Positions 1 through 64,000 of a stretch of 64,000 nucleotides of DNA are shown here, piece after piece (the stretch's first letter is position 1; each line of letters starts with the position of its first letter). Under the pieces are notes generated by a model. The model had not been told where the DNA came from. It did not search any database and saw nothing but the letters and a program-made list of their open reading frames with translations. A program made the position numbers and the translations under genes. The stretch covers positions 10,664,001 through 10,728,000 of the forward strand of contig CM055607.1 of the NCBI GenBank assembly GCA_029379385.1, in the 5' to 3' direction. The stretch is from Quillaja saponaria (Eukaryota; Streptophyta; Magnoliopsida; Fabales; Quillajaceae).

Positions 1-1020
1 ATCAACTATAAAACCTAGTCAACTAGCAAATAGAGTAAAGGAATTACGCTACTAGCATAAGAATGGCAAGAGAACCATATAACTACCTTCACAAGTTCAA
101 TTGGCCAAGCACAAATTGGAGTTTCAGGTAATCGAAAACAGGGAAAGACATAATTTTTTTTCTTTTGGAAGCTTAAGTCGGCTAGAGGAAGAAGGAGAAG
201 AAAATAAATTCATTAATTAATGTGATATTTTCTCCTTTTTAAACATGTGATGGAAAACAAAATATCTACTATATATATATATCAATTTGAAGTTCTCTCA
301 AAATACCTTTCTTATAACATAAAATTTAAGTTCTAATCAACATATGATTATTAATTTTATAAATATGATTACTAATTATATAAATATACATATTAATTAG
401 GTTGTACTTAAAATTAAATTCATATATAGCTTTTCTACTTAATATAAATAAATCAACTAATGATAATTTATTTATATATATATATAACAATTACGTACGA
501 AGATTTTAACACACATATTAAATTATCAGGTTATAACAATATCTTTTACAATGTTCTTTCTTTTATTTTTATCACGTAAAATATATAATGGTCTATTTAG
601 AGTGTAACTATTAAAAAAAAAAAAAAAGGGAGCAAAATAAAAAAAACATAAGGTGGTCAAAGTTATAATAGTAGTCTATAGTTTTAGCCTTAGTTTATAT
701 ATATATATAAATATTCTAGTTTACTTTATTTACACACATTGCACCCCTCCAACAAAATTACACAAGTTAAATTCAAGTTCTAAGTCAACCAAGTTTTAAA
801 TTATACATATATATTTTATGCACACCCATAGATATATTATTTATCTATATCATATACTTGTATTTAAATTTACGATAAGAGTTACACTAAATTATTCAAA
901 TTTTATGTTTCAATATTAGATCATATAATCTCCAATTGTATTATTATTTATATTTCTAATGACAATTTACATATTACATTGAAACTCAATTTTATAATAT
1001 TAAATTATAAGGGTTATTAA
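1..1020. other. AT-rich intergenic DNA, no gene seen
   Basis: Very AT-rich sequence with short TA runs and poly-A tracts. No coding similarity was recognised on either strand. From about 1020 it passes into a block that also occurs at 17000-17345 and 20040-20400. Confidence 0.6.
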
Positions 1021-1417
1021 AAAATTAATAATTGATTTGACTCTACAACTTTGTAATATGAGCTTATGCTTTTGTGTAAAATGTAATTTAATAAATTATT
1101 AAGTTAATATTTAAATTATTTATTTGCACAATGAGTTTTATATAGAAAACTCATTCTTTGCATCAAAAAAGTTTAGAGCATGGGTGGACTACTGACGTCT
1201 CTTTTGAGTGACATGTGTAAAGAAAAGTGTAAAAAAGTATCATAAAAATTATTAAAATATGTTACCTTAGTTATTGGTTGCCATTGATGTTTATATAATT
1301 AATCATAAGCCCTCATCAAAAAACAACTAATCCTCTCATATACGTGAAGTGTAGGTGTAGTAATAATAGTGAAGCAAAGACCTCCATTTTATATAATTAT
1401 TTTCTTTTTTTCCTCTG
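1020..1417. repeat. Shared flank block of truncated Kunitz copies
   Basis: This stretch is an inverted copy of about 19981-20400, and a third copy lies at about 17000-17345. Shared landmarks are a segment around GAGCATGGGTGGACTA, the stretch TACCTTAGTTATTGGTTGCC, and an AT-rich part reading TTATTTGCACAATGAGTTTT. In the copies at 1 kb and 20 kb it runs directly into the same truncated Kunitz fragment, so the join to the Kunitz fragment arose before the block was duplicated. It could be a non-autonomous mobile element, but no clear terminal inverted repeats or target duplication were identified. Confidence 0.6.
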
Positions 1418-1770
1418 GTCACCACAAACACTCCTCTAACCATCCAGACGATTAATGCCTGGTGTGGAAGCTTGTGAAAGAATCAACTGGATTGTGACTT
1501 GTGTCTACTAGTGGTACTGTTTCACCAGGGATTGAAGGAATCACTAGTAGGTTCGTGATTGAGATATCGGAACATCACTTCCTGCCTACAAGATTGTTTT
1601 CTGTCTCCCTACTATCCCAACTTTGTGTAAGGGTCTTGGAAGGTATTTTTCTGAGGATGGTAAGGTATTTGGCTTGGGGTGATGAAACCGAACCGTTCCC
1701 AGTCGTGTTCTTTAAGGAAACAAGTATTTCAGCTACAACTTCCTCACAAGTTATTCAGACTGTAGCTTGA
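1418..1770 (+). pseudogene. Kunitz inhibitor pseudogene, 3' half
   Basis: This is the C-terminal half of a Kunitz inhibitor most similar to the intact gene at 49231-49899. The first half, including signal peptide and first cysteine, is missing, and similarity begins at the GTCACCACAAAC segment. A 19-base deletion just after ACGATTAATG removes the second conserved cysteine and shifts the frame. Further indels and stops follow, although the last part up to the TGA at 1768-1770 can still be aligned. The 89-residue open frame starting at 1501 is a chance stretch across shifted frames and should not be read as a protein. Downstream DNA to about 2480 also matches the 3' flank of the 49 kb gene, in inverted orientation. 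Confidence 0.85.
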
Positions 1771-2480
1771 AAACGTATGTGTGCATGTGCTGCAGAAACG
1801 TCAATAAACAAGCTTATGTACTGAGACACACATACCTGCATGCCTAAATGCAAAGTTTTGTGTGTCTTTTAAGCATTAAATAAATGTCTACTTTGTATGT
1901 TTTCAAGAAGTAAATTTTTAACTGCTTTAATATCGACTTAACATTTTCTTCCAGTGTTATGTTTAATATGTTTACTTGTTGCATTTTGATCTATTTACTT
2001 TTAGACAAGATAATTATAAGTGACAACTGATCAAAATTAGACTTTTCTGCAATTTCGATAAAACTAATAATAAAAACTCATGTAATAGCTAATACTTTAA
2101 GTTAAAAATTATTTTTTTAACATATATGAAATTTGAATTTTTATGAACAAGCTGTAATTAAATACTTGAATTATTTGGATTGGATTGACTACTTTAATAA
2201 AAGATTTTGAATGTTCCTCAAAAATAAATTAGTCAAGATGAACCTATGCTAACCCAAATAGAGCAATTTATTTCCTAACAAAATCGATCCTTAATCAAAC
2301 ACAATCGCAAACAAGAGAAAAAGTAAGACTTGGGCACATAACACCCCCACAAATTGCAAGTGTTAATATAAACTATTACATTAACACAAACAAATGGATT
2401 GAACTTGGACAGAGTAAAAATAAGAAATATGATTTGGACCACTTACAAGGTAAATTAAAACATTGCCTACCTATCTACCA
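1771..2480. repeat. Inverted copy of the 48.6-49.2 kb Kunitz 3' flank
   Basis: The sequence corresponds, in reverse orientation, to the DNA downstream of the intact Kunitz gene at 49231-49899. Landmarks include the GTCGATATTAAAGCAGTTA region and a segment reading TTGCAAGTGTTAATAT followed by a poly-A run near 2480. The last part (about 2330-2480) also matches 48650-48780 and 63000-63120, so that sub-segment exists three times in the window. Confidence 0.65.
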
Positions 2481-2590
2481 AAAAAAAAAAAAAAACACAG
2501 GAATTTGTTCTCCACTAAAAATATGTATCATTTTAACGGTTAATGGTGTATGGTTTAGTTTATGACATTTTTATTAATTTTTTTTTCCAA

Positions 2591-3056
2591 TTCATAGCTA
2601 CCTAGCATGTAGCCTGGTCCTAGGACAAATCAATTGGACCTGTTTGGAATCATTTGTGAGTATTCGTGGATTATAATTAATATGTTTTAACTGTTAGGTA
2701 CCCATCATATTTTTTTTTGTGTGTGTTATAATATGATAATTTAACATATACTTTTGAATGTCTTGTATAATTTATTGTCATTAAATCATTAAAATTTATT
2801 AAATTAGTAATAAATAAAACACTTGTTATTTACGAATGTGAATTAAAATTAATTTGTATCATATTATAGATTAACATGAATTTAGATCTTACCTTATGAA
2901 AAGTGTATTAGTGAATAAATTAATGTACATATATTATACATTAGGAAGTGATGATATATATATGAGATTTAGTCTCCGCCACACCTTTAAAAGTAACTTT
3001 TGGACTTCAGAAATTTTATATTGTTTTGTTTATTTGTTTTTTGTTTATTCTTGGCT
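2591..3056. repeat. Left arm of an inverted repeat flanking the gap
   Basis: Read backwards, this arm matches about 4038-4455. Both contain the segment around ACAGGTCCAATTGATTTGTC and the segment with CACACTTTTAAAAGTAACTTTT. The assembly gap begins exactly where the left arm reaches the AGCAAAGAA-like end, so the missing sequence is probably the loop or remainder of this inverted repeat. Confidence 0.75.
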
Positions 3057-3156
3057 NNNNNNNNNNNNNNNNNNNNNNNNNNNNNNNNNNNNNNNNNNNN
3101 NNNNNNNNNNNNNNNNNNNNNNNNNNNNNNNNNNNNNNNNNNNNNNNNNNNNNNNN
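3057..3156. other. Assembly gap (100 N)
   Basis: Exactly 100 consecutive N, the conventional placeholder for a gap of unknown size. It lies inside an inverted repeat and at the boundary of a segment duplicated at 60358 onward, both of which are common reasons for an assembly break. Confidence 0.99.
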
Positions 3157-4037
3157 TAACTATAAGATTTTATTTTAATCCAATAAACTGATTTATAACA
3201 ATGATCTATCAATTGATATATAAATATCCTTGTGATATATAAAATATTTATTCATTTCATAATCTTCGTAATAGTCTTATTTTTCTCTATACAGATATGT
3301 TTTACGGTTTTCTTGTCCTCATTATTGTTTTTGTTAATCTCTAGTCTTAAACCTCTTTTTTTTTTTTTGCAAAGCTTAAAATTAATTTGCTTCTCTATGA
3401 TACATATAATATATTTATTTAAAACTTTTTTTATATATATACGATTAGTGTAGAGTGCACAATAAGAATTAGAAAACAAAACTTCAATTTTATTTCTTTA
3501 TACAACTATGAAGGGCAGACAAGATTGAAAAATTAGATATAAATATTATTTCTCACTATACACGATTACTAACAAATTATTCCAGACACGGTCCCATTGA
3601 TTTGTCCTAGGACTAGGTAGATAACATTTTTTAGTTGTATTATTATTTCATGATTGATTATTTATATATATATTTTTAAGTTGAATAATAAAATATTGAA
3701 ATGAATAATTTCAATATTATTTGTTTCTTAATAAAAATACAAAGAGAGTATTTTAAGACTTTATCCTAATTTTAAGTTTAGCGAGGATCTATGTAATATT
3801 GACAAAATTCATGAGAGATTGGAGTTATTTAGTTAATAATTTATTTTTATTTGGACATTTTATAGAAAGATGTGGAAAAATAAATTTTTTCTTTTTACAA
3901 GTATTCTTACATCTTTTGAGTATGAGTCTAATCTCATTGGGGTCTAAGAGGAAGCAAAGAGAAGTAGAGCAATATGAGCTTACAGTTGAGAACAAGAAGA
4001 AGAAAAAATAAAAAGAGTACACACAAGTCGGAAGGGG

Positions 4038-4455
4038 AGCAAAGAATATAAACAAAAAACAACTAAACAAAACAATATAAAATTTCTAAGTCTAAAAGTT
4101 ACTTTTTAAAAGTGTGGTGGAGACTAAATCTCATCTATTATGTATATATATCATTGTTCCCTACTTTACACATACATTAATTTACTCGGTAACATTTTAC
4201 ATAAGGTGAGATCCTAAGTCCAAATCAATTCATGATGTGATTGAAAATTAATTCTTACTTACGTGGGTATTACTTAAACTATATATACAAGTGTTCATTT
4301 ATCATTAATTTAATTAATTTTAATCATCTATAACACAACCGAAAGAAATGACGGCTACCTAGAAATTAAAACAAATTAATCCACGGATACTCACAAATGA
4401 TTCCAAACAGGTCCAATTGATTTGTCCGAGGACCAGGCGAAATACTATGTAGCTA
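4038..4455. repeat. Right arm of the inverted repeat flanking the gap
   Basis: Reverse complement of 2591-3056 with moderate divergence. It lies wholly within the left segmental-duplication copy, so the same arm also exists at about 61270-61740. Confidence 0.7.
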
Positions 4456-4689
4456 TGAATTAGGGGAATCAATTAAATGTGCCAAAATTATTTCAAAGCG
4501 TTCCATAAAACTTCAATTTATGCACAAGAAGACAATTGCGGCAGGCCAACTAGATACAGAAATAAATCCATGATTACTAAACTAACTTAATTATTTCTAA
4601 CATGGTCCCGTTAATTGGTATTAGCCCCAACCAGATCTCATACGTTTAAAATTTTTGAGAAAGGCTGAAGAGCTAATTCATATAAATTT

Positions 4690-4755
4690 TCTGTTAATGC
4701 ATGTAAGAGTTAATGGCCGGCCATTTGAGACTTCCAATCCTTCTTGTTTCACACA
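4690..4755 (-). pseudogene. Kunitz inhibitor relic, short internal piece
   Basis: Read on the minus strand this piece matches the segment coding for the first cysteine region and the following EGLEISNGRP part of the gene at 10803-11504. It is a fragment of only about 20 codons. On its right it is joined to a Kunitz promoter segment (ACAAGGCATGTGGATCACC), which places coding sequence directly against promoter DNA and shows an internal deletion. Confidence 0.75.
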
Positions 4756-4887
4756 AGGCATGTGGATCACCACTGAAAATATTTTAGTTTCATGGAACAT
4801 GTTTGTAATTATTTGAAGGAACTATGACATTTATAGTCCTATAAAAGTTTTTTTTTTTTTTTTTAACAATTTTGTCCTAAAGTTTTT

Positions 4888-5328
4888 AAGGCTTAATTTG
4901 GTAAGAACTATGATTTTTTTAGAGATGTTGTGCTTTCATGGCTCTCTTAGAGTTGTTTCTAAAAAGTTACAGCATTAGTGTTTAATAAAATAATTGTAAA
5001 AGTTTCTCTCAATAAGTAGAAGCCTATAATAGATTTAAATTGATTATAATAGATATTGATAATTAAAAAAGAGATAATTAATCTACTGCATTAATTAATA
5101 AATGGATAAACATGAATTTTCGTAAAAAATTGAGATTATATTAGTTTTTAAAATTTTTGATAGCAAAAACTAATTTTTAAAAACATCCCTTGAAGCGCTT
5201 TTTAAATACACTCATGACTTTTAAAAGTTCAGAGTAAAAGCACTCCACTTTTTTATTTATCAAACATAAAAATTGACTTATGTTTTTCATAAACATAAAC
5301 ATAAAGCATTACCAAACCAAACCTAAAG
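4888..5328. mobile_element. MITE, family 1 copy 1
   Basis: An element of about 440 bases bounded by imperfect terminal inverted repeats: left AAGGCTTAATTTGGTAA and right, read inward from the other end, TTTAGGTTTGGTTTGGTAATG. Related copies lie at 46495-46962, 51165-51515 and 63630 to the window end. It has no coding capacity. The short ends and size suit a non-autonomous DNA transposon; the superfamily (hAT or PIF/Harbinger) is not decided by what can be seen. Confidence 0.65.
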
Positions 5329-6297
5329 CATTTGTAATTCACTTACCATAGAAAATAATTATATAATCATAAATTTTTAGTCTCAAAATGTTTGTCTTTA
5401 AAAAAATTAATAATAAATAAAAATCTCTCTAGAAGCAACTTTTTTGAAATCTTTGACAATAATAGTGCATTTGATTGGGAAAAAAAGAAAAAGAAAAGCA
5501 AACCAAAACACGTAAGTCATTGAAGAATATCAATTAGTCATTAGTTTTATTGATAAAGCATTTGAGTGGAGAAAGACAAAGTCCTAAAATAATAAAATTT
5601 TAATAGGATCCCTTGACATCACTAGTGCATATATTTATCCCTGTTAATTTTATTTATGTAGACCTGACAATTATATTATAAATTGTAAATTTTTAACTTT
5701 GAAAATATATTTTGTTACATATATATATTTTTTTATTATTTTGAATATGCATATATCTTTTCTATTGATAAAGCAATTTTTTTTAAAAAAATTTCCATCA
5801 ATACTAATAGCAGACTTGGTTTATACATGAATTTACTCTTTTGTTTTTGTTTTTTATTTTTATTTTTATAATTGATCATCTCTAATAGACAGTAAAAAAA
5901 TCATCCAAAGAATTATACATTATAATAATTTTTTAAGAAAAAAGATTTTAAAAAATACTAAAAAAATTAAGAGTATGAGTAAATTGAGGTATATTATTGT
6001 TTATAAAGTATAGAGAATAAATTAAAAAAAATTAATTAGTGTAGGAAATTTCTTTAGAAAAACACCAATCAAAACTATGGATATGAGAAACTTTTGAGAG
6101 AAATAAATTTTTTTTTTTTTTGAGTGTTCTGTAAGTGCGAAAAGATAGAGTGAAGAAGATATAAATAATAATAAGAATTATATTAAAAAAGTAAAACCAT
6201 AGAGTTTACAAAATTAGTTTACAAAAATACGAGAGAAGTAACATGAAAGAATGATATAATCATTATTTCATACTTGAGTTTTACACATGTATACAAG

Positions 6298-6322
6298 ACT
6301 CACACTCACACTCACACTCAAG
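6298..6322. repeat. Short tandem repeat, CTCACA unit
   Basis: Tandem copies of ACTCAC within the orphan upstream block. The homologous place near 51008 has fewer units, so the tract has changed length since duplication. Confidence 0.7.
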
Positions 6323-6519
6323 TAAATAGTGAAATTATTTTCATTGTATCAAATTAATTCTACAAAGAAAACCAAGTTTCAATCAAAATAAAATGATCCA
6401 GTATAAAAGCATTCACTGGTATCAAAATATATTTAACTCATGAACAAAAAATTAAATATTAAATTAAAAATAAATATAAATTAATTATCATCGAAATACA
6501 AGAATTATGTAATTTTAGG

Positions 6520-6660
6520 ACGTGCTGCATATACTGACTAAAAAGAAGAAGAAACTTGAGACAAGGTGGGACCCAACCAACACGTTGACCTGGAACTTGT
6601 TTATCTATATAAGGACAAACCAACTAAAAACAAATACCGATTAATATAAAAAAGACAGTT
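6520..6660 (+). promoter_or_regulatory. Orphan promoter-like repeat, copy 1
   Basis: A degenerate G-box-like GACGTGCTGCATAT is followed by a TATA-like TATATAAGG and then GACAAACCAACT. The same arrangement recurs near 13735, 23405, 25240, 32125 and 51715. No open reading frame follows at the spacing expected for a start codon. I infer that it is the promoter and 5' leader of an ancestral gene that was lost or shuffled away. Confidence 0.45.
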
Positions 6661-7129
6661 GTAGGTACGTTTATTACAATATTATTTGGGTGGCGGCTAT
6701 ATATTAAACAATTTTCTATTGTTTTTGATAAAAGACAAGAAGGCCAGAAACCTTAATTAATATGAAGATTATGTTAAATCAAAACTTTCTTCTCTATTTT
6801 ACTCATCAAAAGTTGACTCCGACTGGATATTTGATTCTATTAATTAAAAGACAACGAAAGCCAGAAATATTAATCATGTAAATTATTAAGTGAACGCAAT
6901 CAGTGTGTGTGGTGCTCTTTTCTGAATTTATTTTTATTGTATTATTATTAATAAACAACTTTTCGCTTTCTAAATTTTAATGTCAAATAGATAAGTAATT
7001 CCTTGATGAGCAAACAGAAACAAATTAAATGATCATTAATTATGATAAATATTTAGAGCACAAGTTGGTACTATATATATAGAGGAATAAGTATTTTGTA
7101 TATTAGATGCATACATAGCATTGTTATAA

Positions 7130-7270
7130 GTGTCAATGTATAAACTCTCACATTATTAAGATTAGAGAGCTTCATAATCTTTTAAATAAATGAAAATCTA
7201 TTTTTGTCACCAATTAATTGATTTCAATAGTGAGACTTCAACATGGTATTAGAGCTAAGCCCATAATTAA
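7130..7270 (+). mobile_element. LTR-retroelement remnant with primer-binding site
   Basis: The stretch ends in GAGACTTCA followed by ACATGGTATTAGAGC, which is one base away from TGGTATCAGAGC, the usual initiator-methionine tRNA primer-binding site of plant copia-type and TRIM elements. The preceding 120 bases, beginning near TGTCAATGTATAAAC, would be the LTR. No coding domains follow, so this is either a truncated element or a small non-autonomous TRIM-like element. No second LTR was located. Confidence 0.45.
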
Positions 7271-7379
7271 TGGGCCGGCCTATTACTCCGATACCTGAAA
7301 ATTGATCAGCCCATGACTGATGGGTTATACCTCACGATTTTGGATATTCACGTTCCAATAATCACCTATTATTTTTATC

Positions 7380-7560
7380 TTAATAAAAAAGTGTTAGTAC
7401 CACCTCATATTATTTTTAATAAAAAAAAATTCTAGCCAACATTGCATTAGATAAATTTATCTCTTATAGATTTTTTTTTTGTCTTCTCTTTTTTATTAAT
7501 AAAATAAATTTAATAACATGATAAAATTAATTAATTAATCAATCAACAAAAAAAAAAAAA
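7380..7560. repeat. Inverted duplicate of 12150-12300
   Basis: The segment with GTTAGTACCACCTCAT, then TCTAGCCAACATTGCATTAG and a long poly-A tract reappears reversed at about 12150-12300. It contains no coding sequence. Confidence 0.55.
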
Positions 7561-9170
7561 AAAAAATTATACATCCATTCAATTTTAAGCATGGTTAATG
7601 ATGATAATTGGCGATTCTTGAACCAGTCTAATTTTTTCATTAACATCAACAAAGTACTTCTGCTAAGGATTTTTTTTTTTTTTCTCTCATCTAAGTGATA
7701 AACTCCACTCAATCAACTAAAGAATATAAGTGCATTAAAAATATCTAAAGTATATGCCAAACAAATTACGAACGTGTTGCAATGATACTTGATCTTTCTG
7801 TTTAAGTAGGGATCCGGATGTCTAATCCTGTTGGATAATTTTCCTTTTGTTTGAATAATTTGGTTCACGTTATATCGGGTCCGGTCGGATCTTACACGAT
7901 CCGATGCTTTTACAAAACTAAAATAAAATTAATTACATTTTATCACATAAACTACCACATGTTTTGTAATAATTTCTATAAACTATCAAATTAATTAGGC
8001 ACATAACTCCTTATTTGAATCATAATTAGCAAATAACCATCACTCGTCTAAATTATCCATTAACTCATGAGAGACTAAATTATTCTCAATCCAAGTTTTT
8101 TTTTTTTTTAATAGTTTCTTCTTTTTACATCTTTTTCTTTTCATTTTCTATGAAACTAAACTCTTTATATTGATTAAATTTTAGCATACATAAATAATAT
8201 TTGAATCATTAATAATTTATACTTCATTTTTATAATATTTACATTATTAATGGATTTACAAATGTTATTTTTCTCATTAATAAACTATACAAGTTGTTTC
8301 AACTTGCATTTTAGTGATAACATTTTCATTAAAAAAAAATTATTTTCTTATTATTGTATTACATATTGGGCTAGTTATTTGTTAATTATGATTAAAATAA
8401 CAGGTTATTTGCCAAATTTGACAGTTCACTGGAGGTTAATACAAAACGGGTAATAGTTCATGGGGATAAAGTGCAATTGACCCAATAAAATTAAAAAAAT
8501 CACCTAATTAAGCTTTCTCTCTCTTTTAAATCATTGTCTTAGGGACTTTTTGTGTTGAAGGGATGAGATTAAAAATATCATTTAACATTGTCTAGCAAGA
8601 TTTGAGAAAAAGAAAAAGAAATTAAATATGAAATACATTTTGGCGAACTATATATGATTTGTTCTAGGTTTCTTTTGTCACAACCTCAACAAATTTACAA
8701 ATCAAGTCCTCCGGGATAATAGTTTGTATACAATCCATGGTGTGGAATGGTTCACATTTTTTGGTTTTAAATCTAAGAAGAAAGAGAAGGAATGGAGAGA
8801 GAAAATATATAGTTTGATATGAGAGAGATTATAGAAGAGATTTATGGGTAGTTAATGAAATTAACTAATTCAATGCAAGATTGGGTTAGTCACTTGAGTT
8901 AGTTAAGTTTAGTATTAGGTTAACTCATATTGACTGTAATTTTGATATAGTTTATTTAAATACATGATAGTTATTATTTAGTTACTGTGAGAATGATGTG
9001 GTAGAGTAACTCTATGTAAATTTTTATACAATTAATTTATCAATTTATAGCAGGAAGATTCCTATTACTCATCTAGTTAACAAGATTTTCTATAATGTAA
9101 ATCGACAACCGAGAATCACGAATCTCGTCAGGTTGCTGTTGGAAGAAGCTCAAACAAGCACCAAATAGTT
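7561..9170. other. Intergenic DNA, no gene seen
   Basis: AT-rich sequence. Short open frames such as one at 8250-8453 have low-complexity composition and no recognisable domain. Nothing else was identified. Confidence 0.5.
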
Positions 9171-9171
9171 T

Positions 9172-9634
9172 ATGGCCTAGTTTGGCTCTGTATTTGCACA
9201 CTGTGTTTGGTATTTGGGAGCTGAAAAGTGATTTTGGATTGCATGTGAAATTGTCCAAAATGAATTTTATCTTTCTTTCATTTTTGGTGCTTTTTTTTAT
9301 ATACCATTAATTTGGTTACACATTAGAGGGTCTACCTAATACTATGTTAAGGGTTTGGAAAGGGGGAGGAGGGAAAGACTTTGTCGTGATCTGTCATGCT
9401 TATCTTTTTGGTGCCCTTGGTTTCACTTCTGATAGTCTTTTTTATATCTTTTACACCATATAAAACACTTATAAAATTATGTAACCAAACATCTTACTCA
9501 AGGTAAAAATCATTTTTCAAGTAAAGTAACCAAACATAAAAATAGATTTTGTCAAAATCAATTCTCCAATAATCATTTTTGGCAAATCAATTCTTTAAAA
9601 CACTGTTTTGCAAACGCCAAGCCAAACTAGCACC
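9172..9634. mobile_element. MITE-like element with terminal inverted repeats
   Basis: The left end reads GGCCTAGTTTGGCTCTG and the right end, reverse complemented, reads GGTGCTAGTTTGGCTTGG. Both continue into related TTTGCA...CAGTGTTT sequence, giving imperfect terminal inverted repeats of roughly 35 bases around a 460-base body with no coding capacity. Sub-terminal segments about the wording TTTTGGCAAATC also pair. No convincing target-site duplication was found. Confidence 0.6.
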
Positions 9635-10620
9635 ATGTAGACTATCCAAACCCATCTCTAACTTAACCCCAAAGATGTAAGCAAGGTCGATCTCCAGAAA
9701 CAAGTAAATTTTACAAGAGAAAAGAGATAATAAAACTTTTATAACTTAATTAATAATAATCCATTTAAAATTTATCATACAACACATAAATAACGTAAAT
9801 TATTGATAACGTAAATTATCATACAACAAAATTACCTTGGCTTTTCTATTTTTCTCTATACGTGCATTACTTTTGTGCATCTTTCAAGTGTTGTTTTTCA
9901 CATTCTAATTTTGTTTCTAATGAATAATTATTACATTATCGTCTTGTTGTTACCTGTTACGTAATTTAAAAAGAAACTTGCAGAAAAAAAATTATAAATT
10001 AATATTTGATACAATATAAGAAATACAATTGCCTAGAAAGGAAAATCTTTAAAATTAGTAAATTACAATACGAACCGGCCCATTGCAACACTTAAGTCGT
10101 CCAATTGTGTAGTGTTATACTAATTTCGTTTTTGAGTAGGAATTAGTCCCTCACTCCATTCCTTTTCAAAATCTCAAATTATTTTGAATTTTTGGGTCAA
10201 AACCAAACTATTCAATTGGGCTTCTTATGAATCAAGATGGTCCCTTATCTACCCTTAAGTGAAATTATTTTCATTTAGGAAATTTATTTGGATAAAGGAT
10301 TTGAAATCTAGGGATTTGATATTCATTTTTTAAATTCATCAATTACCAAAATTTAAAATTTATTGATTTACATGTTATTTGTATATATACAATAACTAAA
10401 TGAGAGCATTTAAAATCCCAATCTTTTTAAATTCATTTAATATTGATACTATATGTCATTTTCTTATTTGCTGATAATATAAAAATTAGATACACTAATA
10501 ATGTATCACATATTAAATACATATCGAATACTTAAACAATAATTATGATTTTAAATACATATCAAATACTTAGACAATAATTATGTAGAATACAGTGCTT
10601 AATTTACAATGAAAGTTAGA
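9635..10620. other. Intergenic DNA, no gene seen
   Basis: AT-rich sequence with several short direct repeats such as ACATATCAAATACTTAGACAA near 10500-10580 (also near 27780). No gene was recognised. The last part leads into the 3' flank of the Kunitz gene at 10803. Confidence 0.5.
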
Positions 10621-10802
10621 AAACGAAGCTTCAATTTTATTTCTTTATGCAACTGAAATTTACGAAACACACAACTGTGTATGGCACAAATATAAAACCA
10701 GCATGAAACACACAACTGCACCTGCCTGCAGGAGATGCTAGGCACACCATCAACATTATTGTGTTTGAGTACTTTAACTTTTCACCTTTATATCCATTAT
10801 TT

Positions 10803-11504
10803 TCAGATACAACACTTAGAAAATATTCTAACAAGTGAAGAAGAAAAAAAAGACGTTGGAGAATTCTTATCTTCCTCTTCGGCATTGCTGGCCCATTCCT
10901 CAGCCTTTTTGAACCTGAACGTGAATGGTTTTATTTCATCACTCAGAGCCAAGTGTCTTTTCCCATCCTCATCAATATATATCCCAAGTGCCCTGCACAA
11001 AGTTGGGACATCCGACTCCGTTGGACAGAAAACAATCTTGTAATCGCTTTCCCCATCTTGCTCTATTGTAAATAAACTTGGAATTCTTTCGGATCCCGGT
11101 GTTTCAACTCCATTAGTACTCACAAACCTCACCCCGGTTAATTCCTTGACAAGCTTCCACACCATGGATTGGATACAAACTGTTATCCCGGAGGATTTGA
11201 TTTGTAAATCCGTGGAGGTTGTGACAAAAAGAAACTTGGAAAATACAGATGAAAATAAAAATGGCCTGCCATTTGAGATTTCCAATCCTTCTTGGTTCAC
11301 GTAGAGTGGGCATATGGTGTTGTTGTTAATGGTGCCAAGATTAAGCCCACCACCAAAGCCTCTAAACGCTGGCAAGATATAGTAATTGACACCCCATTGG
11401 AGTGGCTCACCATCTATGTCCATCACTGTTTCAGCTGAAGCTACCAATGGTTTTGTGGTTAGGACAAAGAAAAAGAAAGAGAGAACAAACAATGCAGGCT
11501 TCAT
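10803..11504 (-). CDS. Kunitz-type (STI family) protease inhibitor, altered C-terminus
   Basis: A single-exon gene for a 233-residue secreted inhibitor. The ATG at 11502-11504 is chosen because it begins a hydrophobic signal peptide (residues 1 to about 25). The alternative in-frame TTG at 11573 lies inside the TATA element. The STI N-terminal signature is seen as VMDIDGEPLQW (residues 28-37) with YYI after it. The four disulfide cysteines are at residues 65, 110, 160 and 170, the usual STI pattern. The reactive loop region is around SSVFSKF (residues 85-91). The last 20 residues (PTSFFSSSLVRIFSKCCI) are unlike the SSKYIQSVA-type end of its relatives. Another frame here does read LLEYFLSVV, so a base change in the T-run near 10848 probably swapped the tail and added two cysteines. 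Target protease cannot be told from sequence. Confidence 0.88.
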   Translation of the reverse strand: MKPALFVLSFFFFVLTTKPLVASAETVMDIDGEPLQWGVNYYILPAFRGFGGGLNLGTINNNTICPLYVNQEGLEISNGRPFLFSSVFSKFLFVTTSTDLQIKSSGITVCIQSMVWKLVKELTGVRFVSTNGVETPGSERIPSLFTIEQDGESDYKIVFCPTESDVPTLCRALGIYIDEDGKRHLALSDEIKPFTFRFKKAEEWASNAEEEDKNSPTSFFSSSLVRIFSKCCI

Positions 11505-11571
11505 GATTAATTGTGTAATATGGTATGAATGGCTTTGTTTTGTAGTGTGTAAATGAGAGCGGGGGAGCTTC

Positions 11572-11579
11572 AATTTATA
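11572..11579 (-). promoter_or_regulatory. TATA box of the 10803-11504 Kunitz gene
   Basis: TATAAATT on the minus strand, 68 bases upstream of the ATG at 11504. That spacing allows a 5' leader of about 40 bases. The same TATAAATT element stands at similar distance before the 49 kb and 58 kb Kunitz genes. Confidence 0.65.
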
Positions 11580-11615
11580 AACCTAATTAAGGGGCCAAGT
11601 TGGCAAGTTGTACGT

Positions 11616-11645
11616 AGGCTATATATATATATATATATATATATC
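11616..11645. repeat. TA microsatellite
   Basis: About 14 uninterrupted TA units just upstream of the Kunitz promoter at 11572. Confidence 0.9.
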
Positions 11646-11699
11646 TGTGTGGTTTATTATTAATTTTATCCAAGTTCATCATAACACTTGCAATTCAAA

Positions 11700-13730
11700 A
11701 TGTTAAAATACTGGTTCCATTTGGTAAGTTGTATATATTTGTTTTTCTTTTGAAAAGAAGATTATGGATAACTTGCTCTATTATTCTATTTCCTTACATG
11801 CGCTGCCTCTGTTTTGTCATGTACTTGCACCGAATCACAAATGTGATGAAAACGATGAATTTTTTAAGCAAGACCCGGGCCGCCAGAGATAGTTCGCCAA
11901 AATATATTTCATATTTTATTTTCTCTTCTTTTTCCGAAATCTTGCTAAACAATGTTAGATAATTTTTTTAAACTCATCCCTTTAACACAAAAAATGTCGC
12001 TAAGACAATGATTTAAAGAGAGAAAAAGCTCAATGATTTTTAATCTCATCCGAACAAAAGGAAAATTATATTCATTGACATCCGGATCACTATTTAAATA
12101 GAATGAGCAAATATCCATTGCAAAACATTCATAATTGTTTGGCATCTATTTTAGATATTTTATCTTGTAATTAAATTTATTTTAATTAATAAAAAAAGAA
12201 TGTAAAAAAAAAAAAAAAAAACTAGAAAAAGATAAATCTAATGCAACGTTGGCTAGAATTATTTTATTAAAAATAATGAGGTGGTACTAACGGTTTGTTG
12301 AAATTATCCAAATGGGTGATTATAAATTTGTCGGAATAGAAGTCCAAGTCAAGGTCGACGGGCCTAAAAAGAAACCCAAACACTTGGAAAATGAATTCCA
12401 AATCATGTTACAGAATATAATTGCTGACATGTATTAACATATACTTGCACTCACAATGACAACTAATAGAATTCTCAGTTATGAATTGTTTCGTCGATAT
12501 TTTTACTTATGTAGTTGTGTCTTTCAATTTGTGTTTCTTGTTGTATTGATTTTATAGAAGAAATGTAGGAAATTTTGTTCAAAACTTTAAAATATACCAT
12601 TTAAGTAATTTATCATCTTGTTTTGTTGCATCATAAATATAACATGTTCAAAACAATTCTACCTCACTACTGCTTAACCGAATCAAGACTTCATGATTCA
12701 GTTCTTTTTTCTTTTGATAAAATCACACAATTTATATATGTTTTTTAATAGGAACTGCTGGGCACTCCCAACACTTTGCCTTTAGATTTTTAATTGCATA
12801 GGAAGTACGTTTTATTTATTAATATATATTTAGTTTGTGTTTGGTAAATCAGATAAACAATCGGATAAAATATTTTCATTTTACTTGGTATAATCAATTG
12901 TTTGATGCATGTTACTGGATATGACCAAAAAAATACCAAATGTGGCTTTATAATGTTTTTGGTTGACTGAAGACAGATAAAATAAGTAAACATTGAACCA
13001 AAAAAGAAAATTCTCAAATTGCTTCAATCCCGTTAACTTTCTACGTCGACTCTTTTCCGTCACAGAAATGTATCTTTTTATTTTATTTTTTTATTCTTAT
13101 AAACATAAAATTAAAAGTATACAAAAAAATAATATTATTTCTTTTACTAAAAATATATAATACATGACGTTATTTCAATTGCCACTGAAATATATATATT
13201 TTTTTTTAACATCAAACATATCAACCCATATAAGTGTTCCCATACCTGCATAAGGTAGAATAATTCACACATGTATTGCTTGAAATATTAAAAGCATCTA
13301 GGCAGTACACTACATAACATGGGAATATATAAAACAATTTATTAAAATATTTTTTTGGTAGAAAAACAATTTATTAAATTAACCTTAGACCCCGTGCATA
13401 CTAAGAAAATTAGAATTAAAAAGCTAAAACTTAAAGGAATTAAAGGTATTTAGGTGTCAAATATTATCAAAATTACTTTATAAAATAATGACAGTTAAAA
13501 GTGTCTAACAAGTCTTTTTATTTATATATAAGATTTTTCTAACGAATTTTCTAAGGACACTTGTTATGCTGCAATAAATATGATTTTTGGAAATTGAAAC
13601 TTTTCAAAAATAGTAATTTATGCATTAAATAACATTAAAATCTTTATCATCTATCATAATAAATGTTACAATATTTCTATATAAAAGAATTTTAACAAGT
13701 GTTAGGGCACCGTTAGAAAAATCTTGATAT
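11700..13730. other. Intergenic DNA, no gene seen
   Basis: Apart from the segment at 12150-12300, which is an inverted copy of 7380-7560, I see no gene or recognised element. A stretch at about 13270-13440 (around GCATACTAAGAAAATTAG) recurs near 52740-52860. Confidence 0.45.
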
Positions 13731-13734
13731 ATAT

Positions 13735-13772
13735 ATAATGACAAACCAACTCAAACAATTACAGATTAATGA
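13735..13772 (+). promoter_or_regulatory. Orphan promoter-like repeat, copy 2
   Basis: TATATAATGACAAACCAACT followed by CAAACAATTACAGATTAATG. It is the TATA plus leader part of the repeated promoter-like unit and is nearly the same as 32125-32165. Immediately after it the sequence changes to unrelated transposon-like DNA. Confidence 0.4.
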
Positions 13773-14039
13773 ACCTTTGTTTTCCTCTCCATGAGGCTTT
13801 TTTCTCCTCTGCTTGAGGCGTCCTTTCTTCCTAGCCTAAATCTTCCATTACAGCGCAACCTTCCATGATTCCATTCCCACCCTTCATTAATCACTCGACT
13901 ATAATCAGTTTTCTTTTTAATCATAAACTCATCATTGTTTTCTACCCAATGGAACCAGTGACACCAAACATTAGTAGGAAAGATTATTTCCAACAAGTTC
14001 AATGCTACATGTACAATTCACAATGTTCTCACAAATGTT

Positions 14040-15205
14040 TGGAACAACCCCATAGGTTTACACAGTAGAAATGGGAGATCAGTTATACCAATTTTTTCTT
14101 TGAGGATGAAGTTGATTGTTGGAGAATTCTTAAAGGTAGTCCATGGCTTTATAAGAATCAACTCCTTCAACTACAAGGATGGGAGATGGATATTGACAAG
14201 GTGAAGGCAGCATTTACCCATGCTCCTCTTTGGGTGCAGCTATGGGGTTTACCTCCCCCATTGTTGCACAGAAAAAATGGGTTGGAAGCTAGGAAGCCTC
14301 CTGGGGACTGTCTCTCAAGTAGAATTATTCCAGGTACGAGGAGAGAAATGAAGGATTATTAAGTGTCTAGTGCAATGGGATTTAAGATGAAAACTCAGGA
14401 AGTCCATCGTAGCAAATGATGTCTTTGGTGAGAGCCACAAGGTCCAATTACAATATGAAAAACTCCTTACATTCTGTTTCTTCTGGGGACTTACTGGACA
14501 CGATGAACGGAGCTGCAATGCAAAACTCCAGGAGGAGATGCGTGGGATTGCATGCACTTTGTTGTATGATAATTCTCTGCGAGCAAAACAAGTGGGGTGG
14601 CAGACTAAGCAGGGACAATCTAAAACCCCAATGGTTCCTAGTTCAGCTAAGAAGCAGGCAGACGAAGTCCACTCTTTTGTGGCGGCTATTGGAATTGTCA
14701 GTGACAAGTTCGGCCTTGGACACGTCTCACCAGTTCATTGGAACAAATAGGTTGAACCAGGGGGCTCAAGGAGATGAATGCGCCAACGAGAAAGGCGAGA
14801 ACTAATTTTCAAAATTGAAGGATAAGTACTCTAATTTGAATGAGCTGATGGAAAGGGCAGAGAGTTTGTTTATCTCGTGATTTCAAACTTGATTCTAATC
14901 CTACTGCAAGGACAGGCAGCTTGTCTAACTATACTTGTGGAAAGAATCCAGTTACACATCATACGGGACTCCAAGAAATTGGGGATTCTGACATTGTTGA
15001 AATTCACAATGGACAAAATCAGGTAATCCACTCTATTAAAGCTAGTGAGATTCACGTGGGTGTCTCAGAAGAACCACATGTAATTCATAATATTATCCCA
15101 CCGGGCCCACTTGCAAAGACAGCAACAGAGAATGAACCTATACCGGAATGCAACAACGTAGCGTCCACTATAGCCATGCAGAAGTCTCATGAAACCAATA
15201 ACCCT
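14040..15205 (+). mobile_element. Degraded LINE-type ORF1 (DUF4283 plus zinc knuckle)
   Basis: On the plus strand, 14100-14275 translates to a stretch with WRILKGSPW, then LLQLQGWE, then PLWVQLWGLP. This order is typical of the DUF4283 region of plant non-LTR retrotransposon ORF1 proteins. About 200 bases further, in another frame, the piece YEKLLTFCFFWGLTGHDERS is followed by C, a CCHC zinc knuckle whose second cysteine has become tryptophan. Frameshifts separate the parts, so it is dead. The low-complexity part that follows (from 14921) could be the ORF1 tail. At about 15200 it abuts a Kunitz promoter. The reverse-transcriptase ORF2 is not present. Confidence 0.75.
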
Positions 15206-15255
15206 TATCCAGTGATTATCCATGTATGCTTGATGACCACTGCTAGCAATATAAA
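15205..15255 (+). promoter_or_regulatory. Promoter remnant of the 15.2 kb Kunitz pseudogene
   Basis: GATTATCCATGTATGCTTGA followed by a TATA-like ATATAAATTCC matches the promoter of the intact gene at 58142 (GATTATCCATATGAATG, then CTATAAATTTC). Similarity starts within a few bases of the end of the LINE fragment, marking the junction. Confidence 0.6.
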
Positions 15256-15944
15256 TTCCATACAGCTTCCCTTGGAGCTCATCATCTCTTTCCCTTCCCC
15301 ACTTAACCATTTCATGCTGTTGCTGATCAGCCTGTGCTTGACACAGATGGTGAGCCACTCCAGTGGTTTACTAATTACTATATATATCTTACCCTATATT
15401 TGGGGACCTACTGGTGGTGGCCTTAGCCTTGGCACCCATAGAAACCAGTCCTGCACACTCTGTCACCCAAGAAACTTCCGAAGTTGAAAGGGGCTTCCTA
15501 GTAACATTTTCACCTGTGTCATCAGAATTACCTTTCGTCACCACATCCACTAATGTTAACATCCAGACGATAGCGCAAACAGATTGTGTAGACTCCCCGA
15601 GTGTGGAGGATTATCAAAGAATATACAGGGGTGTGATTTCTGGGTACTGATGGTATTCCATCACCAGGTTTCCATCACCAGGTTTCCATCACCAGGTATT
15701 GAGGGAATCGATAGCATGTTTAAGATAGAGAGGTCAGGAGAAGAAGCTGAAATTGTTGCCTACAATCTTGGTTTCTGTCCTAGGATTGTCCTAACTATAT
15801 GTAATACTCTTGGATTGTATTCTGATGTGGAGGAGCAAAAGATATGTGGCCATGAGTGATAAAATCCAACCATTCATATTTGTGTTCCAAAAGGCTTCTC
15901 CAGCTTCTTCAACTTCCTCAAACTATATTCAAAGTGTTGCATGA
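15246..15944 (+). pseudogene. Kunitz inhibitor pseudogene
   Basis: A near full-length but broken relative of the gene at 58142-58819. The leader segment CCTTGGAGCTCATCATCTC is joined directly to the end of the signal-peptide region, so the start codon and most of the signal peptide are deleted. The STI signature LDTDGEPLQW is intact at about 15338. Two extra bases in an ATATAT run then shift the frame before IWGPTGGGLSLGT. Other damage includes a changed second-cysteine region near 15590 and a 14-base unit present three times (15657-15697). The TSSNYIQSVA end and TGA (15942-15944) are still legible. The 188-residue open frame at 14921-15487 crosses from LINE to Kunitz DNA and is not evidence of function. 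Confidence 0.88.
15657..15697 (+). repeat. 14-base tandem triplication inside pseudogene
   Basis: TCCATCACCAGGTT occurs three times in a row, the third incomplete. It falls in the segment that codes for the loop before the third cysteine in intact relatives. Confidence 0.9.
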
Positions 15945-15953
15945 GGCGATTAC

Positions 15954-16187
15954 GATTACTCAGTGCATAGAGTGGGCAGGAGTTGTTGTTATGGGTGCCA
16001 AGGCTAAGACCACCTCCAGTAGGTCCCCAAATATGTGGTGAGACATAGTAATTATTAGTCCACCAAAGTGGCTCACCTTCTGAGTCCAGCACAAGCTCAG
16101 CAGAAGCAAGAAATGGTTTTGTGGTTATGAAGGAAAACAAAATTATATAGGCAGAGAGAGCTAGTAGTAGTGGCTAGTTTTCTTCAT
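15954..16187 (-). pseudogene. Kunitz inhibitor pseudogene, 5' third
   Basis: Read on the minus strand from the ATG at 16185-16187, this matches the first 75 or so codons of the gene at 49231-49899, down to the first cysteine (SCPLY). One base is missing after ATGAAGAAAACTAG, which puts stops into the signal peptide. The middle frame then reads LASAELVLDSEGEPL and IWGPTGGGLSLGT. It ends abruptly at about 15954, where it is fused tail-inward to the end of the plus-strand pseudogene. Its promoter, with AATTTATA at about 16256, is preserved. Confidence 0.88.
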
Positions 16188-16360
16188 TTTCTTTTTTCTT
16201 TGAATCTGTTGGTTTGTAAATGAGTTAGTGATCTCGAAAGGAAGCAGTATGGAATTTATAGTGGTATCTCCTAGATACTCACAAGGCATGTGGATAACCA
16301 CTGAAAATATTTTAGTTTCATGGAACACGTTTGTAATTATTTGAAGGCACTTTGACATTT
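16188..16360 (-). promoter_or_regulatory. Kunitz promoter relic
   Basis: This matches the promoters at 49900-50060 and 63400-63560: leader with GTTGGTTTGTAAATGAGTTA, TATA element read as TATAAATTCC on the minus strand, then the conserved upstream segment that includes CACATGCCTTGTG. It drives only the broken copy at 15954-16187. Confidence 0.65.
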
Positions 16361-16399
16361 ATAGTTGTTAGGTATTTAATTTTTGTCAATTTTATTATA

Positions 16400-17000
16400 A
16401 AAGTATCTTTTCGATCAATTTCATCTCAAAATTTTAAAAAATTTTATAATGTGTTCTTCAAATCTAACACTACTAATATTTTGCATGAAATAACTTATAC
16501 GAATAAAAATATTTTATTAGGTGTCACATATATGTTGAGTTGACGAGAAAACATAAGTAATTGTTTCTAAAATATCGTTTTTTGATTTCATATTAAATCT
16601 ATTATTTTGACCTGATTGCTAATCAATTTCAATATTTTTAAATTTTTTGAAAAAGAAAGGAACGAGAGAGTGTAAGCTTGCAAAAAAATTGAAGATGAAA
16701 TTCACAAAAAAAACAGTTCGTGTTGTCATAAAAAAAATTTAGAAAATACATAAAAAAAATAAAATAATAAGAATGACTTGCCATTGTAATTTTGATCGGT
16801 TGCCAAATCAAGTCAATTTCTAATGAATAATGTTTCAGTTGTGTAGTATTTCAAATCAAAAGCTAAAACACTACATAGCTGAAACATTATTGTGAGCTTA
16901 TATCTAGACTCCTTATTTTTTTATGGATGCACGTGGTGGATCAAATTATGAGTTTTTGATTTATTAGTTGTAAATGTTCTATTGTGGGTGGAGAAAGGAG
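16400..17000. other. Intergenic DNA, no gene seen
   Basis: AT-rich sequence. A short inverted pair (AATGTTTCAGTTGTGTAGT near 16829 and its reverse near 16872) could form a hairpin, but nothing else was recognised. Confidence 0.4.
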
Positions 17001-17345
17001 AGACATAAGAGGAAATAAGAGAAGAGAGAAGAGAGAGGAGAGAGGATTTGTTGTCTTTTGATGAAGGGTTTATGAGCAATTATATAAATTATAAACGTCA
17101 ATATAATTGATAGCTACTGGAACATATTTAAAAAAAATTATAATACTTTTTTATATTTTTCGCTTTACACATGTCGTTCAAAAGAGATGTCATTAGTCCA
17201 CCCATGCTCTAAACTTTTATGGTGCATAGAATGAGTTTTCTATATAAACTCTTTATGCAAATAAATAATTTATTAAATTACGTTTTACACAAAGCATAAG
17301 CTTATATTACAAAGTTGTAATGTCAAATCAATTATTGATTTAACC
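17000..17345. repeat. Shared flank block, copy without Kunitz fragment
   Basis: Aligns with 20040-20400 in direct orientation and with 1020-1330 in inverted orientation, but here no Kunitz coding fragment is attached. Landmarks are GGGTTTATGAGCAATTATAT and TAGTCCACCCATGCTCTAAA. Confidence 0.65.
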
Positions 17346-18093
17346 GATAATTATAACATAATTAAATTATTGTCTACTAAAATTTGAGTGCTTTCCAATA
17401 TAAAAAGGTATTATAAATATTATATAATAACTAATTGGATAGGATTATATATTTGATGTTTTGAAATTCATTAAAAATTATGATATAGTAATAAAGTTAT
17501 ATTCGTGAAAAATAAATTAAAAATAAAATAAAAACTTCAAATACTATATACATTATAATTGAACATGACTTGCTTTTTTCGATGTTGTGTCATGAAATAT
17601 GAAATTTTAAATTAGAACATCGATTTCTTGTTGTCATAAAACTAAGAAAATAACATATTCCACCTCAAAAACTAAGAAAACGCAAATAGAACTTGAAAAG
17701 AGACTAACACTTTATATAGTAAAGTTTAGAACATGAAATATTGAGAGAATATGAAAAGAATAATTTATTAGATTAAAAGAATGTAAAATTAATGAGTAGA
17801 AAATATGTTTAAAATGGAAGAGATGAAAAGTTTTTTCAATTATAATTAAATTTTGGAAAATAAATAAGCATCCTGATCATTATAAATAACTACTTAAAAT
17901 ATGACATGTGGAAATAATACGAAAAAGTAAACAAAACATGAGAATTTTTGTAAATGAAATGATTGAGAAATTAATAACATATTTTTTAGATCTTTTGAGA
18001 GTACGAGAGTGTAAGTTTTTTTTTTAAAAAATAAAAAATTAAGGCGAAATTCACAAAAAAAATTCAGTAAATGTTGTCATAAAAAGAAATATA

Positions 18094-18290
18094 GAAAATA
18101 CAGGTGAAAATAAAAATCGCCTTCCATTTGAGACTTCCAATCCTTCTTGGTTCACATAGAGTTGGCATATAATATGGTGGTGTTGTTGATGGTGCAAAGT
18201 CTAAGCCCACCACCAAAGCCTCTAATTAATGGCTGCCTAGCAACAAATGGTTTTGTGGTTAGGACAAAGAAAAAGAAAGAGAGCAAAAGC
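18094..18290 (-). pseudogene. Kunitz inhibitor relic, signal peptide to first cysteine region
   Basis: Minus-strand relic of a gene like 10803-11504. It keeps the part coding for the TTKPL end of the signal peptide, a piece reading RGFGGGL-like residues, and the NQEGLEVSNG segment. The STI signature itself is deleted and the frame is broken. The start codon region has been lost. The following DNA to about 18340 (CAAGCTTCGTCTTCTTG) also occurs at 20800-20850 and 48390-48430. Confidence 0.75.
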
Positions 18291-18339
18291 ATTTATTGAT
18301 CAAGCTTCGTCTTCTTGTTAATGGTTTCTGTTTTTTTAA

Positions 18340-19190
18340 TGTAAGATCACCTACTATGTGAATTACATAATAAATTCTCATCCTGAAGATGTGATATAAT
18401 TATTTTTTTACTCCTAAAAGGGAAAAAAAAAAAAAACTAAATCTATTATATTTTTAGAGAAAAAAGAAAATAAAAAAGTATACACAGATAACTAAATTTT
18501 TAAACGACTGTTGTGGTCTAATAACTTAGAAAATTCGCATTTTACGTTATTTAAGATTTTTCCTATAATCTCTAATTGGATATCTTTAATAATGAGAATA
18601 TTATTAAAATGATAAAGAAATAATCTCATATTCGTATTTCATTAAATTTAAGATATTTTGAGCATTTGGATATTGATAGCATCTTACCACATTCATTTAA
18701 TTCTTTAGTAAAAGCTAATAGTAATGACATGTATTATATTTAATGATTTTAGGCATGTTAAATTGACCATATTATTTCATCATAAGATAAAAAAATATGG
18801 CGATATCTTGACTTGGTTAATTAATTACATAAACATTACGTATTGAGATTGATTTCAATGCTCGATTTATGCACAAGAAGACAATGACATCTAACCATAA
18901 ATTAAAATAATTTTTTAAAATGGAAGTCTTAAGTATACTAGTTAAGGTATAGTAAATATATTAATAATAAATTTTGTAAATAATACAAAATCATAGTCAA
19001 TTATTATAATAAATATTATAAATTATTACAAAAATTTTAATTTTAAATATTAATAATGACTCATTCATTAGAAAAATTCTTTCAAAAAAATTTAAATTAC
19101 TAACAAATGATTCCAAACAGGTCCAATTGATTTGTCCTAGGACCGGGCTACATACTAAATAGCTATGAATTATTCTTAGGGGAATCAATT
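18340..19190. repeat. Conserved Kunitz-flank block
   Basis: Includes a segment with GCATGTTAAATTGACCATAT and a segment with CAGGTCCAATTGATTTGTCC and AATTAGGGGAATCAATTAAA-like sequence. Versions of this block lie at about 20870-21290 with 22400-23170, 54340-55090, 59640-59950, and 62200-62790. No coding sequence was seen. Confidence 0.6.
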
Positions 19191-19714
19191 AAATGTGCTA
19201 AAATTATTTCAAACGTGATCCATGAAACTTCATTTTATGGCAAGAAGACAATTGCGGCAGGCTAACTATAGATAGAAAAACAAATCCATGATTACAAAGC
19301 TAATTACTTATTTCTAACATTGACCCGTTAATAGGTATGCTCGACCCAAGACTTTCAGGGATTAGGTGTGTAAGATTTAATTGGATCCATTGTATTTAAA
19401 TTTAAGTGGGCCCCAATTTGATGATATGATGAGACAATGGACTGGTTGGTGAGTAAGATTTGTAAGTCAACGCCAAAGTCACATCTATCTTGTGATTTTC
19501 ATTTGGAATTCATTTGGTTTTGTTTTTCAAGTTCTAATATGATTCTTTTCTTTAATGATATTGAAGGTCCTTTGATTGCAGCATGCGACGCGGGTTCTGG
19601 GGGTTCTAAATTATGGGTTCTTTTTATTTGGAATCAAAAAACGGTTCGTTTGACACATGAACTTTGTTAAAAGACATACATAAACTTTGCATTTAGGAAT
19701 GCAGGTATATGTGT

Positions 19715-19980
19715 TTCAGAAAATACGTTTCACCATAACCATCCTTAGAAAAATACCTTCCAAGACCCTTACACAAAGTTGGGATATTAGAGGGACAGAA
19801 AACATTGTTGTAGGCAGGAAGTGATGTTCCAATACTCTCAATCACGAGTGATTCCTTCAATCCCAGTACCATTAGTAGACACAAGCCATAACCCAGTTGA
19901 TTCCTTCACAAGCTTCCACACCAGGGATTCTATATAGACTGTTTCATTAATCGTCTGGTTAAAGGAGTGTTTGTGGTGAC
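19715..19980 (-). pseudogene. Kunitz inhibitor pseudogene, 3' half
   Basis: Minus-strand C-terminal half of a Kunitz gene close to 49231-49899, starting at the same breakpoint (GTCACCACAAACACTCC) as the plus-strand pseudogene at 1418. The second cysteine codon has mutated in the TGTATAGAATCC-equivalent region, the segment before FVIES has small deletions, and the last 40 or so codons are missing so that the frame runs into 3' untranslated sequence. A 63-residue open frame (19693-19884) survives but lacks the conserved core. Confidence 0.85.
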
Positions 19981-20400
19981 CGGAGGACCAAAAGAAAATA
20001 CAATTATATAAAATGGAGGTCTTTCCTTCACTACTATTACTACACTTTCAAAAATGAGAGAGGATTAGTTGTCTTTTAATAAAGGGCTTATGAGCAATTA
20101 TATAAACATCAATGGCAACCAATAACTAAGGTAACATATTTCAATAATTTTTATGATACTTTTTTACACTTTTCGCTTTACACATGTGGCTCAGAAGAAA
20201 GTCGTTAGTCCACCCAAGCTCTAAACTTTTTTGATGCATAGAATGAGTTTTCTTTATAAAACTCTTTGTGCAAATAAATAATTTAAATATTTACTTAATA
20301 ATTTATTTAATTACATTTTACACAATGCATAAGCTTATATTACAAAGTTGTAGAGTCAAATCAATTATTAATTTAACTAATAACTATAACATAATTAAGT
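19981..20400. repeat. Shared flank block of truncated Kunitz copies
   Basis: Inverted partner of 1020-1417, including the immediate upstream segment GACCTCCATTTTATATAATT read on the minus strand. It is followed on the right by the AT-rich part also found at 17230-17400. Confidence 0.7.
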
Positions 20401-20784
20401 TATTATCTACTAAAATTTGATTGCTTTCCCATATAAAAAGGTATTATAAAAATATATAATATCTAATTGGATAGTATTATATATTTTAAGTTTTGAAATT
20501 CATTAAAAATTATGATACAGTTATATTCATCAAAAGTAAAATTTAAAAAATAAATACTTGAAAAACGATATACCTTAATTTAATATGAAATATGCATTTT
20601 AAACTAGAGCGTTGATTCACCTCAAAAACTAAGAAAACGCAATAGAACTTGAAAAGAGACTAGCACTTTATATAATAGAGTTTAGAAAGTAAGTAAGTAC
20701 TATAAACATTGTAAATAACCACTTAAAATATGATATGTAGAAAGAATCTGAAAAGTTGAACTGAACAAGAGAATTCTAGTAAAT

Positions 20785-20850
20785 GAAAGAGAGCACAAGC
20801 ATTAATTGATCAAGCTTTGTCCTCTTGTAAATAGTTTTTGTTTTCTTAAT
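20785..20850 (-). repeat. Kunitz 5'-end relic
   Basis: Only the segment around the start region and leader (GAGCACAAGCATTAATTGATC) remains, as in the relics at 18270 and 48380. No coding part is left. Confidence 0.5.
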
Positions 20851-20869
20851 GTAAGATGCTACTAAGTGA

Positions 20870-23280
20870 ATTACATAATAAATTCTCATCCCGAAGATGT
20901 GATATGATTTTTTTTTTCATTTTGTTTTAATATGAAACAATCTAATTTATTTTTACTCCAAGAGGAAAAAAAAAAAAAACTAAATCTATTATACTTTTAG
21001 AGAAAAAAGAAAATAAAAAAATTATATATGGATAACTATATTTTTTAACGGCCATTATGATCTGATAATTTAGAAAGTTTGCACTTCATGTTGTTTAAGC
21101 CTTTTCTTTTCTAACCGAAAATCTTTAATAATGAGAGTTGTAATGAAGTGATAAAGAAATAATCTCATATCCATTTTTCATTAAATTTAAAATATTTTGA
21201 GTATTTGGATATTAATTGCATCATTGTATATTCTATAAATTCTTTATTAAAAACTCTGTATTATATTTAATATTTGGGTGACCTTATTGCCACAATCATT
21301 TTACTTATTTCCGTAGCCTCATAAATACAATAATATTGAACTAGAAAAAAGTGCTCTTATAATGACTCCTCATTTTTTAACTCTCTCTTTGTTTTTCTCT
21401 CTCTCTCTTTTTTTTCCCCTCAATTTTGAACCCATTTGTTTTTTATCGACCATCAATCTCTCTCACTCATTAGCTCATTTTCTATAATTTAGATAACGGT
21501 CAAGTTCTACAAATCTCAGACTTACACCTTCACAAATGGCTGCAACTTGCTTCTAAAATTATCTTGTTGACCATCTTTCTGTTTCTCTATCTTTTTGAGG
21601 AAAGAAGAGAAGAACACATTTGACCTTAAAAATATGCCTGATGAATAATCTTTTAAGTTAAACCTGTATTTGTGGATGGCTCCTCATCTCGTAGTTAATA
21701 TATATTTCGCTTTACAAACTTGAAAAGAAAATCAAATCTATTGTTTTATTTTGTTAGAAAACAAATAAAGAGTTCTGAAAAAAAATACAGTTAAAACAAG
21801 TTTTCCAAGAAGTTTTGAAATTTAATTTTACTAATGCATGATTACTTGTTTGTTTCTTGACAAAAAAATAATCATATAGAATGAAGGCCAAAGAGCTAGA
21901 TACTAGTAGCTAGTATGTTAGTCATTTATAAAAGAAAATTAGAATTGGATGTATAATGACCCAAAGAAAGATCTCATTGAATTCGTTTTAACTGGGTGAG
22001 TAGTAAGTATTATATTGGTTTTGCAGGCAACTGCAAGAAAAAGAAATGGGGGAGATGAAAAAGACTAGTGCAAAGGTCTATGATTGTAGATTTTGCTCCT
22101 CAAATTTTGCAAATCTCAGGTTTTTCGAAAATGTTTGAGTAATTCATCATTATGGTGTTTAAAATCTGTCAAGCATATGACGTAAAAGAAGTAAAGTTTT
22201 GATCAAAGTGGCAGGGACCTGATAAGAAAGAGACATTGTTGTTGGGTAAATAAGAAAATCGGTTTCCAAAACAAAGGAAAAAAAATATATATAAATAAAT
22301 GAGAAGTCATTAAGGGATAGTATTGTCTTGTAAGATATTATTATATTTATGTGGCTGTGGAAATAAGTAAGATGGTTGTGGCAACAAGGCCAGCCTTAAT
22401 GTTTTCAGACATGTTAAATTAACCATATTATTTCACCAAAAACATAAAAAAACGTCGTGATATCTTAACTTGGTTAATTAATTACCCATAAACATTAGGT
22501 ATTGAGTTATTTCAATGCATTTATCTCAATTTAAACAATAAGACAATAGCATCTAACTAGAAATTAAAACAAGGAATTGTTTTACTGGGTGTCTTAAAGA
22601 CACTCGTTAAGATACAATAAATATAATATAAAATATTAAAAATATGGTCAATTATGATAATAAATATTACAAAATATCACGAATTTTTTATTTATAAAAT
22701 ATTAACAATGACCTCTAAAATATTCATTAGAAAAATCTTTATAACAAATCTCATATCCGTATTTTATTAAATTTAAAATATTTTAAGCCTTTGAATATTA
22801 ATAGCATCTTAGTATATTCTGTTAATTCTTTATAAAAAATAATAGTAATAACATGTATTATATTTAATGTTTTTAGGCCTCATAAATTGACCATATTACT
22901 TCACCAAAAACTTATAGTAAAAAAAAAAAAAAACGTGGTGATATATTATATTAGTTAATTAATTACCTGAAAACATTAGGATTTGAGATTGATTTCAATG
23001 TATTTATCTTGATTTATGCAAAACAAAATTAATAAATATTATACAAATTATGATTAATTATTATAATAAATACGCAACAAAAGTTCCGTCAATTTGTCCC
23101 AGGACCAAGCTACATCCTAGCTATCTATGAATTAGCGAATCAAATGCACTAGCTAAAATTATTTCAAACGTGTTCCATCAAACTTCAAATTATGCACAAG
23201 AAGACAATTGCGGCGGGCCAACTAGATGGAAAAACAAATGCATGTTTACTAAACTAACTTATTTCTAACATGGTCCCGTT
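20870..23280. repeat. Mosaic of Kunitz-flank repeats
   Basis: The GCATGTTAAATT...CATATTATTTCA segment occurs near 22410 and in altered form near 22870, and the ATTTGTCCCAGGACC segment is at about 23093. Between them, 21290-22400 is sequence that I do not recognise. No gene was identified. Confidence 0.5.
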
Positions 23281-23404
23281 AATTGGTATTATTCCAATCA
23301 AGACTTTCAGGGATGAGGTGTGTACCATTTGATTGGATCCATCGCATTTAAATATAAGTGGGCCCCAATTTGATGGTGTTGATGAAACAATGGACTGTCA
23401 TATA

Positions 23405-23530
23405 ATTTCAGCACGTGCTGTAAACACGTCAACTATTACCGGGAATCTGTTTATACATATAATGACAAACCAACTCAAACAAGTTAAAATACAAAAGGCA
23501 TTAGTAAGTACGTTTATGACAATAATATGT
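23405..23530 (+). promoter_or_regulatory. Orphan promoter-like repeat, copy 3
   Basis: A palindromic G-box core within TTCAGCACGTGCTGTAAACA is followed by ATATAATGACAAACCAACT and a segment with ACGTTTATGACAATA. It is the best preserved G-box of the six copies. The 120-residue frame that starts upstream (23333) has no recognisable domain and is not accepted as a gene. Confidence 0.45.
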
Positions 23531-24560
23531 GTGGCCATGGTTATGTACGTACGTTTAAGCATGAAAACAAGCAAACTCATCTGTATGCGGTCCTGCTCCT
23601 TACATCCTTGTCTGCTCATATTTTTGTCCTTGTCTTTTTCTTTCTCAATCGGTTTCAGTTTTCTTCTTATTTGTTGCCTAATCCAATCTTTCTAGGTTTT
23701 TGCAATTGGCCATCACCTCCTCATATTCTTTCCCCAGAATTTAAAAGGTTATCTCCGTTGAGCTATAAGAAAAAAAATAGTTTCAAATGGATCAGATTGT
23801 GCCGAATTTTGAACCATTACCAGATCCTATGATATAAGATTGGATGTTTTTGACTCTTGATGAATCAGGCTTTGTACATTGAGTTAGGTCAAGATTCCTA
23901 CAATTTGATTTATCGAGTCAGTCGGAATGACTACTTGTTGTTTTGTTAGGTAAGATCAGGTCATTATCATCACTAGTTTTATAATATATTTTACAAAAGA
24001 GTGACATTATTGCCACATCAAAAAAATTATACCAACTACTTAAAAAGGAATTATGTAAATAGACTAAATTATCCTCCAATATTAAATCACTGCCCCTTAG
24101 CTTCTCCTACATCTTTCTTTTCATTCTCACTCTATGTAACACACAACAATATTAAATCATAATAGCACTAGCCTTGAAGTTGACTTGTAAATGGGTTTTT
24201 ATTAGAAGTTGCCCTTAAACAAACCTAGTTTCTACTTTTTCAACTATTATAGATAAATTCTTAGCCAAAAAAAATTATTATTATTATAGCTAAAATTTAA
24301 TAGTCAAAAATCTTAGAAACCAAAAATTTCTTAAATATATTCATTCTCTCATTTAAGTTGCAGATGCCTCCGGCCCCTACCACACACGCAACAACAAAAA
24401 AATAGTAACTTTTTTATGTTCACATTCATGCGAGGGTATAATTATTAGCCCAGCGTCATAAAGATTCCAAAGGACATACTGAAATGTTTTTGGAAAAATA
24501 ATGAAACTTTTGTTACCCTCACATGTCATTTTGATCACAAGAATTTTCAATATCAAATTA
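23531..24560. other. Intergenic DNA, no gene seen
   Basis: Nothing recognised. Small open frames here look like chance reading of a pyrimidine-rich stretch at 23600-23720. Confidence 0.45.
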
Positions 24561-24569
24561 TATATTAAA

Positions 24570-26530
24570 CATTTTTTTTTTTTTAATAAAAGACAAGAAA
24601 GCCAGAATTATTAATTAATATGAAGATTATGTGGCAACATTTTAACGTTGGGCAATCTAATACCACTTGTTAATATATTTTAATTATGTGGGGATAAGGT
24701 TTGTGAGGTCAAAGTCACGTAAGCGTGGAACACATGCAGATTTAGGTCATTGTTTTGGTAGTATATAGACGTGGCTGTAAACTTGGAGTTTTCTTTCGAG
24801 ATTGAGATGTGTGTTTTATATAATATTGCAAGGTACATTTTGTCCTCTAATTAATTAAATATTTTTTCGTTCCAAAAACAAAAAAAAAACTCTCTAGAAG
24901 TAGCTTTTTTTAAATCTTTACAGACAAAGAGACGTGTCATTATTTTAGTTGAGCATCTAAGAAGCAATGTTTGGTGACTTAATTGGCATAAGCAAAAAAA
25001 AGCAATTATTGTTTTTCAAATAATTAATTAATTAAAATACCTATACATTAGTTTTTTAGTTCTCGTTAACTTTTCTTTCTTAGAGAAAATAAGTAGTTTT
25101 AATAAATGATAATATTTTAATTTTAAAAAATCAAAATTTAAGAGAATAATGTCTTTTTTTTTTTTAATATAATATAAATAGATAGATATTATTCTTTAAA
25201 TTAATTATCATCAAAAATGTAAAAATTATCATGTAATTTCAACACGTGCTGCATATAATAATTAAAACAGAGGGAACTTGTGATAAGGTTGGAACAAACC
25301 AAATACGTCAATTATGAACGGGGGAATCTGTTTATGAGAGAACTTGAGATAAGGCGGGACCACACCAAACACGTCAATTATGACCCGTAATCTATTTATA
25401 ATTTATATATATATAATGACAAACCAACTCAAAGCACATACAAATTAATATAAAAACACAAAAAAAAAAGTAATAAGTAAAGGTGGTAACAAACCAAGCT
25501 TGAAATTCGTCAAAGTTTTGCATAAGCTCAAATTTAATTCGTATTCATCAAAGTTTGCAAATCTAGGCTGGTTAAGAGTTATCGATCCTAATACAAGGCA
25601 CAAGCTTGACTCATCAAGAATTTTTATAAATTATAAAAAAAATTCGTAGTGAAGAAAAGTTAAACTTGAAACCTACTGTAAATTATTTGAGTAATATATC
25701 ACTAAATCATATTATAATTTAGGTTAATTCTTATATATAAATATATTTATTATAAATTTATTTATAAATAATAAAAAATTATTAAACAAGTTAACTCATT
25801 AAATTTCGAGTCAAATTTTAAAAAGATTAAACTAGACTCGTTTTATTAAATAAATTTACAATAAATTTTAAACTAAAAATTCTAAAAATAAATCAAACTT
25901 GATTCAGATTTTTAACAAATTTAACCAATAAATCACGAGCTAACTCGTCTCTATATAACTATCACAGTATAATTTGTGTGGCCATGGTTATATATTAAAA
26001 CAATTTTCTATTGTTTTTGGTAAAAGACAAGAAAGCCAGAAACATTAATTAATTTGAAGATTGTTTTGACGTTGGACAATTGACAACCACTTCTCAACAT
26101 ATGTGGAAAATCGAATCTTTCTTCTCTACTTTCCGCACCAAAAGCTGTCTTTTACTGGAAATTTTATTTTAATTAATTAAAAGACAAAGAAAGCCAGAAA
26201 CATGCAAATTATTAAATGAACGCAATTAGCCTGTGGTGTTCTTTTCTGAATTTATTTTTAATGTTATTATTTATAAACAACTTTTCGTTTTCAAAATTTT
26301 ATTGTCAAATAGATAAGTAAGTCCTTGATGAGCAAATAGAAACAAATTAAATGATCATTAATTATGATAAATATTTAGAACACAAGTTGGTATTATAAAT
26401 GTTATGGAAATTAAATAAGATAAACGATAAGACAACTCTCCATTATTAAAAAATAAATTTAAATAACAATATTATATGTACTATATATAGAGGAATAAAT
26501 AATTTTTATATTTGATACATAAATAGCATT
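24570..26530. repeat. Upstream-type Kunitz block
   Basis: Related to 4756-7130 and 49985-52060: the segments AAAGACAAGAAAGCCAGAA, TTAAATGATCATTAATTATG and GAGGAATAA recur in the same order. It includes a promoter-like repeat at 25240-25450. The interval 25480-25960 is an insertion not seen in the other copies. Confidence 0.6.
25240..25450 (+). promoter_or_regulatory. Orphan promoter-like repeat, copy 4
   Basis: TTTCAACACGTGCTGCATAT (G-box CACGTG) and, about 150 bases on, TATATAATGACAAACCAACT. The middle part is partly duplicated (GGAATCTG / GTAATCTATTTATA). No start codon with a plausible frame follows. Confidence 0.45.
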
Positions 26531-26534
26531 ATTA

Positions 26535-28350
26535 TGAGGAAAGAAATTGACACAATATTAACCGCTTAAATATAAAATGTTTAATAGAATATATATACAT
26601 TTTCTTTTAAATTTGGCTGACATGCCTGTCATTTTTTTTTACATGCATATTCTTGAAATATAATCCTGTTTAATGCGTCATATAATTCAAAGTTTACATC
26701 CACATTGATGCACTGTAAATACAAGCTCCTTAGAGCTAAGTCATGGACCAAGAAATACTAAGCCCGACCCAAGACTTTCAGGGATTAGGTGTGTAAGATT
26801 TGATTGGATCCATTGTATTTAAATATAAGTCGGCACCAATTTGATGATGATGATGAAACAATGGACTGGTGTGTAAGATTTGTATGTCAATGGCGACGAG
26901 GGTTCTGGGTTCTGAATTATGGGTTCTTATTATTTGGGATGAAAACACAATTCGTTTGACATGAATGAACTAACATCTTGTCTATCCATGAAAATACAGG
27001 TAATATTTTTATCACGTTTCCCTTTCTTAGGATATTGGGGCACAAAATATTTTTATGCTTTTTATATTTTAGTTTGATGTTATTTTTGTTTCTCCATCAG
27101 TTAAATTTTTGGACAATTTGAACATCCTCGAAATATGAAAAAACAAAGACTGTGGTTCTCATCTTGCCACAATCCAAATAGACCCTGAGAAGACAACATT
27201 AACAAAAAATTAAAAGCAATAATTAAGATGGTAAACAATGTGTCTGAGTGTTGTAAGTAAGCCTAAATTACATAAGTAACGTTATAAAATTGGACTAAAA
27301 TTAATTAAAAATTTACAAGACCTCAATCTTTTAGATTTTTATTTATGGATTTATCTAATGGGTGTCCAAAATGTACTTGTTAAGCTACATTAACTACAGT
27401 CATTGAAAATTAAAACTTTCTATAAGTAGTAATTTATATAATAAATAGCACTGAAATCATGATAAATTACCTTAAAAAATATTACAAACTTTCTGTTTAT
27501 GGAAGCTTAACAAGTGTCTTTTGGACACCTGTTAGTTAAATCCATAAATAAAAATCTAACATATGAGGTCTTACAAAATTTTAATTAATTTTAGAGTAAT
27601 AATCGAAATTCTTGGTCTAGGCTCAACCTATGAATTAAAATACATGCATTTGATTAATTTCAAAAATTAGTAAATTCAAATCTATTATACAACCTAACTG
27701 TCCCATGAAGAGCACAATGATGATAGGAATGACACTAGATGATTGGCTCTCATATATGGACAGTAATTATGATATTAATTACATATCAAATACTTAGACA
27801 ATAGTTATGATATTAATTACATATCAACTACTTAGGTAGTAATATAATAGGGTTTTTCTAATGAATACTCTAAGAACACTTGATAATATGTAATAAATAT
27901 GGTATTTAGAATTTGAAATATTTTAAAAATAATAATTATTTATTACACAAAAATTATTGTCAACCATTACAATAAATTTGACAAGATTTTTATATTTATT
28001 ACCTAGTAAGTATCCTAATGGTAGAAAATTTTATTGTAATAAAACTAAATTTGTCTTGTAGTTAATTATGTGGCGATAAGTTTTGTGTGGCCATAGTCAC
28101 TTAAGCATGGAACACATGCAGATTTACGTCATTGTTTCTATTATACTCCTTTATCTCTCATTTTGAAGGTCGTCTTTTTCTCTTTTCTTTTTGATTGAAG
28201 AAAAAATAAAGCTTGACAAATGTTACATACGTGGCAACATTTTAATGTTAAGAAATAAATAAAATTATCAAACTTGAAAAATAGAGAAAGTAACACATAA
28301 AATCATCAACATAAAAATAAAAATATAATTTATGTGATGATGGCTATATG
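26535..28350. other. Intergenic DNA, no gene seen
   Basis: Includes a segment at 26755-26960 (AAGACTTTCAGGGATTAGGT, GGGTTCTGAATTATGGGTTC) that is repeated near 19345-19640, 23300-23390 and 55195-55300. The rest shows no recognised feature. Confidence 0.5.
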
Positions 28351-28359
28351 CTGATAGTC

Positions 28360-28368
28360 TATAAATAG
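28360..28368 (+). promoter_or_regulatory. TATA box of the 28437 Kunitz gene
   Basis: TATAAATAG 77 bases before the ATG. A CA-repeat (about 28400-28412) lies in the expected 5' leader. Confidence 0.7.
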
Positions 28369-28436
28369 TAGGTAGGTGATGAGAGGTTCATTCGTATACA
28401 CACACACACACCAAGGCATTAATTAAAACAAGAAAA

Positions 28437-29075
28437 ATGAAGCTAGCAGCTTTCACCATCTTCCTTCTCTTAGCCCTGATGATGTCCACAAAACCATCGG
28501 TGGTTCATGGACAAGTAGTGCTTGACGCAGAAGGCGAGCCACTCGAGTGGGACAGAGATTACCATATCTTGCCAGCTTCCTGGGGAATTGAAGGTGGCGG
28601 CATTTCCCTTGGATTCTATAACAACAGCAGATGCCCATTATATGTTGTCCAAGATCGATCCATCCTCAAAGACGGCATGGCAGCAGCATTTTCATCGAAA
28701 ACTAAAGATCGTTTTGTCCGGGCATCTACTGATTTGTCCATCACAACCAGGGGTTCGATTGCTATATGTAGGGATTTATTGATGTGGAAACTTGTACATG
28801 AAACGGGAAGGCGTTGGCTAGTGAGTACTGGAACTCCTGAACCGGTAAATAGTTTGTTTCAGATTGTGCCTTACAAATCAAATTACTACACGATACGCTT
28901 CTGTCCAACTCCGACTGACATCCCAACTTTGTGTAAGGGACTGGGGCTTTATGTTGCTGAGGATAAGACTAGATATTTGGCTCTCAGTGATGATCTTAGA
29001 CCATACTTGTTCAAGTTTAGAAAGGCTGTCGATCCCTATGCTGCACAGCCTTTAAAAACTGTGGTTTCAGTTTAA
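28437..29075 (+). CDS. Kunitz-type (STI family) protease inhibitor
   Basis: An intact single-exon gene for 212 residues, close to the usual STI length. Residues 1-25 form a signal peptide ending near VVHG, so the protein should enter the secretory route. The STI signature VVLDAEGEPLEW is at residues 27-38 with DYHIL after it. Conserved cysteines are at 66, 111, 156 and 166, expected to pair first-second and third-fourth. The reactive loop falls around SSKTKDRF (86-93), rich in basic residues and different from its neighbours, which may suit a trypsin-like target; that is inference. There is one N-glycosylation sequon at residue 62 (NNS). The flanks are less repetitive than those of the other copies. 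It is the most diverged of the four intact genes. Confidence 0.93.
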   Translation: MKLAAFTIFLLLALMMSTKPSVVHGQVVLDAEGEPLEWDRDYHILPASWGIEGGGISLGFYNNSRCPLYVVQDRSILKDGMAAAFSSKTKDRFVRASTDLSITTRGSIAICRDLLMWKLVHETGRRWLVSTGTPEPVNSLFQIVPYKSNYYTIRFCPTPTDIPTLCKGLGLYVAEDKTRYLALSDDLRPYLFKFRKAVDPYAAQPLKTVVSV

Positions 29076-31930
29076 GATGAAGCAGCAGCATCTGCATCTG
29101 CATGCATGCAATAATTATAAGCGAATGGTAACCCGTGCATTTATGAATTGTCAATAATCTACTTAAATGCACAACCTTTGTATTTAACCTTTATTTTCTC
29201 GTATCGTATAAAGAAATAAAAGTTACCTTCGCATTTCTATATTTCCATATTTCCATATTTGACCTTTATATTCCTTCATTTTTTCTACTTTACTTCTTCT
29301 TTTCTCCCACTCTAAAATTATAGTTTCCTACAATAAATTAGGAAGATGATATGTAGACTACCCATTTTAATGGGTTAACGAAAATGGACCCTAGTGCTTG
29401 AGAAAAAACAAAATGTCACCTCACTTGTCTTATTTTTTATTTTCTGAACGTCTCAATTCTCAATTTTTGCTATTTTATCTCTCTTTGTATTTGTCTCTAA
29501 CCTCAAGACTATTCATGCCTTCTCTTTTTTTGCTTCAGTTTTTACTAAGCTCACTTCAAGGCTTCAAGTAAATGCTGAGTTCTCAGATCTCAGGTAATTA
29601 ACTTAAAAACACACCAACTTTTATCTTATGACATCAAGGTATTGTATACACGTTCATTGAACGCGGAGATTGACTCTTCATAAATCAAATCTTGATGAAA
29701 TGGCACAAGTCTTACTCGATAAATTTTGGTTTGTACAGAATTCTTTCCCAACTGAAATTCAGAACAAGTTCTACCATTGATTCTCCAAATACACTATCAG
29801 ACAGACTCATTAAGGTGAAAGTGTTAATAAGAACATAAATATAGCATTACACATTAGCCACAAATAAAAATATCACCTAGATCAAAAATTAAAAGAGAAA
29901 ACATTAACAACCCAAAATCTAATCTGCGACATTCGTTAGTAGCTACCTTTGCATTAAAAGATATAATGAAAAGATAACACTCCTCACTGTTTCTTCTTCT
30001 TATTTTTTAATCTATGCTTATAAAAACCAATAGACTTTCCCGTTCAAATATGGTTAATACAAAAATGTTCACCTATAAATTTCTACCCAAGTGCTACTTC
30101 GGCAAGGTCATAAAGCTATATCAGAATTTCTTAGCAAACTCAGGGAACTGAAATTGTGTGTACAAAGTCAGTAATTATGTATTGGGAGAGATCCTTTCTT
30201 CAGGTTTCATTCATGCACGATGCAACTTTAAGTGTATGCCATTCATTATCCATTTCATAATCACCAAGAAAAACGAAGCAAGTCATTGTCCGTCGATTTG
30301 GAAGACTTACCTTCCAAATACATGTTTCAAACGAAAACCATCCAATCTAGAGGCTTTGAGAAAGATTTCCAGCTGCTTAAGCAACAACAAAGAGTAATCG
30401 GTGACCACTAATGGAACTGTCAAAATTGCAGTATGGACAAATTGTTTTCAAGAGAAGAATAAAATGAAAGCATTTGAGCTAACCCACTGCATTCTAGGAA
30501 AATATAGCAGAAGTTCGAGTGAAAAGGAATAAAAATTAACAAACATAAGTGTAGTTTATTTTTCAGTCAACCTATTTCAACCAAAATAGTATTTTGTCGT
30601 GTTTCAATACCCAAGACATGCACACTCTAAATTCTATCCTCAAGACAAAACTAAACAGAGTTAATGGTACAAATTACATAAAAGCAACTAAAAGCAAATC
30701 AACTCGGCTTTAAAACAGCTTCAATTCTCTGAATACTTCTTAATTTTATTGCAACTTGGGTTTCTTTGAACCCAAATTCACCTCAATTTCAAATTCTTTT
30801 ACAAGACTTGAATAATAGAACAAAGAGAGCATGCCTTAGAAAACAGAACAATTAAAAAGCTCAAAAGGTCCAACCTCGTGAGTGCATCAAACACCACCAG
30901 CAATTCCTCTGTTATCACCCTACCACTTTTTGGCTAATTATCACCTTTGGTTGTACGCCCTCGCCGCTATCAAAATCAAAAAGTGCCCGTAAATAAAATC
31001 ACACCCAAAAAAGAAAGAAGAAGAAGAAATTTGGAATTCTTTGTTTTCTGGGTACAGAAAAAAGAAAAACAAATTTTGAAGCACGTAAATCATACACAAA
31101 AATTTGAAACCCTTTTTACTCCGAAAGAATGTATACTTATTGAAAGGTTCCATGCTCATGTTTTTGAGTCACACTGGGAAAAAAGTTTTGGAGTTTATTG
31201 ACTTTTTAATGAAGCTTTTCCGACTAATTCATTGACTCGAGCATTCCGTACTAATCTGTAATTGGATTCAACCGGAAACAGGAGAGAAATCTGCTATCGA
31301 AGATGTGCAATGCAATTAAACAGTGCACGCCTTTTGTAGAAGAAGAAGAAGAAAACCCAACTGGCTTTTCTACTTGTCCATAATTGAATGTAAATAAGGT
31401 GAAATTAACATCACTTTGAGAAGAGAAGGTGAGGATGGAAAGGAGGAGATGTGCTAAGAGTTTGGAATTGAGATAACCGCTGCAAGTTAGAGCGTGACTG
31501 GTTTTTGAATTGTTTTAAATGAATTAAAAATTCCATTATCTCAAAAGGAAGAAAGTTATTATAAGAAGGATATTGTATGAAAATATTGTGATAAAAAAGA
31601 TTACTAAAAGCTTGAACATCGTAAGGGTGTTTTAGCTTTTAATATGGCGGAGGTTACATTTTTCTGTTTTATAGTTTTAAAGTCAATCAATTATTAATTT
31701 AATTAATAATTATATCTTTATCAAATTATTATCTACTAAAATCTGAATTTTCAAATGTTTTCCATATATAAAATGGTATTATATATATGTATTTTTTTGG
31801 GTTTTTCAAAGGCAATCCAACTATTGTATTATGAGATTAATCATCTTTAAGTTTAAAAAGTGATACGGTTATTGACTCTTCTCAATATAACGATTCCATA
31901 CTATTTTAAAAATGAGAAAAAATTGGAAGA
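29076..31930. other. Non-coding DNA downstream of a Kunitz gene
   Basis: A polyadenylation-type AATAAA lies at about 29214. The region 29590-31500 is somewhat less AT-rich than the rest of the window, but open frames (such as 30158-30397 and 30947-31201) show no domain, start context or splice structure that I can support. It may be a broken gene fragment or an untranslated transcript. Confidence 0.4.
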
Positions 31931-32124
31931 TACGTGGCAACATTATAAGGCTATATAAGCAATAAAATATGGGTTTGTCCCAAAAAATGAAGTCCTCTTG
32001 TGAATATTATTGCACATCCATCGGAAACGACAATGTGTATAAGGGAGGGAGGGACTAAGTGAAGAATGATTGAAATCGAACAAGTCATACATAATAAAAT
32101 AAATAGGACCAGGAATCTCTTTAT

Positions 32125-32165
32125 ATATAAAACGACAAACCAACTCAAACGATTACAGATTAATG
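32125..32165 (+). promoter_or_regulatory. Orphan promoter-like repeat, copy 5
   Basis: TATATATAAAACGACAAACC followed by AACTCAAACGATTACAGATT, nearly the same as 13735-13772. The downstream sequence (to 32390) has no sizable open frame. Confidence 0.4.
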
Positions 32166-32399
32166 TACAAAAGACACTTGTACTTACTTAGTCAGGCCAC
32201 CATTAATTGTGTTATTTTTCCTATGAAATTCTCCTCTTAGCTAACTGAAAATCTAGAGAGAAGCAGGCAATAATCAATTACTCAAACAAAGCTTTTGACA
32301 AAGCTTCATCTGCCAGCTCCTACCATTGACATTTGCCAGCTCCAAGTTCTTGAATTTGTTCTTCAGCTTTTAACTTCTTTTATATTTTTAAATGGTGTT

Positions 32400-33190
32400 G
32401 TTCGAATCAATTAACGTAAATCTAGGCTAATTCATTCGAATGATATTTGGACTATCTTACTTATAACTTAACGAATTCTTATATTTGATCCAATAAAAAA
32501 AAAACAATGTACACTGAAATTTTTTTTAAAAAAAATTACCCCTAAAAAATTATTCAAATCTACAAAATCAATTAAAAGGAAAAACCTTGTGAGTTGTTAC
32601 GGAACCTCTTCTATAACTTTTCACCAATCACGTACAACACGAAAAGCATAATTCTTTTTCTTTCTGCCGAAGGAAGTATATATACCCAACTACTTAAGAA
32701 ATTTTATATTCTTTTAACCAAAACAACATGTACCGTTAATAAATAATTTATTAATGACGCCAGTTTATGCGCATCTTGTTAAAAACAATATAAAAAAAAA
32801 TCACTGCTGTCCACCATAAATCAAGCATTGCTCTTTATTGGAGGTTTTATACTCTTATTAGATCTCCCAACTTATCTTTTTCTTACCGTTAACAATAAAA
32901 CAAAAGATTTCTTACTGATCCGTTTCTTCTCACATACACTAAAATCCTCACATCACTAATTATACAAGAAACACACTGCAGGATATTCTTTATTGAATCG
33001 ATAAAGGATGATTACATCTGAATTACAAAACAACTTCCATACTTTTTTCAACTGCTACATATGAGCACAAGTTCATTGGAATACATGAGCTATTATTCTT
33101 AAACATATTACGAGTCTAGAAAGACTTCAAGCTATATTTAAACACACAAACAATATCACATCCCTTTTATTGAACCCAGCACTTAATCTC
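32400..33190. other. Intergenic DNA, no gene seen
   Basis: AT-rich stretch between the orphan promoter repeat and the 3' end of the NLR gene. Nothing was recognised except that its right end probably holds the 3' untranslated region and polyadenylation site of the minus-strand gene. Confidence 0.4.
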
Positions 33191-33199
33191 CATATACTT

Positions 33200-33261
33200 C
33201 TAGATTGGCTTGTTTACATTCTTGCATTGACGGCCATCTTTACCTTCATTGGTATCAAAAC
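33200..33261 (-). other. Possible last exon of the NLR-GRAM gene
   Basis: After the TGA at 33417 the frame remains open to a GTAATT donor at 33383. An acceptor TTTTGCAG precedes 33261, and the joined frame continues GFDTNEGKDGRQCKNVNKP to a TAG at 33200-33202. Either this is a spliced 3' untranslated exon or the TGA is a recent premature stop. Confidence 0.35.
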
Positions 33262-33382
33262 CTGCAAAATTGCATGATGATCACCTTGATTGTATATACA
33301 TATGTATATATAGTAGTACACAAGTTAATGAAAATTCCCTTGTAAATTAAGTTTTAAATATTGTAATTAACGTCAAAATTAC

Positions 33383-35011
33383 CTTGTAAACCAGCTCTCC
33401 AGTATGGAACAAGAGATCATGAACTTTTGAATGGAGAAGGTAGCTTTTTCCGTAGAAACGAAATTTTCCCTTTGCCACTTTGTCGAACCATTTTTGCCCC
33501 CAAGGTGAACGTACTCTTCATAGTATCAGAAATTTTCTCTTCCTCTTGAATAACTTTTTCCCCCAAACTCGATGAACATTTCTCATTTTCAGATATTTTG
33601 GGACCCTGATTTACTGCAAAAATCCACATAAAACATACTTAAGTTAATTACTCAGAAGTAATTCATTTTCCTATATTGTGTAAGGTTAATTACTCTAGTA
33701 CATCTTCGACAAAAAAATAATAAATAAGTAAATAAAAAATATATATGTATATAACATATATTTGGTTACCACTTGGTATTCACGTGTAATTCATGGTTAT
33801 TCAACTTTTCGGTGTAATTTTGACGTAACAATTGTTTGGTTTTGCAAGTTTTCCTTTCTCTTTCTCTCTTTTGTGTGTGTGTGTTTTGGTGTGTAAATTA
33901 TTTTGTGTGTCAGGATATAAATTACTAACCCTGCTCACAGATCTCACATGCAACAGAACTCGTGCCTTTGCATTGTAATTCATTCTCCTGTTCCGGTTCC
34001 ATTACAATTGCATTGCTTAATTCATCAGCAACTTCATGTGCAGCTTCATCTGCAACTTCAACTGCAACTTCAACTGCAACTTCATCTGCAACTTCATGTG
34101 CAGTTTCATCTGCAACTTCTATTGCAACATGTGCAGCTTTAACTGCAGCTTCATCAATTTTCATTGTCATTTTCTCCGAGTTCCTTGAAATGGCCTTCCG
34201 TAGATTCTTGAAAGCACTTTCATATCGTAGGAACCCCCTAAACTGATATTTAGATTTATCTTCAGTCACAATCTCTATGTACTTCTGAGTTGGCTCCTTC
34301 ACATTCCTGCTTAGGGTGACGTCTTTAATATTACCTATTAGTATCACAAGCTGCAAAACAATTTGCATGAAGTATTGTTAGTACAAAATGATATATATAT
34401 ATATATATATATATTTCGGGTACCATGTCAAGGATAATTACCTTATCATCAAAGTCTTCACTGCAGAAAGCAACCTTTTCAGTAGAGATAAAAACGGCTC
34501 CTGGAATAGGAGCAGCTGTTGTATATTTGTAGCAATGTGAGGCCTTCAACAATTCCTCCCCTTCTTTCATCCCAAAAGTAATCTTGAAAATATTTTCTCT
34601 TCCACCCATAACAACAAATGCTGCCCCAAAATTCAATGCACTTGACACAGTGTCTGACAGTTTAGAGCGCAGTCTAACTGCAATACCATGTATTGTATTA
34701 TTTTGCTTACTATTTTGATGGAATTTAATTTAATTTGTGAAGTATCTATATATGAATATGGTGGGATACAGAAAATAAGTTACGTACCATGCTCACTCAT
34801 CCTATAGGCAAAACTGATGCTTTTTTCTCCTAATGTCTTCTTCTGTTCTATCTTTGCATCCCCTTCATATGCACTCAAAAAGAAAGTCGATTGTTACTTT
34901 GTATTCAGCCACGAATTATTGAGAATGCAAGATAGATTAATGGTTTAAACATAAAGAATTTGAACTTACCTTCCTCAGCAGTGGTCCGTTTGTCATCTTT
35001 AATTGTAATCT
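33383..35011 (-). CDS. GRAM (GEM-like) exons joined to the NLR gene
   Basis: Five exons (35011-34970, 34862-34788, 34677-34441, 34350-33930, 33613-33383) in consistent phase with the C-JID exon. They encode FAYRMSEHVRLRSKLSDTV, then NIFKITFGMKEGEELLKASHC with TTAAPIPGAVFISTEKVAFC, and VTLSRNVKEPTQKYIEIVTED. This is the order of the GRAM domain in plant GEM-like proteins (EHVRLGPK, EKLLKAxQCYLSTTAGPIAGLLFIS, SQKYxEIVT). GRAM domains bind membranes or phosphoinositides. An Ala/Val/Glu-rich repeat tail follows, then an exon with EKISDTMKSTFTLGAKMVRQ, which looks like the beginning of a second GRAM copy. The TGA is at 33417-33419. No separate ATG start for a stand-alone GEM-like gene is evident, which favours fusion to the NLR. 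Confidence 0.75.
34013..34155 (-). repeat. Short coding repeat, Ala/Val/Glu-rich tail
   Basis: Imperfect tandem repeats built on GATGAAGTTGCA and relatives, coding for HEVADEVAVEVAVEVADEAA-like sequence. It sits after the GRAM domain in exon 34350-33930. The pattern could form a long helix; this is inferred from composition only. Confidence 0.8.
34388..34414. repeat. TA microsatellite in NLR intron
   Basis: About 13 TA units inside the intron between the two GRAM exons. Confidence 0.85.
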
Positions 35012-35188
35012 CTGATCATTAAATCATAAAAGCTTTATGAAATTAATCAATTGGATTAGAAACAAAAGGATAAGACTACGTGCACGAAAAATATAAAAGG
35101 ATCCCACATAACCCCTCCTGAAACAAAAATAATTACTTCCACTAAATGTTAAATGAATCAAACAGAGAAATGTCACCACAGCCTTTAC

Positions 35189-35844
35189 CTTTGCCAATGT
35201 TGGTCCCTCTAGCCCACATTTTAGTCTCATCTTCCTCGTAATATACCATTATAGCCTTATCTTTATCTATCGTTTTGGAAATTCGAAAATATTTCAGTAG
35301 CTGCAACGAGTTGTCAATTTTTTCAACTTCTGTACATGAAACCGCATCTTCTCGTTCTCTAGCCACATCATGATCAAATTCAAAGGTCACAATGGCATTC
35401 TGAGCGTTAGGGATGGTGAATTGGATGTCATCCATGTTTTTGTCTTTATACATGAACACCGCACCACTTCACTGTCCCAATGGAAATTACAAATGAGACC
35501 TCCACATGATTCCAATCTTCTTCCAGATATTTGTCAAGGGTCTGCCATTGCTGGGAGGACATATGAGCTCGAAGATCATGCAGCCATACGTGATGCCTTG
35601 ATTCTAGTGAAAAACTATCTTTATTTGCATAGACTCTAACACCATTTATCAACAAGCAGACCTCAAAGTGAACGTAGGTATCCAATCCTCCAGGACCTCC
35701 ATAAACTGAACATATAGCAATTACTGGGAACTTTCCATGTTGAACCCAGAATGAAACAGATCCTCCTTTGCTACGGTGGTCAAACCAATCAGCGACATCT
35801 CTTCCGGTTACTCGGACTTCTAGTTTCGGAATCTCATGCAAAAC
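35189..35844 (-). CDS. C-JID exon of the NLR gene
   Basis: Starts VLHEIPKLEVRVTG, then the post-LRR C-JID core WFDHRSKGGSVSFWV and GKFPVIAICSVYGG, and ends the jelly-roll with VKWCGVHV. In TIR-NLRs this domain helps bind the recognised effector. A base is missing near 35449, giving GTATAA; the next frame continues YKDKNMDDIQFTIPN, as relatives do, and stays open to a GTAAAG donor at 35189 in phase 1. The C-terminal part after the C-JID includes YYEEDETKMWARGTNIG. Confidence 0.8.
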
Positions 35845-36041
35845 CTGCTACATGATTAAGAACCATAATTAACCATTGAACAACTAGTAAGTATATTCTC
35901 TAGAGAATATAATATGAAACAGTTAACCATGCATTCTGGTGTTACTTCTTCTTTCACTTAAATATGAGACCACAAGCATGAATACAAAAACTTGTAGATA
36001 TGCTGCAAATGAATGTGACATGTATAGAGAAAGAGAAAAAC

Positions 36042-37090
36042 CTGTCTCAATAACAAGTTTGATGATTCTGTAGTCAAGTTCTTGCAAAATGTTGCAGTTA
36101 TGTATTGCAGCTGTTGTGGAATTGCTTGAATTTCCTGAAGATGGCTGCAAAAAATCCAACTGAAGAGACTCCAAACGGAGGAGTTCTTTGATGCATGCCG
36201 GGGAGAGTTACAAATTTGTTTCTTGACAGTTTTAATTTGGTCAGTCCGGGAAAACTACTGAGGATTATAAGAACATCTTCATCTGATAGATTACAATCTT
36301 CAACATTCAGCAAAACCAAGTCTAGATGTGAAGTCACAGAACTTTCAGATGACTCAATCAGTGAAACCATGTCTAATTGTTCAGTAACAGAAGAACTTTC
36401 GATGGGCTCGCTCATTGAATCCAAGTCCATTTGTGAAGTAACAGAAGAGCTTTCAGTGGATTCACTCATTGAAACCAAATCCAACTGTGAATTAGAAGGA
36501 GAAATTTCGGCGGACTCACTCGGTGAACCCAAGGCCAACTGTATAGTAACTAAAGAAGTTTCAGTAGACTCAGAAGAATTGGTTGATTGTTCAGCATAAC
36601 GTTTAAAACATTTGCGAAGCTTGGGACAATTTCCCATATCAAGCTCCTTAAGATTTTTCAACATAAGAAAGCTGCTTGGTAGATCAGTAAGACTTGTGCA
36701 CTTCCTCAAACATAATTTTTCAAGCCCAAAAAGTTTCCCAAAAGAAGCTGGCAATTTCTTTACTGCAGTACACTCTCCCACATCAATGATTCTAATATTT
36801 TCCATCTTCTCCAAAACATCTGGGAACCTCACTAGTGTTGAGCATTTCCTAAGACTAAGACTTTCGAGAGAAGGCAAATAAATTTTAGATGGAAAACTTT
36901 TGAGGCTGTGGCATCCTTTTGCACTCAGCTTAACAAGCTTTGATAGAAGTCCAACTGAACGATGAATGTTCTCTAAATTAGTACAGTAGTCAAGATACAG
37001 TTCCTCTAAGTTTGGGGTTTCAGATAAGTTGGGTACATTTCTAAGGGATGCACAGTGACTGAGATCGATATAAATCAAGTGCTCGCACTT
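36042..37090 (-). CDS. LRR exon of the NLR gene with Ser-rich insert
   Basis: Leucine-rich repeats of the TIR-NLR type (LIYIDLSHCASLRNVPNLS, then units with LEELYLDYCTNL, LSLRKCSTLVRFP and LEKLCLRKCTSLTDLP). After PKLRKCFKRYAEQ comes a serine/threonine-rich insert of about five 18-residue units (ESTESSSVTSQMDL and variants), then LRR returns with LNVEDCNLSDEDVLIILSSF and LTKLKLSRNKFVTLP. One extra base in the G-run at 36200-36203 and one in the A-run at 36149-36154 shift the frame. Past them the frame gives the expected HLQEIQAIPQQLQYI and ends before a GTTTTT donor. Confidence 0.8.
36300..36590 (-). repeat. 54-base tandem repeat within the LRR exon
   Basis: About five imperfect units of 51-54 bases coding for (S)ESxESSSVTSQLDLVSM-like sequence, all in the same frame. 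The serine-rich composition differs from the LRR on both sides, so it probably loops out of the solenoid. Confidence 0.8.
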
Positions 37091-37195
37091 CTGTGAGACA
37101 AAAACAAAAAACATTAGCTGGTGTTGAAGCATTGTAGTCATCTATGAAAATTTATAAAATGAAGGAAACATGATATTAACAAATAATGTCTATAC

Positions 37196-37261
37196 CTCGA
37201 ATTGTGCTTTGGATATAAGAGACCTATAAGGCAAATAGCTATTAGGCAAGAACTCCAACTT
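37196..37261 (-). CDS. NLR exon 4 (22 codons)
   Basis: A 66-base exon, too short for an ORF search, reading from KLEFLPNSYLPY to ISKAQFE. It is flanked by a TTTGCAG-type acceptor and a GTATAG donor and is in phase 0 on both sides. Such short LRR-encoding exons are usual in TIR-NLR genes. Confidence 0.75.
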
Positions 37262-37441
37262 CTGCAAAACAAGTGAAATAATTTATTTGTTTTTGTGCAT
37301 TCTAATCATAAAAACTGGGATGCAAACATTTTTACATGAAAGCAAAAGTTTGAACCCTAAAAATAGAAGTGCCACTAATCATATGTGCAAATTTTGCTGA
37401 TTATATATTAAGGAAATAGGTATAACAAATAACCACTATAC

Positions 37442-37717
37442 CTTCACAGGAACTTCTAATGTGAGATCAAAACTATGAGGCAAGTTGAGTATGACAAGTT
37501 TCATTGGATCAAAATCAGCTGGCAAAGAGGGTGAAGGATAATTCTTCCAGTCAAGCACTCTCAAACTACTTGGGAGATATTTGGGACCTTCGAAAAAATA
37601 TGCATTTTCAACCACTAAAAACCCAAGGTTTTTCATCTTTTCAAAGGCTTCACCACTCCAGTCAACCATTTCTTCTTTGGGCAAGATGAGCACTATGGCT
37701 TCAATTTTCTCCGTTCC
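37442..37717 (-). CDS. NLR exon 3 (linker to LRR)
   Basis: Begins GTEKIEAIVLILP after a TTATTAG acceptor. This is the GTexIEgIvL motif that starts the LRR region in TIR-NLRs. It continues with FEKMKNLGFLVVENA and LPSSLRVLDWKNYPS, and ends EVPVK before a GTATAG donor. The frame is open throughout. Confidence 0.85.
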
Positions 37718-37906
37718 CTAATAAAGAAATTCATCGGTAAATGGAAAAAGTAGACCGCAGATAAAAAAATTAATTGGCTTCAATTTTTTAAGAATGAATG
37801 AAAAAGAACAAGGAAAAAACACATTTCTCCTTCTAATTAATTCAAATTCCAAGTTGATAAGAAAAATCAACATGGAAACAAAATTTATATATACGAAAAA
37901 TCTTAC

Positions 37907-39004
37907 CGAATTTTCCTTCAATACTTGAAGAGCATCTTCATGAAACCATAATCTACTGCGGTTGCTAGGATCTGTTGCTGATTCTTGCAGTACAATTTCC
38001 CTACCCATTTCTTCTATTATGTTATGCATCCATAGGGTCTGATCTTCTTTCAGTATTACTAGGGACTTGTCGCGAAGTACATGGATACCAAAATCTGGGT
38101 GGAAACCAAAACTTTTCAGCACTTTTTTACACGTTTGCACTGACATTCCTTTGAAGAAGCACGCAATATCAAGAAAAATTTGCTTCTCATTGTCATCCAA
38201 ATTATCATAGCTTATTCGAAGTATATTTTGAATGCCTTTATTTGGAACTCTTTCGTACTTTTCCAATGTGCTTTTCCATTCATCCATTACTTTACCAATC
38301 AAATCAGAACCTATGATTTTTAAGCCAATGGCAGGTTGCTGCCATATTGCACTGCACGTGCTGAAATTTCCTCATAACCTTCAGCAGGTTCGTCATTTTT
38401 AAAGGCACTCCAACAAAACAATTTAAGGGCATCGTCATCATTGAGTGCCTTCATCTCATATATTATATCAATTTCATGAGCAATTAGCAAATGCTTATCC
38501 CTTGTTGTTACAAGGATTGTGCTGCCAGAGCCAAACCAATCACTTCCCCCAACTAACATCTGTAATTGCTCAAGTTGGTCTACATCATCAAGAACTATTA
38601 GAACTTTCTTATGGAGAAGGCCGTGCTGTATTCTATCCATTCCTTCCTTAACATCTCTTAGACTGATGTCCTTAACGCCAAGGGTATCAGCAAGAAGTTT
38701 CTTTTGAAGTTGTACCAATCCTTCTTTTGATGAAGTTTCTCTAACATTTGAAAGAAAGCTCTTGCATTCATATTGATCAGCAATATGGTTATAAACACCT
38801 AGTGCAAGTGTTGTTTTTCCTATTCCACCAAGTCCAAAAACTCCTAACATTTGAACATCATAATCGGACTCCTTCTCCAGTTGTGAAATCACATCTAATA
38901 TTTGAGATTCTAATCCAACTGGGTGATTTGCAACATGTAAAAGATCACGATCTAATCTACTAGAGACATCTTCAATGATCCTTTCAATAAACTCGAATTC
39001 GTAT
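37907..39004 (-). CDS. NB-ARC exon of the NLR gene
   Basis: Nucleotide-binding switch domain. It starts after the acceptor CTGGCAG with YEFEFIERIIEDVS. Seen in order: P-loop GVFGLGGIGKTTLA, kinase-2 KVLIVLDDVD with the aspartate-tryptophan type spacing of TIR-NLRs, RNBS-B GSTILVTTRDKHLL, RNBS-C region YEMKALNDDDALKLF, the GLPLAL-equivalent NLPLA, RNBS-D FLDIACFFKG, and the MHD motif written as MHN. A base is missing just after NLPLA (near 38322), which puts a TAA in frame; the following frame continues with the expected IGSDLIGK-type sequence. The aspartate-to-asparagine change in MHD is notable because this residue holds the domain in its ADP-bound off state. Ends at a GTAAGA donor. Confidence 0.85.
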
Positions 39005-39262
39005 CTGCCAGAATATGTACAAAAGCTGAAGTAAGCTCCATAGCAAGGCATGGTTTAATTTTTATTTTGATAGTGTAAAAAAGTGGTATATAAATCAAGT
39101 AACTGATAACTATTTGGGATACTTTTTTGTGAATGTTAATATATTCTTTCTCCTTTACACGGTTTAAATAGCTAGCACTTCCAAAATTATAACTTAAAGC
39201 TAGTAAAAACAGACCATATAATCAGTAAAAGCACAAAGACATTTGTTATTTAGAGTACGTAC

Positions 39263-39769
39263 CCAAATTTGAAATGTGAACCGGAACAAGTTGGCGAGTT
39301 CATGCATAGCCGACCTCCATTTTTTCACCCTCTCCATGTCAATATTGGGCTTCTTTTCATGCTCAGCCAACGCGTCTCCAACAACATTTCTTTGATGTCG
39401 TATGTCCGACGGATCTACTTTGTAAAAGACAGGATGAACCCACTGTCCCTTTGATTTCATACACTCAATGATAGTAACAAGTTCATCAAGGCACCGGCCA
39501 GAATCAGCATAGTTTTCAGAGAAGACAACGATAGAAACTCTTGATTCCTCAATTGCTTTGAGAAGAGTTGGTGAAATCTCTTCTCCTCTCTTAAGCTTCT
39601 CATCATCTATGAATGTGTAGATTCCCCGTTGGTACAAAGCATTATAGAGATTTACGGTAAAACCATAGCGGGTATCTTCACCTCTAAAACTTAGGAAGAC
39701 ATCGTAAGTCCAAGTTTGGCTACCGGTGGGGCAGGAGGAGGAATCCTCTTCATGTGTCTTGATGGGCAA
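39263..39769 (-). CDS. TIR-domain exon of the NLR gene
   Basis: Encodes the TIR domain: WTYDVFLSFRGEDTR at residues 20-34, FIDDEKLKRGEEI at about 53-65, and CLDELV at 93-98, where the glutamate (residue 96) matches the NADase catalytic position known for plant TIRs. The usual tryptophan before CLDEL is arginine here. The donor site GTACGT follows 39263. In the written frame the end reads NLFRFTFQIW. One base less in the AA at 39285-39286 gives the family ending GSHFKFG and the correct phase for the next exon. With the base present, splicing into the next exon meets a stop after a few codons. That could leave a TIR-only product. No in-frame ATG exists between an upstream TGA near 39838 and the TIR core. 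Confidence 0.8.
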
Positions 39770-39860
39770 TGTAAATATGAAGACTTTGAGTATAACTATG
39801 TATGCTACATGCCTGAAAGGATCAGAAAATTGTAGTCAGTGTTCACCAACTATATGGTAG

Positions 39861-39881
39861 AGATCAGAGATCAGAGATCAG
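39861..39881. repeat. AGATCAG triplet repeat in NLR leader
   Basis: Three perfect tandem copies of AGATCAG between the TATA-like element and the TIR exon. Confidence 0.9.
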
Positions 39882-39884
39882 AGA

Positions 39885-39896
39885 CCTTTATATAAG
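39885..39896 (-). promoter_or_regulatory. TATA box of the NLR gene
   Basis: CTTATATAAAGG on the minus strand, about 120 bases upstream of the TIR exon's first listed codon. Confidence 0.55.
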
Positions 39897-39899
39897 TGA

Positions 39900-41930
39900 A
39901 GCAGATCATAGCTATACCTCTTCAACTTGGGTAACGCGTCAACCTAGGTCTGTGAGTCCATCTATAGGTGAGACCACCTATGAAGAGTAAAAAGACCTTC
40001 AAATATAAACTAAGAACAGAAAGCATTACACTCAACCTAGCATCCTAGCAATGAGGAAACTGAGATGGAAATATGGAGGCAGCACTGAACTATTACTAAT
40101 TATATGATACTGTACAAAATAGATTAATGTATAATTTTATTGATAAAATAGAATAATGATATAATTTTTGGGGAGTAAATTAAAATAATAACATAATTTT
40201 TGTAGATCACAATAAAATTATTTTTAGGGAGTAAATTAGATTACTAGTATACTATGTATGAGAGTAGAATAATGGTAAAATTCTTATTCTCTTTCTTTAC
40301 TTTTCTCTCTTTTTTATCTACTACTTTTCTCAATTAACCCTCATTTATTTTATTTTTACGAGGATCAATTTTATTTTTTTTGTGTATATATATATATATA
40401 CTAAAAAAGTTTCAAATTTTCAGTGGAGCCAATTGACTTCACTGACTTTCACCTGGCTCCGCCCTGTTTAGAGGTCATTTTAAAATAAGCCTTATTATTT
40501 TTACCGTTTTAGACCCTAAATAAAAAATAATAATAAGCATAGTCTCAGTAAAACGATGACTTGACATAATTTTCTTTACAGTTATTATAATCTCTCTCCT
40601 TTTTTATTTTTTTTAATATTTACCTAGTTATTTCAGTAAATCCCTAAAATATATATTGAAGAGTATTAACTAAATTGATATTTTCTTTTTATTAATTATT
40701 TTTGCCATCATGAGACAAAACTTACCAAATTTTGTGAAAGAAAGCTTATTTATTTATTTATTTTTTTTTTAATTCAGAAGTTTTGTCTCAATGTTATGTA
40801 TGCAATGATTCTCTCGATTAAGTATTTAAAAGATTTTGTAAAATAACCAAGTAAAAATGAGAAAAAATATATATAAAAGTTTATGAAATAACTAAAAAAA
40901 GATTGAAAAATAAAATAAAAATTGTCATGTTACTATTTTTTAGTAATAAGATTCATTGATTTTTTAATAGAATGTTTTAAACAAACGATAAAAACATCAT
41001 TTCTATATACTATATTGATAAATTCGGAAATAGAAACACTATGGAAACAGAGAATTTTTTAAATACGTTTTGAAATTAATATATTATATATATAAAATAT
41101 ATGATTGTATAAAATAAATACAAATATATCAAGTCTAATTAAATATTATTCTATTGCAATTTATAAATTTATTCAGAAAATATATAAATTGATCATTAAA
41201 AACAAATATGAAAAATAAAAAAACACAGTAAAAGTAAAAAGAATTAGTCTTTATTTGGATTTTTTTGTTTGGACTTTTATTGAAATCAAGATCAAGAATT
41301 CAAGATGACTTATATTATGTTATTGGTCCAAGTAAATTTAAAAACCTTATTCTAAAACAAGTGAAACTTTGGGTTTCATTCTTCTTTTCTAACCAAATCC
41401 AGCAAACGTGGGATGTGCTGCCAGCAAATGGATTCCATAGATGTGCGAGAAGCCATCAATATTAACCCAGATTTGTCGATTTGTGACGATAAATTATTCT
41501 TTTTCATCGATTTTTTGTAAAAAAATAACATTTACTTTTGACGAAATGTTTAAATATCAAAATTCAGGTATTAAAAAGGTATTACTGGAAGATTACTTAA
41601 TTTTAACATCGATATTTGCAACAACTTGGTATTACTGTAATGTCTGCCTACCAATCGAAGATTAATCACATGCTGACATGCAGGTATTAAAAAGGTTACA
41701 ATTATCGACGGACACAGGCTACAATTATTGGCGAGGTTTGATTGCCAAGGCCTCGGAACAGATCAGAAAGAGGCAAGTTTTTAATGTTCACGAAACTTCA
41801 TATATTATATACATATACAAGTCAATAAGCTTCTCATAATTTTATTAAGAGAATCAGATAGTTAAAAGAAATATGTTTATATAACAGCATCAAATTACCT
41901 TGTAATTAAATCATTTATTCAATTTAAGAA
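39900..41930. other. Intergenic DNA, no gene seen
   Basis: AT-rich stretch with a TA-run near 40385. Open frames at 41265-41665 show no recognisable domain. Confidence 0.45.
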
Positions 41931-41934
41931 AAGA

Positions 41935-42125
41935 TCGATTGCATCACGAACTTTTAAATGGAGAAGGCAACTCGAAATTTTCTCAATGCCGCTTTATTTA
42001 ACTAATTTTGTTTCTAAACTCAATGCGTTCATCATAATTTTAGAAGCTTTCTCTTTCTCATTCTCTTGAAGAACTTGTGCCTTCAAACTTCTTGCAGTCG
42101 AGTCAAATACCTTATGAATTTAATC
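41935..42125 (-). pseudogene. Relic of the last NLR-GRAM exon
   Basis: On the minus strand this aligns with exon 33613-33383: a segment resembling VIQEEEKISD is seen as VLQENEKEKAS, then a shifted stretch with LSLETKLVK, a stop, and finally GAGAAAATTTCG followed by the CTTCTCCATTTAAAAGTTC end. It carries stops and frameshifts. No other part of a second NLR was found nearby, so only the 3' end was copied or kept. Confidence 0.65.
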
Positions 42126-42189
42126 ATCTATTTTAATATAATGCATTGCTATTAAGAAGAAGAAAAAGTAAAAATCAAGGGCAATATGA

Positions 42190-44440
42190 AAATAAATTTT
42201 TTTTTTTTTTTTCTGATAAATGAGGAGGGGAGTAATATCTCCTGTTTATTCCTTCTTTGGCCGTGAGTTTTTCAATTCTTGGGCAGCTAAGTTCAAGCTC
42301 TTGGTAAGCTTTCCTCTTCCTTTCCACTTGTAGGTCATAGGAGCTTTGTTGTAAGAGTATTAGGAGCTGAGAATTTGCTCAATTAAATGCAACTAGCAGT
42401 AGCTTGCTGTTGTTGTTCCGTCTTTCCTCTGCCCTTTATTGGTTGCTTGTTTTTTTCTTGTCGTGGGAGGTGAGTTTGCTTGGGTCCTGCTTACTTTGAG
42501 TTTGAACAGACTTTAAAAAAAAAAAGAAAAAAAAAAAACTCAGACTTCGGTTCCAACCAAAGTTGGGTAGTGTTGCTGCCGAAGAGAAAACAAGTTGTTA
42601 AAACAAGTGATAGGCAAGTCTTAAGAAACTAAACTTCAAACTGGTTTTGGTGCCATTGATATTTTGAGAGACTTAAATTGAAGTGCATGAAAAGTCTTTT
42701 CATGCTATATATATATATATATAGGATTTGATTTATTGTGACAATTCTAAATTCCAATGAGCTTCAAGAAAGTGGAGGAAATTATCTAAAGTTTAATCTT
42801 TGGGGATTTAGCAAGAAAGTGGATAGCAGCTTGGTTCATGGAGCAGGGGTACAAGCTAGATTTGATGGAAAGGTTTTCTTAATTAATTAATTACTTTAAG
42901 TTGAAGGACTCTTTGATGGTTGATGAATTAGGAAGGAATTCTGCACTTCAACTGATAGGAAAATGGAAAGGGAAAAGTTTGAATTAAGTAGAATTGTTAT
43001 TGGAAATTAGAGGAGTTGTTAATTTTGAACCAAAGATTACCAAAAATGAATATGTATAGTAGTTGCATATAATTATTGAAACATAACTTAAGATTAGTAA
43101 ATATTAAATTGGGAAGGTTAAATATATGAATTACTAGTTGGAATTAGAAACATGATAACATTAGAAGGTCTAGTCTAAATTCTTGATGTAAGTTAGATGA
43201 TAATCTCGTTTGAATTTTAGAATGGAAATATAAATACTATGAAAAGTTGATAGTTAGTTTAATTTAATTAGGAATTGAGCATGAATAAAATAGAAAAATT
43301 ATGGACTTATGCTGAATTACTAGTGTATATATGTATATATATGTGTATATATGTATATATCTATATACACTCAATCATGAAAGTAATTTACCTTCAAGTA
43401 TTTGACAAGATGACTAGTACAAGTTAAATGTTAATATATATATATATATATATATAAAAGATACCTTATGTAGGATTCAATTGTTAAATAGTTAAATAGG
43501 AAACATGATATTAAACTAATTAACTTTATTTTAAGATATTTGGATAAAGGGTTAAGAGAACTTAATTCTCAAGAAATACGCTTGCGAAATTAACTTTGAA
43601 GTGGTTATTAAAAGAACGCAAGGGTAGACTTTGTAAGTTAGAAAATTTTAGTATTTCAAGTATTTTCGAGACTGAATTAAATTAAGAGTTCTAAAGAGGA
43701 AGTGTAGCTTAGGGTCTTAAAAGGTTTTCTACAAAATTTCGTAGCTTGGTTTCATATATGTTGTGAGTTATAGCTGTTAGACTCCGGCTAGGTCAAGCAG
43801 GATTTGTAGTGCCTTATTTTTGGTTCATGTAAGAAATTGAGTGGGTTCATGACAGATTTTAGGAAAATTTTCTAAATAATAAAGATATATATACTTGTCT
43901 ATTAATAAACCCAACAAACAGAATTGGATTTCGTTTTTCCTAGAAAAAGTTATGTTTGATTAACTAAGGTAAGGTCAAAGTTGTCAAAATCCTGCGTGTT
44001 GCAGAATTTGATTCAACTTCAAACAATAAACTGTATTGATATACAAATCTGAAAATTACAAATGATATACCATTATAAATCTACACGTGTCTAATATTTT
44101 ATAAATTTTACGAAACTGGATTCAGGGTTTCCTAGAGAAAGATATGACTGTTAAAGTGGACACTGGTTCAAACCTCAAGTTTGGATAGTTTTAACATTTC
44201 TAACTCACTAAGTACTTTTTATTTTTTCTAATGGTTCCTCCTACCCTAAGCTTTGTTAAGATATTTAAAATATATTTTCATTATTAATCCTATCACATAA
44301 AGTCCAATTCATATTAATTGACATGTAATAGCTTAATGAAAAATTTTCATAAAAAAACCTATACAAGATGAGATATAAGTTTAGTAACTAAAAGATTATA
44401 ACAATAACATTTATGAACTAAGTATTATTTTGAATTATGA
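42190..44440. other. Non-coding, probably repeat-derived
   Basis: Contains pyrimidine-rich and TA-rich segments and phrases such as CCTAGAAAAAGTTATG and CCTAGAGAAAGATATGAC that appear twice in slightly different form (near 43940 and 44130). This is common in long plant LTRs. No coding domains and no LTR ends were identified. Confidence 0.35.
43436..43456. repeat. TA microsatellite
   Basis: About ten TA units. Confidence 0.85.
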
Positions 44441-44449
44441 ATTTCAGTT

Positions 44450-45490
44450 TCGAATTCTAATGTGCACCTGATGGAATGCGTGGATGCAAGTGTGAGTGAC
44501 GAGTGGAATTGGTTATGGGTGAGTGGTTAATTGCTTCCTTTAGGAGCTAGATTAGTATGTGTAATTATATATTTATTTGAATATGCGTGATATATGAAAA
44601 ATAAGCAAGTAGAGTACTTCAGTAATTTATTTAAATTATGTTGATTTGATATTGATTACTGTGTTTAACATTGGTTGTGGTTGATAAGGGCCAACAAAGT
44701 GGGATTTTTATAAAAAATAATTTTTATATCCGAAATTAAAAGTCCAGGTGCACCTAGAATGCTCTGATTTAAAATCCTAAGAAAAATTCTGATTTTGATA
44801 AATGTTTTTCTTAAATTGAGTGCTTGGCTCTAGTGAGATGGATTGTGTACGGAGATCAATTTGTTGTGCGGGTAAGTAAATGCCTGATAGGTGATGATAA
44901 TGTTGTGCGAGGCTGAGTCACTCGTTGGCCCTTTGGTTGCTTTGTTTGATATTATTGGTTTGATAAATTTGTGATCCTGTATATCACGTAAATTGTGAAT
45001 TTATGATGATTACAATGTATACGTGTACCGTGAAATAAGATATGAATAATTTTACATGATGTTATTACATGTGTTATACACTTGTGTTGTGTTATGCTAG
45101 TACCCTTTGGGTACGATTTTCCATTCACGGAGTCTGTAGGACTCACCCTCTTTTTGTGGATATTTTTTTAGTAGCAGGATCTCAAAAGAAGTTAATCACT
45201 AATACGAGATTTTGCTGAGTATTTGACGACAAGGTATTCATTGGAATCTCATACTTGGAGTCAAGGATAAAAGTTTGCAGTCACATTAGAACTATGGGTG
45301 TCAAATTTGGTATGATGTAATATTCTAGTATTTGTATTGTTGATGATGTAAACGGAAGTAGAGCTCCTTATTGTCTTTACACTGTGTTGTGTAAGAAAAA
45401 GAGTTATAGGATTGCATTTTAAGGCATGTTCCATATTGCCAAGAACCTTTACCAATATTTTTCGGAAGTTGTGATTTGTCAATCAACAAA
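44450..45490. repeat. Dispersed repeat, copy A
   Basis: Aligns in direct orientation with 53440-54240. Shared landmarks are TTGATAAGGGCCAACAAA, GTGCACCTAGAATGCTCTGA, GGTAAGTAAATGCCTGATAG, GAGGCTGAGTCACTCGTTGG and TTTAGTAGCAGGATC. The CTCGTTGG and 'ACTCAC then TTTTTTTAGTA' pattern resembles the LTR/5' region of large retroelements. No primer-binding site or gag was found, so the class is uncertain. Confidence 0.6.
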
Positions 45491-45699
45491 CTTTTAATGT
45501 TAAATTTTGTGTTTATAATTTCTTGGTTGTATTCATTATTTGGTCAAGAGTCATGGTCGTTCCTTTATTTGAGTCAGGGTTATGGAGATTTGGTTACCAT
45601 TCCTCTGGCCAGTCATGCCTCCATGAGGGATGTGATAGTTTTATGATTATTGATTTTTTTTTTCCTAATTCTTCTCTTTTTTTTTTTTTTTTTTTGGTG

Positions 45700-48230
45700 C
45701 TAATTCCTTTTGATATTAATAAATCTATAATTTGTCAATAACTACATATATATATCAGTAATAATTAAGATAGAATTTGTTAAATTTTTTTATTTAATAA
45801 GTTACAAATAATTATAATATTATAAATTAATTTCTAAAATAATGCTATGAATTAAAATAAATATTAAGAGTATAATTTTTATAATTAAAATATTATTGTA
45901 TTAATTTTTCTTTCATCTTTAATTTTTTTTAATATATATTTTATGAATTAATTAAATTTTTTATTAGATTTATCTATTTGTTTAATGTCATTAACATGAG
46001 TACTATTTTTTAGCAACTATAATTTCTTGATATGTATATCTATTGTTGATGAACATATATGGATATATCATAAACACAATTCAGACACAATGCTTGTGCC
46101 AAAAAAAAGCTAGTATAGATATAGACATGGCCATAAACTAGGCATTTTCTTTTGAGATTGGATTGGTATTGATTTTATTCTCTAATTAACGAATATTTTT
46201 GGCCGTTCAATAAAAAAAAAAAAATCTATCTAGAAGCAACTTTTTTTGAATATTTAAGGAGAAAGAGATATGTCATTATTTTAGTTGAGCATCGAATATG
46301 TAAAATTTTAGCGCCTTAATTGGCACAAAGAGATATGTCATTATTTGATTGGAGAAACACAATGTCCTAAAAAATTTTAATTAGTCTAGGAATTTTTTTT
46401 TCTTTTTTCAAAAAAAAACATACCAATCAAATTTGTGAATATGAGAACAATAGAAAAAAAAAAATCTTTAGTGTTTTGTAAATGCAAAAAGATAGAAGTT
46501 TGGTTTGGTAATGCTCTTTTGGAAAGATGATTATGCTTATGAAAAACATAAGTCAATTTTTAATGTTTGGTTAAAAAAAAAAAAAAGTTAGGTGCTTCTG
46601 TTTTGGGCTTTAAAAAGCAACTCAAGGGATGCTTTTAAAATTTGGGTTTTTGCTCTCAAAAGTTTAAAAGACTAATAACCTCAACTTTTAATGAAAATTC
46701 ATATTTATTATTTTATTAATTAATGTAGTAGGTTAATTATATATCTCTTTTTATTATTAATATCTATTATAGCTAATTTAAATCTTTAGAACAATTTTAC
46801 AATGAATTTACTAAATATTAATTTGTGTCTTTTACTTATTGAGAACAATTTTTGTATTATTTTACCAAATATTACTGCTGTAACTTTTTAAAAGTAGCTC
46901 TAAGAGAGTCATGAAAGCACAACACCTTTCAAAAAATCACAGTATTACCAAATTAAGCCAGAAGAGAGAGAAAATAATAAGAATTATACTGAAAAAATAA
47001 AAACGTATTTTACATAACTAACTTTAAAAAAAAAAAAAGGCGCCTTTACTGCTACAACCATTTTCTTTAGGGCCACAGCTTATTAATTGACATGAGTTTA
47101 TTTTTTTCTAAAACACCCCTATTTATTTTATTTGAATTATCTTGTTATTTAATATTTATTATTTCTCTTTCTTATGTCTAATTTTTATTAGTCTTTTTGT
47201 CTTTACTAGACTACTTTTGGTGAATTCTTCAACTTCTTTCATTTGAACATATACTTTTGCTTTGCTTATTAGAAATCTCATTCCTTTAAAACTCTTAAAT
47301 AAGGTATTTCACCATCTATTATTTCTCTTTTCTAGTTTCACTTTTATTACGCTTTTTAATTTTTTGACTAGATTATTATCCCGAAACTGTTCAACTTTTT
47401 TCGTATTTGTTTTCAACTCACCTTAAAAGTCTAATATAATTTTTTCAATTATTTTCTTTTTACTCCATAAAATTTTTTTCTCTCTACATTTTCCTTGTAA
47501 AATTATATTTTTTAAGTTAAAATAAAATATTTAGGTGACCTTTTTTCTTATAGTAACTAAGAAAAACCATTCATTGGTAATTTGTTATTGTAAAAATTGA
47601 AAATCATTCAAACCATAGGTGGACAAAGAGATATTTATCTTATTTATATATGTGAAGATAGTAGTTTTGTAATGTTATTTTGTGATGAGGCTTTAAAATT
47701 TAGAATATTAATAGCACAATATCATGTCCTTGTCCATTTTACTCTTGAGCCATTGAATATACGGTGACAATTGCTTTATGAAGTTCTTTCAATCTTTTTG
47801 TTAACTGAAATTATGAAATTATTGAATGGATTTGAGTTGAAATTTAGAAAATTATTACAACTATTGCAAAATAGATTTTCACAATTATGTCAGGAATTTC
47901 AAAAATTATATTCTAAGATCCCTTTCCCCTCTATATTTTTCACTAATTTTTATTTGAATATATTTTTATTTTTTTTGGTGAATTTGATTTTATTATTAGA
48001 ATATACAATCTTAATAAGAAAAACTTAAAATTAATATTAAAAAAATTTATATGCAACATTATTACTCTAAGAAAAAAGAACATATAAATATTTTATTTTA
48101 ACAAAAAATAAATTTTTTAATTTAAAAATATAATACAAAAAAATGTAGAGAGCACAATTTCATCCCAAAATTTTCAAAACATTTATAATGTCTTCTTCCA
48201 ATCTAATACCATTAATATTTTGCTAGGAAA
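45700..48230. other. Intergenic DNA with one MITE, no gene seen
   Basis: The part 46130-46330 (around TCTAGAAGCAACTTTTTTTGA) recurs at 24760-24970 and near 5430. Otherwise this is very AT-rich DNA. A small open frame at 47771-48028 is low-complexity. Confidence 0.45.
46495..46962. mobile_element. MITE, family 1 copy 2
   Basis: Bounded by TTTGGTTTGGTAATGC on the left and by GGCTTAATTTGGTAATAC on the right when read inward on the other strand. The flanking AGAAG on both sides is a plausible 5-base target-site duplication. It is reversed relative to copy 1. Confidence 0.7.
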
Positions 48231-48234
48231 AAAA

Positions 48235-48400
48235 TTTAGAAAATGCCGATGAAAATAAAAATGGCCTGCCATTTGGCACTTCCAACTCCCAATTCCTCTT
48301 GGTCCACATAGAATGAGCATATATAAGGTGGTCTTACTAGCTTCAAATGGTTTTGTGGTTAGGACAGGAAAAAGAAAGAGAGCACAAGCATTAATTGATC
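48235..48400 (-). pseudogene. Kunitz inhibitor relic
   Basis: Minus-strand remnant like that at 18094-18290: a piece of the signal peptide (TTKP), the first-cysteine segment with CCTCTTGGTCCACATAG, and the SNGRP-type segment. The STI signature is deleted and the reading frame is lost. Confidence 0.7.
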
Positions 48401-48639
48401 AGGCTTTCTCTTGTTGTTAACGGTTTTGGTTTTTGTTCTTGTTTTTATCTAATTTATTTTTACTCCTAACAGAAAAAAAAAAAAAAAAAATCTATTATAT
48501 TTTTAAAGAAACAAGTTTAGGGGTAAAAATAAATTTAATATATTTTTGAAGAAAGAAGAAAATAAAAAATTATTAATAATGAAGGTTGTATTTGAGTGAT
48601 AAAGACAAAATCTCAAAAATCCGTATTTCATAAAATTTT

Positions 48640-49230
48640 AAATTTTTTTTTTGGTAGATAGGTAGGCTTTGTTTTAATTTACCTTGTAAGTGGTCCAACT
48701 CATATTTCTTATTTTTTATCTGTCCAAGTTCATCCCATTTGTTTGTGTTAATGTAAAAGTTTACGTTAACACTTGCAATTTCTGGGAATGTTTTGTGCCA
48801 AAGTTCTTTCTTTTTCTCTTGTTTGGGATTGGGTTTAATTATGGATCTATTTTGTTTGGAAATGAATGCTCTTTATGTTCAATTCTGATTAATTTAATTT
48901 TGGGAAATATTTAAATGTTTAATTAAAATAGTTATTATATCCAATTCAGTTAATCCAAAATTTTAATTACAGCTTGTTCATAAAAATTCAAATTTCATAT
49001 ATGTTGAAAAACAATTTTCATTAACATAAAACTGAAAGAAAATGTTAAGTCGATATTAAAGCAGTTAAAAATTTACTTTCTTGAACACATACAAACAAGA
49101 CATTTATTATTTATTTAATGCTTAACAGACATACATAAACTTTGCATTTAGTCATGCAGGTATATGTGTCTCAGTACATAAGCTTATTTATTGACATTTC
49201 TGCAGTACATGGACATGCATACATACGTTT
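48640..49230. repeat. 3' flank of the 49 kb Kunitz gene (repeated)
   Basis: Present in inverted form at 1771-2480. The 48650-48780 portion also precedes the broken copy at 63120. A TTTATTATTTATTTAATG segment at about 49100 supplies a minus-strand AATAAA for the gene. Confidence 0.65.
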
Positions 49231-49899
49231 TCAAGCTACAGTCTGAATAACTTGTGAGAAAGTTGTAGCTGAAAGACTTGTTTCCTTAAAGAACACGATT
49301 GGGAATGGTTCGATTTCATCACCCCAAGCCAAATACCTTTCACCATCCTTAGAAAAATACCTTCCAAGACCCTTACACGAAGTTGGGATATTATTGGGAC
49401 AAAAAGAAATCTTGTAGACAGGAAGTGATGTTCCGATACTCTCAATCACGAACCTACTAGCGATTCCTTCAGTCCCTGGTGAAGCAGTACCATTAGTAGA
49501 CACCAGCCACAACCCAGTTGATTCTTTCACAAGCTTCCACACCAGGGATTCTATACACTCTGTTTCATTAATCGTCTGGATGGTTAGAGGGGTGTTTGTG
49601 GTGACAAAAATAAAACGAGAAAATACAGGTGAAAATTTTATTGGTAGGCCTCTTTGAACTTCGGATTTTTCTTGTATGACATAGTGTGGGCAGGAGTTGT
49701 TGAGGGTGCCAAGGCTAAGACCACCTCCAGTAGGTCCCCAAATATGTGGTGAGACATAGTAATTATTAGACCACTGAAGTGGCTCACCATATGCGTCGAG
49801 CACAAGTTCAGCAGAAGCAAGAAATGGTTTTGCGGATATGAAGGAAAGCAGAATTATAAAGCCAGAGAGTGCTAGTAGTAGTGGACTAGTTTTCTTCAT
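49231..49899 (-). CDS. Kunitz-type (STI family) protease inhibitor
   Basis: An intact single-exon gene for 222 residues. The ATG at 49897-49899 starts a strongly hydrophobic signal peptide ending near residue 30 (FLASA). The STI signature LVLDAYGEPLQW is at 32-43, followed by YYV. Cysteines are at 70, 115, 167 and 175, giving the usual two disulfides. The reactive loop is about residues 90-97 (SPVFSRFI); compared with soybean STI SPYRIRF, the P1 position would be phenylalanine rather than arginine, suggesting a non-trypsin target, by inference. NNS and NET sequons are present. The C-terminus FSQVIQTVA is typical. It is the parent-like copy for pseudogenes at 1418, 15954, 19715 and 63120. Confidence 0.94.
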   Translation of the reverse strand: MKKTSPLLLALSGFIILLSFISAKPFLASAELVLDAYGEPLQWSNNYYVSPHIWGPTGGGLSLGTLNNSCPHYVIQEKSEVQRGLPIKFSPVFSRFIFVTTNTPLTIQTINETECIESLVWKLVKESTGLWLVSTNGTASPGTEGIASRFVIESIGTSLPVYKISFCPNNIPTSCKGLGRYFSKDGERYLAWGDEIEPFPIVFFKETSLSATTFSQVIQTVA

Positions 49900-49965
49900 T
49901 TTCTTTTTTCTTTTGAATCTGTTGGTTTGTAAATGAGTTAGTGATCTCGAAGGAAAGGACTATGG

Positions 49966-49973
49966 AATTTATA
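49966..49973 (-). promoter_or_regulatory. TATA box of the 49 kb Kunitz gene
   Basis: TATAAATT on the minus strand, 67 bases upstream of the ATG. Further upstream is the segment CACATGCCTTGTGGGTATC, which is kept in the related promoters near 16280 and 63490. Confidence 0.7.
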
Positions 49974-51164
49974 GTGGTAGCTCCTAGATACCCACAAGGC
50001 ATGTGGATAACCACTGAAAATATTTTAAAGAATCATGGAACATGTTTCTAGTTATTTTAAGGTAACATGACAATTATAGTCCTACAAATTTATTTTTTTT
50101 GGTCAATTTTGTCCTAAAGTTTTTAAAATATTTGTAATCACTAACTATAGAAAATGATTAAATAACCAAAAATTTTATAGTCTCAAAGTTTTTGTCGTTA
50201 CAAAAAAAAAAAAAAAAAAAAGAAGAAAAAGCAAACCAAAACATGTAAATCATTGAAGAATATCAATTAGTCGTTAGTTTTATTGATAAAGCATTTGATT
50301 AGCGAAAGACAAAGTCCTAAAATAATAAAATTTTAATAGGATCCCTTGACATCACTAGTACAGATATCTATCCCCGTTAATTTTTATTTTATGTATGTTA
50401 GCGTATTATTCTCCGACAAATGTATTGTAAATTATAAATTTTTAACTTTGAAAATATATTTTTCTGTTTTTTTATTTTGAATATGCATATATCTTTTCTA
50501 TTGGTCTAGGAATAATTTTTTTTTTTGAAATTTTCCACCATTACTAATTGCTGACTTACATGAATTTACTCCTTTATATATATATATATAATTGATCATC
50601 TCTAATAAACAATAAAAAAAGATTCAAAGAATTAGTCATTATAATAATTTTTTAAGAAAAAAGATTTGAAAAAAAAACCAAAAAAATTAAGAGTATGAGT
50701 AAATTAAGGTATATTTTTTGTTTATAAAGTATAGAGAGTAAATTAAAAAAATTTAATTAGTGTAGAATTTTTTTTTTAGAAAAACACCAATCAAGACTGT
50801 TAATATGAGAAATTTTGAGAGAAACAAAAATCGTTTTTGAGTGTTTCGTAAGTTCAAAAAAACGAGTGAAGAAGAGATAGATAATAATAAGAATTATCTT
50901 AAAAGTGAAAGCATATAGTTTACAAAATTAATTCACAAAAAATACGAGAAAAGTAACCTGACAATGATATAATTCATTGTTTCATACCCAAGTTCTACAC
51001 GTATAGAAGACTCACACTCACACTAATGCAAATAGTGAAACTATTTTTGTTGAATCGAATTAGTTTTACATAGAAAACAAAGTTTCAATAAAAATAAAAT
51101 GGTCCTGTGTAAAAATATTTCTAGTATCAAAATATATTTAACTCATGAACAACAAATCAAATAT

Positions 51165-51515
51165 TAAGGCTTGGTTTGGTAATAGATGCGTATGCTTATA
51201 AAAAGTATAAGTTACTCTTTAGATGTTTGGTAAACAGAAAGGTAGGATACTTTTGCTCTGGGTTTTTTTAGTCATTGATGCTTTTAAAAACACTTAAGTA
51301 CCTCAAGGAGTGATTTTAAAAACTGAATTTTCCTCTAAAAAATTTAAAAATCTAATATAATCTTAATTTTAATAAATAAAAAAAGTCACAGTATTTCTAA
51401 ATCAAACCTTAATTTTGTGGCTTCTACTTATTGATAGCAGTTTTTATATTATTTTACTAAATACTATTGTTGTGGCTTTTTAAAAGTAGCTCTAAAAGAG
51501 CTATAAGAGCACAAT
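51165..51515. mobile_element. MITE, family 1 copy 3
   Basis: Starts TTAAGGCTTGGTTTGGTAAT and ends near CTATAAGAGCACAATAC. An internal CTAAATCAAACCTTAA at about 51397 may mark an internally rearranged or nested copy. It is shorter than copies 1 and 2. Confidence 0.6.
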
Positions 51516-51714
51516 ACAAGAATTATCATGTAATTTCAGCTAGTATCGGATTATATTATTCAATTATATTTTTCACAAAGCTAGTATCGGATTATATTAC
51601 ATAGATAAATAAATATAGAGGACAGCATAAAGAATTCTGACTCTTAATCTATAAGATAAGAAAATTTAGATAAATATAAATTAATTATGATAGAAAATAC
51701 GAGAATTATCATGT

Positions 51715-51860
51715 AATTTCAGCACTGACTGCATATACCGATTAAAAAAAAGAGAATTTGAGATAAGGTGGAACCAAACCAAACATTCATAAATTTACAG
51801 GGAATCTGCTTTTATATATAATGACAAACCAACTCAAAACAAATACAAATTAATATAAAA
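51715..51860 (+). promoter_or_regulatory. Orphan promoter-like repeat, copy 6
   Basis: TTTCAGCACTGACTGCATAT, with the G-box core altered, followed by TATATAATGACAAACCAACT. No gene follows in a matching frame. Confidence 0.4.
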
Positions 51861-52259
51861 AAGGACAGTAGTAGGTGCGTTTATCACAATATAATTTGTG
51901 AACGCCATCAGCGTGTGGTGTTCTTTTCTTAATTATTTTTAATGTGTTATTATTAATAGATAACTTTTCGTTTTCAAAATTTTCATGTCAAATAGATAAG
52001 TAATTCGTTGATGAAAAAATAGAAACAAATTAAATGATCATTAATTATGATAAGGAATTTTTAGTTCTTTTTTCTATCAGAATTAATCTTAATAAATAAA
52101 ATGATCTAATAAATCAGAAATCCTTAATAAATTAAAGTAACATAATGAAATAAAAATCTAAAAGATCAGGCTTATAAGTTTTTAATTGATTTTGGAGTTG
52201 TAATCAAAGTTCTTGGCTTAGGTTCAACCAGAATCAAAATACATGCATTTGAGTAATTT

Positions 52260-52481
52260 CAAAAAAAAAAAAAAAAAAAAAAAAAATCAAAATGAGTATT
52301 AAGCTATTATAAAATCTAACTGTCTGGTGAACAGTCCAATGATGCTAGGAACTATATGGCTCTTATATAAGGACCCAAAAAAAAATCTCTTTTCATTTTA
52401 CTCACTAGCATCTTGCACACGCATTATTTGTGAATCGTGTTTATAATACACATACATTTCTATTAGAATTGACTTATATAT

Positions 52482-52521
<40 letters not shown>

Positions 52522-53440
52522 TAATTAATAAAAAATATCACTCTATGTTAATGTAATTAAACAAATAAAAAAAATCTGTTTCAAAATTAAATTCAACATT
52601 TAAATTTCTATATTTTTTTTTTCATTTTTAAGATAGAAAAATAATTAGGAAAATATAATCAATCATAATAATAATAAAATATCCTTAATATTTTTTAATA
52701 TTTCTTTTAATACATATTGACTTCACTAATTTATTGCTCGAAAGATTAAAACTACCTAGGCAGTAAACTACATAACTTGGGAATATATATAAAAAAAAGT
52801 ATTAAATTAAACTTAGACCTTGCGCATACTGAGAAAATTAGGATTAAAAAGCTAAAAATAAGATAATAGATGCCAAGTCAAAGTAATTTAAAATTGTGAT
52901 ATACATGTATTCTTGTTATTTATATTTATATATAGATATTTCATATAATTAACTTTCTTTCCATTTCACACTTAATTAGAATTTTCAAAAAAAAAATTTA
53001 ATATTAAAGGTCAATTGTGTGATGTAGGCTTAAACTTGAGTTATATATATATATATATATATTTATCATCTATCACTTTAATTAACGTGATCATAATTTT
53101 ATCTATTTTTGATCAATAAGTTATACACAAAATTTTAAAACACACTAAAATATCGGCTTAAAACATGTTTGGTTGTATTATGATTATTTGATTAATTTGT
53201 TTACTTATTATTATTTATAACTAAAATTTTCACACTATCCCAAACTCAACGTTATTACATCCATTATTCCAAGTGTTATAATATTGGATTATAACATTAT
53301 GCATTCCATTTGTTAAACAATTTCTTAAAGAATTTAAATGTTATTATACATAGAGAAGTTAATTTACATAAATACTTTAGAAATAGTGAATAGTGAATTA
53401 TGGAATTAATCATAAAGTAATTATTTTAAATTATATAGAA
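52260..53440. other. Intergenic DNA, low complexity
   Basis: A poly-A tract (52261-52285), long TA-rich runs at 52470-52530 and 53042-53062, and a segment at 52735-52860 also found near 13270. No gene was seen. Confidence 0.5.
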
Positions 53441-54240
53441 ATTGATGATTTTCAATTCCGAATCGTGTCGAGTACATTCCAACACCCTCGCAGACTAGGC
53501 AAACTAACGAACCATGTCCTTGAGTCTTGTGAGTAAATCACGTGCACTTTGGTTGCCAGATGATTATGTGAACTAATTGATGTGAATTTGAATATTCAAA
53601 TTACGTTTGTTATTTGATATTGTTTATGATTAATAAGAGCCAACAAAATGAAATTTTATGAAAAACGATTTTAGTTGCAAAATTGGAATCCATGTACACC
53701 TAGGATCTTCTGATTTGAAACTCTGATATATTATGATTTTGATAAATGTTTTTAAAAGTAGAGTGCTCAGTCCCAGTGGGATGGATTATGTATGCAAATT
53801 AATCTATTATGCGGGTGCGTAAATGCCCGGTAGGGGTGACACTGTTATGCGGGGCTGAGTTACTCGTTGGTCATTTGCTTACTTTGCATGCATTTATTGC
53901 TATGTTAAAAATTGTGAACTCCGAATATTAAATTGATTTATATATGTGGTGGAATGTGTGAATCATAAATGTATGATAATTATAAGTACGTATATGTACA
54001 ATTAAATTTAGACATGAAATTAATTAGTGATATATGTATTGTGTGATACTGTTACCCTCAACGTACGTGGCTTGCTCATTGAGTTCTTGTAACTCACTTT
54101 TCCTTTGTATATTATTTTTTTAGTATCAGGAACACAGTGATCGTGGTGAAAGAATTTGTGACTTGAGCAAGGTATATTTCTGATCACACACTTAAAGCTC
54201 AAAAAAATGAGATTTGCAGTCATTTTAGGAATTATACATG
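53440..54240. repeat. Dispersed repeat, copy B
   Basis: Direct, diverged copy of 44450-45490. It ends close to TGAGATTTGCAGTCATTTTAG, as copy A ends near AAGTTTGCAGTCACATTAG. Confidence 0.6.
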
Positions 54241-54339
54241 GATATGTATATTGAGTTAATCATGGTTACTTGCTATGTTAATCGGACAACGTTTATCCCA
54301 GGATGAAGATGTGATTTGATCTTTTCTTTGTTATTATTA

Positions 54340-55320
54340 TATGAAACCATCTAATTTATTTTTACTATGAAAAAAAAAATCTATTATGTTTTTAAAGAAA
54401 AAAGTTTAGGGGGTAAAAATAAATTTATTATATTTTTAAAGAAAGAGAAAATAAAACAATTATTACACGAATAAATAAATTTTTAAATAGGGGTTGTGGC
54501 CTGATAAAAGTGTACACTTCACATTGTTGAAGACTTTTTCGATAACCTCCAAATGGACATCTTAATAATGAGGGTTGTATTGGAGTGATAAAGACAAAAT
54601 CTCACAAATCCGTATTTCATAAAATTTAAAATATTTTGAGCTTTTGGATATTAATAGCATCTTAGTATATTCTTTTAATTCTTTATTACAAATTAATAGT
54701 AATGATATGTATTATATTTAATATTCTTAGGCATGTTAAATTTACCTTATTTATTTGACCAAAAATATAAATAACTTGATATATTTGATTTTAATTTCTA
54801 TATGAATATCTCAAGAATACTAATTAAGGTATAATAAATATAATTATTAATATAAAATTATAATTAATTATCGTAATAAATATTATCAACTTTTATGAAT
54901 TTTTATTTATAACCATATACCATATAACAATGTCTCATTTATTATAAAAATCCTTGAAACAAATCTAGATTACTAATAAATTAATCTAAAAAGGTCCCAT
55001 CGATTTGTCCTAGTACCAGGCTACACACACTAGCTAGCTATGAATTAGGGGAATCAATTAAATGTGCTAAAATTATTTCAAATTATGCACAAGAAGACAA
55101 TTGCGGCAGGCCAACTAGATGGAAAAACAAATCCATGATTACTAAACTAACTTATTTCTAACATGGTCCCGTAAATTGGAATTAGCCCCAACCAAGACTT
55201 TCAGGGACTAGGTGTGTAAGATTTGATTGGATCCACTGGATTTAAATTTAAATGGGCCCCAATTTGATGATGATGAAACAATGGACTGGTTGGTGTGTAA
55301 GATTTGTATGCTAATGCCAA
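54340..55320. repeat. Conserved Kunitz-flank block
   Basis: Same series of segments as at 18340-19440: AAGAAAGAGAAAATAAAA, the GCATGTTAAATT segment, the ATTTGTCCTAGTACCAGGCT segment, AAGACAATTGCGGCAGGCCA, and AAGACTTTCAGGGACTAGGT. No coding sequence is present. Confidence 0.6.
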
Positions 55321-55329
55321 TATTATTAA

Positions 55330-58050
55330 CTAGAACCACCGTAATTATATTATTTAAAAAAAAAAGAAATTTTCATAAGATGGCAGTTGGCATACTTTAC
55401 AACTACTGCAAATCTCTATTTATACTAATAAGATTATAATCAGAAATAAAGTTAAACTCTATTAAAAGATAAACCTAAAATAAAACAATGTCAATTGAAA
55501 CAAAATTTTAAAAGATAATCTTTTTGTTTAATAAGATAAATTCTGAAAGATAAATTAACATGATAATTATCTAAAATATGGATTAATAATCAATAAATGT
55601 CACATCTATCTTATATTGTGATTCTCATTTGGAATTCAATTGGTTTTGTTTTTCAAGTTCTCAAATGATTATTTTCTTTAATGATATTGAGGGTTATTTG
55701 GATTGTAGCATGTGAGACTAGTTTTGGTTCTGCGTCACCAGGGATGCAGATGCCTTTCATTTAGCACGTATGGACGAGTGTCTAGTCCATCCGCGAAACA
55801 GCTAAGGAGTATTTTTAGAATATTTAACCATTTTAATTATGCTTTTATATTTTAGTTTTATGTTATTTTTGTTTCTCCATAAATTCAATTTTTAGACAAT
55901 TTAAACATACAATCAAAATATGACAAATAGAGACTATGATCCTCATTTCACCGTCAATCCAAACAGACTTTGATATGACAACGCTAACGAAAAATTAAAA
56001 GCAATAATTAAGATAGTAAACAATGTGTATGAGTATTGTGAATAAGCCTAAATTACATAAGTACCATTATAAAATTGGACTAATAATTGGGTGTATGGAG
56101 CATGAATAATTATATCGTGATTAAATTATTATCTAGTTCTAAAATTTGAATTGTAAAATGCTTTTGGAATATAAAAATGTATTAATCTACAAATTTAATT
56201 ATTTTCAAAATGTGAGAAGGACACACTGTCATGTAATTTCAGCATGTACTCCATTTAAGCAATAAAATACACGGTTGTCCTAAAACAAGATAATATAAGC
56301 AATAAAATACAAGGTTGGAAATCAAACACGTCATAATAAAAATAAGATAATATTAGGACCTCTCGACCAGGAAACTATTATTTATTTAGTTTAAAAATCA
56401 CTTTCATTTTGTATAATAGCATATTTGGTTAAAACTGAAAATAACTTTTGGTTAACACAATTTTAGTCTATTTTTTAAAAACTATTAATGTGTAGCTTTT
56501 CTAAAACACACTTACAACAACATACAAGACCAACTTTTATATTATTTTTTGACAAAAATATCCTAATTTTTAATTATTATTGACATATAGTTATTAAAAA
56601 ATTATAGACTTATTAAGATTGAAAAAATTAGTAAAAAAGAAATCAATAGCTCTAAAACAATTACAATCCTATTGATATTAAAATGGTAAAAAAGAAGTTA
56701 AAAGTAAATAGTAGTTTATTTGTAGAAAAATATTAACAACTAAATATGTAATTATATACGTAATAATAAAAACTTATAAGAATATTTAAGGAAATCAAAA
56801 TATTCTGTTATTAAGCCACTTTTATATATTGTATAGATATAGATATAGATATTTGATGGGTTCAAATTTTTTTGGTGGAGCTCGTGGGTAATAGCATTTT
56901 CATAAATTCTCTAATCTAAACATAGATGTCATGTCTTTAACTAAAATAGAAAAGTGAATAATTAATTTATAATTTTAAAAAATAATTAGTTAATGTGCAA
57001 TTAAAAGATTCCACACTGTCTACATTTCATTACTTATAGAAAAATTAATTAATCTATTTATATCTGGCAGATGATTTATTACTCAACTAGTCAACAAGAT
57101 TCTCCTCCCTTATTTTTCACTTACCAATTGAATGAGTAATCAAATAATATTAGCATGTGATGTTAATGCATTTATTTACATTTTATGTACTAAGAGGAAA
57201 ATGGAGCCTACATAGGAAAAAAAAATAAAAATCCATGATTACCAAATTTACTTCTTTTTAAAGTAGAATCATTAATTCATTACAATTCAATGCTTTTATC
57301 ATTAGAATTATGATATGTTTTATTTATTAATTTATTTCTTTATTTGAAGGTTAAATGTGTTTGGGCCAACTTATGCGTACCTCAATTAATCACTTTTGTT
57401 GTCTGACTGAAGTAGGCCATTTACGATAGGATTAGAGAATTTTAGTGAGTGATATATATAAGAATACAATTGTTAGTTATAAAAAAGTATATTAAAACTA
57501 GATTTGTTTTTATTTACAAAATGAGCTCAAAATAAAACTCAAAATCAGTTGATTTGAGCTCTTAACGTGTAGCTCACAAGCTAGCTTGGTTCATTGCCAA
57601 CCCTAATTGCAAGAAGGTAATGGCATCCTTCCTTAAGGTAGAATTGAATGCTCACCCAAAAAACTAATGGTTGCACAGTAGAAGATGATAACTTAGTTAT
57701 TTATAATTATGATTTTGTGTAGAGTTTTGTAACTATGCCCAGTAATGCTGCCTTGAAGGGAAGCTGTTTCCCTAAAGTTGTTGTAGAACCTAGAACCTAT
57801 TTATTTTATGAATTTCCATTGTGTACCCTAAAGAAAAATTAACAAAACAAATCCATGAGTTCTATATAAACTAACTATTACCAACATGGTTCCTTCCGTT
57901 AATTATTATATATTAGGCTACTAGCTATGAATATATTAATTAAATTAAAATTTATTTCTAACGTGTTCTGTGTGAATTGTTAAAATATTTTCAATGATTA
58001 TCCATATGAATGTATGGCTTACGAAGACACAACATGTAATTGCTCCTATG
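55330..58050. other. Intergenic DNA, no gene seen
   Basis: Includes a partial promoter-like segment at about 56229 (TTTCAGCATGTACTCCAT). Otherwise AT-rich with no recognised features. Confidence 0.45.
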
Positions 58051-58058
58051 CTAGCACT

Positions 58059-58066
58059 ATAAATTT
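58059..58066 (+). promoter_or_regulatory. TATA box of the 58 kb Kunitz gene
   Basis: TATAAATT 83 bases upstream of the ATG at 58142. GATTATCCATATGAATG lies upstream, and CATTGGAGCTCATCATC in the leader is also kept in the pseudogene at 15246. Confidence 0.7.
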
Positions 58067-58141
58067 CGTACTCCCTCCATTGGAGCTCATCATCATCTCA
58101 TTCATAAATCATAGACCAATTCAATTAACAGGTTGAAAACA

Positions 58142-58819
58142 ATGGAGGCAACTAGTCCACTACTACTATTACTCTCTTGCTTCCGGATTCTCTTTGCCTT
58201 CACCACAAAACCATTTCCAACTGCTGCTGCTCAACCTGTACTTGACACAGATGGTGAGCCACTCCAGTGGTATACTAGGTACTATGTCCTACCACATAAT
58301 TTTGCTCTTGGTGGTGGGCTTAGCCTTGGTACCCTTAACAACAAGACCTGTCCTCTCTATGTCACCCAAGAAATTTCGGAAGTTGAAAATGGCTTCCCAG
58401 TAACATTTTCACCTGCATCTTATCCTTCTAATTACTTAGCTTCCATAGACACATCCCTTCTTCTTAACATCCGGACAATCGCACAAACAGTGTGTCTAGA
58501 ATCCCTGGTTTGGAAGGTTGGGGAACAAGCAAATGGGTTGTGGGTGGTGAGTACTAATGGAGAGATTAATGCTGGAAGCAGTAGCACCTTTATGATTCAG
58601 ACAAGTCAAGATGTACCTGGTGCCTACACTATTGTGACTTGTCATGGTCTTGGTATGCTACCTGTATGTAGCCATCTTGAATCATCACAGTTTGTTGAGA
58701 ATGGTAAAAGATATATCACCGCGGGTAGTATGGTGAACGGCTTCACAGTTATGTTCAAAAAGGCTCCAAGTCCTAGAACAACTTCCTCAAAATATATTCA
58801 AAGTGTTGCTATGGAGTGA
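58142..58819 (+). CDS. Kunitz-type (STI family) protease inhibitor
   Basis: An intact single-exon gene for 225 residues. The ATG at 58142 (MEATSPLLLLLS) is preferred over the in-frame TTG at 58133, which is not an expected plant start. The signal peptide runs to about residue 30. The STI signature PVLDTDGEPLQW is at 32-43, followed by YYVL. Cysteines are at 70, 118, 167 and 176. The reactive loop, about SPASYPSNYLAS (90-101), is longer than in the other copies and has no basic residue, so a trypsin target is unlikely; that is inference. An NKT sequon is at residue 68. The C-terminus SSKYIQSVAME has two extra residues. The pseudogene at 15246-15944 is its nearest relative in the window. Confidence 0.94.
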   Translation: MEATSPLLLLLSCFRILFAFTTKPFPTAAAQPVLDTDGEPLQWYTRYYVLPHNFALGGGLSLGTLNNKTCPLYVTQEISEVENGFPVTFSPASYPSNYLASIDTSLLLNIRTIAQTVCLESLVWKVGEQANGLWVVSTNGEINAGSSSTFMIQTSQDVPGAYTIVTCHGLGMLPVCSHLESSQFVENGKRYITAGSMVNGFTVMFKKAPSPRTTSSKYIQSVAME

Positions 58820-59509
58820 TAATCATGATTTAGATTGTGTTATGCATAATAAGCGCTAAATAGTATACGTAGCGATTTGCATTAATCAATTCTCTGTTTT
58901 TCATTAATTTGAAGCTTTGTGTCAGTCCCTATAAAGTTGTCCGGGTGCAATGCACTTCCGTACGTACGTTTGTTTTGTAATTTGTTTCGTTAATTAAATG
59001 TTTTATTGATTTTCTACTTAATGTTTTTCATGCATGCAGATGGTGCATTTTAATTGGTTTAATTTATACATTGTCATTTTATATTGATTTGTGTTTTATT
59101 TTACTAAAAAAGGAAAATCTTTATTAATATAAACAATTTTCATTATCACGAACCCAAATTGGACCTCAAAATAGGAGTCCAAATTCAGGTTGAAAGGCCT
59201 AAAATGAAGCCCGAAATGTTTTGAATTCGCATTGTTAAAATAATCTCGTTACAAATTATTCCTCTCTCATGAGATTTTGCATTGCTATATATATTGAAGC
59301 AGATTTTCTTCCACTCATTTGGGTCACTTTTTTTCAATTTCTTCACTGATTTATGGATGTGAAACAAAAAATTTGGCCAGATTGATAATTTTTAAATATT
59401 TTTAAATTTTTTGAGAGAAAAAAAAAGGAGTGTGAGTTTACAAAAAATTTTGAGATGAAATTCAAAAGAAATCAATACATGTTGTAATAAAAATAAATTT
59501 AAAAAATAC

Positions 59510-59590
59510 AGATGAAAATAAATACATAGAGTGGGCATATATTGATGGTGTTGTTAATGGTGCCAAGCTTAAGCTCACCACCAAAGAAAA
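59510..59590 (-). pseudogene. Kunitz inhibitor relic, short
   Basis: Minus-strand remnant of the first-cysteine and GGGLNLGTINNN segments of a gene like 10803-11504 (AGAGTGGGCATAT, GTTGTTAATGGTGCCAAG, CCACCACCAAAG). The rest is missing. Confidence 0.65.
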
Positions 59591-60357
59591 AAGAGAAAAA
59601 TAAAATATTATATAAAATAATCTAGCTAATTTTTATTTTTTTTAACACAATAAATCTATTATATTTTTAGAGAAAGAAGAGAATAAAAAATTATACACGG
59701 ATAACTAAATTTTTAAATTTCTTTTAACCTTTCACTTTTAAGTGTAAGTTTCTCACATTATTAATATTTGAGTTAGGTTGAAAATAATAGACACTTGCAA
59801 GCAAATCGCATGCTATATATATATCAACGATTAAAAAATAAATAGTGATAACATGTATTAAATTGAATGTTTTTAGGCATGTTAAATTGACCATATTATT
59901 TCATCAAAGACATAAATAAAAACTTGGTGATATATTAACTTAGTAGGTATTGAAAGTAATATAAATATGATCCATATAATCCCATTCCTAGGCCATGTCA
60001 TTTTTCATGGTTTAGTCATGAATGTAGCACGCTATCTTTGGCGGTTGTTGTTTCCTGAAAGCATATATATGTCACAGCTGCATCAAAGAGCAACGAAGAC
60101 TTAAAAGAATTTTGTTTCTTTTGGCTCACAAAAGAGAGGTTCTAAACAAAAAAATTGTGAGTTGCTTCCTTTTCATCCTCTTCGAATCTCTCAATACCAT
60201 GTGCCAAAATAAAGAATTTCACAAAAGTTGCAGACACCACCAAAGTGTTCCTTAAAAAGTTCAGTGTACATTCATCTTCAAGAATGAATTGATGACATAT
60301 ATATCTAAGAATATTTATACATTTTCAATAATATGAAAGCGCTCTTTGTTTTTCATA

Positions 60358-61366
60358 TTAACTATAACATTTTATTTTAATCCAATAAACTGATATATAA
60401 CAATGATCTATCAATTGATATATAAATATCCTTGTGATATATAAAATATTTATTTATTTCATAATCTTCGTAATAGTCTTATTTTTCTCTTATTCAGAGA
60501 TGTTTTACGGTTTTCTTGTCCTCATTATTGTTTTTGTTAATCTCTAGTCTTAAACCTCACTTTTAAGATTTTTTTTTTTGCAAAGCTTAAAATTAATTTG
60601 CTTCTCTATGATACATATAATATATTTATTTAAAACTTTTTATATATATATACGATTAGTGTAGAGTGCACAATAAGAATTAGAAAACCAAACTTCAATT
60701 TTATTTCTTTATACAAATATGAAGGGCAGACAAGATTGAAAAATTAGATATAAATATTATTTCTCACTATACAAGATTACTAACAAATTATTCCAGACAC
60801 GGTCCCATTGATTTGTCCTAGGACTAGGTAGATAAGATTTTTTAGTTGTATTATTATTTCATGATTGATTATTTATATATATATTTTTAAGTTGAATAAT
60901 AAAATATTAAAATGAATAATTTCAAAATTTATTTGTTTCTTAATAAAAATACAAAGAGAGTATTTTAAGCACTTTATCCTAATTTTGAGTTTTAGGAGAG
61001 ATCTGTGTAATATTGACAAAATTCATGAGAGATTGGAGTTATTTACTTAATAATTTATTTTTATTTGGACATTTTATAGAAAGATGTGGAAAAATATATA
61101 TATATATTTTTTTATAAGTATTCTTACACCTTTTAGACTTACACCTTTTGAGTATAAGCATAATCTCATTGGGGTCTAAAGAGGAAGCAAAGAGAAGTAG
61201 AGCAATATGAGCTTACAGCTGAGAACAAGAAGAAGAAAAAAATAAAAAGAGTACAGACAAGTCGGAAGAGAGCAAAGAATAAAACAAAAAACAACTAAAC
61301 AAAACAATATAAAATTTCTAAGTCTAAAAGTTACTTGTAAAAGTGTGGTGGAGATATATATATATA

Positions 61367-61402
<36 letters not shown>

Positions 61403-62050
61403 TCATTGTTCCCTATGTTATAAATACATTAATTTACTCGGTAATACATTTTATATAAGGTTAGATCTAAGTCCAACTCAATTCATGATGTGATGAAAAT
61501 TAATTCTTACTTACATGGATATACTTATATATATATATACAAGTGTTCATTTATCATTAATTTAATTAATTTTAATCATCTAATCACAATAAGTTAAGTA
61601 AACATATGTTGAATTATGGAGTTATAACACAAACGAAAGAAATGACGGCTACCTAGAAATTGAAACAAATTAATCCCCGGATACGCACAAATGATTCCAA
61701 ACAGGTCCAATTGATTTATCCGAGGACGAGGCGAAATACTATGTAGCTATGAATTAGGGGAATCAATTAAATGTGCCAAAATTATTTCAAAGCGTTCCAT
61801 AAAACTTCAATTTATGCACAAGAAGACAATTGCGGCAGACCAACTAGATACAGAAATAAATCCAGGATTACTGAAACTGACTTAATTATTTCTAACACGG
61901 TCCCGTTAATTGGTATTAGCCCCAACCAGATCTCTTACGTTTAAATTTTTTGAGAAAGGCCGAAGAGCTAATTCATATAAATTTTCTGTTAATGCATGCA
62001 AGAGTTAATGGCCGGCCATTTGAGACTTCCAATCCTTCTTGTTTCACACA
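60358..62050. repeat. Segmental duplication, right copy (partner 3157-4755)
   Basis: Direct copy of the block that follows the assembly gap. It differs by small indels, including expanded TA runs at about 61355-61400, and by an extra segment near 61580-61625. It continues past 62050 into sequence that is deleted in the left copy. Confidence 0.9.
61352..61400. repeat. TA microsatellite
   Basis: Nearly continuous TA repeat of about 45 bases, much longer than the corresponding place in the left copy (4140-4150). Confidence 0.85.
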
Positions 62051-62130
62051 GAGTGGGCATATATATATGTATGTATATATGGTGGTGGAGGTGGTGTTAA
62101 TGGTGCCAAGTTTAAGCTCACCGCTAAAGA
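62010..62130 (-). pseudogene. Kunitz inhibitor relic
   Basis: Minus-strand remnant with the SNGRP-type segment (GGCCGGCCATTTGAGACTTC), the first-cysteine segment (CACAGAGTGGGCATAT), a TA/TG run inserted in what was coding sequence, and the LNLGTINT part. It is the fuller version of the relic at 4690-4755. Confidence 0.75.
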
Positions 62131-62199
62131 AAAAAGAAGAAGAAAATTTAAACTTGTATGAAGCAATCAACCTAATTTATTTTTACTCCTAAAAGAAAA

Positions 62200-62800
62200 A
62201 AGGCAATAAATCTATCATATTTTTAGAGAAAGAAGAAAATAAAAAATTATACACGGATAACTAAATTTTTTATTATGTTTTAATCTTTCACTTATAAGTT
62301 GAAGTGTTTCTAGGATTATTAAGTATCAATGGGTATTGTGGCCTAATAATTTAGAAGTTTTCAATTCATGTTGTTTAAGATTTTACCGGTAACCTTCAAC
62401 TGGACATCATTGATAATGAGGAACTTCGTATTGAATTGATAAAGACAGAATTTTATATTCGTATTTGATGAAATTTAAAACATTTTAAGCCTTTGGATAT
62501 TGATAGTATCTCAGAATATTCTTTTAATTTTTTTACTAAAAACTAGTAGTAAGGACATGGTTAATTAATTATCTGAAACAGTTGGTATTGATAGTATTGA
62601 TTTCAATGAATTTGTCTGGATTTAATCACAACAATACAATGACTGCTGCCTAGAAATTAAAACAAACTAATCTACGATTACTCACAAATTATTCCAAACA
62701 GGTCCAATTGATTTGTCCTGGACCAGGCTACATACTAGCAAGCTATGAATTAGGTGAATCAATTAAATGTGCTAAAATTATTTCAAACTTAAGTGTTCCA
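62200..62800. repeat. Conserved Kunitz-flank block
   Basis: Another copy of the block at 18340-19190, with ATTTGTCCTGGACCAGGCTA at about 62712 and AATTAGGTGAATCAATTAAA after it. Confidence 0.6.
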
Positions 62801-63119
62801 TAAAACATATTTTATGGAAGAAGGTTTTAAGTTGAAATTTTTATAAATTTTTTCAATCACGCTATGAATAATCTAAGTTGAATTGGATTGAACAAAATTA
62901 ATAGAAATATCATACTAACCGGAGATCACTGACCATTAAAATGATACATATTTTTTGCGTAGAGCATATTCCTTTTTTTTTTTTTTTTTGGGGTAGATAG
63001 GTAGGCTTCGTTTTAATTTACCTTGTAAGTGGTCCAAATCATATTTCTTATTTTTAATCTGTCCAAGTTCATCCCATTTGTTTGTGTTAATGTAAAAGTT
63101 TATATTAACACACTTGCAA

Positions 63120-63399
63120 TAAATGGGTGAACATTTATTGGTAGGCCGTTTTGAACCTCAGATCTTTCTTGGGTGACATAGTGTGGGCAGGACTTGTTGT
63201 TATGGGTGCCAAGGCTAAGACCATCTCCAGGAGGTCCCCAATTATGTGGTAAGACATAGTAATTATAAGACCACTGAAGTGGCTCATCAGTTGAGTCCAG
63301 CAGAAGCTCAGCAGAAGCAAGAAATGGTCTTGCGGATATGAAAGAAAGCAGAATTATAAAGCCAGAGAGTGCTAGTAGTTGTGGACTAGTTTTCTTCAT
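63120..63399 (-). pseudogene. Kunitz inhibitor pseudogene, 5' half
   Basis: Minus-strand gene start with promoter, signal peptide (MKKTSPQLLALSGF) and mature N-terminus to GLPIN, about 92 codons, closely matching 49231-49899. After that the sequence leaves the family and meets a stop at 63100. The second, third and fourth cysteines and the reactive loop are therefore lacking. The signature has changed to LLLDSTDEPLQW (glycine to aspartate). The promoter, with AATTTATA at about 63466, is intact, so a short secreted peptide could be made. Loss of the core makes inhibitor activity unlikely. Confidence 0.88.
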
Positions 63400-63560
63400 C
63401 TTCTTTTTTCTTTTGATTCTGTTGGTTTGTAAATGAGTTAGTGATCTCCAAGGGAAGGAGTATGGAATTTATAGTGGTAGCTCCTGGTTACCCACAAGGC
63501 ATGTGGATCACCACTGAATATTTTAGTTTCATGGAACATGTTTGTAATTATTTGAAGGAA
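63400..63560 (-). promoter_or_regulatory. Kunitz promoter of the truncated copy
   Basis: Nearly the same as 49900-50060: leader, TATAAATTCC on the minus strand, and the CACATGCCTTGTGGGTA segment near 63491. Confidence 0.65.
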
Positions 63561-63629
63561 CCTATGACATTTATAGTCCTATAAAATTTATTTATTTTTT
63601 TTTATCAATTTTGTCCTAAAGTTTTTAAG

Positions 63630-64000
63630 GCTTAATTTGGTAAGGCTGTGATTTTTTTAGAGGTGTTGTGCTTTCATGACTCTCTTAGAATTGTTTTGAA
63701 AAAGTTACAGCATTAGTGTTTAATAAAATAATTGCAAAAATTTCTCTCAATAAGTAGAAGCCTATAATAGATTTAAATTGACTATAATAGATATTGATAA
63801 TCAAAAAAGAGATAATTAATCTACTGTATTAATTAATAAATGGATAAACATGAATTTTCATTAAAAATTGAGGTTATATTAGTTTTTTAAATTTTTGATA
63901 GCAAAAACCAGTTTTTAAAATCACTCCTTGAAGCACTTTTAAAAACACTCATGACTTTTAAAAGTTTAGAGCAAAAGAACCCCACTTTTTTATTTATCAA
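63630..64000. mobile_element. MITE, family 1 copy 4 (cut by window end)
   Basis: Begins TAAGGCTTAATTTGGTAAGG and corresponds to 4888-5264 of copy 1. It sits at the same place in the duplicated block, so it was inserted before the duplication. Confidence 0.65.

Follow-up and report, generated by a model that had tools for sequence, protein, structure and literature searches.

Does the minus strand of this Quillaja saponaria locus carry one gene, in which a TIR-type NLR receptor runs on into a GRAM domain, or do a receptor gene and a GEM-like gene lie next to each other, and can the copy found in the assembly be read as a working receptor? A first-pass annotation had proposed a TIR-NBS-LRR-CJID-GRAM fusion. 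We analysed it within the window, that is, the whole stretch of 64,000 nucleotides. Our reading, held with moderate confidence, is that the locus is a single transcription unit on the minus strand, consisting of a TIR-NB-ARC-LRR-C-JID receptor gene that acquired a C-terminal GEM-type GRAM domain, and that the present copy is degraded.

Organisation of the locus

The TIR-NB-ARC-LRR gene spans 39.8–36.0 kb on the minus strand, and the features recognised in and around it are collected in Table 1. A Pfam profile search of the pieces gave, on this one strand, the order TIR, NB-ARC, LRR, C-JID-like and GRAM. Its first three domains follow one another as in a TNL, with the profiles PF01582, PF00931, PF23282 and PF23286 all scoring above their cut-offs. 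The C-JID exon, which had been called from its sequence, stood less firmly: its match to PF20160 (E 5.7e-05, profile positions 2–96 of 98) was slightly below the curated cut-off, and the exon is frame-broken.

Table 1. Features of the receptor gene, its tail and the GRAM relics, with positions in the window
Feature	Position	Strand	Evidence and remarks
TIR open frame and exon	39263..39835	-	PF01582 2.3e-48; donor GT after 39263; 39835, the upper bound, marks where the frame opens rather than a mapped start codon
NB-ARC and winged-helix exon	37907..39004	-	PF00931 1e-22 (first frame); PF23282 WHD_ROQ1 1.4e-21 (second frame)
Exon 3, start of LRR region	37442..37717	-	GT/AG borders, phase 0; inside Roq1 alignment
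Exon 4, small, 22 codons	37196..37261	-	GT/AG borders, phase 0
LRR exon 5	36042..37090 (3' end approximate)	-	PF23286 LRR_13 (RPS4B-like LRR) 6.3e-24
C-JID exon	35189..35844	-	PF20160 23.8 bits, cut-off 24.1; donor AAAG/GTAAAG
Tail exon 1, 42 bases	34970..35011	-	phase 1 on each side
Tail exon 2, ends in SISFAYRMSEH and leads into GRAM region	34788..34862	-	borders; codon signal
Tail exon 3, first GRAM half	34442..34677	-	PF02893, 47 bits over joined exons
Tail exon 4, second GRAM half	33930..34350	-	PF02893 over joined exons; codon signal
Terminal exon with stop	33417..33613	-	derived from first half of second GRAM unit
Relic, intron and second-half exon of second GRAM unit	33185..33341	-	68% identical to 34270-34444, blastn 1.7e-5
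Relic of a further terminal exon (GRAM-2-type), upstream of TNL	41943..42089	-	blastn 4e-7, 66%

Among solved structures, the composite receptor was closest to Roq1, with 495 bits in all and the best stretch covering residues 18–790; the C-JID lies outside the alignment stretches displayed. Roq1/RPP1-type TIR-NLRs (PDB 7jlu, 7jlv and 7crb) have the same order of TIR, NB-ARC, Roq1-type winged helix and LRR, followed by a C-JID-like segment. Unlike these receptors, the present copy has a broken frame and reads MHN at the position of the MHD motif. The P-loop (GLGGIGKTT) and the CLDEL stretch of the TIR domain are conserved. A 54-nt repeat is present in four copies at 36338–36553, within LRR exon 5.

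No other copy of the TIR, LRR, C-JID or tail pieces was detected by tblastn in the 64-kb window, NB-ARC being less fully covered by this search. Over 30–46 kb, none of 4227 Rfam families matched at gathering score, and a tRNA scan in the bacterial-code setting detected no tRNA. Many copies of a Kunitz inhibitor occur in the window in a decayed or fragmentary state, and four are intact.

Frame breaks in the receptor part

After splicing, the receptor part does not form a single open reading frame. Within the NB-ARC exon, the frame carrying the P-loop stops at 38322 and the winged-helix frame is closed at 38374, no frame being open throughout; from the positions of the stops in the three frames, a break between 38374 and 38322 is unavoidable. 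A second unavoidable break, between 35470 and 35449, lies in the C-JID exon, whose first frame extends as far as 35448 and whose second is closed at 35471. The first break has NB-ARC/winged-helix sequence on either side, and the C-JID profile match extends from position 90 to position 96 once the second frame is added. Since domain sequence is found on both sides, these breaks are true frame changes in the assembled sequence. Both had been missed by the first-pass annotation.

More breaks are likely. In LRR exon 5, the LRR-like residues switch frame near 36.2 kb, which likely adds one or two. The phase at the end of the TIR exon does not fit that of the NB-ARC exon, and within the open TIR frame no ATG occurs in frame ahead of the TIR domain. 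Further breaks are the likely cause of these two defects, although both could instead be due to another splicing pattern or to an exon further upstream. With a frame broken at least twice, a full receptor cannot be produced from the assembled sequence as given. The most likely status of the present copy is therefore that of a pseudogene, or of a degraded allele, derived from a gene with the organisation TNL-C-JID-GRAM(-GRAM).

The pseudogene reading probably holds unless the frame breaks are sequencing errors. We consider it unlikely that the fusion is real and functional and that the breaks were introduced by the assembly, a reading which has the fusion in common with the one favoured here, so that the likelihoods given to the two are not exclusive. 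The kind of damage agrees with it, as the domain-bearing stretches contain frame changes only, with no in-frame nonsense codon and no lost splice border, and as the changes near 36.2 kb adjoin single-base runs; the retained P-loop and CLDEL stretch also count in its favour. However, four Kunitz-inhibitor open reading frames in the window and the GRAM tail are intact, which indicates that errors are not general, and the other Kunitz copies are decayed by stops, gaps and fragmentation, which indicates that decay is common here. The reading MHN in place of MHD likewise counts against a functional fusion. As to the window as a whole being ridden with errors, this is ruled out by the four intact Kunitz frames.

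Tail exons and the GRAM domain

Downstream of the C-JID exon, the first-pass annotation had placed five more minus-strand exons with GT/AG borders and phase-1 joins. All five are present with such borders and the phase-1 joins that it quoted are correct, but one of the five joins is in phase 0 (the phases are 1, 1, 1, 0 and 1, all joins being in frame). Skipping of tail exon 1 would leave the frame unchanged. The claimed frame had the top codon score in each of the five exons (+0.11 to +0.30 per codon), as measured, on small samples, with a codon usage trained on the TNL exons, the adjoining part of the same gene. For the two shortest exons, one other frame was also slightly positive (+0.11 and +0.03). 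Scores were negative in all three frames for the five introns and for the stretch past the stop.

The joined tail matched the GRAM profile PF02893 with 47 bits, for a cut-off of 23.6, over profile positions 3–106 of 112 (104 positions). This is far beyond chance, and the GRAM domain proposed for these exons is thus confirmed. That the tail exons arose as a chance assembly of open frames is ruled out by this score together with the frame-specific codon signal. Downstream of the GRAM domain, tail exon 4 contains a repeat with a 12-nt unit (33997–34140), coding for a VADE-rich stretch.

The tail shares the PF02893 domain with the GEM and GEM-related (GRE, GER) proteins. Its wording EH-VRL...KLSDTV and QKYIEIVTED presumably reflects the GEM family, and we take tail exon 2 to resemble this family as well. 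We infer that the GRAM tail is GEM-related in origin. Against solved structures, the tail gave only a marginal match (4tyz, E 0.46). No relatives of the 260-residue tail were found in bacterial and archaeal contigs (86 pattern matches, none of them confirmed), and viral contigs gave no pattern match, both as expected for a plant gene. According to the accessible text of PMC4778130, GEM-related proteins have one GRAM domain each as their main feature. They differ from the present case, in which the GRAM unit follows a receptor, no separate N-terminal exon was found, and a second GRAM unit was once present.

One gene or two

A fused gene is favoured because the C-JID exon ends just 177 bases before tail exon 1 begins and the gap holds no in-frame ATG. 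When the frames of tail exons 1, 2 and 3 were followed backwards, a stop was met after 2, 11 and 18 codons, respectively, in each case before any ATG. On the coding strand, AATAAA is absent between 35625 and 33171, and is present at 33171 and 32994, just past the tail. Counting against a fusion, the weaker poly(A) signal ATTAAA does occur within this stretch, at 35003, 34734, 34729 and 34329.

Alternatively, the locus might consist of two neighbours: a decayed TNL ending at the C-JID exon, with its stop at 35142, and a truncated GEM-like gene, or a fragment of one, that lacks N-terminal exons and lies in an array of GRAM relics. We judge this rather improbable. The frame of the C-JID exon does remain open beyond its donor for 15 codons (split codon counted), to a TAG at 35144–35142, so that a non-fused end of the receptor, by intron retention at this donor, is possible. 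In-frame ATGs are present at 35435, 35249 and 35219, in the C-JID exon, and at 34800, which would allow a short separate GRAM protein; the one at 34800 and the nearest of the three others, at 35219, would serve the two-gene arrangement. So would the GRAM relics that flank the TNL (33.2–33.6 and 41.9–42.1 kb), possibly the remains of an old array of GEM-like genes. Set against this are the 177-base gap, which offers neither an in-frame ATG nor an AATAAA, and the matching phases of the C-JID exon and tail exon 1, for which chance alone would suffice in about 1 in 3 cases. The frame was kept in the tail and not in the receptor; a separate GRAM gene still under selection would give the same result, and by a rough estimate the difference is not significant.

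Judged from the sequence, a TNL/GRAM fusion, presumably transcribed as a single RNA, is the best reading and is more economical than two genes. Of the fusion originally proposed, the domain order, the common strand, the frame-compatible splicing and the short gap without ATG all stand, but a working receptor does not, as far as the present copy is concerned.

A second GRAM unit and its relics

The terminal exon is similar in sequence to the first GRAM half. The protein alignment had a score of 50, versus a mean of 22.3 and a maximum of 43 in 2000 shuffles, and at the DNA level the score was 72 (maximum 51 in 200 shuffles). Past the stop, the relic at 33185–33341 had an alignment score of 84, versus a maximum of 43 among 400 random stretches of the window. 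A second, decayed GRAM unit has left its stump in the terminal exon, and its other half lies near 33.2 kb. From this second, partly deleted unit it follows that the GRAM part was duplicated.

The origin of the terminal exon bears on another reading, in which a promoter within the receptor gene drives the GRAM tail by itself, giving a small protein that is kept for a GEM-like role. It would predict an intact tail frame, a coding signal in all five exons and ATGs in frame ahead of the GRAM domain, all of which are present, but a terminal exon made of the stump of a lost GRAM copy points to drift, and we hold this reading to be highly improbable.

The other relic, at 41943–42089, shares the strand of the TNL and is situated some 2.1 kb upstream of its open TIR frame, at the place expected for the 3' end of a tandem neighbour copy; its score was 132, versus a maximum of 49 among 400 random stretches. 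A second-half GRAM exon was found on neither side of it (scores of 42 and 49; for 200 random stretches the mean was 42.8 and the maximum 75). This terminal-exon relic hints at a second copy of the putative fusion. It may be the surviving tail of a tandem neighbour copy, or part of an old GRAM array which the TNL entered; its position fits either.

Discussion

We know of no GRAM domain located after the C-JID in receptors of the Roq1/RPP1 type. The present gene resembles the NLR-IDs, or integrated decoys, in that an NLR carries an extra, non-receptor domain, in this case C-terminally. GRAM had been suspected to be uncommon as an integrated domain of NLRs, and the main texts of two 2016 surveys of NLR-IDs agree with this: in that of PMC4759884 there were no matches to GRAM, and in that of PMC5067614 the only match was the name of a fungus in a reference. 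No GRAM-bearing NLR is described in the titles, abstract openings and text passages searched in the open-licence literature. In the accessible text of PMC8554829, a GRAM gene of walnut and a cluster of 13 NBS-LRR genes are each linked to precipitation and are not called fused, and that of PMC9370732 lists a free GRAM gene of bean. In the corresponding text of PMC10241880, GRAM occurs only within the title of a cited paper on GER5, and in that of PMC13269891 "gram" is the unit of mass. The fusion would extend the known class of NLRs with an integrated domain; no claim of a first report is made.

How might an intact ancestor have worked? For Roq1 and RPP1, the mode of action is established. An ancestor working in the same way would contact the effector through its LRR and C-JID, by which the NB-ARC would be freed; the freed receptors would tetramerise, and the TIR domains would then hydrolyse NAD+. 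The GRAM domain may have been a bait, integrated into the receptor, for effectors that target lipid-signalling proteins related to GEM. Alternatively, it may have been a tether to phosphoinositides or phosphatidic acid, placing the receptor at the membrane. Both roles are suggested by lipid binding of GEM, by virtue of which the tail could be a bait or a tether; according to the accessible text of PMC4778130, GEM binds phosphatidylinositol monophosphates and phosphatidic acid, only when plant extract is added.

It is conceivable, though we put it forward only tentatively, that Quillaja saponaria has a living lineage of TIR-NLRs ending in one or two GEM-type GRAM domains, in which these domains would bind membrane phosphoinositides or act as effector bait for GEM-related ABA/lipid signalling, and of which the window would contain one degraded or mis-sequenced member. 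The broken frame reduces the present copy to a lead, and its value lies in an intact relative. Integrated domains reveal host proteins that are under attack by pathogens. If a GRAM domain does belong to a receptor, GEM-related phosphoinositide-binding proteins would be indicated as pathogen targets, which would become testable, and the domain would offer a route by which a TIR-NLR reaches the membrane.

Sequence features of the TNL-GRAM locus

Within the NB-ARC region of the minus-strand TIR-NB-ARC-LRR receptor gene (TNL), the MHD motif reads MHN (38021-38029); changes of this motif are known to affect activity in other NLRs. The LRR exon carries, at 36338-36553, a Ser/Glu-rich unit of 54 nt (18 codons) repeated four times in tandem, and this array is an unusual insertion between LRRs. 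A second tandem repeat, of a 12-nt unit encoding a VADE-rich stretch, lies past the GRAM domain (33997-34140).

Kunitz genes and other features of the window

A scaffold gap at 3057-3156 is a single run of exactly 100 N. The 14000-16000 stretch has a raised G+C content (43%) and contains a zinc-knuckle-like ORF at about 14.4-14.7 kb; it is perhaps a retroelement fragment.

Four intact, single-exon ORFs for Kunitz-type protease inhibitors are found, on both sides of the TNL, and the two of them that were compared with Pfam both matched PF00197 (1.3e-45 and 3.5e-32).

Kunitz-type protease-inhibitor sequences in the window
Feature	Position	Strand	Structure
Intact ORF	10902-11504	-	single exon
Intact ORF	28437-29027	+	single exon
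Intact ORF	49234-49899	-	single exon
Intact ORF	58142-58810	+	single exon
Decayed copies/fragments	1382-1767, 4654-4752, 8674-8748, 15289-16173, 18060-18232, 19663-20031, 59471-59585, 61949-62059, 63022-63390		stops and gaps

The decayed copies and fragments show that gene birth and death are frequent in the region.
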